From Corynebacterium diphtheriae (lineage in GTDB: Bacteria; Actinomycetota; Actinomycetes; Mycobacteriales; Mycobacteriaceae): 64,000 nucleotides of DNA. Location of the stretch: NCBI RefSeq assembly GCF_001457455.1, contig NZ_LN831026.1, positions 1,302,001 to 1,366,000 of the forward strand, read 5' to 3'. This document shows, piece by piece, positions 1 through 64,000 of this stretch. The position numbers and the translations under genes are program-made. Position 1 is the stretch's first letter. Each line of letters opens with the position of its first letter. The notes under the pieces were generated by a model, which had not been told where the DNA came from, did not search any database, and was given only the letters and a program-made list of their open reading frames with translations.

Positions 1-590
1 TTACGAATTGCTGCGCAGACTTCCTGTGCATCGGCAGCGGATGCTACTTTACCCGTACCAATAGCCCATACGGGTTCGTAGGCGATAACAGTCTTTGCCA
101 AATCATCTGCAGTAAGACCCGCCAACGATGCGCGAGTCTGTTCGACGACATATTCTACGTGTGTTTCAGCTTCACGAATTTCAAGGGGCTCTCCAACACA
201 TACGATGGGGCTAATTCCTTGGTTCAACGCAGCTTTAGCTTTGACTGCAACAAGCTCCGAAGATTCGCCATGGTACTCACGACGCTCTGAGTGCCCAACA
301 ACAACCCAAGTACATCCGAGTTTGGCAAGCATCTGGGCAGAGATTTCACCAGTGTAGGCACCAGCCTCGTGCTGCGAAACATCTTGAGCACCATAAGTTA
401 TAGCGAGCTTATCGCCTTCGATAAGTGTTTGAACAGAGCGAAGATCAGTAAAAGGTACGGTGACAGCTACGTCGACTTTTTCGTAGTATTCCTTTGGAAG
501 TGCAAAAGCAAGTTTTTGCACAGTTGCAACAGCTTGAAGATGATCAAGATTCATCTTCCAGTTTCCTGCGATAAGTGGAGTACGTGCCAT
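1..590 (-). CDS. tpiA: Triosephosphate isomerase (3' end beyond the left edge)
   Basis: Interconverts dihydroxyacetone phosphate and glyceraldehyde-3-phosphate in cytoplasmic glycolysis and gluconeogenesis. Only about 196 N-terminal codons are present; the frame is still open at the left edge, and the family is usually around 250-260 residues. Visible are NWKMN (residues 10-14) with the substrate-binding Asn and Lys, the catalytic His in VVGHSERRE (H100) and the catalytic Glu in [12 protein letters not shown] (E172). The ATG at 590 follows an AAGGAAGG ribosome-binding site. It lies 111 bp downstream of pgk, behind a hairpin, in the gap-pgk-tpi order known from C. glutamicum, where ppc comes next. 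Confidence 0.97.
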
Positions 591-643
591 GATGGAATTT
601 CCTTCCTTTTAATAGGTCGTTTTAGCAAACAACCAAAATGAAA

Positions 644-690
644 AGGTAGGTGCAAATACTTCTTGTATCAAAGAACTTTCGCGCCTACCT
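644..690 (-). terminator. Hairpin with T-rich tail between pgk and tpiA
   Basis: On the minus strand, AGGTAGG (690-684) pairs with CCTACCT (650-644), and three further inner pairs include one wobble. The hairpin is followed by TTTTCATTTTG. It sits just after the pgk stop and just before tpiA. It could act as a partial terminator or attenuator that lowers tpiA relative to pgk, or as an RNA processing or stability element. Read from sequence only. Confidence 0.5.
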
Positions 691-701
691 CTTTAGGTCT
701 T

Positions 702-1919
702 TTAGCTTTCGAGCACCGAAACGCCAGGAAGGTTTTTGCCTTCGAGGAGTTCAAGTGATGCTCCGCCACCAGTAGAGATATGGCTGAATCCATCCTCGTC
801 TAGACCAAGAAGTCGAACAGCAGCAGCCGAATCGCCACCGCCGACAACAGAGAATGCACCCTTAGCCGTAGCTGCGATAATAGCTTCTGCTACGCCACGG
901 GTACCGGCTGAGAAGTTTTCAAACTCAAAAACGCCCATAGGCCCATTCCAGAATACGGTCTTTGATGTCGCTAGAACCTCAGCAAACTTCTCAACAGTCT
1001 TAGGTCCGACATCAAGAGACATCCAGCCTTCGGGGATTTCGTCAATTGCAACGATCTTATTTTCTGCATCGCTGGCGAACTCTGCAGCTGCTACCAGATC
1101 AACTGGAAGAACGATCTTATCAGCGTATGCTTCTAGAAGTTCTTTGCACTTGTTGATTTGTTCTTCCTGCAACAGCGACTTTTGCACGTTGATACCTTTG
1201 GCTGCCAAGAAGGTGTAGCACATTCCGCCACCAATAATAAGTTTGTCAGCCTTTGTTGCTAGCGCTTCGATCACGCCAAGCTTGTCAGACACCTTTGCGC
1301 CACCTAGAATGACCGCATAAGGACGTTCTGGAGCAGAGGCAACCTTGTTTCCAAGAACTTCTAGCTCTTTTTCCACGAGTGTTCCCGCATAATGTGGCAA
1401 TCTCTGCGCAACATCAAATACTGATGCCTGAGCTCGGTGAACAACGCCAAAGCCATCGGATACGAAAGCACCATTTTCAGCGGTGAGTGCAACAAGCTGA
1501 TCCGCAAATTCGCCACGCTCAGCTTCTACCTTCGAGGTCTCGCGTGGGTCAAAGCGAACGTTTTCAAGGAGCAGAACGTCACCGTCATTGAGACCGTTCG
1601 CGCGTTCATGAGCATCTTCACCAACGACGTCGCCTGCGAGTGCGACATACTGTCCAAGGGCTTCAGACAATGCCTCCGCTACAGGAGCCAGTGAGAATTT
1701 TTCATTTACTTCTCCCTTGGGGCGGCCCAAGTGAGCCATCAAGATTACTCGAGCACCGTTGTCAACTAATGCTTTGATCGTTGGGAGCGAGGCGGTAATA
1801 CGTCCAGCATCAGTAATTTCACGATCATCGTTCAGCGGTACATTGAAATCTGAACGAACAAGCACGTGGCGTCCTTCAACGCCTTCTGCCAAGAGATCTT
1901 TAAGAGTTTTAATAGCCAT
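702..1919 (-). CDS. pgk: Phosphoglycerate kinase
   Basis: Transfers the acyl phosphate of 1,3-bisphosphoglycerate to ADP, giving 3-phosphoglycerate and ATP, in the cytoplasm. The 405-residue product has the normal family length. Landmarks are RSDFNVPL near residue 20 (substrate-binding N-domain), [12 protein letters not shown] at the start of the C-domain, and GGGDSAAAV near the C-terminus (nucleotide-binding loop). The open frame extends 27 codons further upstream, but MAIKTLKDL at 1919 is the family N-terminus and has AGG ahead of it; the extension would run into the palindrome at 1974-2009. It follows gap by 130 bp. Confidence 0.97.
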
Positions 1920-1973
1920 AACAAAACCTATTCCGTGGTTAGTTGTTCGGTATTGCGAAGAATATAAGCACCA

Positions 1974-2009
1974 CGGCCCGGGGTGTACCTCGAGGTACAC
2001 CCCGGGCCG
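1974..2009. repeat. Perfect 36-bp palindrome between gap and pgk
   Basis: The arm CGGCCCGGGGTGTACCTC is followed at once by its exact reverse complement, giving 18 paired positions with no spacer. In RNA this would fold into a very stable GC-rich hairpin with a TCGA loop. There is no T-run right after it on the minus strand, so it is not a textbook terminator. Plausible roles are an RNA stability or processing barrier between gap and pgk, or partial termination. It is much more GC-rich than its surroundings. Confidence 0.85.
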
Positions 2010-2049
2010 CAGGGTTAGCGCCTTTTTATTAGCACTTTACGATCCCTAA

Positions 2050-3426
<1,377 letters not shown>

Positions 3427-4413
3427 TTAGAAGTCGTCCAGAAGTTCCTCAGTTACGACTACTGATGTATCCGGAATTCCCATGTCAGAAGCCTTTTTAT
3501 CTGCCATATGCAGCAATCTGCGAATTCTTCCAGCTACAGCGTCTTTGGTCATCTGGGGATCCGCTAATCGGCCTAGCTCTTCCAAGGAAGCCTGCCGATG
3601 TTGTACACGCAATTGGCCAGCTTGGGCCAAGTGGTCGGGAACATCATCACCAAGAATTGTCATAGCTCTTTCCACACGCGCTGCCGCAGCTACCGCCGCT
3701 CGCGCCGATCTACGCAGATTTGCGTCATCAAAATTAGCTAATCGGTTTCCTAAAGGTCGCGCCTCTCTTCGTGCTCGTTTTTGATCCCACACAAGTCGCG
3801 TTTTATGTGCTCCCATTCGAGATAGCAATGCCCCAACTGCTTCACCATCTCGAATGACAACTTTTTCTACCCCACGAGTCTCTTTGGGTTTAGCTGACAA
3901 ACCCAACCTGCGAGCACATCCAACCAAAGCTAAAGATGCTTCTTGGCAAGGACATGCAACTTCCAAACCTGAAGTCCTACCTGGGTCAGAAAGCTGGCCT
4001 GCAGCCAAGAAAGCACCACGCCACGCAGCCTCAGCATCAGAAATTGATCCAGATATTATCTGAGGCGGTAGCCCTACTACCGCATGGCCGCTACGAGTTA
4101 CTAACCCAACTCGACGAATCAAAGTTTCTGCATCCTCGGCGATGCGTACCACATGTCGTGGAGTCCGACGTGTTGCCATCGGCCCTAAATCCACCAACTT
4201 GGCAGAAATAGCAAATAACTCCTCTATTTCTTTCGCAACACGAATTGCAACGGCTTCGTTATCTAGTTCGATTTCTATTACAGTCTTTCCGAGCGCAGAA
4301 TCAATAGAGCCAGCAAATCTAATGATCGAAGCAAGTTCGGCGATGCGAGACCTCTGTTTTGTAGATGACACCTTGATCAGTTCATCTTTAACTTGAGCAG
4401 AAAGAGCTCCCAC
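3427..4413 (-). CDS. whiA: WhiA-family regulator
   Basis: WhiA proteins pair a degenerate LAGLIDADG-like N-terminal domain with a C-terminal DNA-binding helix-turn-helix. They regulate sporulation or division genes in Streptomyces, and in other Gram-positives they affect division. The 328-residue product starts [11 protein letters not shown] as in the family. It has the [10 protein letters not shown] segment near residue 30 and a C-terminal HTH with [20 protein letters not shown]. The start is GTG at 4413 with AAGGA eight bases upstream. It follows yvcK by 93 bp, and the uvrC-rapZ-yvcK-whiA order is conserved in actinobacteria (Rv1420-Rv1423 in M. tuberculosis). A strong terminator follows. 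Confidence 0.95.
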
Positions 4414-4506
4414 GTATCCGTTCCTTCACGTTTTAGTTAATGTTTGGTGCGCAATGCGGCAAAGTCAAGGGCGAAAACTCTATATTAACGCGCCCACGTA
4501 TGCGTC

Positions 4507-5490
4507 CTAAAGCTGTAAACGTAACGCTTCAGCTAATTTTGCAGGATCATGGCGATGAATTCGTCGGCCGCTGGGATCGGTTTCACTTAAATCATGATAC
4601 GAAATCTGTGCTCCAAGCACCGCTGCAGCTCGTTCCAGATGGACTCTTTCGCCTTTGTGCGGGATTAGTCCCTCGTCCACTAAAATCACATCTGCTCTCA
4701 ACGTCTGGGCATGTTGAGACAGGATATGGATATGCCGTTCAGCGGTAAATCCTGCTGTCTCTCCCGGCTCTGGACTTAAATTAAGCACTACTACCCGCAA
4801 AGCTTTAGTGGTGGCCAATGCCGTAGGAATTCCTGGAACCAAAACATGCGGGATAACGCTTGAGAACCATGAACCAGGTCCTAACGTCACCAAATCCGCG
4901 TTTTCAATAGCTTCAACCGATTCCTCAGTTGCCTCTGGCCTTTCTGGAATAAGACGGACACGCCGTACAGTACCTGGCGTTGATGCGACTGCAACTTGCC
5001 CAATGACTTCTCGCATAATCCGTGGATCATCATCTAAGCCTGATACCTCTGCCGCAATTTCTAATGGCTCAGCGCATGCTGGCAATACGCGACCTTCAGC
5101 TTTGATGACTTTTGCTACTGCATCTAGAGCGGCAATTTCGCTTCCTAAGGTATCGCACAGACCAGCAATTATAAGGTTGCCTACTGCGTGCCCAGCTAGT
5201 GCCCCATGCCCACCAAAGCGATGCTGGAGGAGCGTTTCCCATTGCAAACCTTCATCATCAAAAGGAGCGAGTGCTGCAAGGGCCATCCGTAGATCGCCAG
5301 GAGGAATCTGTCCTAACTCACGACGGATTCGCCCTGATGAACCACCGTCATCGGCCACAGTTACGATTGCGTCGATACTTGCAGGATTAAGCTGCCGAAC
5401 GGCACGGAGGGTTTGAAATAGGCCGTGACCTCCCCCCATACTCGCGATTTTAAGTTGCGAGGTGTCTAGTTTATTCACTGTGAGACTCAA
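4507..5490 (-). CDS. yvcK: YvcK/CuvA-type gluconeogenesis factor
   Basis: A CofD-like UPF0052 protein. In Bacillus and mycobacteria it is needed for growth on gluconeogenic carbon and for cell-wall precursor metabolism, and it binds UDP-sugars. Visible are GGGHGLFQTLRAVR near residue 19, TVADDGGSSGRIRRELG near residue 43, and LGPGSWFSSVIPHVLVPGI in the second half. Length 327 residues. The start is uncertain: the longest frame uses TTG at 5490, directly abutting AGGA, while GTG at 5478 (323 residues, MNKLDTSQLKIAS) is equally plausible. It lies seven bases after rapZ, so co-translation is likely. Confidence 0.93.
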   Translation of the reverse strand: MSLTVNKLDTSQLKIASMGGGHGLFQTLRAVRQLNPASIDAIVTVADDGGSSGRIRRELGQIPPGDLRMALAALAPFDDEGLQWETLLQHRFGGHGALAGHAVGNLIIAGLCDTLGSEIAALDAVAKVIKAEGRVLPACAEPLEIAAEVSGLDDDPRIMREVIGQVAVASTPGTVRRVRLIPERPEATEESVEAIENADLVTLGPGSWFSSVIPHVLVPGIPTALATTKALRVVVLNLSPEPGETAGFTAERHIHILSQHAQTLRADVILVDEGLIPHKGERVHLERAAAVLGAQISYHDLSETDPSGRRIHRHDPAKLAEALRLQL

Positions 5491-5496
5491 TCCTCA

Positions 5497-6396
5497 CTAA
5501 TTTCTGGCGATATCTCGGTGATTAACGCTGACATCAAGGTCCGGAACCTCTCTCAAACGACGCGCTAATTCTTCAGCTATAGCTACTGATCGATGATGTC
5601 CACCAGTGCACCCAACGGAAACAGTAATAAAGTTCTTACCTTCATGTTTAAAACCGGGGCGCATGTCCCGTAGCATTCGCGTGAAATTGTCGAGGAATTT
5701 CTGCGCGCCTTCGTCTGCCAATACGTAATCAGACACAGGCTTGTCCGTACCTCTAAACGGACGCAGTTCAGGTACCCAGAACGGATTCGGTAAGAACCTA
5801 ACGTCGATAAGCAAATCTGTGTCACGTGGAGAACCGTGTTTAAAGCCAAAGGATTGCACCGTAACATGCTGTAACTTATTAGCGATTCCGTTGAAGTTGA
5901 GTTCGATGCTACGTCGAAGATCATGAATTGATAGATCTGAAGTGTCGATGACAACATCGGCAGACTCTTTAATTTGATTCATAATTTCGCGTTCACGTTC
6001 GATTCCCACGAGCAAAGTGCCGCTTCCCTGAAGAGGGTGAGTTCGTCGCAAATTATCAAATCTCTTGATCAAGACGTCATTTCGCGCATCCATGAATACG
6101 ACCAATGGTTTTAAACCGAGTCCGGAAAGCTCCGAAATTACTTCTTCCAAGCTACCGCTGAATTCCTTCGACCGAACATCTGAAACGATGGCGATTTTAT
6201 CGACTGGTGAATGCGGATCGGCGCACAACTCAACGAGTTGGACCACAAATTGCGATGGGATGTTTTGAGTCACATACCAGCCCATATCTTCAAGCACGCG
6301 GGCTGCCGAACTCAATCCTGCGCCAGACAGACCTGTAATTACTACTGGTGGGATTTCAGTTCTAGGCTCGACATCAGTTCTCATGTTGAGGTTCAT
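5497..6396 (-). CDS. rapZ: RapZ-like nucleotide-binding protein
   Basis: RapZ (YvcJ) proteins are P-loop proteins; in E. coli RapZ is an RNA adaptor controlling glmS, and the actinobacterial role is less clear. The 299-residue product has an N-terminal P-loop-like [20 protein letters not shown]. The Lys of GxxGxGKS is replaced by Leu, so ATP binding may be altered. The C-terminal domain carries [10 protein letters not shown] and [20 protein letters not shown], typical of the family. The ATG at 6396 is used; an in-frame ATG at 6384 is the alternative. It starts five bases after uvrC and is followed by yvcK and whiA. Confidence 0.93.
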
Positions 6397-6401
6397 ACCG
6401 C

Positions 6402-8465
6402 CTATTGTACTGAGGAGTCATCTGAGTCTGGGTGCAATGCGACATAAATACTATGTGCAAGAGCAGGACCAATTCCGTTTACCATCATAATCTCTGATTC
6501 CGATGCCTTTTTTAGTTCTTTGACCGAACCAAAATGCGCTACTAAAACTTTTCGACGTGCAGGGCCTAGGCCTTTGATATCGTCAAGAATAGACCGTCGC
6601 ATCCGTTGCGATCGCTGTTGTCGGTGAAATGTAATAGCGAATCGATGTGCTTCATCACGCAGCTGCTGAATAAGGTACAACCCTTGAGAATTTCGTGGAA
6701 GAATCAATGGGTCTTCTTCGCCAGGTAACCATATTTCCTCTAAGCGTTTAGCAATTCCGATTAGCGCTACATCCGTAATCCCCAATTCATCGAGCACATC
6801 TTGTGCTGCAGCTACTTGGGGCGCTCCACCGTCGACTATGAACAATTGAGGTGAATAAGCAAACCTCTGTTTCGCTGCCACAGTGTTTTCTCCCGCCAAC
6901 GATTCATCTTCAAATCGCGAGCCGTCAAACTCATCCTCTTGAGGAACCATGCGGCGATCGTTTTTGTATCGTGCGAACCTTCGACGTACGACTTCTGCAA
7001 TAGACCCAACATCGTTGGACTTACCCTCGCCTGCCGCCTCTTTGATTTTGTAACGACGGTAGTCCGAGTTTTTCGGCAGTCCATCTTCAAAAACCACAAG
7101 TGAGGCCACTACGTCTGTGCCTTGAATATGAGAAATATCTGTACATTCAATGCGCAGAGGCGGTTCGTCTAGGCCAAGAGCCTCATGAATCTCTTGTAGG
7201 GCAGCGGATCGTGTAGTTAAATCCGATCCTCGCTTAATTTTATGCTGTCGCAAAGCTTCTTGAGCATTGGCAAAAACTGTATCTGCCAACGCTCGTTTAT
7301 CGCCACGCTGAGGTACGCGCACATCCACATTCGAATGACGCAAACTACGCAAAACTGCGGTAGTTTGCTCAACATTTGCAGGAGCTTTATGTACTAACAC
7401 CTCTTTAGGAACCACCGAGGTGTTAGTACGACGATTGGCAAGATCACTTTCATGGGACTGCTTATCGACGCCTCGCCGAGCAACTGTTAGTTCTTTATCG
7501 GATACTTGATCCTCATGTGCCACTTCATCGGAATAGAACCGAATAAGGAACGATTGTAATAGCTCTTCCAATTCACTTTCAGAATTGTCGGTACGCTCAA
7601 CAATCCACCCGCGTTGACCTCGAATCTTGCCACTTCTCACGTGGAATAATTGAATTGAAGCTTCAAGATCATCAGCAGCAACTGCAATAACATCTGCGTC
7701 GGTACCATCCCCAAGGACTACTGCTTGTTGTTCCGTAATTTTACGAACAGCATTCAGATCGTCACGTTTACGAGCTGCTTTTTCAAAGTCTAGAGCCTCT
7801 GAGGCCGAGATCATCTCGTTAGTTAAGCGCCGCACGACCGAATCGGTGTTACCCGCCATGAATGAGCAGAATCCATCTACTATTATTCGATGTTCAGATT
7901 CGCTCACTCGACCAATACACGGAGCTGAACACTTGTCGATATACCCCAGCAAACATGGCCTTCCTAATGATTCATGCCTATTAAATACGGCTTTGGTACA
8001 AGTTCGAATGGGGAAAACTCGTGTCAGCAAATCCAAAGTTTCTCGAACAGCCCATGCATGGGAATATGGGCCGTAATATCGCACTCCTTTTCGCTGCGGA
8101 CCGCGATAAAAATAAGCACGGGGAAACCTCTCACCTACTGAAACTGCGAGTACTGGGTACGTTTTATCATCGCGATATTTAACGTTGAAATGCGGATCGA
8201 ATTTTTTAATCCAAGTATATTCCAGCTGAAGCGCTTCTACTTCAGAGGCAACGACTGTCCATTCTACTGAGGTAGCTGTGGTTACCATCTGCCGCGTGCG
8301 CGGATGCAAAACACTGAGATCTTGGAAATAATTGGACAACCGCGATCGTAGGTTGATTGCTTTACCTACATAAATGACCCTGCCTTCGGGATCACGAAAC
8401 TTATAGACCCCCGGTTCCGTTGGAATGGTGCCGGGGGCTGGGCGATATGTAGATGGGTCAGACAC
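6402..8465 (-). CDS. uvrC: Excinuclease ABC subunit C
   Basis: Nuclease subunit of nucleotide excision repair that makes both incisions beside a lesion bound by UvrB. The 687-residue protein has the GIY-YIG nuclease at residues about 18-95 ([17 protein letters not shown]), a UVR (UvrB-contact) segment near 205-245, the RNase-H-like domain carrying [16 protein letters not shown] and [10 protein letters not shown], and tandem helix-hairpin-helix motifs at the end ([12 protein letters not shown] and [12 protein letters not shown]). The start is GTG at 8465. It precedes rapZ by five bases and follows the PH-domain gene by nine, so this is one operon. I see no SOS box next to it. Confidence 0.97.
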
Positions 8466-8474
8466 TGCTGTGGC

Positions 8475-9035
8475 TTAATCCTCTGGCATAAATTGAGACT
8501 CAAGAATACGAAAATCTTCAATGGCTGAGATTGATCGTGCACTATCACCAGCTTGAATGGCCCACAACGGGACATATTCAAATTCTGGCAGCTCAAGGCG
8601 AGCAAATTTGCTTCCTTGTGGGAAGTTCAAACCGTATATAACGGACCAAGGGTAGAACCGAGTACCCACAAAATTTCGAACTTCTACCCCATCTTCATTA
8701 GCTCGAACACGTGGCCGCGCAAAAGCAAGATAAAATGCTGACGCAAATACAAGACCAACTAAGAAATAACCCCACTGATCAATAAGCGTCACTGTAGTAC
8801 CAGTGTCACCGATTGCTACGACAACCGCCAAGAAAATGTGAATCGCTAAAATAAAAATGGCACCACTCCATGCCCATCGCCGCAGATAAGCAGAATTAAT
8901 TTCTAAGTCCCACGGCTTACCCGTCGTAAGTGGAGCGTCTAAAGCAACATATTGCTGGATTTCCTGATCGCTAAGCCTAATGGCACGTTGAGTAGATGGA
9001 TTATCACCATTGCTGTTGCTAGAAGATGCAGTCAC
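8475..9035 (-). CDS. PH-domain membrane protein
   Basis: A 186-residue inner-membrane protein of unknown function. It has a charged N-terminus (about 45 residues), two hydrophobic segments (about 56-76 AIFILAIHIFLAVVVAIG and 88-104 WGYFLVGLVFASAFYLAF), and a soluble C-terminal part beginning RPRVRANEDGVEVRNFVGT, which is typical of actinobacterial PH-like (low-molecular-weight antigen 6) domains. Its position between ribH and uvrC matches Rv1417 of M. tuberculosis, which supports orthology. The start is GTG at 9035. It overlaps nothing and ends nine bases before uvrC. Confidence 0.8.
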   Translation of the reverse strand: MTASSSNSNGDNPSTQRAIRLSDQEIQQYVALDAPLTTGKPWDLEINSAYLRRWAWSGAIFILAIHIFLAVVVAIGDTGTTVTLIDQWGYFLVGLVFASAFYLAFARPRVRANEDGVEVRNFVGTRFYPWSVIYGLNFPQGSKFARLELPEFEYVPLWAIQAGDSARSISAIEDFRILESQFMPED

Positions 9036-9173
9036 AATTTTTACCCTAATTCACTGAAATTATTCTCAATACGGAAGCACTTATCATGCGTTTGCCTTCA
9101 CACGACTCTAGTACTTAAGGCGCCACAGCTTCAATCGTAAGGATCTCAGCTTACGTGACTGCGACGTTGTACT

Positions 9174-9641
9174 TTACGGCAAATCCCTTAGAACAAGCGC
9201 AGTATGCATAGCCGCAATGGTTGCCTCTGCTCCTTTATTCTCAGTGGAACCATCAAAACCAGCGCGGTCAATCGCCTGTTCTTCATTCAAAGTAGTAAGC
9301 ACTCCGTTACCGACTGGTACTCCACTATCTAAAGCAATTCGGGTAAGCCCTTCAGTTACCGAGTCGCAAACGTAGTCAAAATGAGGAGTGCCACCTTTAA
9401 TCACACAACCATTAGCAACCACCGCATCACAGGTCTGAGCGAGTTTTTGCACTACAATCGGTAGCTCCAGCGCACCGATCACTCGTGTTTCGATGACTTT
9501 TGCACCGCAGTCCTTTGCCGTGCGAATCGCTTCAGCATGGAGCTGATTACAGATCTTTTCATTCCACGTTGCGGAGACTATTCCGACAACAAGACCTGCT
9601 CCTGCTACCGAAGATACATTGGGCAGTCCCTCTTTGCTCAC
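9174..9641 (-). CDS. ribH: 6,7-dimethyl-8-ribityllumazine synthase
   Basis: Condenses 5-amino-6-ribitylaminouracil with 3,4-dihydroxy-2-butanone 4-phosphate to the lumazine precursor of riboflavin; family members form pentamers or 60-mers. At 155 residues it has family length. Visible are [11 protein letters not shown] near residue 20, the [10 protein letters not shown] substrate loop, [16 protein letters not shown] with the catalytic His, and GNGVLT. The start is GTG at 9641, directly after the TAA of ribBA, so it is probably translationally coupled. A short weak hairpin (CGTAAG/CTTACG, 9136-9155) lies after the stop and may end the rib segment. Confidence 0.96.
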
Positions 9642-10964
9642 TTAGCTTTGCTCCTTGTTGTATTCGGCAATCCATGGCAGATCATGGTTCATTCGATCCC
9701 GTTTTGTGGTCAAATAACGAATATTATCTTCGTGCACTTCCACTTTGACAGGCTCTCGTCCAGTTACTTTGACCCCATAGCGTTCCAGTTCAAGGGATTT
9801 TTCTGGATTATTCGTCAGCAAACATACTGACTGCACGCCAAGATCTCGTAGAATGTGTGCAGCAACAGAGTAATTACGGGCGTCAACTGGTAGGCCTAAT
9901 GCCTTATTTGCGTCAACCGTATCGGCCCCTTCATCTTGCAGATGATACGCCTGAAGCTTATGAAGTAATCCGATTCCACGTCCTTCATGTCCACGCAAGT
10001 ACACCACGACTCCGCGCCCTCGCTCGGAAATAGCACGAAGGGACGCTTGTAATTGCGGCCCACAGTCACACCGACGAGAACCCAAAACATCTCCGGTCAA
10101 GCATTCAGAATGGACTCTAAGGAGAACATCCTTGCCCTCATCAGAAGAAATATCCCCAGCAACTAGCGCAATATGTTCTACACCGTCAACGATTCCACGA
10201 TAGCCGACCGCGGTAAACCGTCCGAACTCAGTTGGCAGTTGTGTTGACACGGCTCGTTCAACAAGTAATTCGTACCTACGTCGCCACTCAATAAGCTGTT
10301 CAATCGAAATAAGTGCAAGATCATGTCGATCCGCAAATCGTCGTAGTTCAGGTGCTCGTGCCATGTCTGTGGGATCATCTTCGCTGACGACTTCACACAG
10401 GACGCCTGCTGGATTCAAGCCAGCCATTCGAGCTAGATCGACAGCCGCTTCAGTATGCCCTGCCCGTTCAAGCACACCTCCTGCTTTCGCACGCAGTGGA
10501 ACCACATGGCCAGGACGCGTGAAATCTTGAGGTCCGAATTGACTGTCGGCAAGTTTCCTCAACGTATCTGCACGACTTGTTGCAGAAATACCAGTTGTTC
10601 CTGTATTCGCATCTACCGTGACGGCATATGCGGTACCCCGCGCATCCTCGTTATGGGATGTCATTGGCGGAAGCTGAAGTCGATCGCACTCTTCTGACGT
10701 CAAAGAGGCACATATATAACCCGAAGAATATCGAACCATAAAGGCTACTAACTCTGGCGTTGCTTTATCAGCCGCAAAAATTAAATCGCCTTCGTTTTCA
10801 CGATCTTCTGAGTCGACTACGACCACAGGCTTTCCATTCGCAATATCCGCGATGGCCCTTTCGATGCTATCCAAAGTCACCCTTGGATGATCGTTATTCT
10901 GCTGATCTATCGGGTAAGCCTCGTTGTTACGAGGCGTACCGCTTCGGGTTATATCCACCCGCAC
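9642..10964 (-). CDS. ribBA: Bifunctional DHBP synthase / GTP cyclohydrolase II
   Basis: Supplies both precursors of riboflavin. The N-terminal DHBP synthase (about residues 28-230) converts ribulose 5-phosphate to dihydroxybutanone phosphate and carries the acidic metal motif [11 protein letters not shown] and [12 protein letters not shown]. The C-terminal GTP cyclohydrolase II (about 235-430) has the zinc Cys set [19 protein letters not shown] and the [10 protein letters not shown] loop. Length 440 residues. The start is GTG at 10964, with AAGG close upstream. It lies between ribE (30-bp gap) and ribH (adjacent) in the same direction. Confidence 0.96.
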
Positions 10965-10994
10965 TACCTTACTCGTTTCTCGCTATTTGTGATG

Positions 10995-11603
10995 TTATTT
11001 ATGTCCTGCAAGCATTCGTTCAACATATTTTCCAACGATGTCTACTTCTAAATTCACAACCTCACGTAGTTTTAGCTCACCGAGCGTAGTGTGCTCCAAA
11101 GTGGTGGGAATTAACGAAACTTCAAACCAATGATTTTCTGCAAGAGGTTCGCTTATCGACGACACCGTCAATGAAGTTCCGTCAACAGCAATCGAACCTT
11201 TTTCAACCACATACTGCGAAATATCTGCTGGAAGACTAAATCGCAATACATCCCAATGTTCCGAATGATCCCGAGACAACAGCACACCAGTGCCATCAAC
11301 ATGACCTTGCACGATATGCCCTCCCATGCGAGCATCCGCACGCATGGCGCGTTCCAGATTTACGTTGCTGCCAGTTCGGAGTTGACCCAGACTAGAATGA
11401 TCGAGAGACTCCCTCATTACATCAGCTGTGAAGCCAGTAGCGTCACAAATAACAACGGTCAAGCACACACCGTTGACTGAAATTGAATCGCCTTGCTTCA
11501 CATCAACCATAAGTGCCGGTGCTGAAATACTGAGAACGAGTGAGTCTCCTTGCTCTTCCATTCCAGTAATCGTTCCGATTTCTTCTATTAACCCAGTAAA
11601 CAT
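10995..11603 (-). CDS. ribE: Riboflavin synthase alpha chain
   Basis: Dismutates two molecules of ribityllumazine to riboflavin. The 202-residue protein shows the internal duplication of the family: the N-barrel starts MFTGLIEEIGTI and has VNGVCLTV near residue 45, and the C-barrel has GSIAVDGTSLTV near residue 140. The open frame continues 15 codons upstream, but MFTGL is the invariant family N-terminus, so ATG at 11603 is chosen. It is also called ribC in some species. It sits between ribD (57 bp upstream) and ribBA. Confidence 0.95.
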   Translation of the reverse strand: MFTGLIEEIGTITGMEEQGDSLVLSISAPALMVDVKQGDSISVNGVCLTVVICDATGFTADVMRESLDHSSLGQLRTGSNVNLERAMRADARMGGHIVQGHVDGTGVLLSRDHSEHWDVLRFSLPADISQYVVEKGSIAVDGTSLTVSSISEPLAENHWFEVSLIPTTLEHTTLGELKLREVVNLEVDIVGKYVERMLAGHK

Positions 11604-11660
11604 TTTGCTAATCCTTTTATTTTTTCGATGAGATTTCGTCACAACCACTCGGTGTTCAGA

Positions 11661-12665
11661 TCAAATATTAATTACTTGAAGAATATCGTCCCCGAGCATC
11701 GAAATGGATTGAGGACTTCCTCTTAATGAACTTGCAATCGTAGTATTAGCACTTTCCGCAGATTTCTTCTCCTCCTCTTGTAGAAGGGAAACTCCTCGAG
11801 TTAAAAGCATGGGCGCACTATACGAATGTAACTGGTCGAGATTACCGCTCGTTAAAAATCCATGTAATAAATGTGGACCGCCTTCAACCAGCACATAACG
11901 CACCCCTCGGTCCCAAAGTTGTACCAATGCTTCTTCGATCGTTGAAAACTGCACAAATCCCGATCGTGCTAACTGCGTACCCTCAGAAATTTTACTCGTT
12001 CCGATGACCACTTTGAGTGGTTGATGCGGCAATAAGGTGCCATCGTCTTTTCGAGCTGTCAAAGCTGGATTATCAGCTTTGACAGTGCCAGTTCCAACAA
12101 TGATCGCATCAAAATGCCGTCGTTGCCGATTGGCGTAATCACGCGATGCACTGCCAGTTATCCATTTGGAGCTGTGGTCTTCAGCAGCAACAAAGCCATC
12201 CAGAGTGTGGGCAGTTTTCCCTACAACATACGGCCAACCACGATCTTTAGATGCTTGCCAAGGAATAAGAGCAGCAACACTGAGGTCTAAAAAGGTCACC
12301 TTTAATCCTTGGCGCCGAAGATATTCCGCCCCGCCTTTCTCTAGCGAACCGGTATCTTGCATGAGATAAACTACGTGCTCAATACCGGATTCAGAAATAG
12401 CATGACTGCAGGGACCAGTTCTTCCCCAGTGATTACATGGCTCTAAAGTGACCACTAATGTGCCACCTTTTGTATTCTCCCCTGCCTGCCTCAATGCCAT
12501 TATTTCAGCGTGAGAGCCCCCAGGTGGTTGGGTATGCCCCCTTCCCACAATCGAGCCATTGCTAGACAGCACCACTGCCCCAACCGGAGGATTAGGGTGT
12601 GTAGTTCCCCAAGCCTTTTCTCCTTCTTGAACTGCTGCAATGACCGCAGGATAAATAAAGTTCAT
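11661..12665 (-). CDS. ribD: Riboflavin biosynthesis deaminase/reductase
   Basis: A bifunctional pyrimidine deaminase and uracil reductase acting on the product of GTP cyclohydrolase II. The deaminase half shows TTHPNPPVGAVV, the zinc motif GSHAEIMAL and TLEPCNHWGRTGPC. The reductase half starts near VVGKTAHTLDGFVA and has VGTGTVKADNPALTAR and VEGGPHL. The frame is open far upstream and overlaps rpe, so the start is a choice: ATG at 12665 gives 334 residues, matching the family, while ATG at 12749 (362 residues) would add an unconserved tail. Neither has a strong ribosome-binding site. It follows rpe in the same direction. Confidence 0.9.
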   Translation of the reverse strand: MNFIYPAVIAAVQEGEKAWGTTHPNPPVGAVVLSSNGSIVGRGHTQPPGGSHAEIMALRQAGENTKGGTLVVTLEPCNHWGRTGPCSHAISESGIEHVVYLMQDTGSLEKGGAEYLRRQGLKVTFLDLSVAALIPWQASKDRGWPYVVGKTAHTLDGFVAAEDHSSKWITGSASRDYANRQRRHFDAIIVGTGTVKADNPALTARKDDGTLLPHQPLKVVIGTSKISEGTQLARSGFVQFSTIEEALVQLWDRGVRYVLVEGGPHLLHGFLTSGNLDQLHSYSAPMLLTRGVSLLQEEEKKSAESANTTIASSLRGSPQSISMLGDDILQVINI

Positions 12666-12759
12666 TTCAGTGCCAATAACCGTAGTTTCCGCATAAATGG
12701 TGTTTAACGGCAACTCAGCACTAAGCGGCACCCCACAATTCACCTGCATGTCTTTCTGT

Positions 12760-13434
12760 CTAGGCACGACTGCGCGCACGTTCGCGTAATGCGTCAATGG
12801 CAGCATTACGGTCATCACTACCAAAGACAGCAGAACCGGCAACAAAGGCATCACACCCTGCTTCTGCAGCTTGGCGGATTGTGGACTCTGAAATACCACC
12901 GTCAATTTCGATAGTCACGTCTAGATTGCGTTCATCAATAATTCGACGAAGTTGACGGACCTTCTCTAATTGCTCCGGCATAAATTTTTGTCCGCCGAAA
13001 CCAGGTTCGACACTCATGATCAAAACTTCGTCAAACTCTTCTAGCATATCGAGATAAGGATCAATCGGAGTACTTGGTTTTAACGAAAACCCTGCTCTTG
13101 CACCCTGTTGTCTAATATGTCGTGCAAGATCTACTGGGTTGTCTGTTGCTTCCACATGAAATATGACAGTAAACGCACCAGCTTTAATGTACGAATCCAC
13201 CCAATTTTCTGGATTTTCGATCATTAGATGAACGTCAAGTGGTTGTGAGGTGCTCAACCGTGCAGCACAAGTGATATCTGCCCCAAAAGAAAGATTTGGC
13301 ACAAAATGACCGTCCATCACATCGACATGAATCCAGTCGGCATGGTTAACCGACTGGATTTCTTCTTCAAGCTTACGAAAATCTGCAGCTAAAATTGATG
13401 GTGCAATAATCGGACACTGTCGAGTCTGAGTCAT
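12760..13434 (-). CDS. rpe: Ribulose-phosphate 3-epimerase
   Basis: Interconverts ribulose 5-phosphate and xylulose 5-phosphate in the pentose phosphate pathway, which also feeds ribulose 5-phosphate to RibBA next door. The 224-residue TIM barrel has APSILAADF at the N-terminus, the metal-binding His and Asp residues in HVDVMDGHFVPNLSFG and HLMIENP, the MSVEPGFGGQKF loop, and EIDGGI with the catalytic Asp. ATG start at 13434. The gene lies between rsmB and ribD, as in other coryneform genomes. Confidence 0.97.
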   Translation of the reverse strand: MTQTRQCPIIAPSILAADFRKLEEEIQSVNHADWIHVDVMDGHFVPNLSFGADITCAARLSTSQPLDVHLMIENPENWVDSYIKAGAFTVIFHVEATDNPVDLARHIRQQGARAGFSLKPSTPIDPYLDMLEEFDEVLIMSVEPGFGGQKFMPEQLEKVRQLRRIIDERNLDVTIEIDGGISESTIRQAAEAGCDAFVAGSAVFGSDDRNAAIDALRERARSRA

Positions 13435-13487
13435 AGCCTCAGTCTAGCGTGGAAACCATAAGCTCGACGCGACGCTACCCCATCTCG

Positions 13488-14945
13488 TTATTTTTTACGC
13501 AGCACTGCGAAAAACATCGCATCTGTGCCATGTCGATGTGGCCACATGTGTACCGACTTGTATTCACCAGTGTTTTCCATACTGGGAACGAGCTCCGCAG
13601 CGTTAAGCTCTTCAACTTCGTGAGAACGAAGTATTCGATCCACAATCTGTCGTGTTTCCCTTAAATCTGGGGAACACGTTGAGTAGACAACGATTCCACC
13701 AGTTCGTACAAGCCGTAAAGCCGATTCGAGCAACTGCGATTGCAGCTTTGTCAGTTCCTCAATGTCAGTTTCTTGTTTTCGCCACCGCGCTTCAGGGCGG
13801 CGTCGTAATGCTCCAAGTCCAGAACATGGTGCATCAACTAATACTCGGTCATATCCTGGCGCCAATCCTGGGGAGCGTCCGTCACCTACTGTAACTTTGA
13901 CGGGCAAACCGCGAACAATGTTTTCGATCAACTTCGCACGGTGCTTGCTCACTTCGACAGCATCCACTGTCGCACCGTCAATACGTGCAATTGCGCCAAG
14001 TAATGCTGCTTTCCCGCCGGGACCAGCACACAGATCAAGCCATTTTCCTTGATCTTCTCCATGTATTGGAGCCTCGGTCACTGCTCTCGCAATTAGTTGA
14101 CTGCCTTCATCTTGGACCGCAGCCAAACCTTCACGAACTGGTTCCAGCGCTCCTGGATCACCAGATTCTAGGTAAACAGCATAGGGAGAATACTTACCTT
14201 CATCGCCTCCAACAATAAGCGCAAGTTCTTCTGCACTCATCTCCCCTGGGCGTGCTACCAAGTGCACCTTTGGACGCTCAGAATCTGCTGATAATGCAGC
14301 CTCCAGCTCGTTCATTCCAACTATCTGGGAAAAACTTCGAGCAATCCAAGCGGGGTGTGCATGCTGAAAGGCAATTGACTCAACCTCACCCGATGGAGTT
14401 AATTTTTCGATCCACGATTGAGGAGAAGTTCTTGAAATTGTACGGAGAACACCGTTGACAAATCCTTTTGCACGATCTTGACCGATTGCTTCCATGATTC
14501 GAACGGTTGTATCTACAGCTGCATGAGCACCTACCCGTGTGTATAAAAGCTGATAGGCGCCTAGGCGCAGCGCTGCCCGCACTTCCGGTTTTAAAGCTTC
14601 AAGTTCCCGTGAAGAACATTCTGCGATCACGGTATCGAGAACACCTTGTGTTCTTAAAGTGCCGTAGGTTAACTCCGTAGCAAATGCCGCATCGCGACCA
14701 GAAAGCTTCGACTGTTTGAGAACTTTAGGAAGGGTGAGATTCGCATATGCTGCATCTATTTCAACTCGTTGAATTACCCAAAAAGCAACTGACCGCGGTA
14801 GGTCAATTCCTCTAAGCGGCTTCCATCGCGGATCTGATTGCGATGATCTCTTTGGTTGGCGAGACCTATTTGTAGATTGCTTCTTTTCACTACGTACGGG
14901 AAGATGGTCGCCTGAGCGCGAACGGGAACGAAAACCACCACTCAT
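13488..14945 (-). CDS. rsmB: 16S rRNA (cytosine-C5) methyltransferase RsmB
   Basis: Methylates one cytosine of 16S rRNA (C967 in E. coli) using SAM. The 485-residue product has a basic Ser/Arg-rich N-terminal tail of about 50 residues, a NusB-like RNA-binding domain (about 60-190), and a SAM methyltransferase domain with LCAGPGGKAALLG, VDAPCSGLGALRR and the catalytic-Cys motif YSTCSPDLRET. ATG at 14945 overlaps the fmt stop as ATGA, so translation is probably coupled; the longer frame runs into fmt and is rejected. Confidence 0.95.
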   Translation of the reverse strand: MSGGFRSRSRSGDHLPVRSEKKQSTNRSRQPKRSSQSDPRWKPLRGIDLPRSVAFWVIQRVEIDAAYANLTLPKVLKQSKLSGRDAAFATELTYGTLRTQGVLDTVIAECSSRELEALKPEVRAALRLGAYQLLYTRVGAHAAVDTTVRIMEAIGQDRAKGFVNGVLRTISRTSPQSWIEKLTPSGEVESIAFQHAHPAWIARSFSQIVGMNELEAALSADSERPKVHLVARPGEMSAEELALIVGGDEGKYSPYAVYLESGDPGALEPVREGLAAVQDEGSQLIARAVTEAPIHGEDQGKWLDLCAGPGGKAALLGAIARIDGATVDAVEVSKHRAKLIENIVRGLPVKVTVGDGRSPGLAPGYDRVLVDAPCSGLGALRRRPEARWRKQETDIEELTKLQSQLLESALRLVRTGGIVVYSTCSPDLRETRQIVDRILRSHEVEELNAAELVPSMENTGEYKSVHMWPHRHGTDAMFFAVLRKK

Positions 14946-15877
14946 GACAGCACCAAGCCTTCTGTGTTTTGCAATCCGCGAGCCCAATCAGATGCCTTCA
15001 TTCTTTTCTTCCCTTGCGGCTGAATTTGGTCAAGCTCAATATTAAGATCGCCGGTTCCTACTAACACACGGTTTTTTTCAATTCTCATGTGTCCTGGTTG
15101 TAAATCTGATTCTTCTGCCACGCTTACAGGGCCAATTTTAAAGCGCTGGTCACCTAGTAAACTCCAAGCCCCTGGACCTGGTGTAACAGCACGAATATGC
15201 TTGTCGACGGCTTCGGCTGGATGTGTCCACTGAATTCGTGCGTCCTCTGTTGTTATCTTAGGTGCATACGTCGCAGTGCCAATTTGCTCACTGTATGTAG
15301 CAATTCCCTGCGCCAAATTATCCATAGTGTTAACCAGAAGATCTGCACCTGAGTACGCCAGCCGAGTGAGTAAATCGTCAGCGGTATCAGTTGATTGAAT
15401 CGGCTCGTGAATTACTCCGAGAATTTGACCGGTATCGAGTCCTTTATCAATTCTAAAAGTAGTAGCACCCGTCGACGTGTCTCCAGCGGCAATAGCAGCC
15501 TGAACTGGGGCTGCGCCACGCCAACGTGGCAAGAGCGAGAAATGCAGATTGATCCATCCATGCGGAACAGCTTGTAAAAGATCCTCTGTAATGAGGTTTC
15601 CGTATGCAACTACTGGAACACAGTCTGGTGCTAGCTCGGTGAGACGGGCTCGAAAAGCGTCGCCATCAGGAGTATTTGGCTTGATCGTAGCCGGAGTTAG
15701 CACTTCGATGCCGTGTTGTTGCGCAAGCTCCGACACAGGTGAAGGGTGCAGAGTCCTTCCACGTCCACGACGTGCATCAGGACGGGTTAACACCGCTACG
15801 ACCTCATGTTCGCTTTCGAGCAATCGGGATAAAGCTACAACTGCAGGCTCAGGTGTTCCAGCAAAAATTAGACGCAT
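14942..15877 (-). CDS. fmt: Methionyl-tRNA formyltransferase
   Basis: Formylates initiator Met-tRNA using 10-formyltetrahydrofolate, preparing it for translation start. The 311-residue protein has MRLIFAGTPEPAV at the N-terminus, the SLLPRWRGAAPVQAAI catalytic segment with the nearby His in NLHFS, and DTGQILG. The C-terminal OB-like domain contains GPGAWSLL. ATG at 15877. It overlaps rsmB by four bases and follows def by 36 bp; def removes the formyl group again, so this def-fmt pair is functional as well as positional. Confidence 0.97.
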   Translation of the reverse strand: MRLIFAGTPEPAVVALSRLLESEHEVVAVLTRPDARRGRGRTLHPSPVSELAQQHGIEVLTPATIKPNTPDGDAFRARLTELAPDCVPVVAYGNLITEDLLQAVPHGWINLHFSLLPRWRGAAPVQAAIAAGDTSTGATTFRIDKGLDTGQILGVIHEPIQSTDTADDLLTRLAYSGADLLVNTMDNLAQGIATYSEQIGTATYAPKITTEDARIQWTHPAEAVDKHIRAVTPGPGAWSLLGDQRFKIGPVSVAEESDLQPGHMRIEKNRVLVGTGDLNIELDQIQPQGKKRMKASDWARGLQNTEGLVLS

Positions 15878-15913
15878 ACTTTCCTCATTAAGTCTTCGAG
15901 TCGGACTCTATAG

Positions 15914-16423
15914 CTATTGATTAAACCACTCAGACTTCCTGATCTGAGCCATTGCGTCTTTCCGGTGGACTTTATCAAGCTTTCTCAAGAATAAAACACC
16001 ATCTAGATGATCTGTTTCATGTTGAATACACCGTGCCATCAAGCCAGAAGCAACCAGTGAAATCGGGTTTCCATCAATATCACGGCCACTAACGCTTACT
16101 GTCATCCAACGCTCAGTTTCTTGCTGAACATCTGGAATGGACAAGCAACCTTCTGGACCAATTTGAATATCTTCCCCAATGGGCTCCCAAACCGGGTTGA
16201 TGATATGCCCGCGAAGTCCATCCTCAATGTGCGAACAGTCATACACAAAGACTCGTTTAGTTACTCCGACTTGGTTAGCTGCCAAGCCAACTCCGCCAGC
16301 CGCATCCATGGTTTCCAACATGTCATTAACCAAATTTCGAATACTGGAGTCGAAGACTTCCACGTCCGACGACTTCGTAGTCAAAACGGGATCACCAAAC
16401 AATCGAATATCGCGGATTGCCAC
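15914..16423 (-). CDS. def: Peptide deformylase
   Basis: A metal hydrolase that removes the N-formyl group from new proteins. At 169 residues it shows all three deformylase motifs: GGVGLAANQVG (about residues 43-53), EGCLSIP with the metal-ligand Cys C93, and QHETDHLDG with ligands H135 and H139 and catalytic E136. The start is GTG at 16423, preceded by AAAGGA six bases away. It is followed by fmt. The family normally uses Fe(II) in the cell. Confidence 0.97.
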   Translation of the reverse strand: MAIRDIRLFGDPVLTTKSSDVEVFDSSIRNLVNDMLETMDAAGGVGLAANQVGVTKRVFVYDCSHIEDGLRGHIINPVWEPIGEDIQIGPEGCLSIPDVQQETERWMTVSVSGRDIDGNPISLVASGLMARCIQHETDHLDGVLFLRKLDKVHRKDAMAQIRKSEWFNQ

Positions 16424-16502
16424 TTTGTTTCCTTTAGTCTCTTCTTATTCTGCCAAGTACAAATCAAATAGAGTCCACATATATAGGCTCACGCCAAAAC
16501 AT

Positions 16503-18530
16503 CTACCCTACATGGATAGGATCGATTTTCACGCGGAGAGGTAATTCTTTACGTTTAGCAGATCGTTGCACAATCCCAGATCGTAAAACTTCCCCTAGTT
16601 CATTACGGTCTTTCAATGGAATACGAATCAACACGCGTTGTGGCGGACCATAGGTATTTTCATCGTATTCGCCCGGAAGTTTGTTTCCTGCAGGAAGGCT
16701 CACCGGCCCCAAAATTTCTGCATGGTCAGGAAGTTGAATCATATCCAAAAATTCATCTATAGCATCTCGAGCACCATCGATAGCCGCCATGTGAGCAGCA
16801 GGCGGAAAATGTACTTCTTGTCTTAGTTCAAGCTCACGCGATGCAGCCCAAATGGGATCCCATCGAATTAATGCTTGAACTTCGAAAAGTCCTGCATCTG
16901 CTACAACAACGACTTCTCCGCCCACCACACAGGGCTCAACTAAAGTGCATACAGAAAACCATTTTGCCAGTGTGTCTTCGGAAGCTCTCAAATCTTGACG
17001 GCTCAGTAAAGCCCAAGTATCAAGCAACACTGCAGCTCCATAACGTCCATCGTCCGCTATTTCTGGTTCAGCTCCAGGGGTAGCTACCACCACTATTGGC
17101 GCATCTGGGATCGTATCGTGCACTCGGTTTCCACCAGAAACAACTACTCGAGTTTGAGGAAATGCTCGACCGATTTCTTCAGCAGTCCGTTCGGCACCCA
17201 ATACAATTGCCCTAAGATTCGAGGATCCACAATGGGTACAACGAAAATGACTATCAGGCCGACCACACCATCGACATTGAGGTGTTTGTGGTGCACCAGA
17301 TTCTGGAAATGGCAATTCCAAGGGACCATTGCAATATCTACAACGCGCGGCAGAACGGCACTGTTGACAAGCTAGTACAGGAATATACCCTTTCCTAGGG
17401 ACGTGAATAAGCACCGGTCGATTTCGCTTCAATGCATCTCTTAATGAAGAAAAAGCTGCTGAAGGAATCCGCGCAGCCCTCGCAAGTGGATCACGTTCCA
17501 ACGCTGTGTTCGTATCTGCAACAGCATGAATGCGCGGCATCATTTTTCGCACTCGTTCGCGATCGACTACTAGATTATGAGCCCAACCTGATTGGACCAA
17601 AAGTTGCGCCTCGGTACTACGCGAATGCCCTGCGAGAATAAGCGAACAATGCTCTTGTGTAGACCGTGTACTCAGGACTTCACGCGCATGAATGTAAGGG
17701 CTACGTGGATCAACTAGATTTTCATCTCCATCGTCTTTAATAACTGCTAATTGTAGGTTGACAACAGGAGCAAATGCGGCACTCCGAGTGCCAACAACGA
17801 TTCGGCCTTGTCCATGCAAAATACTTAAAAACCGCCGATAGCGAGCCTGCGGTCCTTGAGCGGATGTCATCACCGTTATTTGTCGAGCAGATACCAAACC
17901 ACGAAATGCAGCTTCTAATGTTTCTACATCCCGTTGATCAGGAACAACGATGAGTACTCCACCACCCGCAATCGCAACTTTAGTACCCAACGCTGCAATC
18001 GCAGCTGCCCAGTTTTCCCCCGGTGCAATTTGCCAAGCAGCACGAGCGGTTTGACACGCAATTACAGCGTCCACGAATGATTTCCCATGAACGTATTTTG
18101 CCCACATAGACAAATCAGGTTCATCGACATCACCTAGATCGTCCCAACTAGTGGAAAAATCCCCTTCTTCTACTTTTGCATGTCTCGAAGGGATTGCCGA
18201 ACGGATCACATCTGAAGTGATCCCCGCATATCGAGTGGACAAAGATTCGATGAGTCGTCGCAACGCTGGAGTATAGACGGGAACGGACGACTGTACTTTA
18301 TCTAGCCAAGCAAGTCTCCCCTCATGTTCCTGACCTGATGTTCGTTCCAAAATAATTCCGTCAACCAGCCTGCCACCGAATCGTACTCGAACTTTGACAC
18401 CTGGCTGAGCATCATCCGACATCGTCGAATCCACTAGATATTCGAAAACGCGATCCAGATGAGCAACGCCTAGTAATGGCAACACCCGCGCAACTGGAAG
18501 ACTTGAAGCAGCTACGCGGGTTTTAGACAT
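16503..18530 (-). CDS. priA: PriA-like primosomal protein N' with degenerate helicase motifs
   Basis: Resembles PriA, which reloads the replicative helicase at stalled forks. The 675-residue protein keeps the N-terminal DNA-binding region (ARVLPLLGVAHLDRVFEYLV) and the zinc-binding Cys cluster around residues 390-435 (CQQCRSAARCRYC, CRWCGRPD, CTHCGSS). The Walker A site, normally GxTGSGKT, reads APGENWAAAI, and the DEAH box position reads KDDGDEN, so ATPase and helicase activity are probably lost. This degeneration is typical of actinobacterial PriA. ATG at 18530, 18 bases after metK. Fork-restart binding without unwinding is an inference. Confidence 0.92.
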   Translation of the reverse strand: MSKTRVAASSLPVARVLPLLGVAHLDRVFEYLVDSTMSDDAQPGVKVRVRFGGRLVDGIILERTSGQEHEGRLAWLDKVQSSVPVYTPALRRLIESLSTRYAGITSDVIRSAIPSRHAKVEEGDFSTSWDDLGDVDEPDLSMWAKYVHGKSFVDAVIACQTARAAWQIAPGENWAAAIAALGTKVAIAGGGVLIVVPDQRDVETLEAAFRGLVSARQITVMTSAQGPQARYRRFLSILHGQGRIVVGTRSAAFAPVVNLQLAVIKDDGDENLVDPRSPYIHAREVLSTRSTQEHCSLILAGHSRSTEAQLLVQSGWAHNLVVDRERVRKMMPRIHAVADTNTALERDPLARAARIPSAAFSSLRDALKRNRPVLIHVPRKGYIPVLACQQCRSAARCRYCNGPLELPFPESGAPQTPQCRWCGRPDSHFRCTHCGSSNLRAIVLGAERTAEEIGRAFPQTRVVVSGGNRVHDTIPDAPIVVVATPGAEPEIADDGRYGAAVLLDTWALLSRQDLRASEDTLAKWFSVCTLVEPCVVGGEVVVVADAGLFEVQALIRWDPIWAASRELELRQEVHFPPAAHMAAIDGARDAIDEFLDMIQLPDHAEILGPVSLPAGNKLPGEYDENTYGPPQRVLIRIPLKDRNELGEVLRSGIVQRSAKRKELPLRVKIDPIHVG

Positions 18531-18548
18531 GGCAACGATTCTACATAC

Positions 18549-19781
18549 TTAGCCTAAAGACAACACGTCACGCAACTGTTCTGCTCGATCCGTATTTTCC
18601 CAAGGCAGCTTCAGATCATCGCGTCCGAAATGGCCATAGGCGGCCGTACCAGCATAAATCGGACGAAGAAGATCCAACTCTCGAATAATCGCTGCAGGAC
18701 GAAGATCGAACACGTGCAATACTGCATCTTGAATCTGTTCATCCGTCAAACCAAATTTGGCCGTTCCAAAAGTTTCGACATACAAACCGACAGGTTTTGC
18801 ACGACCAATCGCATAAGCAACCTGTACCTCTGCTCGATCAGCCAATCCCGCAGCAACAATATTCTTAGCAACCCAACGCATAGCGTACGCACCTGAACGG
18901 TCTACTTTACTAGGATCTTTTCCAGAGAACGCACCGCCACCATGCCGCGCCATGCCGCCATAGGTATCGACGATGATCTTTCGTCCCGTCAACCCAGCAT
19001 CGCCCATGGGGCCACCAACAACAAAGGAACCCGATGGATTAACCAGCAATGAATAACCGCTGATATCGAGTGTGGACTCCAAGCCTGAATCGCGAAGCAC
19101 CCAGTCAACAACATGCTCTTTAATCTGAGCAAACAGCCATTCCTGGGTTACATCAGGGTCATGCTGAGTTGAAACAACTACCGTATCCAAACGTACCGGG
19201 CGACCTGATTCGTCATACGCAAGTGTTACCTGAGTTTTTCCATCAGGACGCAAATGGGAAACAACAGAGGTCTTACGCACCTGAGTCAGGCGACGAGCAA
19301 GTCGATGCGCCAAATCAATAGGTAAAGGCATCAACGTGGCTGTCTCGTTCGTAGCGTAGCCAAACATTAACCCCTGATCGCCCGCCCCAGCCTGGTCATC
19401 TGCATCTGTATTCTCGCCCGAACGAACCTCATGGGACTGATCAACACCAGCACCAATTTCCTGAGACTGTTCACCAATGGATACGCTCACACCACAGGTG
19501 CGACCGTCAAAGCCAACTTCAGAAGAGTTAAACCCAATTTCAATTAGTTTGTCACGAACCAATTTCGGAATTTCCACGTAGCCGGAGGTACGAACTTCTC
19601 CCACAACGTGAACTAAACCTGTTGTGGTGACAGTCTCCACAGCCACGCGAGCGTGAGGATCCACGCTCAGCAAGGCATCCAATATGGTGTCCGAGATCGC
19701 ATCGCAGATTTTGTCTGGATGCCCCTCGGTAACCGATTCGCTAGAAAACAAACGCAAGCCGGAGGCAGCAGTTTCAGACAC
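18549..19781 (-). CDS. metK: S-adenosylmethionine synthetase
   Basis: Makes SAM from methionine and ATP. The 410-residue form has [19 protein letters not shown] with the catalytic His (about H21), [11 protein letters not shown], the P-loop-like [16 protein letters not shown], and a standard C-terminus. The frame opens 17 codons earlier at TTG 19832, but GTG at 19781 has GAAGGG seven bases upstream and matches the family N-terminus, so it is preferred. The promoter region carries a McbR-type operator (see 19882-19897), consistent with methionine/SAM control of this gene in corynebacteria. Confidence 0.96.
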
Positions 19782-19877
19782 TCGATTGCCCTTCAGTGAA
19801 AAAGATTGATTTAAACGGCTTCCGTCAGACAAAGCTTTTACGCAATAAAGACCTCACCGTTTAAGCTGATTTCACTC

Positions 19878-19906
19878 AATATAGACCAAGCTGTCTAAAA
19901 AGACAA
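19878..19906 (-). promoter_or_regulatory. Predicted sigma-70-type promoter of metK
   Basis: On the minus strand TTGTCT (19906-19901) and TATATT (19883-19878) are separated by exactly 17 bases. The predicted start point lies about 90 bases upstream of the metK GTG. The promoter fits in the 140-bp gap after coaBC, so metK can be expressed on its own. The McbR-type operator lies in the spacer and touches the -10. Confidence 0.65.
19882..19897. promoter_or_regulatory. McbR-type operator in the metK promoter
   Basis: TAGAC-CAAGCT-GTCTA is an exact match to TAGAC-N6-GTCTA, the consensus for McbR. This TetR-type repressor of sulfur-amino-acid genes in C. glutamicum responds to S-adenosylhomocysteine and has metK among its targets. 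The site sits between the predicted -35 and -10, where a bound repressor would block RNA polymerase. Confidence 0.85.
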
Positions 19907-19921
19907 GATTCGCGAGATCAG

Positions 19922-21166
19922 TCACATCTCGGCTTCTAGCAACCTTACGACGTGATCTAAAATATTAAAAGCAATCCAGTGTTTCGATCCCTGCGAGATT
20001 TCCTCAACGTTTCCTTGACGAGACAATAGATATCCACTGTTATCCGCCTTACCGAATACTTTGTCAACGCCGACTTCATTACACATCAAAAGATCGCACT
20101 TTTTTCTGTTCAACTTCTGTCGAGCAAACTCTAAGGGCGTATGATTCGCATCCCCAGTCTCAGCTGCAAACCCAACGATGACAGGTTTTTCACCTTGTCG
20201 TTGTTCGACAAGTCCTCGCAAAATATCAGGATTTTCCACCATCGATATCATTTGAAGTGAAGAGTCAGCCACCCCCTTCTTCATCTTTGCAGAGGCAATT
20301 TCACGCGGACGAAAATCCGCTACCGCAGCAGCCATAATCACAACATCACTATTACGTGCTTCCCGCATGCATTCCCGCTGCATTTCCACCGCCGATGTAA
20401 CATTCACTACTCGTGCACCACAAGGAACCGGAAGCTTATCTGTCGCACCGGCAATGACGGTAACTTCGGCCCCACGCTGTGACGCGATCTCTGCTAGCGC
20501 GAATCCTTGCCTACCTGACGATCTATTGCCTACATAACGCACAGGATCAATGTTCTCTTGAGTGCCTCCTGCCGAAATTAGCACTTTCTTACCCACAAGA
20601 TCGCGAGGCATGACTTTCGTGCGTGCCACAGTTTTAGCAAAATCGATAATTTGATCGGAATCAGGCAAACGCCCTGGGCCAGTATCTGCGCCTGTGAGAC
20701 GACCGTGAGCTGGATCCATAACGATGATGCCCCGGCGACGCAGCGTAGCAACGTTTTCACGGGTAGCGGCGTTACTCCACATCTCTGTATGCATTGCTGG
20801 CACCAAAACAATTGGGCAAGTAGCTACAAGTAAAGTTGCAGTCAATAGGTCATCTGCTCGCCCCATAGCCACTCGAGCAATCAGGTCAGCTGTGGCGGGA
20901 GCCACGACGATCAGATCAGCGTGCTGCCCAACATTGACATGGCGGACCTCATCGACAGCATCAAAAACGGTAGTAGAAACTGGATTTCCAGAAAGAGCTT
21001 CAAAAGTTGCCTTACCAACAAAATTCAATGCTGCAGAAGTTGGTACAACAACAACGTTCGCACCATCCTCTTTAAATCCTCTCACTACATGGCAGGATTT
21101 GTAGGCAGCAATACCGCCGGCAACACCTACTACAATTGTGCTGTTATCAAATGAAGTATTCGTCAT
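19922..21166 (-). CDS. coaBC: Bifunctional phosphopantothenoylcysteine synthetase/decarboxylase
   Basis: Catalyses two steps of coenzyme A synthesis: CoaB joins 4'-phosphopantothenate to cysteine using CTP, and CoaC decarboxylates the product with FMN. The 414-residue protein has the flavoprotein N-terminal half (VVGVAGGIAAYKSCHVVRG, ATADLIARVAMG, PAMHTEMWSN) and the CoaB half (ISAGGTQENIDPVRYVGNRS, AAVADFRP, and a KMKK segment). The typical HxxxN catalytic positions of CoaC are in HVNVG and PAMHTEMW. ATG at 21166, 101 bp after rpoZ. The rpoZ-coaBC-metK order is common in actinobacteria. Confidence 0.96.
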   Translation of the reverse strand: MTNTSFDNSTIVVGVAGGIAAYKSCHVVRGFKEDGANVVVVPTSAALNFVGKATFEALSGNPVSTTVFDAVDEVRHVNVGQHADLIVVAPATADLIARVAMGRADDLLTATLLVATCPIVLVPAMHTEMWSNAATRENVATLRRRGIIVMDPAHGRLTGADTGPGRLPDSDQIIDFAKTVARTKVMPRDLVGKKVLISAGGTQENIDPVRYVGNRSSGRQGFALAEIASQRGAEVTVIAGATDKLPVPCGARVVNVTSAVEMQRECMREARNSDVVIMAAAVADFRPREIASAKMKKGVADSSLQMISMVENPDILRGLVEQRQGEKPVIVGFAAETGDANHTPLEFARQKLNRKKCDLLMCNEVGVDKVFGKADNSGYLLSRQGNVEEISQGSKHWIAFNILDHVVRLLEAEM

Positions 21167-21267
21167 AAAATCTCACTTATTTTGGAGTAAAACGAACCCC
21201 CTTTGCTGTTTAAAACATAGTGCAAAGGGGGTTGCTTCAACTATGGTCCGCCTAAGCCGCGAAGACC

Positions 21268-21546
21268 TTAGCCTTCTTCGTGGTCCAACAAACCAGCTTC
21301 AATCTCACGCATAGCGATTGAAAGCGGCTTTTCCTGAGCCTCAGGAGTTACCAATGGTCCAACGAATTCAAATACGCCTTCGTCTGCCTGCTGGTAGTAG
21401 CTATTGATCTGACGGGCACGCTTTGCAGCAAAAATCACCAAAGCATACTTCGAAGAAACATGCTTCAGCAGCTCGTCGATCGGTGGGGCGGTAATACCGG
21501 TTGGTGCATCATATACACCGTCATTGTTCTCTGCCACGTTGCTCAC
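21268..21546 (-). CDS. rpoZ: RNA polymerase omega subunit
   Basis: Small subunit that chaperones the beta' subunit into RNA polymerase. The 92-residue product has [19 protein letters not shown] and [12 protein letters not shown], the omega signature, and ends with a short acidic tail. The start is GTG at 21546. It lies 73 bp after gmk and precedes coaBC, an order found widely across Gram-positive bacteria. Confidence 0.95.
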
Positions 21547-21619
21547 GGAGGCACCTCTTCTTCACAGCTTGATAGTTCTCGGATTCAACAGCTACACAAA
21601 AATGTAGCAGGCGCTAGCT

Positions 21620-22195
21620 TTAACGACGGCCGACAAGGATTTCCTTGATGTCCGACACAGCTTTTTCCACGTCCTCATTGACAACAACGTGTTTGAACTC
21701 ATGCTGAGCAGTAAGTTCATTCTTCGCTGTTTCCAGTCGACGAGTAATTACGTCTTCGGGTTCAGTACCACGTCCTGTCAGACGTTCCACTAAAACTTCC
21801 CACGATGGCGGTGCTAAAAATACAGTCTCAGATTCAGGTTTTAGCGATGCCACGTTTCGCGCACCGACCAAATCCACCTCAACGAGAACAGGTCGACCGG
21901 CCAGAAGTGCAGCTTCAACAGGTCCCGCAGGAGTTCCCGAACGTTGAAGACCACCGTGAATATCAGCCCATTCCAGCATCTCCCCCGCATCAATCTTGGA
22001 TTGAAACTCTTCAGGTGACACAAAAAAATAGTCCACGCCATCGCGCTCTCCTGGTCGAGGAGCACGCGTGGTCATAGATACGCTGAAGTAGAGGTCTTCA
22101 ATTTCTTCGCGGAGGCGATGAACCACCGTGGATTTACCCACGGCAGAAGGCCCTGCGAGTACCACCAGACGGCCTACTGGGTTATCGCCACTCAT
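21620..22195 (-). CDS. gmk: Guanylate kinase
   Basis: Phosphorylates GMP to GDP with ATP. The 191-residue protein starts with the P-loop [13 protein letters not shown] (about residues 12-24), followed by [20 protein letters not shown], the GMP-binding region, and the lid region [21 protein letters not shown] at 22195, three bases after the mihF stop, so it is co-translated with mihF; in mycobacteria the same mihF-gmk-rpoZ-coaBC-metK-priA block is kept. Confidence 0.97.
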
Positions 22196-22198
22196 GAA

Positions 22199-22522
22199 TT
22201 AGTCCTCCGAGTATCCGAAACGCTCGAGCAGAGCACGACGCTGACGATCACCCAAACCGCGCAGACGACGGGTCTGAGCAATTTCAAGTTCCTCCATGAT
22301 TTCCTTGGCTTTCACTTTGCCTACCTTTGGCAAGGACTCCAAGAGTGCGGAAACCTTAGTCTTACCGATGATCTCATCCGAAGAGGCCTTGTCGAGCACC
22401 TCCTTGAGGGTAATGTCACTGCGCTTAAGCTGCTCTTTCAGCTCTGCACGTGCCTTGCGGGCCTCAGCAGCCTTTGCAAGTGCTTCTTTGCGCTGCTCGT
22501 CGGTCAACTTGGGAAGGGCCAC
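22199..22522 (-). CDS. mihF: Actinobacterial integration host factor
   Basis: A nucleoid-associated DNA-binding protein unrelated to E. coli IHF; the mycobacterial homologue is needed for phage L5 integration and is essential. The 107-residue product has the lysine-rich N-terminal helix (EQRKEALAKAAEARKARAELK) and the helix-two-turn-helix core with SLPKVGKVKAKEIMEELEI and the basic RRLRGLGDRQRRAL. The start is GTG at 22522. It heads the mihF-gmk-rpoZ cluster after a 348-bp gap. Confidence 0.95.
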   Translation of the reverse strand: MALPKLTDEQRKEALAKAAEARKARAELKEQLKRSDITLKEVLDKASSDEIIGKTKVSALLESLPKVGKVKAKEIMEELEIAQTRRLRGLGDRQRRALLERFGYSED

Positions 22523-22870
22523 GGGGTTCCTCCGATTCGAAGTTTATTTTGGTTCACTTTAAGCATCGGCATATTGCCGAGAATCAACGATACACATTTC
22601 TCCACCACAGTGGGCAGGACACCCATGGTCACAACGATCAGAAATACAACTACACCACTTCTGAGTTATGCCACTTCGGATGAGTAGGACTTCAAAACAT
22701 TGCCGAAAAATTCGAAAATAATTCACACGACACTTTGAAATCGCGTTGATGTCCGAATCAGTCTAGCACCAGTTCGCATACCAACAGGTAATCACCCTAA
22801 GACATTGCAAAACCGCAGGTCGGAGCTTTCCTACCTGCGGTTAGCAACAAGGGCGCTGAGCTGGGATTAT
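22523..22870. other. Gap between pyrF and mihF; no gene seen
   Basis: These 348 bp hold the pyrF terminator at 22811-22842 and must carry the mihF promoter. A small hairpin (CGGCA-TAT-TGCCG, 22567-22579) lies in the presumed mihF leader. On the minus strand TATCGT near 22590 is a possible -10, but the -35 is not clear. I see no tRNA-like fold and no convincing small open frame. Confidence 0.5.
22811..22842 (-). terminator. Terminator of the pyr operon
   Basis: AACCGCAGGT (22811-22820) pairs perfectly with ACCTGCGGTT (22833-22842) around a 12-base loop. On the minus strand the stem runs into TTTTGC. It lies 29 bases after the pyrF stop, the expected end of the pyrR-to-pyrF transcript. Confidence 0.75.
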
Positions 22871-23719
22871 TTAATTAGTAAATTCCTCTACGAATTTACT
22901 AATGGCGGTGGATAACGCAGATGTAGAAGGCCCTGCTTTGAGAATTCCACGCGAGACATTGGCAAACGCTAGCTCCTGAACTCCCTGCGTTAATCGAGCA
23001 ACATCGGCAGGTGTTGCGCCTTGTGCACCGACCCCCGGTAACAAGATCGGCCCATTGAGCCTCTCTAACTGCGGTGGATGCGCTAAGGTTGCTCCAATTA
23101 CAACACCTACATTCCCGTAGTGGTTATTTTCTTTATGCTCTCGATTTGAAAGCGCGACCGAATCCACCATCAATTGCGAAATGCTCAGTCCATCTTCACC
23201 AATACGATCCTGCAAAGATCGCGCCTCTGGATTCGAGGTGGCCGCCAAAACAAAAACACCTTTATTGGTAGATGCAGCTACCTCAAGTACTGGTGAAAGC
23301 GAACCGTAACCGAGGAATGGGGATACGGTCACCGCATCAGAGCTCAACGAGGATTCTTCTGCCAACCATGCTTGAGCATAACCAGCCATTGTAGAGCCGA
23401 TATCTCCGCGTTTTGCATCTGACAACACAAGCGTTCCTGCCTGTCGTAGCTCTGAAATCGCCGATTCAAGAATTTGATAGCCCGCAGCACCCCACGCCTC
23501 ATAAAAAGCTACTTGAGGTTTCACCAGCGCCACGTTCCCAGAAAATGCTTCGACGCAAATTTCAGTGAACCTCTGCAATCCTGCTATTCCATCGTCACAT
23601 CCCCATTGCTTGAGCAAGCTAGGGTGAGGATCTATTCCGACGCACAACCGGCCCAGCCGGCGACCAGCCTCTACCAGTTGATCGCCGAATGTAACTAGAT
23701 TTTTTCGCTCTTGAATCAT
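22871..23719 (-). CDS. pyrF: Orotidine 5'-phosphate decarboxylase (type 2)
   Basis: Decarboxylates OMP to UMP, the last step of de novo UMP synthesis. The 282-residue length and [20 protein letters not shown], holding the Lys-Asp catalytic set, mark the longer mycobacterial-type enzyme. Substrate-binding segments include [11 protein letters not shown] near residue 28 and LPGVGAQGA near the C-terminus. ATG at 23719 overlaps the carB stop as ATGA, so it is translationally coupled to carB. The pyr terminator follows. Confidence 0.97.
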
Positions 23720-26700
23720 CGAGTCACCGAATGATCTAGCTCTTGCAGCGCTCGAACGCTGAGCTCGCCAGCCCTAAGCGCTTCGATTCCCTGTACTGCC
23801 GCAGTAACACCTTGCACGGTAGTAACCAGAGGAACACCAACGTTGACTGCCGCTGCGCGAATCTGGTAACCGTCGTGACGCGCTCCTGAAGACCCTGCAG
23901 GTGTATTAAGAATGAGGTCCACCTCGCCGGCTTTAATCATATCGACTACGGAACGCTGACCCTCAGTGCCGTTTTGTCGTGCTTCCTGCACTTGGGTCTG
24001 CTTCAATACAACTTCGCATTCAATACCATTGCGACGTAGCATTCCGGCTGTGCCTGATGTTGCCAGTACTCGGAATCCAAGTGAAGCTAGGCGCTGAATT
24101 GGGAAAATCAAAGTACGCTTATCGCGGTTTGCTACTGATACGAAGACAGTGCCTTCAGTTGGAAGTGCACCAAAAGCCGCCTGCTCTGCCTTAGCATATG
24201 CAGCACCAAAATTATCAGCCAGCCCCATGACTTCGCCCGTTGATTTCATCTCAGGGCTTAGCAAAGTATCCAACATTGTGCCATCAGGACGACGGAATCG
24301 ATTGAACGGAAGTACTGCTTCCTTCACCGCAATCGGCGAATTCTCTGGCAAAGAACCACCATCGTAACCGGTTGGAATCATTCCCTCCGCTTGAAGCTCA
24401 GGAATCGTTGCCCCAGTCATGATTCGCGCTGCTGCTTTTGCTAAGTGGACACCCGTAGCTTTGGAGACAAAAGGCACTGTACGAGATGCACGAGGGTTGG
24501 CCTCAATCACATAAAGAATGTCATCCTTCAAGGCATATTGAACATTCATCAATCCTTTAACGCCGATACCATGTGCCAACGCTTCTGTTGAGCGACGGAC
24601 ATTTTCGATATCTTCGGCACCTAGCGTCATAGGTGGCAGCGCACAAGCAGAGTCACCGGAGTGAATACCAGCTTCTTCAATGTGTTCCATAACACCAGCA
24701 AGGTAGACATTTTCGCCATCACAAAGCGCATCAACGTCAATTTCAATCGCATTATCTAAAAAGCGATCCACGAGCACTGGGTGATCACTCGTGATCTCGG
24801 TAGCTCGCTCGATGTACGCGTGCAAGGAATTTTCGTCGTATACGATTTCCATGCCACGGCCGCCCAAGACGTAAGATGGACGAACTAATACTGGGTAACC
24901 AATGTTATTGGCAACAGTTTTAGCTTCCTCAAATGATGTAGCGGTACCGAAAGCTGGAGCTGGCAATTGCGCTTTACGCAATACTTCACCGAATTCTCCT
25001 CGATCTTCAGCTAGATCGATAGCCTCTGGAGTAGTACCAATGACTGGGACACCCGCATCACGAAGCTTTTCGGCTAGTCCAAGTGGGGTTTGTCCACCAA
25101 GCTGAACGATCACACCGGCAACATGTCCAGATTCTGATTCGGCGTGGTAGACCTCCATAACATCTTCAAATGTCAGTGGCTCGAAATACAGACGGTCAGC
25201 GGTGTCATAATCTGTCGACACGGTTTCTGGGTTGCAGTTAACCATAACTGTCTCATACCCCACCCGTGAAAGTTCGAGCGCAGCATGAACACATGAGTAG
25301 TCAAACTCAATACCCTGGCCGATTCGGTTCGGACCTGATCCCAAAATGATGATCTTGTCTTTTTCAGTTTGAGGACGTACTTCCGATTCAGCAGCTGGAT
25401 CGAGTTCATATGCTGAATAATGGTATGGAGTCGTAGCTTCAAATTCTGCAGCGCACGTATCTACAGTCTTAAATACTGGCCGTACTCCCAATGACCATCG
25501 CAAGCGACGAACGCCGTCTTCCCCTGCAAATTCGGGACGAAGGGCCGCGATTTGGCGGTCAGACAATCCGAAGAACTTGGCTTTTCGAAGCAACGGCTCA
25601 TCCAGCACCGGTGCCTTCATCAAGGATTCTCGGAAATCTATTAATGACTGAAGCTCCGCCAAGAACCATGGATCAAGTCCAGACGCTTGATGTACTTCTT
25701 CAATTGAGCCTCCAAGACGAAGAGCCAGCTCCACGTCATACATCCGCCCTTCTGTCGGGCGTTTCAGATCTTCTAACACTGCGTCAAGATTCTTAGCGCG
25801 ATCCCCAGCAAAGAATTCATCACTTGTTGTCCAGAAGCCAGCTTGCTTGTTTTCTAGCGAACGCATGACTTTACCCAACGCCGCGATGTAATTACGGCCA
25901 AGAGCCATTGCCTCGCCAACGGATTTCATCGTTGTAGTCAAGGTGTCGTCGGATCCTGTGAATTTCTCAAACGCAAAGCGCGGAGACTTGACTACTACGT
26001 AATCGAGCGTCGGCTCGAAAGCCGCCGGCGTAACACCGGTGATGTCATTAGTAATTTCATCCAACGTGTATCCGATAGCCAACTTGGCAGCAATCTTAGC
26101 GATGGGGAATCCCGTTGCTTTCGATGCAAGAGCGGATGATCTCGATACACGAGGATTCATCTCAATGGTGATCAAACGACCATCACGTGGATTTACCGCA
26201 AATTGGATGTTACATCCACCGGTGTCGACCCCTACTTCACGAATAATCGCGATGCCTTGATTACGCATCTTTTGGTATTCACGATCAGTCAGAGTCAAAG
26301 CAGGAGCGACAGTAACAGAATCACCTGTGTGTACGCCTAGTGCATCAACATTTTCAATGGAACAAATAACCACAACGTTATCAGCACCATCACGCATGAG
26401 CTCAAGCTCATATTCTTTCCAGCCAAGAATTGATTCTTCAATAAGCACGTTTGCTTCGGGGGACGCTGCGAGTCCACCGCCGGCAATTCGTTCGAGATCC
26501 TCTTGATTGAAGGCAAGTCCGGACCCCAAACCGCCCATAGTGAAGGAAGGGCGTACAACTACCGGAAGGCCGAGCTCTTCAACGGTGTCATATACCTCTT
26601 GCATATTGTGGCATACACGGGAACGCGCTGATTCGCCGCCAATTTTCGCAACGATATCTTTGAATTTCTGGCGGTCCTCGCCGCGCTCAATGGCGTCGAT

Positions 26701-27072
26701 GTCTGCACCGATGAGTTCTACGTTGTATTTTTCGAGAGATCCGCGACGATCTAATTTGATAGCGGCATTCAATGCCGTTTGCCCACCAAGTGTTGCCAAG
26801 ACAGCATCAACGGGGTGTCCCTCAGCGATCTCTTTTTCAAAAATCTTTTCAATATATTCCGGCTCAATCGGCTCAACATATGTATGATCAGCAAACTCTG
26901 GATCCGTCATGATTGTCGCCGGATTCGAGTTGATCAAAGTGACACGAAGTCCTTCTTCTTTAAGAACTCGGCACGCTTGTGTTCCGGAATAGTCAAACTC
27001 ACACGCTTGTCCGATAACGATTGGACCGGAACCGATAACCAGGACGTGTTTGATGTCATTGCGCTTTGGCAT
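23716..27072 (-). CDS. carB: Carbamoyl-phosphate synthase large subunit
   Basis: Makes carbamoyl phosphate from bicarbonate, two ATP and the ammonia delivered by CarA. The 1118-residue product shows the internal duplication: two ATP-grasp halves, each starting with a lock segment ([19 protein letters not shown] and [19 protein letters not shown]), each with a VRPSF/VRPSY nucleotide loop, an oligomerisation segment around residues 400-550, and the C-terminal MGS-like allosteric domain ([20 protein letters not shown]). ATG at 27072, 20 bases after carA. Confidence 0.98.
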
Positions 27073-27092
27073 TATTTTTACCTTCCTGGTGA

Positions 27093-28232
27093 TTATTTCT
27101 TATTTGCTTGAATAAGCTCGACAAACTGGTCAAACAAAGGATTTGCATCATGCGGGCCCGCTGCGGCTTCAGGGTGATACTGCACTGAGTAAGCCAAACC
27201 ATTCACCAGCGCTACACCTTCCACAGTGTCGTCGTTAAGGCAAGTATGCGTTACATGGGCAGGGCCGAACGGCGTGTCAAATTGCTCAAGCGCTGTGCCT
27301 TCTAGTGCAAATCCATGGTTTTGCGCTGTAATATCAATTTTCCCAGTGAGATGATTCAAAACAGGAACGTTGATACCACGGTGGCCAAATTTCATTTTGT
27401 AGGTATTCATTCCTAGTGCACGACCAAGAATCTGGTTGCCAAAGCAAATTCCGAAAAATGGAATTTTCTGTGCCAGAATTTCTTGCACGATCCCTACCAT
27501 CACATCAGCAGTAGCTGGATCGCCAGGACCATTGGATACAAAAACACCGTCGGGATTATATTGAGCGATGTCCCCTGCAGGAGTATTTGCAGGAACGACT
27601 ACCGTTCTAATTCCACGACGGGAGAAATTACGAGGAGTGTTCGTCTTAATACCCATGTCATAAGCAACAACGGTATAAAGTGCTTCACCGTCTGGTTCTA
27701 CGACATAAGCTTCTTGGGTAGATACCTCGCTAGCTAAGTCTGCTCCGGCCATTGAAGGCTGTGATTTTACTATCTCAATGAGCTCATCATGAGGCTGCTT
27801 CGCCGCCTCTCCTGAGAAAATACCTGCAGCGACTGAACCGAAATTACGTAAATGCCGGACTATTGCACGTGTATCCACACCAGAAATTCCGACAATGTTC
27901 TGTTCGCGCATTTCATCTTCCAAGCTGCGCTTTGCGCGCCAGTTAGATACAGCCGTAGACAAATCCCGAATCACAAGACCAGCAACCCAAATCTTGTCAC
28001 CATGGGATTCACCGTCTTCATCATTCCAGCCGGTGTTACCGATCTGCGGAGCCGTAGCTACCACAATCTGACGGTGATACGACGGATCTGTCATGGTCTC
28101 TTGATAACCACTCATTGCCGTAGTAAAAACTGCTTCGCCTAGAGTCGCTCCTTCCGCGCCGAAAGACTCTCCTTTAAATATACGGCCATCTGCCAACACA
28201 AGTACGGCTTCACTTCGATCTTGGGACGTCAC
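27093..28232 (-). CDS. carA: Carbamoyl-phosphate synthase small subunit
   Basis: The glutaminase subunit, which releases ammonia for CarB. The 379-residue product has the N-terminal domain with [18 protein letters not shown] and a class I amidotransferase domain with FVSNGPGDP, the nucleophile Cys in GICFGNQ and the His-Glu pair in [12 protein letters not shown]. The frame opens at TTG 28274, but GTG at 28232 has AAAGG seven bases upstream and fits the family N-terminus, so it is chosen. The 155-bp gap to pyrC shows no clear structure. Confidence 0.96.
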
Positions 28233-28387
28233 TCTGTCGCCTTTCACTTTTGTTTTTGGGTACACGGATATCAACGCAATATCCGCGTTTCACTTTGTGC
28301 GTTTTGAGGTGCTCAGGCGATAAAGCCAGCTGGTGGATAAGTTACCCAATTTTCTCAGACTTAGCGCTTTTTACACCCGTTTGTTCG

Positions 28388-29734
28388 TTACGCTCGTGCT
28401 TGAGTTGGTTCACCATCGACACAGGTCAGACGACCGCGCAAAATCGTGGTCGTTACCCGCGCATTAAATTCCATGCCCTCATATGGCGTATTTGTTGCTT
28501 TGGACGCCATCTTTTCACCCGAAGCAGTCCACTTGGCGCCTGGATCTACGATCGTTAAATTCGCTGGCTCACCGACTGCGATTGGCCGGCCATGGCCAGG
28601 AAGTTTGACGATTTCTGCAGGACGCTCACTCATGACTTTGGCTACAAAACGCCAATCTGCGAGTCCAGTTTCCACGAAGACTGCTGCAACCACTGCTAAG
28701 GAAGTCTCCAAGCCCAACATACCTGGTTTCGCATGTTCAAATTCGCAACATTTATCTTCGGACCCGTGCGGTGCATGGTCAGTTGCTACGCAGTCAATAG
28801 TTCCGTTGAGCAATGCGTCACGTAATGCGAGAATATCGGAGTTTTCACGAAGTGGCGGATTGACACGATTTACACCGTCATATGTGGCGAGTCGTTCATC
28901 AGTTAGCAATAAATGGTGCGGAGTAACTTCGGCTGTCAGTGGAATTTCATGTTCTTTCGCCCATTTAACAAGTTCAACAGTTCCTTGTGTTGAAGCATGA
29001 CAGATGTGCATACGGCCGCCATAATCGCGGGCTAAAATTGCATCTCGCGCCACGATCGACTCTTCTGCAACGCGTGGCCAACCGCCCAAACCGAGTTTGG
29101 CTGCCATTGCGCCTTCGTGAGCGACTGCCCCGTCAGTCAATCGAGGATCCTCGCAATGTTGTGCTAGTAGCACATCCGTACCCCGTGCATACTCAACTGC
29201 TCGACGCATGATCAGTGGATTATCGACGCACTTTCCGTCATCGGAGAACATACGAACCTTGGCCTGAGAATGTGCCATCATGCCAAATTCGGTGATTTCT
29301 TTGCCCTCAAGACCCTTTGTTATCGATCCGACAGGGTGAACGTCGCAAAGTCCAATATCTTGACCTTTATGCCACACTGACTCTGCGATAATCGGTTGAT
29401 CCATTACCGGCGTTGTGTTTGCCATTGTGAATACAGCCGTGAAACCGCCCTTCGCAGCGGCAGCTGAACCAGTCGCAATTGTTTCAGTATCCTCGCGGCC
29501 TGGTTCCCGAAGATGAACGTGAATATCTACAAGGCCAGGAAGCAAAACTCCGCCTTGTCCGTCGACTTCACGATCTGCTTTTACATCACCAGCGTGAGTG
29601 TCAGTGATCACCCCATCAGTGATCAAGACATTGACAGGCTCACCCTCTCCGTAGATCTTCACGTTTTTGACTAGCAGAGTGCCATGTTCCGGCTCGGCGA
29701 GTCGGCCAGTTGCTGGATAATTTTGAGTACTCAT
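28388..29734 (-). CDS. pyrC: Dihydroorotase
   Basis: Cyclises carbamoyl aspartate to dihydroorotate. The 448-residue protein is a class I (PyrC/allantoinase-like) amidohydrolase. It has the zinc ligands in [11 protein letters not shown] (about residue 67), further His ligands in HCEDPR and HICHAST, and the catalytic Asp in [13 protein letters not shown] at 29734, 24 bases after pyrB. It sits between pyrB and carA in the pyr operon. Confidence 0.97.
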
Positions 29735-29758
29735 AGTTGCTGCTCTTCCTTGAGTTTT

Positions 29759-30700
29759 TTAAAATGCCGCTGCGTCTTGGCCAGCGATAAGAGTGAACAA
29801 AACGGCCATTCGGGTGTGCACCCCATTGCTAACCTGCTGTAATACAGCGGTACGAGGCGCATCGGCCACTCCGAAGTTGATTTCCATTCCCCTTAACATT
29901 GGGCCTGGATGCATCACGATCGTATGGTCTTGGAGCTTTCGTTCGCGCTCTGCTGAAAGGCCATAGAGGGTGGCGTATTCACGGTGTGTCGGAAAGAATC
30001 CACCATGCATCCGTTCTTGCTGGACTCGGAGCATCATGACGACATCTGCGTCATAGATTTCGGCGTCCATGTCATAGGAATAACGAACTGGCCATGTATC
30101 AATACCAGCAGGCAATAGCGTGGGGGGTCCAACGAGAACTACTTCGGCTCCCAAAGTGGTGAGAAGATCTACGTTGGAACGTACCACTCGCGAATGCAAG
30201 CAGTCGCCAACAATCACAACCTTACGACCATCGATATCACCTAAGCGTTGACGAATCGTGACAGCATCCAATAATGCTTGAGTAGGATGTTGATGCGCAC
30301 CGTCACCAGCATTAATAACACTCGGCCCTACTCCACCTGGAGCAACCCAACGAGCTAGTTGTTCAGCCGCCCCTGATGAGTAATGGCGCATAACAATGGC
30401 ATCTGCACCAATCGCAGATAACGTCAGGCCAGTGTCTTTTAAGGATTCACCCTTTTTAACAGAAGATGAGCCAGCAGAGATGTTGATAACATCAGCGCTC
30501 ATCCATTTTCCAGCTGTTTCGAATGATGAACGTGTACGCGTCGAATTTTCGTAGAAAAGGGTAAAAATTGTCCGACCGCGAAGCGTAGGAAGTTTTTTAA
30601 TATCACGCCCTAAGAGTGCTTCTCGGAAACGATCCGCTTCATCCATCAAACCAATGATGTCATCTTTGCTAAGGTCAGCAATAGATAATAGATGTTTCAC
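29759..30700 (-). CDS. pyrB: Aspartate carbamoyltransferase catalytic chain
   Basis: Joins carbamoyl phosphate to aspartate. The 313-residue product has the carbamoyl-phosphate loop [13 protein letters not shown] (about residues 49-61), the [12 protein letters not shown] loop, HPTQALLD, and the aspartate-binding region with [10 protein letters not shown]. No regulatory pyrI chain gene is present beside it. GTG at 30700 overlaps the last base of the pyrR stop, so the two are probably coupled. Confidence 0.97.
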
Positions 30701-31272
30701 TATGCTTCCTCCGTGCCACGAGTTAAGACAACGGCTGTTCGGCCATCAATTTCTTTGATAAACACTTGAACATCTTCGCCACGAGAAGTAGGCAAATTCT
30801 TGCCAACATAATCTGCGCGGATAGGCAACTGTCGGTGGCCCCTATCCACCAATACAGCGAGCTGAATAATATCTGGTCGACCGATATCGCGAAGTGCATC
30901 AAGAGCGGCACGAATTGTGCGGCCAGAATAAAGAACATCATCTACCAAAATAATATGATGCCCATTTATTCCATCTAGCGGGAGGTTAGTTGGCTGTAAC
31001 GCACGATGGGGATTTTTTCTCAGATCGTCACGGTACAGGGTTACATCTAGTGAACCAACCGGGACATCAACTCCGGTAAATTCTTTGATTTTCTGTGCAA
31101 GTTGAGACGCGATAGGCACTCCACCAGAAGGAATACCGAGCAGCAAAACGGGCTTTGTACCTGGTGCGTCGAGCGCAGTTTTTTCAATAATTTGGTGCGC
31201 GATGCGTGCAATAGTACGAGCAACATCGTTTTCCGAAAGAAGTTCGATATTGTCGCCATTGTTTTCACTCAT
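30700..31272 (-). CDS. pyrR: PyrR: pyr mRNA-binding regulator / uracil phosphoribosyltransferase
   Basis: A UMP-responsive RNA-binding regulator of pyr genes that also has uracil phosphoribosyltransferase activity. The 190-residue product has the PRPP motif [14 protein letters not shown] (about residues 95-110) and the [16 protein letters not shown] segment. It is the first gene of pyrR-pyrB-pyrC-carA-carB-pyrF. A PyrR-loop-like hairpin overlaps its own leader (31276-31304), so it probably represses translation of its own transcript when UMP is high. ATG at 31272 with AAAGGAGG upstream. Confidence 0.96.
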
Positions 31273-31275
31273 CGT

Positions 31276-31304
31276 GACCTCCTTTCCCGCCTCTCTGTGC
31301 GGTC
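31276..31304 (-). promoter_or_regulatory. PyrR-binding-loop-like hairpin over the pyrR ribosome-binding site
   Basis: In the minus-strand leader, CCGC-ACAGAGAG-GCGG (31302-31287) forms a four-pair stem whose loop holds the CAGAGAGG core of the PyrR recognition consensus (ARUCCNGNGAGGYU). An outer GACC (31304-31301) can pair with GGTC (31279-31276), the end of the AAAGGAGGTC ribosome-binding site. Binding of PyrR would hide that site and repress translation, as proposed for mycobacterial pyr leaders. The inner stem is short, so the outer pairing matters. Confidence 0.6.
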
Positions 31305-31323
31305 TGTTAAAGGATGCCGATTC

Positions 31324-31352
31324 ATGATATTTGCAGAGTACTCTGCACCTAA
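31324..31352 (-). promoter_or_regulatory. Candidate pyr promoter with a perfect palindrome in its spacer
   Basis: On the minus strand TTAGGT (31352-31347) and TATCAT (31329-31324) are 17 bases apart. The spacer holds almost all of the perfect 16-bp palindrome TGCAGAGT-ACTCTGCA (31332-31347). The -35 is a weak match; the -10 is good. A repressor or activator binding the palindrome could control the pyr operon, the divergent epimerase gene, or both. I do not recognise the site. Confidence 0.45.
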
Positions 31353-31536
31353 GTAAGCACTAAGACGAACTAAGGCTAGAAAAACAATAACACCACAACA
31401 GATTTTTCACACGGTCTTACTCATCTTCTCCCCCGAATGCGCATGAAAAATAATTACTTTTCCTAAACCGACCTGTTATTCCTCAACGATTTTTCTGTAT
31501 CCTCAAACAGATAACCTATCGGCGAGAAAGGCATTC

Positions 31537-32898
31537 ATGAGTCTTCACACAAGCCATGTCATCCCAGCACCACGTATAGATGTATGGGAATGGCATACCC
31601 GACCCGGAGCAGTATTTAGGCTTACTCCTCCTTTTTTGCCTCTACGCCCCATTGAGCAAGCAACCTCATTAGCTAAAGGAACAACAGTTTTTGCGTTGCC
31701 GGCTGGACTACGATGGGAAGCTCGTCACGATCTCAGCGGGTATATCCAGCATCATCGTTTTACGGATGTATGCATCAATGCCCCAGTGAAGTCTTTGGCT
31801 TCATGGCGCCACATACACGACTTTACTGATCACCCCAGCGGCACACTTATCACTGATACAGTGCACACGCGAGCACCACGCACTACGTTATCTCCAGCCT
31901 TTGCATATCGTCAGCATCAACTCATCAATGATATTCAGGCGCAGCAACGATTCTATGAATTGACAAGAAGTAATCTCACTGAATCGACGCCATTAACCAT
32001 TGGACTCACCGGCTCTCGTGGGCTCGTCGGGCGAGCACTCACAGCACAGTTAACTACCCTTGGCCATACTGTCGTTCAACTTGTACGCGGCGAATCCAAA
32101 CCGCATCAGCGTCATTGGGATCCTGCACACCCAGCGCCAAATCTACTTGAGGGCCTCGATGCCTTAATTCATCTTGCCGGTGAACCCATCCTAGGACGGT
32201 TCAATGATGCACACAAAGCCGATATTCGAGACTCTCGGATTGAGCCTACTCGGCAGTTATCCCAATTAGTTCAAAAAAGCAGTACCTGCCACACAATGGT
32301 GTCCGCCTCTGCGATCGGATACTACGGACATGCGCGTGGAGACGAAATTCTTGATGAAGGATCCACTCAAGGCGACGACTTCCTAGCCGGTGTGTGCGAA
32401 GAATGGGAAGCAGCCAGCCGCACGGATGCGACCTCAAATAAGCGTATCGTCAACATTCGGACGGGTGTGGTAATGAGCGGTCGTGGCGGAATGCTTCCAG
32501 TTCTTAAAGCTGTGTTTTCTGTAGGACTTGGTGGACCATTTCGCGGCAGCAATCCGTGGATGTCATGGATTGCTATTGACGATCTTTGCGATATTTATAT
32601 TCGTGCTGTGCTTGATCCAAAGCTTTCAGGTGCTATCAATGCAGTAGCCCCTAATCCAATCAAAAATCAAGATTTTGTCGATGCACTTGCGAAAGAGCTC
32701 AAGCGACCGGCAAAAATGACGATTCCATCTTTAGGTCCAGCAATTCTGCTTGGACAACAGGGGGCAAAGGAATTAGCCTTAGCGGATCAACGCGTCCAGC
32801 CACGTGTTTTAAACAATTTGAACCACTACTTTCGCTATGTCGATATTCGTAGTTGCCTGGCACACGAACTCGGTGGCGAAAACCTTCTCGATATTTAA
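31537..32898 (+). CDS. TIGR01777-type epimerase with N-terminal SRPBCC domain
   Basis: The 453-residue product has two parts. Residues 1-about 130 look like an SRPBCC/cyclase-dehydrase ligand-binding fold (VIPAPRIDVWEWHTRPGAVFRL). Residues about 148-453 are an atypical short-chain dehydrogenase of the TIGR01777/YfcH family, with the NAD(P) motif GLTGSRGLVGRAL, LIHLAGEPI, the SASAIGYYG catalytic Tyr region and WMSWIAIDDL. The true substrate is unknown in the family. ATG at 31537 with GAGAAAGG upstream. It is divergent from pyrR and leads a plus-strand island with two YbjN-family genes. Confidence 0.88.
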   Translation: MSLHTSHVIPAPRIDVWEWHTRPGAVFRLTPPFLPLRPIEQATSLAKGTTVFALPAGLRWEARHDLSGYIQHHRFTDVCINAPVKSLASWRHIHDFTDHPSGTLITDTVHTRAPRTTLSPAFAYRQHQLINDIQAQQRFYELTRSNLTESTPLTIGLTGSRGLVGRALTAQLTTLGHTVVQLVRGESKPHQRHWDPAHPAPNLLEGLDALIHLAGEPILGRFNDAHKADIRDSRIEPTRQLSQLVQKSSTCHTMVSASAIGYYGHARGDEILDEGSTQGDDFLAGVCEEWEAASRTDATSNKRIVNIRTGVVMSGRGGMLPVLKAVFSVGLGGPFRGSNPWMSWIAIDDLCDIYIRAVLDPKLSGAINAVAPNPIKNQDFVDALAKELKRPAKMTIPSLGPAILLGQQGAKELALADQRVQPRVLNNLNHYFRYVDIRSCLAHELGGENLLDI

Positions 32899-32903
32899 TA
32901 ACA

Positions 32904-33341
32904 ATGAATAAACTTACTATCGCACCGACCTGGAATATCTCCACTATCGAGGAGATTCTTACGGACGAAAATTTAAAATTTGTCCGTACAGATCAATGTA
33001 TTACTACTGGTTTTATCAACCAATCAATCACTATTCAAAAAATGGAGCATATGGTCTATATGGGTAGTGCATGGCGGGCAACATTAGCTCTAGACGAAGC
33101 TGCACAGCTACTTGCGGTGTGCAATGAGTGGAATAAAACTACACTGTTGCCTTGTGTCAGTTTCCACGAAGAAAGTGACAATCTCCTTCATGTAACAACG
33201 CAACGATCTTTCGACACAAGTGCTGGAGTAAGTTTCAACCAGTTGGGTGCCTTTACCGTGTCAACTATCGATTCCTTTGTGGGCGTCTGGAATCATTTTG
33301 ATTCACAATTCCCACATCGAGTGACTTGGGAGAACCAATGA
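32904..33341 (+). CDS. YbjN-family protein
   Basis: A 145-residue soluble protein of the YbjN / type III secretion chaperone-like family, with no known biochemical role. The characteristic central strand and helix are visible in YMGSAWRATLALDEAAQLL and NEWNKTTLLPCVSF; the C-terminus has AFTVSTIDSFVGVWNHF. ATG at 32904 is five bases after the epimerase stop; an upstream in-frame ATG lies inside that gene and is rejected. The last codon overlaps the next gene as ATGA. Confidence 0.75.
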   Translation: MNKLTIAPTWNISTIEEILTDENLKFVRTDQCITTGFINQSITIQKMEHMVYMGSAWRATLALDEAAQLLAVCNEWNKTTLLPCVSFHEESDNLLHVTTQRSFDTSAGVSFNQLGAFTVSTIDSFVGVWNHFDSQFPHRVTWENQ

Positions 33342-33751
33342 TGGACGTACCTACAGCGATTTCAATTGAACGAGTGGTTAAAGAGATGAAGTCGCTTGAA
33401 ATCACCTTGCATATCACGCCTACTGGACCATCAGTTGGTTTTGCAAACATTAATGGATTTAATTTCCAGTTCATTGTTTTGCCAAGTGTACTGATAGTCC
33501 GGGCCGATCGATACCTCTCAGAGACAAAAAGCGATCCAAGAATTTATCTTGCCGCTAATGAAGTAAATAATCGCACAGTACGCGGTGGTATTTTTGTAGT
33601 CGATAATTCAGCCGCCCCTATAATGCGTGCAGAAGTGGATATCTGCAGCGCTGCAGGGCTTACTGATTCTCAACTACATATGTGCTTGTCCAACAGCGTT
33701 AATGACGTGCTTGATTTACAAAACAGTTGGGCTAAAGCAACGGCGATATAA
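33338..33751 (+). CDS. Second YbjN-family protein
   Basis: A 137-residue soluble protein that appears related to its upstream neighbour; it has VLIVRADRYLSE, IYLAANEVNNRTVRGG and a C-terminal QLHMCLSNSVNDVLDLQNSW helix. Function unknown. ATG at 33338 overlaps the previous stop (ATGA), so the two are translationally coupled and may form a heteromer; that last point is inference. A bidirectional terminator follows directly. Confidence 0.7.
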   Translation: MMDVPTAISIERVVKEMKSLEITLHITPTGPSVGFANINGFNFQFIVLPSVLIVRADRYLSETKSDPRIYLAANEVNNRTVRGGIFVVDNSAAPIMRAEVDICSAAGLTDSQLHMCLSNSVNDVLDLQNSWAKATAI

Positions 33752-33753
33752 AT

Positions 33754-33791
33754 AATGTGGTGGTCGCACAATCACGTGCGACCACCACATT
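33754..33791. terminator. Bidirectional terminator between the YbjN genes and nusB
   Basis: A 16-bp perfect stem AATGTGGTGGTCGCAC (33754-33769) / GTGCGACCACCACATT (33776-33791) has a six-base loop and runs into TTTT on the plus strand. It lies three bases after the plus-strand gene and 13 bases after the minus-strand nusB stop, where convergent transcripts meet. Confidence 0.85.
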
Positions 33792-33803
33792 TTTCAAGAA
33801 AGA

Positions 33804-34418
33804 CTACTGTGAGTCTTCTTCGATTGATTCTTCAACTGGATAACTAGCCGCTTCGGCTTCGCTGTTTTCAACAGGTGTCACCGAGCCGGCCCGATATTCG
33901 TCAATATTCTTAGCGATACTGTCGAGAAGCGCGTGAACGTATGCTGGTGATACATCCGTTGAATATTCACTCGCTAGTTCTACGCCTTCGATAATTGCGG
34001 TAGCCAAAGGAACATCGGGATTGAAGATCAATTCCCAGACACTGACGCGAAGGATTGCGCGATCAACAGTCATGATCCGCTCCAACGACCAATCCTCGGC
34101 CAAATGGGCTGCAATCAGTTCATCGATTCGGTCCAGCTCCATAGCTGCACCAGAAACAATTTCTTTAGTGTAGCTAGGAACTTGATTCACGTCTGTTCCG
34201 TTTAGTCGCGAAAGCACAACTCGGTCTTCAACGATAGCAACGGGGTCGATATCCCGCATTTCTGCCTCAAAAAGAATATCCACCGCACGCCTACGCGCTT
34301 TGTAGCGGCTACCACGACGTTTCCAAGAAGACCTAGTCTCTTGAGACTTCAATTCCTCAGCCGGTTTTTTCGACTGAGAGGTATTTTCATCTTCAGGGTT
34401 CACTTTGTTACCGCTCAC
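33804..34418 (-). CDS. nusB: Transcription antitermination factor NusB
   Basis: Binds boxA RNA with NusE (S10) and supports rRNA antitermination. The 204-residue product has the all-helical NusB domain from about residue 37 ([20 protein letters not shown]) to about 175, with [21 protein letters not shown] and [17 protein letters not shown]. It is longer than usual because of a charged N-terminal tail (about 35 residues) and an acidic C-terminal tail. The start is GTG at 34418, two bases after the efp stop, so it is coupled to efp. Confidence 0.95.
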
Positions 34419-34420
34419 AA

Positions 34421-34984
34421 TTAGTTGTTTACGCGAGATAGGTAGGAACCGTCGCGGGTATCCACCTTAACCACATTTCCAGTCTCGATGAACAGTGGGA
34501 CCTGAATCTCGGCACCAGTCTCAAGAGTTGCTGGCTTCGTACCGCCAGTGGAACGATCGCCCTGAAGGCCGGGATCGGTGTGCTCGATGCGAAGGTCGAG
34601 AGAGATTGGCAGTTCAGCAAACAAAGGCTCACCCTCGTGGAAAGATACCTGAACAGTGGTGTTCTCTAGAAGGAAACGAGCAGCATCACCGAAGATGTGA
34701 GGAGCCAGCTCCGCCTGTTCAAAGGTCTTTTCATCCATGACAACGTAGGAAGATCCATCGTTGTACAGGTAAGTCATATCACGGCGATCAACGGTTGCCG
34801 TTTCAACCTTGACACCAGCGTTAAAGGTTTTATCGGTGACTTTTCCGGAGACAACATCCTTCAGCTTTGTACGCACGAATGCAGGACCTTTACCAGGCTT
34901 GACGTGCTGGAACTCAATAATCTGCTGGAGCTTGTTGTCAATCTTGAGGACAAGACCGTTCTTAAAATCGGCAGTAGTTGCCAC
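34421..34984 (-). CDS. efp: Elongation factor P
   Basis: Relieves ribosome stalling at polyproline stretches. The 187-residue, three-domain protein has the modifiable loop KPGKGPAF (K32), [20 protein letters not shown] and the C-terminal S1-like [17 protein letters not shown] signature. The tip residue is Lys, but I see no epmA/epmB or ymfI-type modification gene nearby, so the modification state is unknown. The start is GTG at 34984. It lies between pepQ and nusB, a common order. Confidence 0.97.
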
Positions 34985-35085
34985 GCTGAATACTTCTTTC
35001 TTTCGATGAAAAGATTTGATGCTGTCGGTAGCCAGTCAATACTACACTAAAGCTTTAGCAATATTATCAATTTCGCTTCGACACT

Positions 35086-36183
35086 TTAGAGTATCAAAAG
35101 ATCCTTGGAAAGACTCGTGAGGTTTTCAGCCGATCCGCTACGAATAACGAGTGAATCTTCGATTCGTACTCCACCTTTACCTGGGACATAAATTCCAGGT
35201 TCGATAGTGAGAGTCATGTTTTCTTCCAAAACTCCGCTTCCAGTCACAGCCGCTGCAGGCTGTTCGTGAACGTCCAAACCCAGACCGTGACCAGTTGAGT
35301 GAACAAAATATTCACCATATCCAGCATTCTCAATGACTTCGCGACAAGCCTTATCGACGTCTACCAATGAAGTACCTGGCACAGCAGCAGCACAACCCGC
35401 ACGCTGAGCTTCTAAAACTATCGAGTAGATTTCTCGAGCAAATGCAGTTGGTTGCCCAACGATCACGGTTCGAGTCGTATCTGAGTTATAACCATCAGCA
35501 TATGCACCAAAATCTATAGTGACGATATCCCCTTCACATATCACCCGATCACCGGCACCATGGTGTGGTTTTGCCGAATTTGGACCCGATGCCACGATGG
35601 TGTCAAAACTCGGCCGTTCTGCACCTTTAATGCGCATCCGATACTCCAAATCGGCGGCTATCGCACGTTCAGTTCGCCCTGCAGCAATCAAGCCATCATC
35701 GATAAGTTCCTGAAAAGCAGTATTTGCAATTTTTGCTACAGATCGAAGAGACTCAATTTCCAATGCGTCTTTTATTAGCCGAAGCTTCTCGATGGCTCCA
35801 GTTACTGGAATCAACTCCACATCGGAGCCTGCTGATTTACGCAATTCTTCGCATTGCGAAACTGATAGATAGTCCGCCTCAAATCCGACCCGCTTCGCAC
35901 CATTAATGTCCGATAGAAGAGCTGGAGCACAATTGCGAGCCATTAAAGATTCAATATCTGGTACTTGCTCAGCAATCTGTGTGGTGTATCGGCCGTCTGT
36001 TGAAATACGCGCCGAAAGATCCTTATTGATGATTAGTGCCGCATTTGAACCGGTAAATCCCGATAAATAGCGAATATGCGTCAAATGCGTCACTAACATA
36101 GCGTCGATACGCTTGGCTGCAAGCTGTGCAGAAAGAGCACGTCGGCGCTGTAAAAAACGAGTATCAGCCAATGGCATAGTCAT
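35086..36183 (-). CDS. pepQ: Xaa-Pro dipeptidase/aminopeptidase (M24B)
   Basis: A metallopeptidase that cleaves X-Pro bonds. The 365-residue protein has an N-terminal creatinase-like domain (to about 125) and a pita-bread domain. The five metal ligands are visible in TIDFGAYADGYNSD (two Asp), STGHGLGLDVHE (His), TIEPGIY (Glu) and RIEDSL (Glu). ATG at 36183. It sits between aroQ and efp; the aro-pepQ-efp-nusB order is conserved in actinobacteria and Firmicutes. PepQ versus PepP cannot be settled from sequence. Confidence 0.93.
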   Translation of the reverse strand: MTMPLADTRFLQRRRALSAQLAAKRIDAMLVTHLTHIRYLSGFTGSNAALIINKDLSARISTDGRYTTQIAEQVPDIESLMARNCAPALLSDINGAKRVGFEADYLSVSQCEELRKSAGSDVELIPVTGAIEKLRLIKDALEIESLRSVAKIANTAFQELIDDGLIAAGRTERAIAADLEYRMRIKGAERPSFDTIVASGPNSAKPHHGAGDRVICEGDIVTIDFGAYADGYNSDTTRTVIVGQPTAFAREIYSIVLEAQRAGCAAAVPGTSLVDVDKACREVIENAGYGEYFVHSTGHGLGLDVHEQPAAAVTGSGVLEENMTLTIEPGIYVPGKGGVRIEDSLVIRSGSAENLTSLSKDLLIL

Positions 36184-36209
36184 ATTCTCCTACATCGATG
36201 AGAGTTTTT

Positions 36210-36650
36210 TTATGAGTTTAAAGTCGAAACTACATATCGGAGGGCTAATTCGTAACCGATTGTTCCCAGTCCGGCGATAACTCCAGTCGCGATTGGAGAC
36301 AAATAACTGTGGTGTCTAAATTCTTCTCGCGCATGAATATTCGAAATATGGACTTCAATGAACCCTGGACCATCTGATATTTCAGCCAATGCATCACGCA
36401 ATGCCACCGAAGTATGGGTTAGCCCTCCGGGGTTAATGATCACGGGATTACCTGCATCCGCCGCACAGTGTAGCCAGTCGATCAATTCACCTTCATAGTT
36501 TGACTGTTTACATTCGACGTCAACGCCTAATTGCCCAGCGAGTCGAAACAACTCAAGTTCTACGTCTGCTAGAGTTGTCGAACCATAAATTTCAGGCTGA
36601 CGTTTGCCTAACCGATCTAAGTTTGGACCGTTGAGGATCACAACATTCAT
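36210..36650 (-). CDS. aroQ: 3-dehydroquinate dehydratase, type II
   Basis: Dehydrates 3-dehydroquinate in the shikimate pathway. At 146 residues it is the small dodecameric type. The catalytic Tyr is in [17 protein letters not shown], the catalytic-loop Arg is in the same segment, [15 protein letters not shown] has the conserved His region, and [17 protein letters not shown] closes the site. ATG at 36650 directly follows the TAA of aroB, so the two are coupled. Confidence 0.97.
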
Positions 36651-37730
36651 TTAGCTCATCTCCAATGCAAGGCGCGAATATGCTTGGAAAAGTTCTTCGT
36701 CAGTAGGACCTTCAAGGCGAACGACATCATTTATGTCACGTAAAGCGACGAATCGAATCATGCTATTTCGATTCTTCTTATCATGCTTCATGCCTTGATG
36801 AAGTTCTTCAAAGTGGCCTTGCGAATATGAGGTAGGCAACCCTATCGACTTTAAAATTTTGCGATGCCGTTCTACCAGCTCGTCAGAGATAAGACCACGA
36901 ATGTTGGCCAACTCCGCGACAAATACCATTCCCACGGCTACAGCATTTCCATGCCGCCAAGAAAAATTTTCACGCAGTTCAACTGCATGCCCAAAAGTGT
37001 GCCCATAGTTTAGGATCTCGCGTAAACCTGATTCCTTTAAATCTTGACTTACAACTTTTGATTTCACGGCAATTGAGCGCGCAATAAGTTCCGGAAGGTA
37101 CCCATCTTTAAGCAAACACGCTGCCGGATCTTTCTCATATAATTCGAGAATTCTAGGATCTGCAATAAAACCAGTTTTTATGATTTCAGCCGACCCCGCA
37201 ATAATCTCATCCTGTGGCAATGAATCGAGATGATCCACATCGATAAACACCGCAATCGGCTCGTGGAATGCTCCCACTAAGTTTTTTCCAGCCGCAGTAT
37301 TGATACCAGTCTTCCCCCCGACTGCTGCATCAACCATTGCTAATAACGTAGTAGGTACCTGAATTACTTTTATGCCGCGCATCCAAGCTGCTGCAACAAA
37401 TCCAGCCAAATCTGTTGCAGCCCCACCACCGAATCCGATTATTAGATCGCTTCGAGAAAAGCCCCATTCGCCTAGCTGATCCCAACAACGTCCAGCAACT
37501 TCAAGAGTTTTACCAGTTTCAGCATCAGGCACAGCCAAAACATGAGACACAAGTCCCGCTTGTGCCAGCATCTTTTCAAGCTTTTCAGCACGTTCAAGAA
37601 GTGGAGGTTGTGTGATGATCGCTACGTTTTCCGCACCGCTGAGTTGTGATGTTGTAACGATCTCAGTGTTTAGTTGTTTATCAATCCGTACTTGGTACGG
37701 ATTACTGCTTTTCACTTCTATAGTTGGCAC
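36651..37730 (-). CDS. aroB: 3-dehydroquinate synthase
   Basis: Makes dehydroquinate from DAHP with NAD and a divalent metal. The 359-residue product has [38 protein letters not shown], the metal-ligand Glu in the ELIARS / GSAEIIKTG region, and the His ligands in [12 protein letters not shown] and [13 protein letters not shown]. The start is GTG at 37730. It follows aroK by 46 bp and precedes aroQ directly. Confidence 0.97.
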
Positions 37731-37776
37731 TATTTAACTCCTTTTCGGCATACGGCGATAAAACTAGTCACACGAT

Positions 37777-38325
37777 TCAACGTAAGGTTTCAAGAAAGCC
37801 CAAAATATCAGCAACAATTTGCTGTGGACTCCGAGCATCTGTGTGCGCGCGATAATCTGCTACTTCTTTATAAAAATCACGACGCTGAGCTAATAATTCG
37901 CTGTAGCGTTCAAGTGGATTCGTTGTATCCAGTAATGGCCTCGAATTTTCAACTGCAGTTCGACGCACGCCTTCCGCTGCGGATACATCTACCCATACCA
38001 CTATTTGCGCTCGAAGCTTTTGTCGCACTGATTCCGTTGTCACGGCACCGCCACCGAGGCTCACTACCCCTGCTGTTGTGAGGGCAAAGTCTATTACTTC
38101 TGCTTCTAAATCTCGAAAGTTTGGCTCACCGAGTTCAGCAAATACAACACCACAGGGTTTGCCTTGGAGTTGTTCAATCAACACATCGCTATCCACCACC
38201 GAAGTATTCAGGGCATTCGCAAGACGACGGCCAATAGTCGTTTTACCTGCCCCAGGTGGACCTACTAAAACAACGATTGGGCGAACCCGACCACTCACGT
38301 CTGATTCGAGTAACTGATCGTTCAT
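37777..38325 (-). CDS. aroK: Shikimate kinase
   Basis: Phosphorylates shikimate at the 3-hydroxyl using ATP. The 182-residue protein has Walker A VGPPGAGKTTIGRRLA (about residues 20-35), DSDVLIEQ (shikimate-binding Asp), the FRDLE Arg, GGGAV and the lid with VENSRPLLD. The frame is open to 38343, but ATG at 38325 has TAGGAAA with good spacing and is preferred. It starts seven bases after the aroC stop. Confidence 0.95.
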   Translation of the reverse strand: MNDQLLESDVSGRVRPIVVLVGPPGAGKTTIGRRLANALNTSVVDSDVLIEQLQGKPCGVVFAELGEPNFRDLEAEVIDFALTTAGVVSLGGGAVTTESVRQKLRAQIVVWVDVSAAEGVRRTAVENSRPLLDTTNPLERYSELLAQRRDFYKEVADYRAHTDARSPQQIVADILGFLETLR

Positions 38326-38332
38326 CACTTTC

Positions 38333-39544
38333 CTACTCACCATCGAATGAAATCCGGGTTTTAACGTATTCGTTATAAGTAGCGATATTTCGCTTCGTCT
38401 CGGCTAAGGAATCGCCACCAAATTTTTCCAACACTGCTCGCGCTAAAACCAACGCAACCATTGCTTCTGCGACAACACCAGCTGCAGGAACAGCACATAG
38501 GTCAGATCGCTGATGGATTCCAGTAGCACGTTTACCAGAATCCATATCAATGGATTGTAATGCTCGAGGCACGGTCGAAATTGGCTTCATTGCTGCACGT
38601 ACTCGAAGGCTTTCTCCATTGGTCATACCACCTTCGATGCCACCTGCCCTGTTACTTTGTCGTGCAACTACGCCGTCCCTCAACACAATCTCATCATGTG
38701 CTTCTGAACCTAGCCTTCGGGCTTCTTCAAATCCGTCACCGATTTCCACGCCTTTTATTGCTTGGATGCCCATGAGGGCCGCTGCAAGCTGTGCATCTAG
38801 TCGATCCTCGCCTGAAATATGAGAGCCTAAGCCGATAGGAAGGCCGTTAACGATGACCTCAACAATGCCGCCAAGGGTATCTCCTTGTTTTTTAGCTGCA
38901 TTAATTTGATCTATCATGCTCGCTTCCGCTTGTGCTGAAGCTGAACGGACAGGAGAATCATCAATCCTTCCTAAGTCCTCAAATGTTGGGCAAACTGTTT
39001 GATCAATTTCCGAGCGACCAATGGAAATAACATGCGAGAATACTTCCACGCCAAGCGTTTCACGCAGAAAGCTCCGTGCAACTGTGGCTGCAGCTACTCG
39101 CGCAGCAGTCTCTCGTGCTGAGGATCGCTCTAAAATCGGTCGAGCTTCATCATGATTATATTTGACCATTCCTGCAAAATCAGCATGTCCAGGACGGGGC
39201 CGCGTCAGACGGGCTCCACGTCCAGAAGACATAGCTGCGGCAACATCAGGATCAGACTCGTCAATTGCATCTGCAGACATAATGGTCGTCCATTTTGGCC
39301 ACTCAGTGTTTCCAACCATAATTGCGATTGGGCTGCCAATCGTATACCCATGACGAACACCACCCAGAATGCTTACCTCGTCAGCTTCAAATTTCATTCG
39401 TGCCCCACGTCCAAAACCAAGACGCCGTCTGCCTAGTTGAAAGGAAATTTCCTCTCGGCTAATAGGCACACCAGCGGGCATGTGTTCGAGCATTGCAATC
39501 AATGCTTGTCCGTGTGATTCTCCAGCAGTTGTCCAACGAAGCAT
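38333..39544 (-). CDS. aroC: Chorismate synthase
   Basis: Converts EPSP to chorismate with reduced FMN. The 403-residue product has [24 protein letters not shown] at the N-terminus, [17 protein letters not shown], the catalytic region [15 protein letters not shown], and the second-His segment [21 protein letters not shown] at 39544. It leads the aroC-aroK-aroB-aroQ run after a 77-bp gap from the prepilin peptidase gene. Confidence 0.98.
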
Positions 39545-39621
39545 GCTTGAAATTATGGCATGTCATGAACAAGAAGATCGGTTTGCATATGATTTCTTGT
39601 TGTTTCTGGGTAAAACACTGA

Positions 39622-40098
39622 CTATGTGGGGGTAATTTGACTCCATACCACCACAAACCATGTCGCTATTATCATGCTCGGACCATGCGGAAGATTGCTA
39701 TATTTCGTGGAATTACATCTCTTCGAGTGAAGAAATCGAAGAATTAGACCTAAAACTATTGACAAACATGAAGAGCAAATACTGGCAACAACCACGCCTT
39801 GAGCACCCGCGTGTGCTGCCGCCACGATTCCAAGGGCCATACTTAGTTTTATATCACCGCCCCCAATTCCTCGCATTGCACTCAAACTACCTATAAAGAC
39901 GTAGGGTAAAACCCAGATTCCCGCGTAGAGGATCCACTCGAAATGCTGTGTTAGAACTGCCCATATAAATGAGCAAGCAGCAGCGCTTAACGTATATCGA
40001 TTAGGCAGACGACGAGTTGTGCAATCAAATAGAATCAGCCGAAAGGCCCACCACGATCCGACACTAGTTATTCCCAATATTTTAAGTGCTTCCCCCAT
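39622..40098 (-). CDS. Prepilin peptidase, catalytic core only (A24 family)
   Basis: A 158-residue polytopic membrane protein of the aspartyl leader-peptidase family. The first catalytic Asp is in ILFDCTTRRLPNRY near residue 25 and the second is in GIGGGDIKLSMALG near residue 81. Four to five hydrophobic segments are visible. The N-terminal zinc/methyltransferase domain of PilD is absent, as in many actinobacterial and Tad-type peptidases. No pilin genes are beside it. Its place between aroE and aroC is found in other corynebacteria and its substrate is unknown. ATG at 40098. Confidence 0.85.
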   Translation of the reverse strand: MGEALKILGITSVGSWWAFRLILFDCTTRRLPNRYTLSAAACSFIWAVLTQHFEWILYAGIWVLPYVFIGSLSAMRGIGGGDIKLSMALGIVAAAHAGAQGVVVASICSSCLSIVLGLILRFLHSKRCNSTKYSNLPHGPSMIIATWFVVVWSQITPT

Positions 40099-40134
40099 GC
40101 GCTCTATTGTATGGGGGAAGCACTATTCGCAGGA

Positions 40135-40977
40135 TTAATTGTCCCCAAACAGGTGGTCAAACAGTGCTTTTTGCATTGCTTCGCGAGGTGCCTTTACCCC
40201 CGTAAATTGTTCAAACTGGCTCAAAGCTTGGTGCAAAAGCATTATGTGTCCACCGATACACGGCACGCCTTTCTTTTGAGCATGTTGGATTAATGGTGTC
40301 GGCCACGGATCATAAATGACATCGAGAACTGGAGCATGAACTAGGTCATCAATATAATCTGACACCCCAACAGACGGCACAGTCGAAATAACCACTGAAG
40401 CTGACTGCGCGTATGACCGAATATTTGAATCAAACCCAACAAAACTTATTTTGGTGGGTTCCCCTTCTAGAACTGGTTCCAATTCTTCACGACGATCGCT
40501 TCTATTGACCACAACTATTTCTGCGACGCCTAAAGTACCTAATGTCCAGATTGCTGGCCGAGACGTACCTCCAGCACCGACAACTATTGCCCTTGTATTT
40601 TTGAGCGCCTCCGCAGAACCGCCCCGATCACTAAAAAGGATCTCCAAGGCACCGCGAACCCCCTCTGTATCCGTGTTGTCCGCATACCAGCCATTTTCAG
40701 CTCGGACCAAAGTATTTGCAGAGCCAATTCTCTGTGCACGTTCGCTTACCGACGTTGCGTATTCTAACGCCTCAAATTTGCACGGCATTGTTACTGAGAA
40801 ACCCTGAAATGATGGATCACATTTATCGACTAATTCAGATAACTGCTGTGAATCACAATCAAATCGTCCATAAGACCATTGCGAAAGACCTATAGCCGCA
40901 TAACCAGCGTTATGAAGTAACGGAGATAAGGAATGCTCAATGGGGTGTCCTAAGACGGCTGCTCGAAAGTGAATCAT
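40135..40977 (-). CDS. aroE: Shikimate dehydrogenase-like protein
   Basis: Reduces dehydroshikimate to shikimate. The 280-residue product has LGHPIEHSLSPLLHNAGY (substrate side), SVTMPCKFEAL with the catalytic Lys, NADNTDT-like YADNTDTEGVRGAL, the Rossmann motif VVGAGGTSRPA and NRSDRREEL. Corynebacteria often carry several aroE-like genes, so the exact substrate (shikimate or quinate) is not certain. ATG at 40977 is chosen because the nine codons before it are not conserved. A TATACT lies seven bases upstream, which suggests a leaderless mRNA. Confidence 0.92.
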   Translation of the reverse strand: MIHFRAAVLGHPIEHSLSPLLHNAGYAAIGLSQWSYGRFDCDSQQLSELVDKCDPSFQGFSVTMPCKFEALEYATSVSERAQRIGSANTLVRAENGWYADNTDTEGVRGALEILFSDRGGSAEALKNTRAIVVGAGGTSRPAIWTLGTLGVAEIVVVNRSDRREELEPVLEGEPTKISFVGFDSNIRSYAQSASVVISTVPSVGVSDYIDDLVHAPVLDVIYDPWPTPLIQHAQKKGVPCIGGHIMLLHQALSQFEQFTGVKAPREAMQKALFDHLFGDN

Positions 40978-41050
40978 AATGGTCAGTATAAAATGACCTG
41001 GCAATAGATACCCCCGCCAAGCCGCTTTTAGGTTCGTAACAAAAATAAAA

Positions 41051-41082
41051 TGGCCTTATCCTGATTGTTTAGGATAAGGCCA
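41051..41082 (-). terminator. Terminator after mltG
   Basis: TGGCCTTATCCT (41051-41062) pairs perfectly with AGGATAAGGCCA (41071-41082) around an eight-base loop. On the minus strand the stem is followed by TTTTATTTTTG. It lies 16 bases after the mltG stop and before aroE, so mltG and aroE are probably separate transcripts. Confidence 0.9.
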
Positions 41083-41098
41083 CAAGGCGCATTAACGC

Positions 41099-42247
41099 TT
41101 ATCGATTGCTATCTAACACGCCATTTTCAATCGAATCGCGGGTAGCATTTTGGTGATCCTCAAAATTATTGGTGAACACAGTGGTTCCGTTTTTATCAAT
41201 CGTTACGAAGTACAGCCAGTCCCCCTCGGCAGGATTTTCAAGTGCTTCAATAGCTTGAACGGAGGCACTAGCAATCGGAGTATCTGGCAACCCATCTTTA
41301 GCATAAGTATTCCATGCAGTCACGCGAGCGCGGTCCTCGTTGGTCGTAGCGACTTCTTGTTCTGCCAAGCCATAGTTCACAGTTGAGTCAAACTCAAGAC
41401 GCATTGGCTTCGCCAAACGATTAAGAATGACCCGCGCAACTTTGTCAAAGTCTCCTGCTGGCGCTTCGCGTTCTACAAGCGAAGCCGCGGTGAGCAACTC
41501 ATAAGGACTCAGACCAACAGTCTGTGCGCGCTGCGCAAGTGAGGTCTTTTCAAAAGTTTCGGCACCACGCTTAATCAGATCCTGCAAAATGCCAAGGGCA
41601 TCTTTTTCTGGGTTAACGATATATGACCCTGGGACAATCAGACCTTCCAAACGTTTAGGATCATTTGCACGCGCAGCAACTGCATCCCGAGCCCAATCTG
41701 GAACTCCAAGTTCTTCCAACGATGCTGTTGCACCTACCTGCTGCAGTTCCGCAGAACTAATGCATTTGGTCGAGCCTTGAGAACACGTCACGTCTGAAAT
41801 CATTGAGTAGATTCCTTTACGCGTTTGTCCCTTAACCACTGTGACGTCTATCAATGTGGAGCCACCATGGATTTCGAGCATATCGATCTTACGCGAAGGA
41901 TCGAGCAGTGCTTTGACTGCTTCTGCAGCACTCATTTTCTTTTCTAGGCGATAAAAACCTGGCTTAACTTGACTGGCCCCCGGATTAGAAAATGCAGCGC
42001 CTTGGAAAGCATCGTTACTTGCGACGATCCCACGCTCGGCAAGTTCAGGCCCTAGTTCGGAAAGAGACGACCCTTCTTTGATCTCCACAAGCGCCATCTC
42101 TCCGTTGCCCGCACCCTTGTAATCAGACCCTCCGTTGACAAAATGGACGCCGATGTAAATTACCGAACCAATAATCAAGACTAAGGCAGCAACCAACACG
42201 GCCAAACCACGTTGACGCCGTTTGACGTATTTACTTTCCATTCGCAT
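41099..42247 (-). CDS. mltG: Endolytic murein transglycosylase MltG
   Basis: A membrane-anchored YceG-like lytic transglycosylase that cuts nascent glycan strands. The 382-residue product has a short basic cytoplasmic start, one transmembrane helix (about 14-35, GLAVLVAALVLIIGSVIYIGV), a LysM-like region, and the catalytic domain with AASLVEREAPAGDFDKVARV (catalytic Glu) and LEFDSTVNYGL. ATG at 42247 with AAAGG upstream; ATG at 42241 is the alternative. It lies downstream of ruvX (112-bp gap), the usual alaS-ruvX-mltG-aroE order. Confidence 0.95.
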   Translation of the reverse strand: MRMESKYVKRRQRGLAVLVAALVLIIGSVIYIGVHFVNGGSDYKGAGNGEMALVEIKEGSSLSELGPELAERGIVASNDAFQGAAFSNPGASQVKPGFYRLEKKMSAAEAVKALLDPSRKIDMLEIHGGSTLIDVTVVKGQTRKGIYSMISDVTCSQGSTKCISSAELQQVGATASLEELGVPDWARDAVAARANDPKRLEGLIVPGSYIVNPEKDALGILQDLIKRGAETFEKTSLAQRAQTVGLSPYELLTAASLVEREAPAGDFDKVARVILNRLAKPMRLEFDSTVNYGLAEQEVATTNEDRARVTAWNTYAKDGLPDTPIASASVQAIEALENPAEGDWLYFVTIDKNGTTVFTNNFEDHQNATRDSIENGVLDSNR

Positions 42248-42359
42248 CGATGTGAGCCTTTCGTTTCAGGTCGCTACTGACCTTGCTAGATTATTGATTC
42301 TACTTTTTACAGCGATAATTTTCAGTTGCAGCGCCGTATTATGCTACAAGTGGGCTTTT

Positions 42360-42875
42360 CTACGGGATTGTCCGATTCTCTAGTACGTTGTTTCGGGCAT
42401 CCAACCAAGATTGAAGAATTTCTACTGCTGCGGCTTGGTCAACCACGCTTCTCCCCTTTTTCTCTGAAACACCAGAGGCTCTGAGAGCTTGTGTTGCAAC
42501 CACTGTGGTTAGACGCTCATCAGCCATTTTCACTGCAACATGTTCCCACCCGTTTTTATGCATCCGACGTCGAATTCTAAAAGCGACATCTTTGGCATGT
42601 TTGACGCTTTTTGAGCCATTTCCTTTTAGATCTCGCGGAAGCCCGACAACTACTTCTACTATATGATTGTCACAAATTACTTCTGCAATTCTGTCAATGT
42701 CTTGCTTATCACTGTCTTTGAGTCCTGTTTCACGCGCGACTGTTTCGAATGGCATTGCCATACGAGCACCAGAATCGGACATTGCTAATCCAATTCGAAC
42801 TGTACCTACATCAACGCCGAGTCGTCGCCCCATCCCAGGATCGTTATCTCCGGGAATATCCGGTTGAACTACCAT
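42360..42875 (-). CDS. ruvX: RuvX/YqgF-type Holliday-junction resolvase
   Basis: An RNase-H-fold nuclease; members act on Holliday junctions or on pre-16S rRNA. The 171-residue product has [19 protein letters not shown] with the first catalytic Asp, [11 protein letters not shown] with the middle motif, DERLTTV and [14 protein letters not shown] with the last Asp. ATG at 42875 has AAGGA eight bases upstream; the longer frame to 42974 adds unconserved sequence. It lies downstream of alaS after a 265-bp gap. Confidence 0.93.
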
Positions 42876-43072
42876 GTAAAAATCCTTACATCGTGAACTT
42901 TGCACAGTCACTAAAACAAACTTTTGACGTTTAAAGGCACAATTGACACGTACGGCAACGTACCGAGCAAACAAATGTTACCTATTTGTAACCGTCGAAC
43001 GCCAACTTATGGGTTTTATACCACTATTACCACGATATTTATCGAATATTGCTAGAGCTCATTCAAAAGAAA

Positions 43073-43123
43073 TTCGACCGCATCGACGAACAGTAAATTA
43101 TTGTTTACATCGATGCGGTCGGA
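43073..43123 (-). terminator. Nested hairpin after alaS, probable terminator
   Basis: CGACCGCATCGA (43075-43086) pairs perfectly with TCGATGCGGTCG (43110-43121), with one wobble and one further pair outside. The 23-base loop contains a second small stem, GTAAA/TTTAC. On the minus strand AATTTCTTTTG follows. It lies 18 bases after the alaS stop and probably ends that transcript or attenuates flow into ruvX. Confidence 0.65.
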
Positions 43124-43140
43124 GTTTCAAAATAAATTGC

Positions 43141-45807
43141 TTATGCTGACATCTCTGCCTTTACAGCTGCAATTCCTTGATCGAATCCACTAGAGTTTCG
43201 TGCTGACCCTTGAGCCATGTCTGGCTTTCCACCGCCATTTCCTTCAATGTACTGTCCTAGGATCTTTGCGTATGCATTCGCTTTGTATCCTGCGGAAACA
43301 GCAGCCTTTGTAGCGCCGACAACAAATGGTGCCTTACCGGAGGCGTCTTCGCCCACCAAAGCAACCACTGCAGGAACATCGCCTAAGCGTTGTTTAATAT
43401 CTGCAGCAAGAGAACGCAGATCACCCATGTTTTCCACATCAGAGACTCGCTGAGCAACAAGTTTGACCCCATTGACCTCTATGGCCCCTGCAACTAGTCC
43501 CGTAGCTTGGGCCATCAATTGGGCCGAACGCATATCGGCAATAGCTTTTTCAGCATCTTTAAGCTTTTGGGTCAATGCAGCAATACGATCTGGTAACTCT
43601 TCCGGCTTAACTTTCATGGAGGATGCGATGTTTTCTACAAGCGCTTGCTCTTTGGCCAAGTACTTGAAGGAATCGAGTCCTGTGTACGCCTCGATGCGAC
43701 GTACGCCTGATCCCACAGAAGATTCACCCAAAATTGCAACAGGACCGATTTGCGAAGAATGTGTTACGTGGGTACCACCGCACAGCTCGATAGAGAATGG
43801 TCCACCAACTTCGATCACACGAACTTCCGATCCATAATTCTCACCGAACAAGGCCAGTGCTCCCATTGCTTTTGCCTCCTCGAGAGAGGTTTCAATGGTA
43901 TTAACATCCCAATCGGAGTCAACGGCTTGGTTAGTTATGTTCTGAATTTCTTCCAGCTGCCGTGGCGTCAAGCTTTCAGTGTAGTTAAAGTCAAAGCGAA
44001 GATAGCCAGGCTTGTTCATAGAACCAGCCTGAACCGCAGTAGGACCAAGTACCTGGCGGAGAGCAGCATGGATCAAGTGCGTTCCTGTGTGTGCTTGTCG
44101 AGCAGCATGGCGCCAGTCACTATCTACCTGTGCGGTTACGACATCGCCAACGCTCAGTCCGCCCTGTGCCACAGTAGCCTTATGAACCCAGAGCTTCTTT
44201 CCAATTTTTTGGACGTCCTTGACTTTTAGCACCGTGTCGCCCATGAGAATTTGACCGCGGTCGCCTAACTGGCCACCTGCTTCTGCATAAAGCGGAGATG
44301 CTTCCAGAATTACTTCGACTTCTTCACCGGCTTTGATTTCGTTAACCTTGTTGCCGGCGGACAATAGACCCAATACCTTGGAATCGGTCGTGAGCTCATC
44401 ATAGCCAGTAAAGACTGTAGGATGCTCATCTACCCATTCACGGTATATGGACAAATCAGCGTGCCCATGTTTTTTAGCGCGATTGTCGGCTTTTGCTCGT
44501 GCGCGCTGCTCCGCCATCAATGAGTTAAAGCCTTCAATATCAACGTTGAGTCCCGCTTCAGCTGCCATCTCAAGCGTCAGATCGATGGGGAAACCGTAGG
44601 TATCGTGAAGCTTAAAAGCAGCTGCACCATCAAGAACTTTATTTCCGGATGTCTTTACCTGGTCTGCTTTGTCTTCGAAAAGCTCGGTTCCTGACGCCAA
44701 AGTTTTAAGGAATGCCTTTTCTTCGGTGATCGCAACTCGAAGAATACGCTCACGGTTATCCGCAATTTCTGGATATGAGGGAGTCATCGTATCCATGATG
44801 GTGTTCATGAACTTTTCAAGCGTCTTACCCTTAGCACCAAGCAAATGAGCAGATCGGATGATGCGACGCAGCAATCGACGCAGAATGTATCCGCGTCCTT
44901 CATTTCCGGGAGTCACTCCGTCAAGAATAAGCATCATGCCCGTACGAGAGTGGTCCGCAATCACACGGAAACGAATGTTATCGTCGTCATTCGTACCGTA
45001 AGTTGCTCCGGTCAGCTCTTCTGCAACATTAATAACTGGCCGCAACAGATCAGTTTCGTAGACATTGTCTACTCCCTGAAGGATACAAGCAACACGCTCA
45101 ATACCCATTCCGGTGTCAATGTTCTTTTTAGGAAGCGGTCCGACAATTTCAAAATTATCCTTGCCGATGCCTTCTCCACGCTCATTTTCCATGAAAACCA
45201 AATTCCAGATTTCCATGTAGCGGTTGTCATCAGCAATTGGACCACCTTCAGCACCATATTCGGGACCACGGTCATAGTAAATCTCCGAGCATGGACCACA
45301 GGGGCCGGGGATACCCATTGACCAGTAGTTATCCGCCATGCCTAGTCGCTGGATGCGTTCGCTAGGAACACCAATCTTTTTGTTCCAGATTTCTGCAGCT
45401 TCGTCGTCATCAAGGTAGACCGTGACCCACAGGCGCTCAGGATCTAACCCCAAGCCACCTTCAGCGACCGTTCCAGTGAGCAGCTGCCACGCATGTGTGA
45501 TCGCGCCTTCTTTAAAGTATTGACCGAAGGAGAAGTTACCCGCCATCTGAAAAAACGTATTGTGACGGGTAGTAATACCTACTTCTTCGATATCAAGGGT
45601 GCGTACGCATTTTTGAATCGACGTTGCGGTGCCATTAAGAAACGGTGGGTTCTGTTGACCCAAGAAGTATGGTTTGAACGGAACCATACCTGCGTTGACG
45701 AACAGCAGGTTCGGGTCGTCAAGAATCAACGACGCGCTTGGAACAGCTTCGTGTCCAGCCTTGACGAAGTGATTAGTAAAGCGTTCCCGAATTTCATGGG
45801 TCTGCAC
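43141..45807 (-). CDS. alaS: Alanyl-tRNA synthetase
   Basis: Charges tRNA-Ala and edits mischarged Ser/Gly. The 888-residue protein has the class II core ([22 protein letters not shown] motifs after residue 80), the editing domain with the zinc motif [16 protein letters not shown] and [13 protein letters not shown], and a C-terminal DHHA1 oligomerisation domain ending [17 protein letters not shown] at 45807 gives the family N-terminus [10 protein letters not shown] and has GAGGA upstream; ATG at 45843 would add 12 unconserved residues. Confidence 0.97.
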
Positions 45808-45968
45808 AGCAGTAGTCCTCGCTTGATAGTTAAAAGTTTTCATTTCTCTTTACTGCATGACCTGGGTGTGCACATGCCAGCAGAAAAGCAATCGGTTTTC
45901 TAGCTTACTCGTAGATCGATCAAAACAAATCACAGGCCTTGCGTATCATCAAATCTTTTGCCAAAAGC

Positions 45969-47327
45969 TTATCGACGTTGCCCTCGTACAATCCTACGCA
46001 ACTTGCCTAAGTAACTCTCGATCCGTTGTTCTGCCCCATGCTCGCTTGGGCGATAATAAACAACATCCTCAAGTCCGTCAGGGATATATTGCTGCTCGAC
46101 AATTCCTCGAGGATCATCATGCGGGTACTTATACCCAACGGCGTTTCCCAGTTGCTTGGCACCCGCATAATGACCATCACGCAGATGCGCTGGAACTGGG
46201 CCTGTTTTACCTTGCTTTACGTCTGCCAGCGCAGCATCAATCGCAGTTATCACAGCGTTGGATTTTGGCGCCGTCGCCAAGTGAATAGTTGCCTGCGCTA
46301 AATTGATACGTGCTTCTGGCATACCAATCAAAGCGACTGCTTGACTCGCCGCTACTGCTACGCTCAACGCTTGAGGATCCGCCATGCCGACGTCTTCGCT
46401 GGCGTGAATCACAAGACGACGCGCGATAAAACGGGGGTCTTCTCCTGCATCAATCATTCTGGCGAGGTAATGCAATGCAGCATCGACATCAGAGCCCCTC
46501 ATCGACTTAATGAAGGCACTCACAACGTCATAATGCTGATCTCCGTCGCGATCATATCGAACAATAGCTTTGTCAACATTGTGCCGAATGATCTCAGGCG
46601 TTAGCTCTTCCCCATCGGCTAAAGATTCAGATGCCGCTTCTAAATAAGTTAATGAACGCCGTGCATCGCCGCCTGAAAGGAGAACTAGTTGTTCCAACGC
46701 TTCGTCAGAAATAGTGATTCGATTATCAAGACCTCTTTTATCTTGCAAAGCATGTAACAACACGGTTTTAATATCGTCGTGAGTTAAAGGTTTTAATTGC
46801 AAAATGAGAGAACGCGAAAGCAACGGCGCCACTACGGAAAACGAAGGATTTTCAGTTGTAGCTGCAACCAACAAAACTGTTCGGTTTTCTACGGCAGCAA
46901 GTAAGGCGTCTTGTTGCGTCTTGGAAAAACGATGGACCTCGTCGATAAATAAGACCGTCCGTTTTCCATGAATAAGATTTCGCCTTGCTTGATCGATAAC
47001 CTCTCTGATTTCTTTCACGCCAGAATTTAATGCAGATAATCCAACAAATTCATGGCCAGTACCAGCACTTATCAACGAAGCAATCGTGGTCTTACCAGTT
47101 CCTGGAGGTCCATATAATATCACCGATGCATCACCGGATCCAGCAATTAGCCGCTGTAGAGGCTTCCCAGGATCTAACAGATGGCGTTGCCCCACAACTT
47201 CATCCAACGATTGAGGGCGCATGCGTGCTGCCAATGGTGCATACGGCCCTGCTTTGAAAAAGTTATGAGCATCTGAATCACTAGATGACCGAGCAGTTTG
47301 GACTGGAGAATCAAAAAGAGAGTCCAT
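45969..47327 (-). CDS. rarA: Replication-associated recombination protein A (RarA/MgsA)
   Basis: A clamp-loader-like AAA+ ATPase that acts at stalled forks. The 452-residue product has a short N-terminal tail, [15 protein letters not shown], Walker [16 protein letters not shown], Walker [18 protein letters not shown], sensor [10 protein letters not shown] and the C-terminal MgsA domain ([26 protein letters not shown]). ATG at 47327 lies 12 bases after AGGAGG; ATG at 47339 abuts that motif with no spacer, so 47327 is preferred, with some doubt. alaS follows in the same direction. Confidence 0.95.
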
Positions 47328-47363
47328 TATGCTCTTCATCCTCCTTTTCGTTAGTCTGCAACT

Positions 47364-48623
47364 CTATTCAGTCGACTCATCGTCCGTGAGGAGGTCAACA
47401 ACCGCTTGGGCAAAAGCAGCAACTACCGGAAATCTCGTATCCGACTCTCGTTGCGCAAATCGATTCAATGCTTCAAATGTCTCATAGAGATCCTGTCGAA
47501 GCAAAGCAACCAAATCTGCATCCTCACTCGTTTCTGGAACAAACGTTCCCAGTAGAATATCGCCAGTAGCAGCAATTTCTTTAACGATTTCCTCTACATC
47601 AAATGCAGTCGCTTTTTCGGTACCTATTTTATGAAAAAGCTCTTCATAGGCTTCACTGCTAGAACCTAAATACATCATCGTTACGCTTGAAAAAGCCCAG
47701 CCGATTAGTGCAGTTAAAATCCGCGCGTGCAAACGGGGCGTATTCCGTACGTTGGGCCACATATCCCCAACCTGTTGTACCCATGATTCGATGAAAATAT
47801 CTGCTTCAGCGTCCGAGATGGGACGAGCAAAAAGATACTGAGGAAAACCTGCGATAACACTAGCAACATCAAAGGCCGCATCACGGAATCCGGCCCACTC
47901 ATAATCTAAAAACTCGGTCCGGTCAGCCACAATAATGTTGTCTGGAGACAAATCAAATGGCGTAAAGGCTCGATGTTGACCGGTAACTAACCTTCGCATT
48001 GCTTCTTGTGCAAAGCTTTTCACTACATCCGGAACCGTAATCCCGGCTTGTTCCACAAGTGTGATGCCCACGCCGATATTAAGACGCAGTAACCTTTCTC
48101 TGAAACCATGCATAGGCTGCACTTCTGGATGTTTGACTAACATCCTATGGAGCAAAATATTAAAATCTTGTTCCTTGGCAGCTGTTCCTACATGCAGCTT
48201 TCCGATAGCTTCACCCAAATTGCGCAAAATCCCAATTCGCACATCATTTTCATGGCGCTCAAGGAGTTCGGCGAATGTATCTCCGTCTCCGGAATCGGAA
48301 ATCACCAGGAGGTGCTGTTCTACGTCATAGGCTAAGAGGACAGGACCTGGTCGAACATCAGCATTCAGAGATGTTGTGAACTGATAAGAAACTACTTCAC
48401 GCATCAGCGTGGATTCGTCGATAAGCCTTCCAGTGGGCGGGATATATTTCACAACCACTGAACGATTGGGAAAAAATGGGGACGACGCGACGCGAGCTCT
48501 CAATACGACTGCTGCCCCTGATCCTGCTAAGCGATCCCAATCAGTCAATGATTGCGAACCACCATAACGCTTAGTCAAAAGTTCTTCAGCAGCAGAAATA
48601 ATCTGGCTGTGCGATTCAAACAT
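47364..48623 (-). CDS. Phosphotransferase-fold (APH/choline-kinase-like) protein
   Basis: The 419-residue product has a kinase-like fold: an N-lobe with ATP-site features (AVVLRARVASS, SVVVKYIPP with a Lys), a catalytic loop AFTPFDLSPDNIIVAD in place of HGDLHPGN, and LDYEWAGFRDAAFDVAS in place of the IDWE/DFG segment. The catalytic Asp and the metal-binding Asn and Asp are present although the leading His is not. The substrate is unknown; I see no reason to call it a resistance gene. ATG at 48623 is chosen; the frame extends 30 codons upstream. It lies between aspS and rarA, 36 bases ahead of rarA. Confidence 0.75.
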   Translation of the reverse strand: MFESHSQIISAAEELLTKRYGGSQSLTDWDRLAGSGAAVVLRARVASSPFFPNRSVVVKYIPPTGRLIDESTLMREVVSYQFTTSLNADVRPGPVLLAYDVEQHLLVISDSGDGDTFAELLERHENDVRIGILRNLGEAIGKLHVGTAAKEQDFNILLHRMLVKHPEVQPMHGFRERLLRLNIGVGITLVEQAGITVPDVVKSFAQEAMRRLVTGQHRAFTPFDLSPDNIIVADRTEFLDYEWAGFRDAAFDVASVIAGFPQYLFARPISDAEADIFIESWVQQVGDMWPNVRNTPRLHARILTALIGWAFSSVTMMYLGSSSEAYEELFHKIGTEKATAFDVEEIVKEIAATGDILLGTFVPETSEDADLVALLRQDLYETFEALNRFAQRESDTRFPVVAAFAQAVVDLLTDDESTE

Positions 48624-48748
48624 CACGTCGGTTTCTTCCTTTTCATTAAGCGATACCGCTTTCGCGAAAATCGGGACCCCATTAGCATCATTATGACGCC
48701 AACAAAGCCCCAACTTCTAGTGCCTAGCCCACTGTGAGCTTTGCATTG

Positions 48749-50548
48749 TTAGACTGCGGACTCGTCAGTCTTTTTCTTTGGTTTGAAATCCACGCCAGTT
48801 TCTCGACGCTGCTCAAATGGAATTGGTGCGGGAGCGTCGGTCAGCGGATCAACGCCGCCACCTGACTTCGGGAACGCGATTACGTCACGAATCGAGGAGA
48901 ATCCGCCAAGCAACGAGACGATACGATCCCAACCGAAAGCAATTCCGCCGTGTGGAGGAGCACCGAAGGCAAAGGCATCAAGCAAGAAACCAAACTTCTC
49001 GCGAGCTTCATCCTCCGTGATGCCCATAACTTTAAAGACTCGTTCTTGAACATCACGACGGTGAATACGAATCGAACCGCCACCGATTTCATTACCGTTG
49101 CAGACAATGTCGTAAGCATAAGCAGTTGCTTCTCCTGGATTCTCGTCAAAAGAATCTAGCCATTCAGGCTTCGGAGAAGTAAATGCGTGGTGAACCGCAG
49201 TCCACTTCGAATGACCAAGTGCCACATCTCCTGATGCAGTTGCATCCGCAGACGGCTCGAACAACGGTGCATCTACGACCCAAGTAAATGCCCAATCGCC
49301 TTCCTTGATCAAGTCAAGTTTCTTAGCGATTTCGTTTCGAGCAGCACCCAAGAGCGCGCGTGAGCTCTTAGTCTCACCAGCAGCAAAGAAAATACAATCG
49401 CCAGGTTTTGCGCCAACATGGGCTGCAATACCAGCACGTTCTTCGTCAGTGATGTTCTTAGAAACTGGGCCGGTAAGCTCACCATTCTCGCCGACCAAAA
49501 TGTATGCGAGTCCCTTAGCTCCGCGCTGTTTCGCCCATTCTTGCCAAGCATCAAGCTGACGACGTGGCTGAGAAGCTCCACCATCCATTACAACTGCACC
49601 GACGTATTCATTTTGGAACACTCGGAAAGTGGTGTTCTTGAAGAAGTCTGTGCACTCAACGATCTTAATGTCGAACCGTAGATCGGGCTTGTCCGAACCA
49701 TATAGACGCATAGCATCGGCATACGTCATGCGTGGAATCGGTGTAGGAATCTCATATCCGATGAGCTTCCACAGCGAAGAAACAATCTCTTCAGCCAATG
49801 CGATGACATCATCTTGATCAACAAAGCTCATCTCGATATCGAGCTGAGTAAATTCAGGTTGACGGTCAGCGCGGAAATCCTCATCTCGATAACAACGAGC
49901 AATTTGGTAGTAGCGCTCCATGCCCGCAACCATCAAGAGCTGCTTGAATAGCTGCGGCGATTGAGGTAGCGCATACCATGATCCTGGCTTCAGACGAGCT
50001 GGGACAAGAAAGTCACGGGCACCTTCTGGAGTCGAACGCGTCAGAGTTGGCGTCTCAATTTCAACAAAATCGTGAGAATCGAGTACGTTACGTGCCGCTT
50101 TATTAGCTTGCGACCGCAACCTCAAGGCTGCGCCTTGGTTCGGGCGACGCAAGTCTAGGTAACGATACTTAAGACGTGTCTCTTCTCCAACTTCGCCTCC
50201 CTGAGAAACATCATCAATCTGAAATGGCAATGGTGCAGCTTCATTCAGGATTTCCAAGTCAGTGACGTTGACCTCGATTGCACCCGAAGCAAGATTGGGG
50301 TTCTCGGAACCTTCTGGACGAGCCTCTACTTCACCGGTTACCTTGATACAGAATTCACTCCGCAGGTGGTGTGCCTGCTCAGCTACATCGTTTTCACGGA
50401 AAACGACCTGAACCAGCCCGGAAGAATCACGGAGATCGATGAAGATAACACCACCATGATCTCGACGGCGTGAAACCCAACCTGTGAGGGTGACTGTCTG
50501 GCCGGCGGTCTCTTTACCAAGATCACCTGCGAGATGAGTGCGCAACAC
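48749..50548 (-). CDS. aspS: Aspartyl-tRNA synthetase
   Basis: Charges tRNA with aspartate. The 599-residue bacterial-type enzyme has an N-terminal OB fold ([20 protein letters not shown]), class II motif 2 [18 protein letters not shown], an inserted GAD domain, and motif 3 [16 protein letters not shown]. Whether it also charges tRNA-Asn cannot be decided here. GTG at 50548 ([11 protein letters not shown]) matches the family start and lies ten bases after AAAGGA; GTG at 50554 is an alternative. The divergent gap to the metalloprotease is 227 bp. Confidence 0.96.
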
Positions 50549-50775
50549 GTGCACCAAATCCTTTCGCTTGTACGGGAGTTAGCCCGCCCTTTGCTTATCA
50601 ACTGAAGGATTTTACCGCGTTACCGTAATATTCGCGACACCAGCCCACCTTTTGCCCCAAAGTGATTGATTACCGTTTTTCATTTGGGACCATTTCCACC
50701 CATGCCACTTTCAAATTTGCATTTACGCTGCATAAAGGAACTCCTCACGGCTAAAACCTATGGCATGATGAAAAC

Positions 50776-51660
50776 ATGACTTTTCGTGGCGGTATAGAAA
50801 AACCAGAAAATCTTGCCAGATCGGGCGGCGGTGGCGGCGGACGCATCGCTGCAGGAGGCGGCATAGGAACATTACTGCTCGTAGGATTATTCCTACTCAT
50901 GGGCGGCAATCCATCAGACTTGGGTCAAATTATTGGCTCTGATTCTGCGCAAAATCAACAACAAGCGCGCTCTGGGACTTTGGAACATTGCAAGACAACG
51001 GATGATGCAAATGCACATGCGGACTGTCGTGTCGAATTTACTGCTATTTCGGTTAATCAAATGTGGCAAGAACAACTTCAAAAGCAAGCTGGAATTGCGT
51101 TCGAAAAACCCAACATCACAGTATTCTCACAAGCGGTTTCCACAGGTTGCGGCACCGCCTCATCTGCTACCGGCCCTTTTTATTGCCCCCGCGATCGCAC
51201 CGCCTATTTTGATGTTAGCTTCTTTGATTCCCTACAACGTTACGGAGGCGAAAATACTCCGTTCGCGCAGGAATACATTGTGGCACATGAGATCGGGCAT
51301 CATATTCAAAACCTAGAAGGCACACTAGGACTATCTGATTATAATGATCCCGGTCCTAATTCGAATGCAGTCAAGATTGAGTTACAGGCCGACTGCTATG
51401 CGGGTGTCTGGGGGCATTACGCAGATAAAGGGGATAATGCCTTCCTTGAACCGATCACCAAACAACAAGTCAATGATGCTATAACGGCGGCTCGCGCAGT
51501 TGGCGATGACAACATCCAAGAACGCGCAACCGGAAGAGTCAACACCGAATCGTTTACTCACGGTTCTTCCGATCAGAGACAACGAGCATTCCTCGCAGGC
51601 TATAATTTAGGGAAAATGAGCAGCTGCGATACTCTCGATCGACACGTGTACAAAGACTAA
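50776..51660 (+). CDS. YpfJ-type neutral zinc metalloprotease
   Basis: A 294-residue putative membrane-anchored metalloprotease (YpfJ/zinc_ZnMcY). It has a Gly-rich linker (about residues 17-29), a transmembrane segment (about 30-43, IGTLLLVGLFLLMG), then an extracytoplasmic domain with Cys pairs and the zinc motif AHEIGHHIQNL (H171, E172, H175). The downstream KIELQADCYAGVWGH holds the third ligand. The substrate is unknown. ATG at 50776 has no ribosome-binding site upstream and may be leaderless. It is divergent from aspS and converges on the helicase gene at a shared hairpin. Confidence 0.88.
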   Translation: MTFRGGIEKPENLARSGGGGGGRIAAGGGIGTLLLVGLFLLMGGNPSDLGQIIGSDSAQNQQQARSGTLEHCKTTDDANAHADCRVEFTAISVNQMWQEQLQKQAGIAFEKPNITVFSQAVSTGCGTASSATGPFYCPRDRTAYFDVSFFDSLQRYGGENTPFAQEYIVAHEIGHHIQNLEGTLGLSDYNDPGPNSNAVKIELQADCYAGVWGHYADKGDNAFLEPITKQQVNDAITAARAVGDDNIQERATGRVNTESFTHGSSDQRQRAFLAGYNLGKMSSCDTLDRHVYKD

Positions 51661-51699
51661 TTTGTTTTTAGCCGCAAAGTCATATTTGCACGATGGTTA

Positions 51700-51739
51700 A
51701 TGGCTCTTTTTCAACTTGAATAGTTGGAAAAAGAGCCAT
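51700..51739. terminator. Shared terminator hairpin between metalloprotease and helicase genes
   Basis: ATGGCTCTTTTTCAACT (51700-51716) and AGTTGGAAAAAGAGCCAT (51722-51739) form a long stem with one bulged base and a five-base loop. It lies about 40 bases after the plus-strand gene and two bases after the minus-strand stop. The T-run lies inside the stem rather than after it, so it is not a perfect terminator, though the position fits convergent transcripts. Confidence 0.55.
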
Positions 51740-51740
51740 C

Positions 51741-53399
51741 TTAGTTATCAATCTGTAAGCGATCGTGCTCTAGCTCAATAATATTACGGGCTAGCGCTCC
51801 TTCTGAGACATCTACGGCGTCAAAAACCTCTGCTGCTTCAGCATCCCGAGCATAGTTATCAAATACTGCCCTCTTATGCTCCAATAATTCGGTAAGTCTT
51901 TCGTCGACAGTATCGGCGCCAAAAAGTCGATAAACTGTGACAGGATCTCGTTGGCCCATTCGGTGTGTGCGTGCAATAGCTTGATCTACCAGCGTGGGCT
52001 TAACTTGCGCTTCCGTAAATATAACCACACTGGCTTTTTGAATATTTAGCCCTACACCTCCTGCAACAATTTGCAGCAATAACACATGTCTTCCAGTGTT
52101 TCCCAACTCATCAATCAGCTGTTGTCGTCGTTCAGGCGGCACATCTCCTGTGATTGACCCCGCAACGTATTCACCCAAATCTTTTTCAATACGCTCGAGC
52201 ACACTGCGAAAGTAGCTAAATATAATTACGTTCTTTCCAACACTTTCTGCCTCTTTCACAATGTCGATTAAGCGTTCCATTTTCGCACAATCCGGCCGAG
52301 CTGCTAGCATTGCTACTCTTCGCATCAGCATCCAATTACGTTCATGTACTGCTTGTCTGTATAGATGTTCATCCTCCGCACTGAGCTCGACCCATTCTGT
52401 GTGATCGATTTTTTCAGGAAGCTCGTCAAGGACATCCCCTTGATTTCTCCGGAGATAAAGATGCGCGATATGAGCTTTAAATGCTGAGGCTAATCGCGGT
52501 GCGCTTATTGCACAATGCGAATCAAGATATGAAACTAACGTACAAAATTCTTCTATTCTATTTTCCAATGGAGTACCGCTGAGAAGAAGCACATATTCCG
52601 ATTCTGCAATAATCCGCGAGACCGCTCGCGATCGTTTAGCCTCAGGATTTTTTATGTAGTGAGCCTCATCGACGATGACAACCGTGGCCCCTAGAAGCTG
52701 CATGGTTCTCGCGCCATCATATGTAACGATAAGCGCCCCAGCGGTATCATTCCATTGCGCAACTGCTTTTTGTTTGTTTTCTCCATGCGCAATCTGAACA
52801 GGAATGTTGCAGAATTTTTCCCATTCTCGAGCCCAGTTAGTCATCAGTGACGCTGGGACAATTATCAATATCTTTACTGGGTTTTCAGAAGATTTTTCAG
52901 CAGTAACATGGGCAGCTGCTGCGATAGCTTGCACAGTTTTACCAAGGCCCATCTCATCGCCAAGAATTACTTTGCGCTGAACTATAACGAATTTTGCGCC
53001 GAAACTTTGATAACCACGCAGAAAGGCGTCTCGTAGTAAAGAAGTATTGAGCTTTAGTGCGCGAATACGTTCTAACGTTTCGGACGATAAACCGCTCTGA
53101 CTATAGGGCGTTTGGTCATTTCCACGAATGGCAGACCATAGCGACTGGTAATGCGCTGGGCGTTCACAGTAATCCTTCCAAATGTCTACCGAGCCTTGCC
53201 CCTCAGAGAGTAAGTCTGGAATAGATAAAGCTAAGTTTGCCCAAGAAATATCATCAATAAACTGCAAATATGCAGTGTTGTGCCCATTTGACCCCTTGCT
53301 GTAGATCACAAAATACGCCGGTGGAATAGACCTCCATAACGCTTTTTCATGTGTGATTACTGGTTGCAAGTACCGTTCAAGGCGATCAATGCGATCCAA
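51741..53399 (-). CDS. SNF2-type helicase; C-terminal part of a split gene
   Basis: The 552-residue product is a complete SF2 motor: Walker A LGDEMGLGKTVQAIA (about residues 146-160), IVPASLMTNWAREW, the DEAH box VDEAHYIKN, LLSGTPLENRIEEF, and the C-terminal half QIVAGGVGLNIQKA with DQAIARTHRMGQRDPVTVYRL (motif VI). The start is uncertain: the frame opens with TTG at 53399, without a ribosome-binding site. It is in the same frame as 53406-54410 and separated from it by only TAA, GAC and GAA, so the two appear to be one gene (about 890 codons) broken by a nonsense codon. Function, probably DNA translocation or repair, is inferred from the family. Confidence 0.85.
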   Translation of the reverse strand: MDRIDRLERYLQPVITHEKALWRSIPPAYFVIYSKGSNGHNTAYLQFIDDISWANLALSIPDLLSEGQGSVDIWKDYCERPAHYQSLWSAIRGNDQTPYSQSGLSSETLERIRALKLNTSLLRDAFLRGYQSFGAKFVIVQRKVILGDEMGLGKTVQAIAAAAHVTAEKSSENPVKILIIVPASLMTNWAREWEKFCNIPVQIAHGENKQKAVAQWNDTAGALIVTYDGARTMQLLGATVVIVDEAHYIKNPEAKRSRAVSRIIAESEYVLLLSGTPLENRIEEFCTLVSYLDSHCAISAPRLASAFKAHIAHLYLRRNQGDVLDELPEKIDHTEWVELSAEDEHLYRQAVHERNWMLMRRVAMLAARPDCAKMERLIDIVKEAESVGKNVIIFSYFRSVLERIEKDLGEYVAGSITGDVPPERRQQLIDELGNTGRHVLLLQIVAGGVGLNIQKASVVIFTEAQVKPTLVDQAIARTHRMGQRDPVTVYRLFGADTVDERLTELLEHKRAVFDNYARDAEAAEVFDAVDVSEGALARNIIELEHDRLQIDN

Positions 53400-53405
53400 T
53401 TCGTC

Positions 53406-54410
53406 TTATAGCGCTTCCCTACTCCGACCATAGTGATAGAGAATATTAAGAAGCGCCTCGAGTTCCGTGCTCTGCTCTGAACCTAAAGTGGAAAGCGGTT
53501 GGGCTAACGCCTCCGAATAGAGGGTCTGAGCTGCAGCTTTTACCCGCTTTGCGGTTTGTTGTCCGACGCCCGGAATTTGTTCCAAGTCTTCAACTGAACG
53601 AGAAATTATTTCTGCCACAGAAGTTATTCCCTGACGCTTTATCGCCGTGACACTGACGCGTTCGCTGGTCACTTGGCTTAGAGAATCGATGCTAAGGCTA
53701 CTGAGAAGTGCGAGCGCACGGCATTGAATAATTTTGTTTTCTGCTTGAAGCGCTTTGCGTTGTAGCGTCCACGGTGAAAGTGGGTGCGCCCGTAGTTGTT
53801 CGCACAGGAGAATTGCAGGCCTTACGTATTCTTTGCTCAGATTATCAATACAGACTTCCGGAAGCTGCATTGCAGACGCAAGGCTTGATCGCACAGCTTT
53901 GCCGTAGGGAGAGTCTTGGTTTTCTACCAGAAAATGATGAACTCCTGATTTATAAGCTGATTCAGCCCTATCATATCGGCGAAGGTATTCAGTGACACGG
54001 GATAGCTGCACTTGAAGTTCTGGATTCGCGAGTAGGTTTTCAAGCTCAGTTGCAGCGGATTCGAATTGCTGATTCGCTGTCGAAGAAACCCGGCGCGTAA
54101 ATGTGCTCCATATGCCAATTTTAGTTTTGTGTAGAAGGTCTACGATGCCTGCCGTTGACTCGATAAATTTTTCAAGGATTTCCGTAACTTCAATATGATC
54201 TTCGGAGAATTCTTCGTGGGTGAATAGATGCGGGGGCCAAGATATAGCGGTTTGAGGTACGACCCATACATCGCTGATTTTTCCATGAGTGTTGAACCTT
54301 GCTGGTTCATGTGGTTCTAGTAGCGAGTTCAGAAGTAAATGAGCACGCTGTGCGACTTCCCTAAGGTACGTTCCTTGGGAGCGCAGCGTGCTCATACGAA
54401 GTGGGTCCAT
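53406..54410 (-). CDS. Helix-hairpin-helix protein; N-terminal part of a split SNF2 helicase
   Basis: The 334-residue product is mostly helical and ends with a helix-hairpin-helix motif, LEQIPGVGQQTAKRVKAAAQTLYSEAL (about residues 280-306), a DNA-contact element. I recognise no other domain; the first 270 residues are unassigned. The stop at 53406-53408 is in frame with the helicase that follows (EAL-stop-DELDRIDRLERYL), and reading through gives a smooth helical join. ATG at 54410; ATG at 54395 is an alternative. The upstream unit is the YhgE gene. Confidence 0.75.
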   Translation of the reverse strand: MDPLRMSTLRSQGTYLREVAQRAHLLLNSLLEPHEPARFNTHGKISDVWVVPQTAISWPPHLFTHEEFSEDHIEVTEILEKFIESTAGIVDLLHKTKIGIWSTFTRRVSSTANQQFESAATELENLLANPELQVQLSRVTEYLRRYDRAESAYKSGVHHFLVENQDSPYGKAVRSSLASAMQLPEVCIDNLSKEYVRPAILLCEQLRAHPLSPWTLQRKALQAENKIIQCRALALLSSLSIDSLSQVTSERVSVTAIKRQGITSVAEIISRSVEDLEQIPGVGQQTAKRVKAAAQTLYSEALAQPLSTLGSEQSTELEALLNILYHYGRSREAL

Positions 54411-54473
54411 ATTGTCCGATTATTTCACTTCACTTGAATTCGGACGATGTTTTTCGTTATTGAAATACAGGTG

Positions 54474-56495
54474 TTATACCGCTACTTCTGGATGGAAATC
54501 TTTCATCTTCATTTGTCGTTCTCGCATTGCGGCAATTGTAGAAAATAGTAGGAAAAGTGCACCGATGAAGATCAAGACGCTAACACCTTGTACTGCTCGA
54601 TGGTCTAAAGCTACATCTGTTGGGTAAATCGCTTGCCGAAGGATATTTACTGAGTATGTCATCGGATCGAAGGTATGGAACCAGCGCAGTGGTGCTGGTT
54701 GTGTTTCCGGTGGGTATAGTCCTCCGGAAGATACGATCTGTAGCGACATAAATGCGATACACAATACGCGTCCGACAGTAGAGCCGAATACTGTGTTGAG
54801 TCCTTGGGTTATCGCCATGAAGCACATGGATGTCAGGCACATCGCTGCCCACAGAAGGAATTCGTTGTGAGCTTGAAGCCCAATGGCATAGCGTTGCACT
54901 AAGAACATAATGGTTGCTTGGCAAAATCCAACGATAACTGCAGGTATATAGGAGGCTAGAACAACGCGGAATGGTGTTACGCCTGAATCAACTACACGTC
55001 GCTGTAGTGGACGCATGAGCATGAAGGTTACGGTGCCGCCCATGAATAGTCCCAGTGCGATAAACATAGGTGCGAGCCCTAATCCAAAAAGCGAGAGGGA
55101 ATCTCTGGCAACGTTTTCTGCTACTGGTGTAGATACGTTTCGCGCTGAGTCTGCGATCGTGTCATCAGGGAATTGCGGAATTTTGTCTTTGCTCTCTCCT
55201 AGCTTGAGGGATAGTTCGGATGCTCCTTCATCAAGACGAACTAATCCTGAGCTAAGTTGCGATGCACCCACCGTCAGCTGTTGAGATCCTGCTGAAAGTT
55301 TGGTCGTGCCATCGGCTAGGGTCTTGGTACCTATAACAAGCTTTTCGGAGCCATCAGACAACTGATGCAACCCAGTGGAAAGTTTTTGAGCACCTTTCGT
55401 TGCTGAATTTATACCTGCGCGATATTGTGCCGTGGGGTCGGAAAGCTGTCGGTGTATTTCCGATGCCCCGTTTCGCAGTTTCGAAAGTTGAGTCATCATA
55501 TCCGATTGAGGACCGATTCCGGCTGTGTTGATGGAGTTAATAATGCCGTCGGCGCTGTTAGCGAGGTCGATCGCTTGGGGTATGCCTGTGGCACGTAGTT
55601 GGGCACTCAGATTGACCAGTGGAACTGTCAATTGCGCTTGGGCATCGCTCGCTTGTTGTGCGACGCCCACGAGCTTATCGACGCCCGCAGATACTTGACC
55701 CGCGCCGTTTCCGAGGGTATCGGTGGCTGCGTTGAGTTTTGTTAGTCCGTCGGCGAGTGCGTCAGCACCGTTACTCGCAGTATGAATTCCTTGGTCAAGT
55801 TGGCCTGCGCCGTCGTAAAGCTTGTGTGCTCCGTCGTTTGCTTGTTGGAGTCCATTGTTAAGCTGTGTTGATCCGTCTGCGAGCTTGTCGGCACCATCAT
55901 GAGCTTTATGGGAGCCGTCTGCGAGTTGGCCGGCGCCGTCTGCTGCAGCGCCAAGGCCTTGGCCGATGGTATTAAACCCGACAAGGAGTTGGTTTGCTAC
56001 TTGTGATCCAAGATTCTCATTTACTGCGGCGAGAACGCGTCCTACAACTTGGTTGCCCAACATTGTAGCTAAAAAGCCATTGGCGTTGTTGTAAACAGCA
56101 TTAAGTTTTGCTTGATGCGGCTGGGGATCTTTTACGCTAGTGGCGGCTTGAGAAAAATCTGTGGGGAATTCGATAGCGAAGTAGTAGGTGCCGTCAGCAA
56201 TTCCTTTGCGAGCTTGGTCGGCGGAGACCTCTATAAATTTTGCTTGTTGTTGATCGACAAGACTATGGGTGATCTGTTCACCTGCGTTGATGGTCTTGCC
56301 TTCTTTGGTCACTCCGGTATCTGAGTTGACTACTGCTACGGGCAATTTGTTGAGATGTCCGATTGGATCCCAGTAAGACCAAACAAATAACCCGCCGAAG
56401 AGCAAGGGCATAAGCATGATAACGACAATTGCTATGGGAGGTAGTTTTCCATGTCCGAATCTGCGGAATTCCGTACCGATATGAAATAGGTTCAT
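54474..56495 (-). CDS. YhgE/Pip-type membrane protein
   Basis: The 673-residue protein resembles the YhgE/Pip (phage infection protein) family with an ABC-2-type C-terminus. One transmembrane helix is near 20-40 (AIVVIMLMPLLFGGLFVWSY); a large extracytoplasmic domain contains about ten imperfect copies of DGAxxLxDGxxxL between residues 180 and 430 (for example DGAGQLADGSHKAHDGADKLADG); five or six more helices are near 475-660. The ATPase gene ends 18 bases before this start, so it is the likely partner. Transport substrate unknown; lipids, drugs or a cell-wall component are possible. Confidence 0.85.
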   Translation of the reverse strand: MNLFHIGTEFRRFGHGKLPPIAIVVIMLMPLLFGGLFVWSYWDPIGHLNKLPVAVVNSDTGVTKEGKTINAGEQITHSLVDQQQAKFIEVSADQARKGIADGTYYFAIEFPTDFSQAATSVKDPQPHQAKLNAVYNNANGFLATMLGNQVVGRVLAAVNENLGSQVANQLLVGFNTIGQGLGAAADGAGQLADGSHKAHDGADKLADGSTQLNNGLQQANDGAHKLYDGAGQLDQGIHTASNGADALADGLTKLNAATDTLGNGAGQVSAGVDKLVGVAQQASDAQAQLTVPLVNLSAQLRATGIPQAIDLANSADGIINSINTAGIGPQSDMMTQLSKLRNGASEIHRQLSDPTAQYRAGINSATKGAQKLSTGLHQLSDGSEKLVIGTKTLADGTTKLSAGSQQLTVGASQLSSGLVRLDEGASELSLKLGESKDKIPQFPDDTIADSARNVSTPVAENVARDSLSLFGLGLAPMFIALGLFMGGTVTFMLMRPLQRRVVDSGVTPFRVVLASYIPAVIVGFCQATIMFLVQRYAIGLQAHNEFLLWAAMCLTSMCFMAITQGLNTVFGSTVGRVLCIAFMSLQIVSSGGLYPPETQPAPLRWFHTFDPMTYSVNILRQAIYPTDVALDHRAVQGVSVLIFIGALFLLFSTIAAMRERQMKMKDFHPEVAV

Positions 56496-56513
56496 GATGT
56501 TAGGTTTTCCTCG

Positions 56514-57248
56514 TTATGCCTTTGCTTTTTGCTTTCGTTGTAGGGCGCCAGCAACGTGAATCTCTTGGTCTGCAATTTTGTCAACGTCATCATTGGCGGA
56601 CATAGCGACAACGGGCATTGATGCAGCAATGTTTTTTAACTCCCTTAAAAGATCAGCTCTTAAGCGGAGGCTTCGGATTTGGTCGATATCGTCCACAATG
56701 AGCAAGTCTGTGTGCGGTCTTGCAATTAGTGCAAGAGCGATACGTAAACGAAAACGAGTGAGGGGATCGAGATCTCCAATGCTTTGTCTCGCAAATTCTT
56801 TGCTGTTGGGAAGATCGAGTAGTTCGGCTGCGTTAATGAACGTTTCCGACTTGGTTATGTCCCGAGGAACTCGGCGATACCAAGGCTGCGACCATGCCAA
56901 TTGTTCGCGCACTGCAGCTGTGACTGGCACGAGTCGTTCGAGCGAATCTAATTCTGGTACACCTGCCAAGGCGACTGCTTTATGCAGTTGGCGTGGCGCT
57001 GTTAGCACCTTGTCTGAATCCTGAACTTTTAATTCAATCGAGCCACTTATGGGCTTCATACGCCCTGCGAGAGTCATCGACAAAGTTGTTGCCGAATTTT
57101 CTCGACCACAGTGCACCAAGCTAAGACCAGCGTAGATTTTTAGCTCTGGGAGGTGCGTACCGCTGACCATATGGAGGTCAGTAACACTTAGGATCGGCTG
57201 ATCTTCGGTCGGTGCGTTGTCCGTCGTGAGGCTGTGCGTTGTTTCCAC
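56514..57248 (-). CDS. ABC-transporter ATPase-like protein with degenerate Walker A
   Basis: A 244-residue ABC ATPase-fold protein. Walker B LLIVDDIDQI (about residue 185) is recognisable and a remnant signature precedes it (IGDLDPLTRFRLRIALALIARP). The Walker A position reads VHCGRENSATTLSMTLAG instead of GxxGxGKST, so the Lys is lost and ATPase activity is doubtful. The N-terminus has an unstructured 25-residue lead. GTG at 57248. It forms an operon with the YhgE gene and faces a TetR gene across a 162-bp divergent region. Confidence 0.78.
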   Translation of the reverse strand: METTHSLTTDNAPTEDQPILSVTDLHMVSGTHLPELKIYAGLSLVHCGRENSATTLSMTLAGRMKPISGSIELKVQDSDKVLTAPRQLHKAVALAGVPELDSLERLVPVTAAVREQLAWSQPWYRRVPRDITKSETFINAAELLDLPNSKEFARQSIGDLDPLTRFRLRIALALIARPHTDLLIVDDIDQIRSLRLRADLLRELKNIAASMPVVAMSANDDVDKIADQEIHVAGALQRKQKAKA

Positions 57249-57410
57249 GAACGGGGGATCCTATCTTGTTAGTCGTTTTTCTAAAATGTATTAGGTCTAC
57301 CGCAGAGGTGTTGCACCCACAATAAGTGAGAAGGTACCCTCCACTAAAGCGGATCATCAACATATTTCTCTCACATGACACCATTGTCAAACCCTCGAGG
57401 ACTCTAAACT

Positions 57411-58001
57411 ATGCGAACGGACGCTTTGCGAAGGCGAAACAGCATTATCTCAGCCGGAAGCGCTCTTCTTATCCAAGCCGGTACTCACATGACGGTCGAG
57501 TCAGTCGCAGAACGCGCCAAAGTCGGAATCGCAACGTTGTACCGAAACTTCCCAACGCGTGAACACCTCCTTCATGCCTGCATTGGAAATATCGCTGACA
57601 ATGGCATCGAACAACTCAATTCCATAGCCAATTGCCCTCCCCGATCATCGAGCGAAGCCAAACAACAACTCATCACTCTCATATCTCTCATTTCTACGAT
57701 CGGGCTTAATATCGTTATTCCAGCCATCATCCAGCCTCCCGAATCAAGTTTGGCCCCAGAATTTTTAGACACCCGACGTACACTCATGAAGTTGATGCGA
57801 ACTATCGATTCCAATCTTCGAGCCACAGGACTAATTCATCCTTCCATCTCAATCCTGGACTTCTACACCGGCATTATTGCTCTATGTGCACCCCCTCATT
57901 TCAGTGCGACAGATACACCGACTCCCACAACTGAGCACCTCATCGATATTTTCATTGCAGGTTGCAAAACTGGAGTAGCTAAAACCACTAAAAATAGCTA
58001 G
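57411..58001 (+). CDS. TetR/AcrR-family repressor
   Basis: The 196-residue product has an N-terminal HTH (about residues 10-55, TVESVAERAKVGIATLYRNFPTREHLL) typical of the TetR family and a helical ligand domain. ATG at 57411 with GAGGA upstream. It is divergent from the ABC/YhgE pair, so it most likely represses that pair and itself; the ligand is unknown. No perfect operator palindrome is visible in 57249-57410, only a partial one (CTAAAATGTATTAG near 57281). sdaA follows 44 bases downstream. Confidence 0.85.
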   Translation: MRTDALRRRNSIISAGSALLIQAGTHMTVESVAERAKVGIATLYRNFPTREHLLHACIGNIADNGIEQLNSIANCPPRSSSEAKQQLITLISLISTIGLNIVIPAIIQPPESSLAPEFLDTRRTLMKLMRTIDSNLRATGLIHPSISILDFYTGIIALCAPPHFSATDTPTPTTEHLIDIFIAGCKTGVAKTTKNS

Positions 58002-58045
58002 GTTGGTAACTTCACCCATCTTCCCCACCCCGCTCAAGGAGCAGT

Positions 58046-59434
58046 ATGTCAATCAGTGTCACTGATTTGTTTAGTATCGGAATTGGCCCTTCTTCTTCCC
58101 ACACCGTTGGGCCACTTCGCGCGGCTGAAGCATTTCTTAGTGCAAACAACTGCCCTGATGATTCCGAAATTGCTATCACCTTGCATGGTTCCCTTGCCGC
58201 CACAGGTATCGGCCACGGTACCGATCGTGCAGCAATTCTTGGCTTAGCAGGCTACACCCCTATTACCCTTACGCCTGACGTAAAACCTGTTTTTGGCTCC
58301 GCAATTCCCACCCAAGGAACAGTCAGTGGACCTCGAGGCGAGGTACGTTATCGCCTCATTTTCGACCCAGTTCCACTACCAGAACACCCTAATGCGATGA
58401 CTTTCGTCGCCTATGGCCCCGATGGCAATCGTATCGGCACCCCTGCGATCTATTACTCCATCGGTGGTGGTTTCATCGCAACAGCCGATACCATGCGCGA
58501 ACAAAAAACCCCAGAGTCTGCTGTCAAATCAGCAAATCAGGACCTAATGCCGTATCCGTTCACCACAGGAGACGAGCTTCTGTATCAATGCCAGAGCAAC
58601 GCTCTCAGCATTCCACAGCTAATGGAAGCCAATGAAACAGCAATTCATGGAAGCATCTTGCCTGTGAACGATCATCTCGATTCCGTATGGGCCACTATGC
58701 AAGAATGCGTTAATCAAGGGTTGAGTACGTGGGGAATTCTACCGGGTGGACTCGAAGTAGAACGCCGTGCGCCACAGCTTTTCCAACATCTCACTGATGG
58801 CCCGGTGGACACCGATGATGCCCTTCGCGCAATGGAATGGGTGAATCTCTTTGCCCTCGCAGTCAACGAGGAGAACGCAGCCGGTGGGCGGGTTGTCACT
58901 GCTCCTACAAATGGTGCGGCAGGAATTGTCCCTGCAGTTTTGCAGTACGCTGAAAAATTTGTTCCTCAATTTACGGAAACAAGCCATCGAGATTTCTTGC
59001 TAACAGCTGCCGCTATAGGCATCATCATCAAATACAACGCTTCAATCTCCGGTGCTGAGGTTGGATGCCAAGGTGAAGTCGGCTCAGCAAGCTCTATGGC
59101 CGCTGCTGGTCTATGCCAAGTGCTCAACGGTACCCCACGCCAAGTAGAGCATGCTGCAGAAATAGCTCTCGAGCACAATCTCGGGCTAACCTGTGATCCA
59201 GTCGGCGGCTTGGTCCAAATACCATGCATTGAACGCAACGCAATTGGTGCAGTGAAATCTATCAATGCAGCTCGCTTATCGCTTATCGGATCAGGTAAAC
59301 ATCGTGTCCGACTCGATGATGCTGTGCTTACTATGGCTGAAACTGGACGGGACATGCTCACAAAATACAAAGAAACTTCCACAGGCGGTCTAGCTATTCG
59401 CCTTGGGCTTCCTGTCAGCATCACTGAATGCTAA
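58046..59434 (+). CDS. sdaA: L-serine dehydratase
   Basis: A single-chain iron-sulfur L-serine ammonia-lyase that makes pyruvate and ammonia. The 462-residue product has the N-terminal beta domain with SIGIGPSSSHTVGP and the alpha domain with PTNGAAGIVPAVLQY, GAEVGCQGEVGSASSMAAA and CDPVGGLVQIPCIERN, whose Cys residues would bind the 4Fe-4S cluster. ATG at 58046 with AAGGAG upstream. It lies 44 bp after the TetR gene; co-transcription is possible. Convergent to hisS. Confidence 0.95.
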   Translation: MSISVTDLFSIGIGPSSSHTVGPLRAAEAFLSANNCPDDSEIAITLHGSLAATGIGHGTDRAAILGLAGYTPITLTPDVKPVFGSAIPTQGTVSGPRGEVRYRLIFDPVPLPEHPNAMTFVAYGPDGNRIGTPAIYYSIGGGFIATADTMREQKTPESAVKSANQDLMPYPFTTGDELLYQCQSNALSIPQLMEANETAIHGSILPVNDHLDSVWATMQECVNQGLSTWGILPGGLEVERRAPQLFQHLTDGPVDTDDALRAMEWVNLFALAVNEENAAGGRVVTAPTNGAAGIVPAVLQYAEKFVPQFTETSHRDFLLTAAAIGIIIKYNASISGAEVGCQGEVGSASSMAAAGLCQVLNGTPRQVEHAAEIALEHNLGLTCDPVGGLVQIPCIERNAIGAVKSINAARLSLIGSGKHRVRLDDAVLTMAETGRDMLTKYKETSTGGLAIRLGLPVSITEC

Positions 59435-59436
59435 AA

Positions 59437-59482
59437 GCGGTGGGAATGCACGAGTAATAAAAATACTGTGCATTCCCACCGC
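59437..59482. terminator. Convergent hairpin between sdaA and hisS
   Basis: GCGGTGGGAATGCAC (59437-59451) pairs perfectly over 15 bp with GTGCATTCCCACCGC (59468-59482). The loop contains AGTA/TACT, which can add a small inner stem. There is no long T-run, but the position between convergent genes fits a bidirectional terminator. Confidence 0.65.
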
Positions 59483-59505
59483 CGCAAGCGTGGCCTCCTC
59501 GTGTC

Positions 59506-60777
59506 TTACAACGCTGACTGAATCTCCAAGATCAAATTGTCAAGGGATACATCGCGTTGCCCTTGTTGAGCTAGATCTTTAACAGCAACACAATTGTTCT
59601 CAAGCTCACGATCCCCTAACACAAGAGCAAAACGAGCTCCAGCGCGGTCCGCACCTTTCATCGCACCTTTCAAACCGCGATCACCATAGGCCATATCTGC
59701 GCTGATACCAGCTGAACGAAGTGCGTCGATGATCCGAACCATTTCGCGCTTCGCTGCCGAACCCATGGCCACACCAAAAACGTTCACTCGAGAGCCATCG
59801 GTTACTCGCTTTTGTTCCGCTTCAAGCGCAAGCAAGCAACGGTCCACTCCCAGTGCATAGCCGATACCTGAAAGTTCTTGGCCGCCCAACTGCGCCATGA
59901 GGCCGTCGTAACGCCCACCGCCTCCAATACCCGACTGTGCACCCAAACCGTCATGAACAAACTCAAATGTGGTCTTGGTGTAGTAGTCCAAACCGCGAAC
60001 CATTCGAGGATTGACTACATAGGCAACATTGAGGTCATCCAGCATTCCCGTAACAAGCTCGAAGTGTTCCCTACTCGAATCAGACAGGTTATCCAACATC
60101 AACGGCGCATCTACGGTCATCTCTTGAATTTCTGGACGCTTATCGTCCAAAACTCGCAGTGGATTAATCTCCGCACGATGACGAGTTTCTTCGTCCAAAG
60201 GCAGCTTAAACAAGAATTCTTGGAGCTTTTCTCGGTATTGCGGACGGCACGTGTGGTCGCCAAGGCTCGTAAGCTCCAAACGGTAACCGGTCAAGCCAAT
60301 TGCTTTGAGAGAGCGGTCCGCAAGTGCAATAACTTCCGCGTCGAGAGCGGGGTCATCAACACCGATAGCTTCAACGCCTACTTGTTGCAGCTGGCGGTAA
60401 CGCCCCGCTTGCGGGCGCTCATAGCGGAAAAAAGGACCATAGTAGTTGAGCTTGACCGGAAGTTGTCCGCGATCGAGATTGTGCTCGATAACTGCACGCA
60501 TCACACCGGCTGTGCCTTCAGGACGAAGCGTAACCGACCGATCCCCTCGATCCGCAAACGTGTACATTTCCTTCGTTACCACATCGGTCGATTCACCGAC
60601 GCCACGAGCAAACAAAGCAGTGTCTTCAAAGATAGGAAGCTCGATGTGCTCATAACCAGCCAGATGCGCTTGGTGGGCAAAAGTATCACGCACCCCTAAA
60701 AATTCGGGGGAAACTGGTGGAATATAGTCTGGCACGCCTTTAGGGGCTTGGATCGTCTGCAGCTTCTTTTTACTCAC
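59506..60777 (-). CDS. hisS: Histidyl-tRNA synthetase
   Basis: Charges tRNA-His. The 423-residue class II enzyme has [12 protein letters not shown] at the start, [17 protein letters not shown] (motif 2), [23 protein letters not shown], and [30 protein letters not shown] with HisA-motif residues, plus a C-terminal anticodon domain. GTG at 60777 gives the family N-terminus; the frame to TTG 60804 adds nine residues, and neither start has a strong ribosome-binding site. The adjacent metallo-hydrolase is 40 bases upstream. The hisS / hydrolase / ppi neighbourhood matches M. tuberculosis Rv2580c-Rv2582. Confidence 0.95.
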
Positions 60778-60817
60778 GTCGATACAGCTTAGCGGTAGCA
60801 ACAAAACAATTCGAGTA

Positions 60818-61474
60818 CTACACCCTCAAATACGGATTTGAAGCCTTCTCAGCTCGCATCGTGGTAGCTGGACCATGCCCAGGCAATATTGTCAATGAGT
60901 CCTCTAACCCCAGAACTACACTTTTTATACTGTTCGCCATAGCATGAGGATCAGAGTGCGCAAGATCAGTCCGTCCTATCGATCCTTTGAAAAGCACATC
61001 ACCTGAAAAACAGAAGTCTTTACCAACGAACAAGACGCACCCAGGTGAATGACCAGGCGCATGACGAACAACGAATCGTTGACCACCAAGTTCAACTTCA
61101 TCGCCATCGCCTAAATAGCTCACTGAATCAGGGAGATTCATCGCATCGGCGTGGAAAAGTAATCTCGAGTCTTCCGACATTCCATTTCCCTTGTCCAAAA
61201 AGAATTCATCGTCGCGATGAATCTGCAACGCCACTCCCCAACCATTAGCAAGAGCAGCAGCATCCCTGCAGTGATCAATATGGCCATGAGTGAGCAAAAC
61301 TTGCACTACTTCGACGCGGTTTTCTTCACAGTACTGATCAATTAGCTCTTTCGCGCGGAGCCCAGGGTCTATCACGCTTGCGTATCGACGCCCCTCAGAT
61401 TCCTCCGACAGCACCACGTAACAATTGGTTTGATACGGTCCTGCCGGAAAACTCAAAATCTCCATATGGTTCAT
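60818..61474 (-). CDS. Metallo-beta-lactamase-fold hydrolase (glyoxalase II-like)
   Basis: A 218-residue binuclear metal hydrolase. The signature [16 protein letters not shown] (about residues 60-75) has the metal ligands, [14 protein letters not shown] the next His, [14 protein letters not shown] the Asp, and ILPGHGPAT the last His. Members include hydroxyacylglutathione hydrolase, but corynebacteria make mycothiol rather than glutathione, so the true thioester is unknown. ATG at 61474; ATG at 61465 is the alternative. tpx lies nine bases upstream, so the two are probably one operon. Confidence 0.9.
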
Positions 61475-61483
61475 TCAACCGTG

Positions 61484-61981
61484 TTACTTGATGGATGCCA
61501 AAGCAGCAGCATAATCAGGCTCAGTCGTGATCTCATCGACCAACTGGGAATGAACAACAGTACCTTGCTCATCAGCAACGATCACGGCACGGGCTAACAA
61601 GCCCTTCAACGGTGATCCCTCGAGAACAACCCCATAGTCTTGACCAAAAGTTGAACGGAATGATGATCCCGTAATGACATTATCGAGACCCTCAGCAGCA
61701 CAGAAACGAGAATGTGCAAATGGTAGATCCGCAGATGCACAAATCACCACAGTGTCAGCTAAATCAGCTGCTTCCTTGTTAAAGTGCCGCACTGATTGCG
61801 CGCAAACACCAGTATCAATGGATGGGAAAATGTTGAGAATAATCTTTTTGCCAGCAAAACGCTCAGCATCAAAATCAGTTAAATCTGCGTCGACGAGAAG
61901 GAAAGGCGGAAGAGCCTGCCCAACTTGTGGAAGAGATCCGCTAGTTTCTACCGCTGATTCTTGAAAATGTGTAATAGCCAT
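61484..61981 (-). CDS. tpx: Thiol peroxidase (Tpx, atypical 2-Cys)
   Basis: Reduces hydroperoxides using thioredoxin. The 165-residue protein has the peroxidatic Cys C60 in [10 protein letters not shown] and the resolving Cys C94 in [12 protein letters not shown], the normal spacing for an atypical 2-Cys Tpx. ATG at 61981. It precedes the glyoxalase-like gene and faces ppiA across a 143-bp divergent gap. In M. tuberculosis the tpx gene is elsewhere, so its insertion here is a local difference. Confidence 0.96.
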
Positions 61982-62124
61982 AGGCCCAAGCGTAACGACG
62001 AATCCGCTTCCTCGCTACAGGCTCTAACTTTGGGGCATCACAACGGCAAGCTAGACTAACCAACGATAATCAAACAGCGAGCCATTTCATGCTCAGCTCA
62101 TCTAAGTAAAGGATTGGAAGGCCT

Positions 62125-62967
62125 GTGGGCACTAACAAGGAACGCCGTGAGAGCGCAATGCGATCTCTAGAAAAAGAAATCAAGTCAAGAGATCGCGCGG
62201 AAAAAACAAAACCGCTAGGCGTCGTCGCTGCAGCAGCAGTCGCAGTTCTAGCCGTTGTCGGCGGTATTTACTGGGCAAACTCCTCGGATGATTCTGCGCA
62301 AACCCAAGCTTCTGACCAAGCTACGCCCACAACTGAAGAATCCAACTTCACCCCCCTAGCAATGAAACGCGCCAAGGCACTAGGCGATACCGTTACCTGC
62401 ACCTACAACGATGCAGGCAACGCGTCCAAGGACGTATCGAAACCCAAAACTGAATCCGTTTCTGCAAAGGGAACAACCACGGTTTCTCTGGATACAAACA
62501 AAGGAAAGATTGATCTTGAGCTCGACCGTGCAGCTTCCCCTTGCACTGTCAATGCCATTGAGCATCTTGCCAAGCAAAAATACTATAACGATACTGTTTG
62601 CCACCGTCTAACCACTAGTGGAATTTACGTTCTGCAGTGTGGCGATCCAAGCGGTAAGGGTTCAGGTGGACCTGGCTTCCAGTTTGATAATGAATACCCA
62701 ACCGATGAAGCTTCAGATAAACAGACTCCAGTAGTTTATCCACGCGGAAGCATTGCTATGGCTAATGCCGGCGAAGGTACCAACGGTTCCCAGTTCTTCC
62801 TTAACTACAAGGATTCTCCGCTACCTCCCGCATACACGTACTTTGGAAAAATCTCTGACGCTGGCCTTAAGACCCTAGACAAGATTGCCGAAGCAGGGGT
62901 AAAAGACGGCGGCACAGATGGCACTCCGGCTGAAGAAGTAAAAATCAGGACTGCAGCAGTTTCTTAG
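62125..62967 (+). CDS. Membrane-anchored cyclophilin peptidyl-prolyl isomerase
   Basis: A PPIase acting on the outer side of the membrane. The 280-residue protein has a charged cytoplasmic start, a transmembrane helix (about residues 31-50, LGVVAAAAVAVLAVVGGIYW), a Thr/Ser-rich linker, and a cyclophilin domain from about residue 115 (TTTVSLDTNKGKIDLELD, FDNEYPTD, GSIAMANAGEGTNGSQFFLNY). The usual F/W active-site set is partly changed (HRLTTSGIYVLQCGDP). The start is GTG at 62125 with GGAAGG upstream. It is the counterpart of mycobacterial ppiB (Rv2582). Confidence 0.92.
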   Translation: MGTNKERRESAMRSLEKEIKSRDRAEKTKPLGVVAAAAVAVLAVVGGIYWANSSDDSAQTQASDQATPTTEESNFTPLAMKRAKALGDTVTCTYNDAGNASKDVSKPKTESVSAKGTTTVSLDTNKGKIDLELDRAASPCTVNAIEHLAKQKYYNDTVCHRLTTSGIYVLQCGDPSGKGSGGPGFQFDNEYPTDEASDKQTPVVYPRGSIAMANAGEGTNGSQFFLNYKDSPLPPAYTYFGKISDAGLKTLDKIAEAGVKDGGTDGTPAEEVKIRTAAVS

Positions 62968-63123
62968 CAAGCGATTGCGCAAAGGTGCTCACAGAACACA
63001 TGTGACACTTACATGCCATCAGCCTTTGCTTTCGTGTCTTAAAAATTAAAGGTAGCTTTTTATCTAGTGAAAGGCTAGGATGATTGGCATTGTTGTCCAA
63101 CCTTCACCGAAAGTAGTAATTTC
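62968..63123. other. Gap after the cyclophilin gene; weak terminator, leader of a small gene
   Basis: GCAAAGG (62979-62985) can pair with CCTTTGC (63023-63029) around a long loop that holds a second stem, CATGT/ACATG; TTTCGTGTCTT follows. This could end the cyclophilin transcript. TAGGAT near 63076 is a possible -10 for the following small gene; no firm -35 is seen. Confidence 0.35.
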
Positions 63124-63411
63124 ATGAAGCTTTTGTCTCGCAAGGCTATCGTAGCTGCTACCACCGCAGTTGCAATCTCCGCTGGTTCCCTCTCCGCTCC
63201 TGCTATGGCTAATGAAAAGCCTGCTCTGCTTTCCCAAGCAGGTAAACGCAGCAGCGAAATACAAGCTGATGGTAATAACCAAGGTAAATCTAAAGATACC
63301 ATCGCTACACTTAAAAGCGTGTTGAGCATCATCTCTACTGTCGTTGCCATCTTGGGTGCATTGTTCCCACTCGCTTCTCAGATCATGAAGAAGTTCGGCA
63401 TCAGCAAATAA
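63124..63411 (+). CDS. Small secreted peptide with hydrophobic C-terminal helix
   Basis: I do not recognise a family. The 95-residue product has a Sec signal peptide (KLLSRK, hydrophobic AIVAATTAVAISAG, cleavage likely after SAPAMA at residue 29). The mature 66 residues have a polar first part (LSQAGKRSSEIQADGNNQ) and then a long hydrophobic stretch (about 61-88, TLKSVLSIISTVVAILGALF and beyond) ending in a basic tail KKFGISK. That layout suits a membrane-active or pore-forming peptide, but this is inference. ATG at 63124 has GAAAG about 13 bases upstream. It sits where relA would follow in mycobacteria, next to an IS remnant. Confidence 0.7.
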   Translation: MKLLSRKAIVAATTAVAISAGSLSAPAMANEKPALLSQAGKRSSEIQADGNNQGKSKDTIATLKSVLSIISTVVAILGALFPLASQIMKKFGISK

Positions 63412-63584
63412 GGAACTTTAACCTTGCACTATCACCCAGAATTGGGTTAAGTAGCAAAAGTGTGTCTCTCGGCGTGTCGCGGGGGGACACACTTTGTCTA
63501 TCTGAGGGGTCTTTTTCTGATTCCGATGTTGTGCTCGTATTAGGTTGGGATAGCCTTGTCGTAGAAGACTGGAAGTCCGGTTTT
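63412..63584. other. Spacer between small secreted gene and transposase remnant
   Basis: No gene is convincing here. It holds the inverted repeat described at 63457-63495. On the minus strand the transposase reading frame has already stopped, and short open frames on both strands look like chance. Confidence 0.5.
63457..63495 (+). terminator. Inverted repeat after the small gene; terminator or IS end
   Basis: AAAGTGTGTC (63457-63466) pairs perfectly with GACACACTTT (63486-63495), with extra weaker pairs inside. It lies 46 bases after the stop codon, and only a short T-run follows. It may end the small gene's transcript. Alternatively it may be part of the terminal repeat of the decayed insertion element to the right. 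Confidence 0.4.
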
Positions 63585-64000
63585 CTAGGTCGGCCAACAG
63601 GATGTGATGGCACCGTAGGCGCCTTGCCCACCATCGAGAACAACACACAATGGTGGAGCTAGTTGCTTCAATAGCTGGGTGTAGGCGTAGGTTGTTTCGC
63701 TTTTGGCCCAGTACCAGGTGATGACGTGAGTGCGTGTAGCTGCTACCAGCAGGCATCCTGCGGCGGTGTAGGTGCCGTCGATGAAGGTCTGGTCGTATAT
63801 GCGGTTCGGGTCTGGTGTGTTGGGGATGTCAACATACCAGAAAGTAGGGAACCGTCCGATTCAGGGGCCATCGGCTTAGGCCGCGCTGTGCGGCAAGGTC
63901 AGTAAATGAATGATAGCCGGTGGCGTGGTGAATCTCGGTGCGTTTACGCGATAGGGATTATCGACAGTCTGGGTTAATGCATCGCCATCGGGTGGTGCCG
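63585..64000 (-). pseudogene. Decayed insertion-sequence transposase fragment (IS1249-like)
   Basis: Reading the minus strand gives a transposase core: WYVDIPNTPDPNR, YDQTFIDGTYTAAGCLLVAA, THVITWYWAKSETTYAYTQL and VVLDGGQGAYGAITSCWP, then a TAG at 63587-63585. This resembles the DDE domain of the IS1249-type transposases common in corynebacteria. Upstream, similarity continues in a different frame (RTEIHHATGYHSFTDLAAQR, near 63880-63940), so there is at least one frameshift near 63855, and the open frame also ends before the last catalytic region. It continues beyond the right edge. Inactive copy. Confidence 0.8.

What the first reader, a model, noticed from the sequence alone, without database searches (positions are those of the whole stretch)
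51741..54410. SNF2-type helicase gene split by a single in-frame TAA
The HhH protein (53406-54410) and the helicase (51741-53399) are on the same strand and in exactly the same frame. They are separated only by TAA-GAC-GAA. Read through, the junction is EAL-x-DELDRIDRLERYL, a continuous helical stretch, and gives one protein of about 890 residues with an HhH DNA-binding part ahead of an intact SNF2 motor. The second half has only a TTG start without a ribosome-binding site. This suggests a recent nonsense mutation (or a sequencing error), programmed read-through, or a real two-gene split.
Basis: partly seen in the sequence, partly recalled or inferred. Interest (0 to 1): 0.7.

Follow-up and report, generated by a model that had tools for sequence, protein, structure and literature searches.

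The report
Helicase gene broken by stop codon
A gene for a DNA-handling motor protein, which relatives encode as one protein, is cut in two here by a single stop codon; this is most likely an ordinary broken copy in one strain of the diphtheria bacterium.

Summary
On the minus strand a 334-aa frame with a helix-hairpin-helix (HhH) domain (54410-53406) ends in TAA. In the same frame, two codons later, follows a 552-aa SNF2 motor with only a TTG start and no good ribosome-binding site. The geometry alone proves little: the window has 8 other single stops between long same-frame open stretches. Relatives decide it. A natural 889-aa C. diphtheriae protein matches both halves end to end (97% and 98%), with exactly one TAA in the window's copy. 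In 50 other Corynebacterium genomes, 51 places span the junction and none has a stop there. I read it as a nonsense allele (pseudogene) of one strain or lineage; a sequence error is the main unexcluded alternative. The stop falls in the turn between two predicted helices, so a working two-part protein is not excluded, though nothing supports one. Read-through has no support. Near relatives hold copies broken elsewhere (C. silvaticum; a 217-aa fragment 90% identical), so the gene seems dispensable. Interest is low.

The parts
53406..54410 (-). N-terminal piece, 334 aa: helical region and HhH domain (PF14520 at residues 254-295); matches residues 1-334 of the natural 889-aa protein P0001 at 97%
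53406..53408 (-). in-frame TAA stop, the only stop inside the match to P0001
53400..53405 (-). two codons between the stop and the TTG; they and the stop correspond to the turn between two predicted helices of P0001
51741..53399 (-). C-terminal piece, 552 aa from TTG: SNF2 motor (PF00176, PF00271); matches residues 338-889 of P0001 at 98%
50776..51660 (+). YpfJ-type zinc metallopeptidase gene, convergent neighbour, conserved beside the helicase gene in relatives
54474..56495 (-). YhgE/Pip family membrane protein gene, upstream neighbour, conserved beside the helicase gene in G251, G177, G185 and G120

Best explanation
This is a nonsense allele of one HhH-SNF2 gene. The usual form is a single protein of about 890 aa: an N-terminal helical and HhH DNA-binding part followed by a SNF2-type ATP-driven double-stranded-DNA translocase. 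In this strain or lineage a change inside the gene made one sense codon TAA. The expected product is a 334-aa N-terminal fragment without a motor. The motor half stays open in frame but would be made only if ribosomes re-start at the nearby TTG. Shown: the stop, the spanning homologues, the synteny, and the presence of copies in one frame. Inferred: that the change is real DNA rather than a read error, that it is recent, and that it abolishes function.
For: P0001, 889 aa, 'SNF2-related protein [Corynebacterium diphtheriae]', stands for a cluster of 470 sequences and aligns without gaps to both pieces: 324 of 334 and 542 of 552 residues identical. In the own genome P0001 finds one place, residues 1-889, 98%, stops inside: 1 TAA. 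In the genus 73 of 242 genomes, own included, have a match at E <= 1e-60. 50 other genomes hold 51 places whose match spans the junction; 50 of the 51 have no stop inside the match, and the exception (G120) has a TAG at residue 219, not at the junction. Of 68 named loci from other genomes, 53 carry HhH and SNF2 similarity in one frame, one of them (L076, C. silvaticum) broken later in the motor. The gene lies in the same block (rarA, kinase-like, aspS, ypfJ, SNF2, YhgE, ABC, TetR-like, sdaA) in G251, G177 and G185, and in that block without YhgE and ABC in G137. There is no excess of changes after the stop: 10 of 552 residues against 10 of 334 before it, as expected if the break is young.
Against: No second sequence of this very strain could be read, so an assembly or read error is not excluded. 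The motor half is as well preserved as the half before the stop, and the break lies in a loop, which would also fit a still-working split protein. The 470-member cluster may contain fragments, since its members are not shown. P0001 itself has residues seen in 0 of 59 relatives at three conserved positions (452, 589, 805), so being in one frame does not prove that it works.
Confidence: 0.8

Rival explanations
1. Sequencing or assembly error: the gene is in one frame in the living strain.
For: The only near-identical full-length protein listed, P0001, is in one frame; only one defect separates the window from it.
Against: The genome is a single contig, 99.99% complete. The change is an in-frame stop without any length change, whereas long-read errors are typically length changes (recalled, not tested). 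No homopolymer of 5 or more lies within 53350-53460.
Confidence: 0.1
2. Working two-part protein: ribosomes that stop at TAA re-start at the TTG 6 bases further on, and the two pieces pair as a split enzyme.
For: Only 6 bases lie between stop and TTG. The cut lies in the turn of a helical hairpin (helices 315-333 and 338-358), where 6 of 59 homologues have a gap and the alignment holds a 3-column insertion. The motor half shows no extra damage.
Against: No separate protein like the window's halves was listed: no 334-aa-like piece, no 552-aa-like piece among the best 120 (a 90% clustering could hide them). No good ribosome-binding site. None of the 51 junction-spanning places in other genomes has this split.
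Confidence: 0.08
3. Programmed read-through of the TAA.
For: Both halves are in frame and conserved.
Against: The stop is absent at this point from all 51 junction-spanning places in 50 other genomes and from P0001, so nothing suggests a conserved recoding site.
Confidence: 0.02

Closest known systems
Single-chain HhH-SNF2 proteins of Corynebacterium ('SNF2-related protein', 'DEAD/DEAH box helicase'; P0001, P0004, P0006 and others)
   Same: Same two parts in the same order; 97-98% identical to the C. diphtheriae form P0001; P0004 (C. pseudotuberculosis, 920 aa) and P0006 (C. ulcerans, 919 aa) match both halves at 31-32% and 54-55%
   Different: The window's copy has one in-frame TAA between the two parts; Pfam's HhH model is listed for P0001 but not for P0004 and P0006, whose N-terminal half is recognised only by its similarity to ORF1
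Other broken copies: C. silvaticum (L076; G185, a contig of the same length) and P0121 (217 aa, source without a name)
   Same: Same gene interrupted; same locus in G185
   Different: Broken elsewhere: G185/L076 changes frame between residues 629 and 644 in the motor; P0121 departs after residue 213
Anti-phage SNF2 proteins DrmD (DISARM) and DpdE (PADLOC models PDLC02627, PDLC02852)
   Same: P0001 scores 415 bits against each, over residues 233-868 and 217-874
   Different: NCBIfam's DrmD (NF038318) and DpdE models stay far below their cut-offs (71 of 950, 85 of 500 bits); the adjoining genes are housekeeping, membrane or transport genes, not DISARM or Dpd partners as far as names them

Membership tests
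HhH-SNF2 single-chain helicase of Corynebacterium (as an interrupted member) | HhH part ahead of a SNF2 motor in the same frame | tested here: met
HhH-SNF2 single-chain helicase of Corynebacterium (as an interrupted member) | one uninterrupted reading frame | tested here: not met
   1 TAA inside the match to P0001; hence filed as a broken allele, not as a working member
HhH-SNF2 single-chain helicase of Corynebacterium (as an interrupted member) | position between ypfJ and the YhgE gene | tested here: met
   Of 9 stretches compared, 4 have this order (G251, G177, G185, G120); G137 and G239 have ypfJ but no YhgE match; G176 has ypfJ but no SNF2; G253 and G199 (4,283-base contig) show no neighbour
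Pseudogene / nonsense allele | homologue in the same species that spans the stop in one frame | tested here: met
   P0001, named C. diphtheriae by its source; that the window is C. diphtheriae is inferred from this
Pseudogene / nonsense allele | loss of function or of full-length product | not testable with these tools
   needs protein or phenotype data
Programmed stop-codon read-through | stop conserved in relatives | tested here: not met
   0 of 51 junction-spanning places in 50 other genomes have a stop at the junction
DISARM DrmD / Dpd DpdE defence helicase | score above NCBIfam's curated cut-off, and partner genes alongside | tested here: not met
   71 of 950 and 85 of 500 bits; adjoining genes include rarA, aspS, ypfJ, YhgE/Pip, sdaA, hisS
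NCBIfam pilus_reg_Snf2 / helic_SCO1167 | score above the curated cut-off | tested here: not met
   P0001 177 of 1100 and 159 of 1200 bits

The most novel reading that the evidence does not exclude
The C. diphtheriae complex is losing this HhH-SNF2 motor repeatedly and independently, by different breaks in different lineages, and in the window's strain the break lies in a hairpin turn, so that a split, re-initiated two-part motor may persist as a transitional form.
Probability: 0.08. Interest if true: 0.35.

Novelty: new member of a known kind. Interest (0 to 1): 0.15.

Why it matters
It shows how a single stop codon leaves two gene-like frames that annotation may list as an 'HhH protein' and a 'helicase', whereas they are one broken gene. 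If the repeated breaks in near relatives are real, the gene is dispensable there, which is modest evidence about a bacterial SNF2 family whose role I could not establish here.

Tried and rejected
Programmed read-through: rejected for lack of any stop at this point in relatives. Real two-gene split: none of the junction-spanning relatives has it. Defence helicase: PADLOC scores are high, but NCBIfam cut-offs are missed and the named neighbours are housekeeping or membrane genes. Geometry as proof: rejected, since 8 other single stops in the window separate long same-frame stretches.

Literature: in what I saw of searches (listings with starts of abstracts) nothing was about this gene. In PMC13419099 I saw passages only: the SNF2 there is human SMARCA2 and the HhH mentions are LigA and DnaE. 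In PMC1794413 and PMC5055667 I saw one passage each: C. glutamicum SNF2 genes in tables, not shown to be this gene. In PMC6203263 and PMC7694903 I saw passages only, read for the type strain. That the genome length of 2,463,666 bases fits type strain NCTC 11397 is recalled; no call confirms it.

Rows dropped before counting: of 73 genomes with a match, the own genome and 22 others, whose match begins at residue 394 or later and so does not reach the junction, were left out. Among those 22, G253 shows two pieces in different frames and G199 ends with its contig. The 50 genomes counted keep G120 and G185, both broken elsewhere. Of 68 named loci, 14 gave no HhH hit and one (L053) had it in another frame.

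Not tested: whether the stop occurs in other C. diphtheriae strains, because the collections hold one genome per species and the members of the 470-sequence cluster are not shown. 60 of the 121 proteins went into alignment A1.

Full report
What is there. The window is part of a single-contig genome of 2,463,666 bases. The best full-length match to the gene is named C. diphtheriae by its source, and the closest held genomes of other species are only about 72% identical in DNA over the neighbouring ypfJ gene, so I take the window to be C. diphtheriae (inference). On the minus strand, ORF1 (54410-53406, 334 aa) ends in TAA; GAC GAA and a TTG follow, and ORF2 (53399-51741, 552 aa) continues in the same frame. 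ORF1 has an HhH domain; ORF2 has the SNF2 and Helicase_C domains, above Pfam's cut-offs.

Is it more than chance? The geometry alone is not. The window holds 9 single stops, this one included, between same-frame open stretches of at least 140 aa. Four of the other 8 were scanned on both sides: ribBA/ribH and aroB/aroQ are ordinary gene pairs, and two more matched a family on one side only. The evidence has to come from relatives.

Relatives. P0001 is an 889-aa natural protein, representative of a cluster of 470 sequences. It aligns without gaps to ORF1 (324 of 334 identical, its residues 1-334) and to ORF2 (542 of 552, its residues 338-889). Searched against the own genome it gives one place, whole length, 98%, with one TAA inside. 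In the genus, 73 of 242 genomes (own included) match at E <= 1e-60. In 50 other genomes, 51 places span the junction; none has a stop there. One of them (G120) has a TAG at residue 219, and one (G185) changes frame between residues 629 and 644. Of 68 named loci of other genomes, 53 have HhH and SNF2 similarity in one frame; one of these is the C. silvaticum locus L076, where the frame breaks later, in the motor.

Place. The order rarA, kinase-like gene, aspS, ypfJ, SNF2, YhgE, ABC, TetR-like, sdaA is the same in G251, G177 and G185. In the stretches fetched, G137 has no YhgE or ABC match, and G176 has no SNF2, YhgE, ABC or sdaA match. So this looks like an old resident gene rather than a recent import (inference). 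It diverges faster than its neighbours, chiefly in the HhH part: ORF1 32% and ORF2 53% identical to G251, against 58-93% for the nine other genes compared, hisS in part only.

Where the stop falls. AlphaFold2 on P0001 with 59 homologues gave mean pLDDT 88.9 and pTM 0.78. In the alignment the columns on either side have 0-2 gaps in 59, while the stop position has 6 and is preceded by a 3-column insertion. Foldseek finds eukaryotic SNF2 motors (Mot1, SMARCAD1, ISW1, INO80 and others) as the nearest solved structures.

How it would work. The one-frame protein is, by family, an ATP-driven double-stranded-DNA translocase with an HhH DNA-binding part (family knowledge, not tested here). With the stop, translation should give the 334-aa part without a motor. 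The TTG 6 bases after the stop has no good ribosome-binding site, but neither has ORF1's ATG, while the two genes upstream do, so weak re-initiation cannot be excluded. The 20 differences between window and P0001 are 10 before and 10 after the stop: no sign of extra decay in the motor half, as expected for a young break, and equally for a split protein still in use. Results against a simple picture: P0001 itself carries residues found in 0 of 59 relatives at three conserved places (452, 589, 805), and the window carries one at 815, where the others have A, V or S, so the one-frame representative may not be fully functional either.

Verdict. A nonsense allele of one strain or lineage, or less likely a sequence error, in a gene that is also broken elsewhere among near relatives (C. 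silvaticum; P0121). This is ordinary; interest is low.

Noticed in passing
L076 4885-7648; L127 6407-9116 (G185): In C. silvaticum KL0182 (L076) and in G185, whose contig has the same length, the same helicase gene is in two frames (659 + 283 aa): a separate break, in the motor part.
   Followed up: partly
P0121 (217 aa): A 90% identical N-terminal fragment (13 sequences) that departs after residue 213: probably a further truncated allele from a lineage close to the window's.
   Followed up: partly
51741-54410: The gene diverges faster than its neighbours: 32% (HhH part) and 53% (motor) identity to G251 against 58-93% for nine neighbours.
   Followed up: no
P0001 residues 452, 589, 805: The full-length C. 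diphtheriae representative has unusual residues at three conserved positions where the window keeps the common residue.
   Followed up: no
L130 (G120): An orthologue in another Corynebacterium with an in-frame TAG at residue 219.
   Followed up: no
L129 4842-6246 (G253): A more distant SNF2 gene that matches in two overlapping pieces of different frame; possibly another broken copy.
   Followed up: no
L132 (G176): A relative with the same aspS-ypfJ neighbourhood but no SNF2 or YhgE match in the stretch fetched.
   Followed up: no
47364-48713: A 449-aa frame (labelled kinase-like here by eye) between rarA and aspS, conserved in relatives, without any Pfam match at 1e-5 or NCBIfam match at 1e-10.
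   Followed up: no
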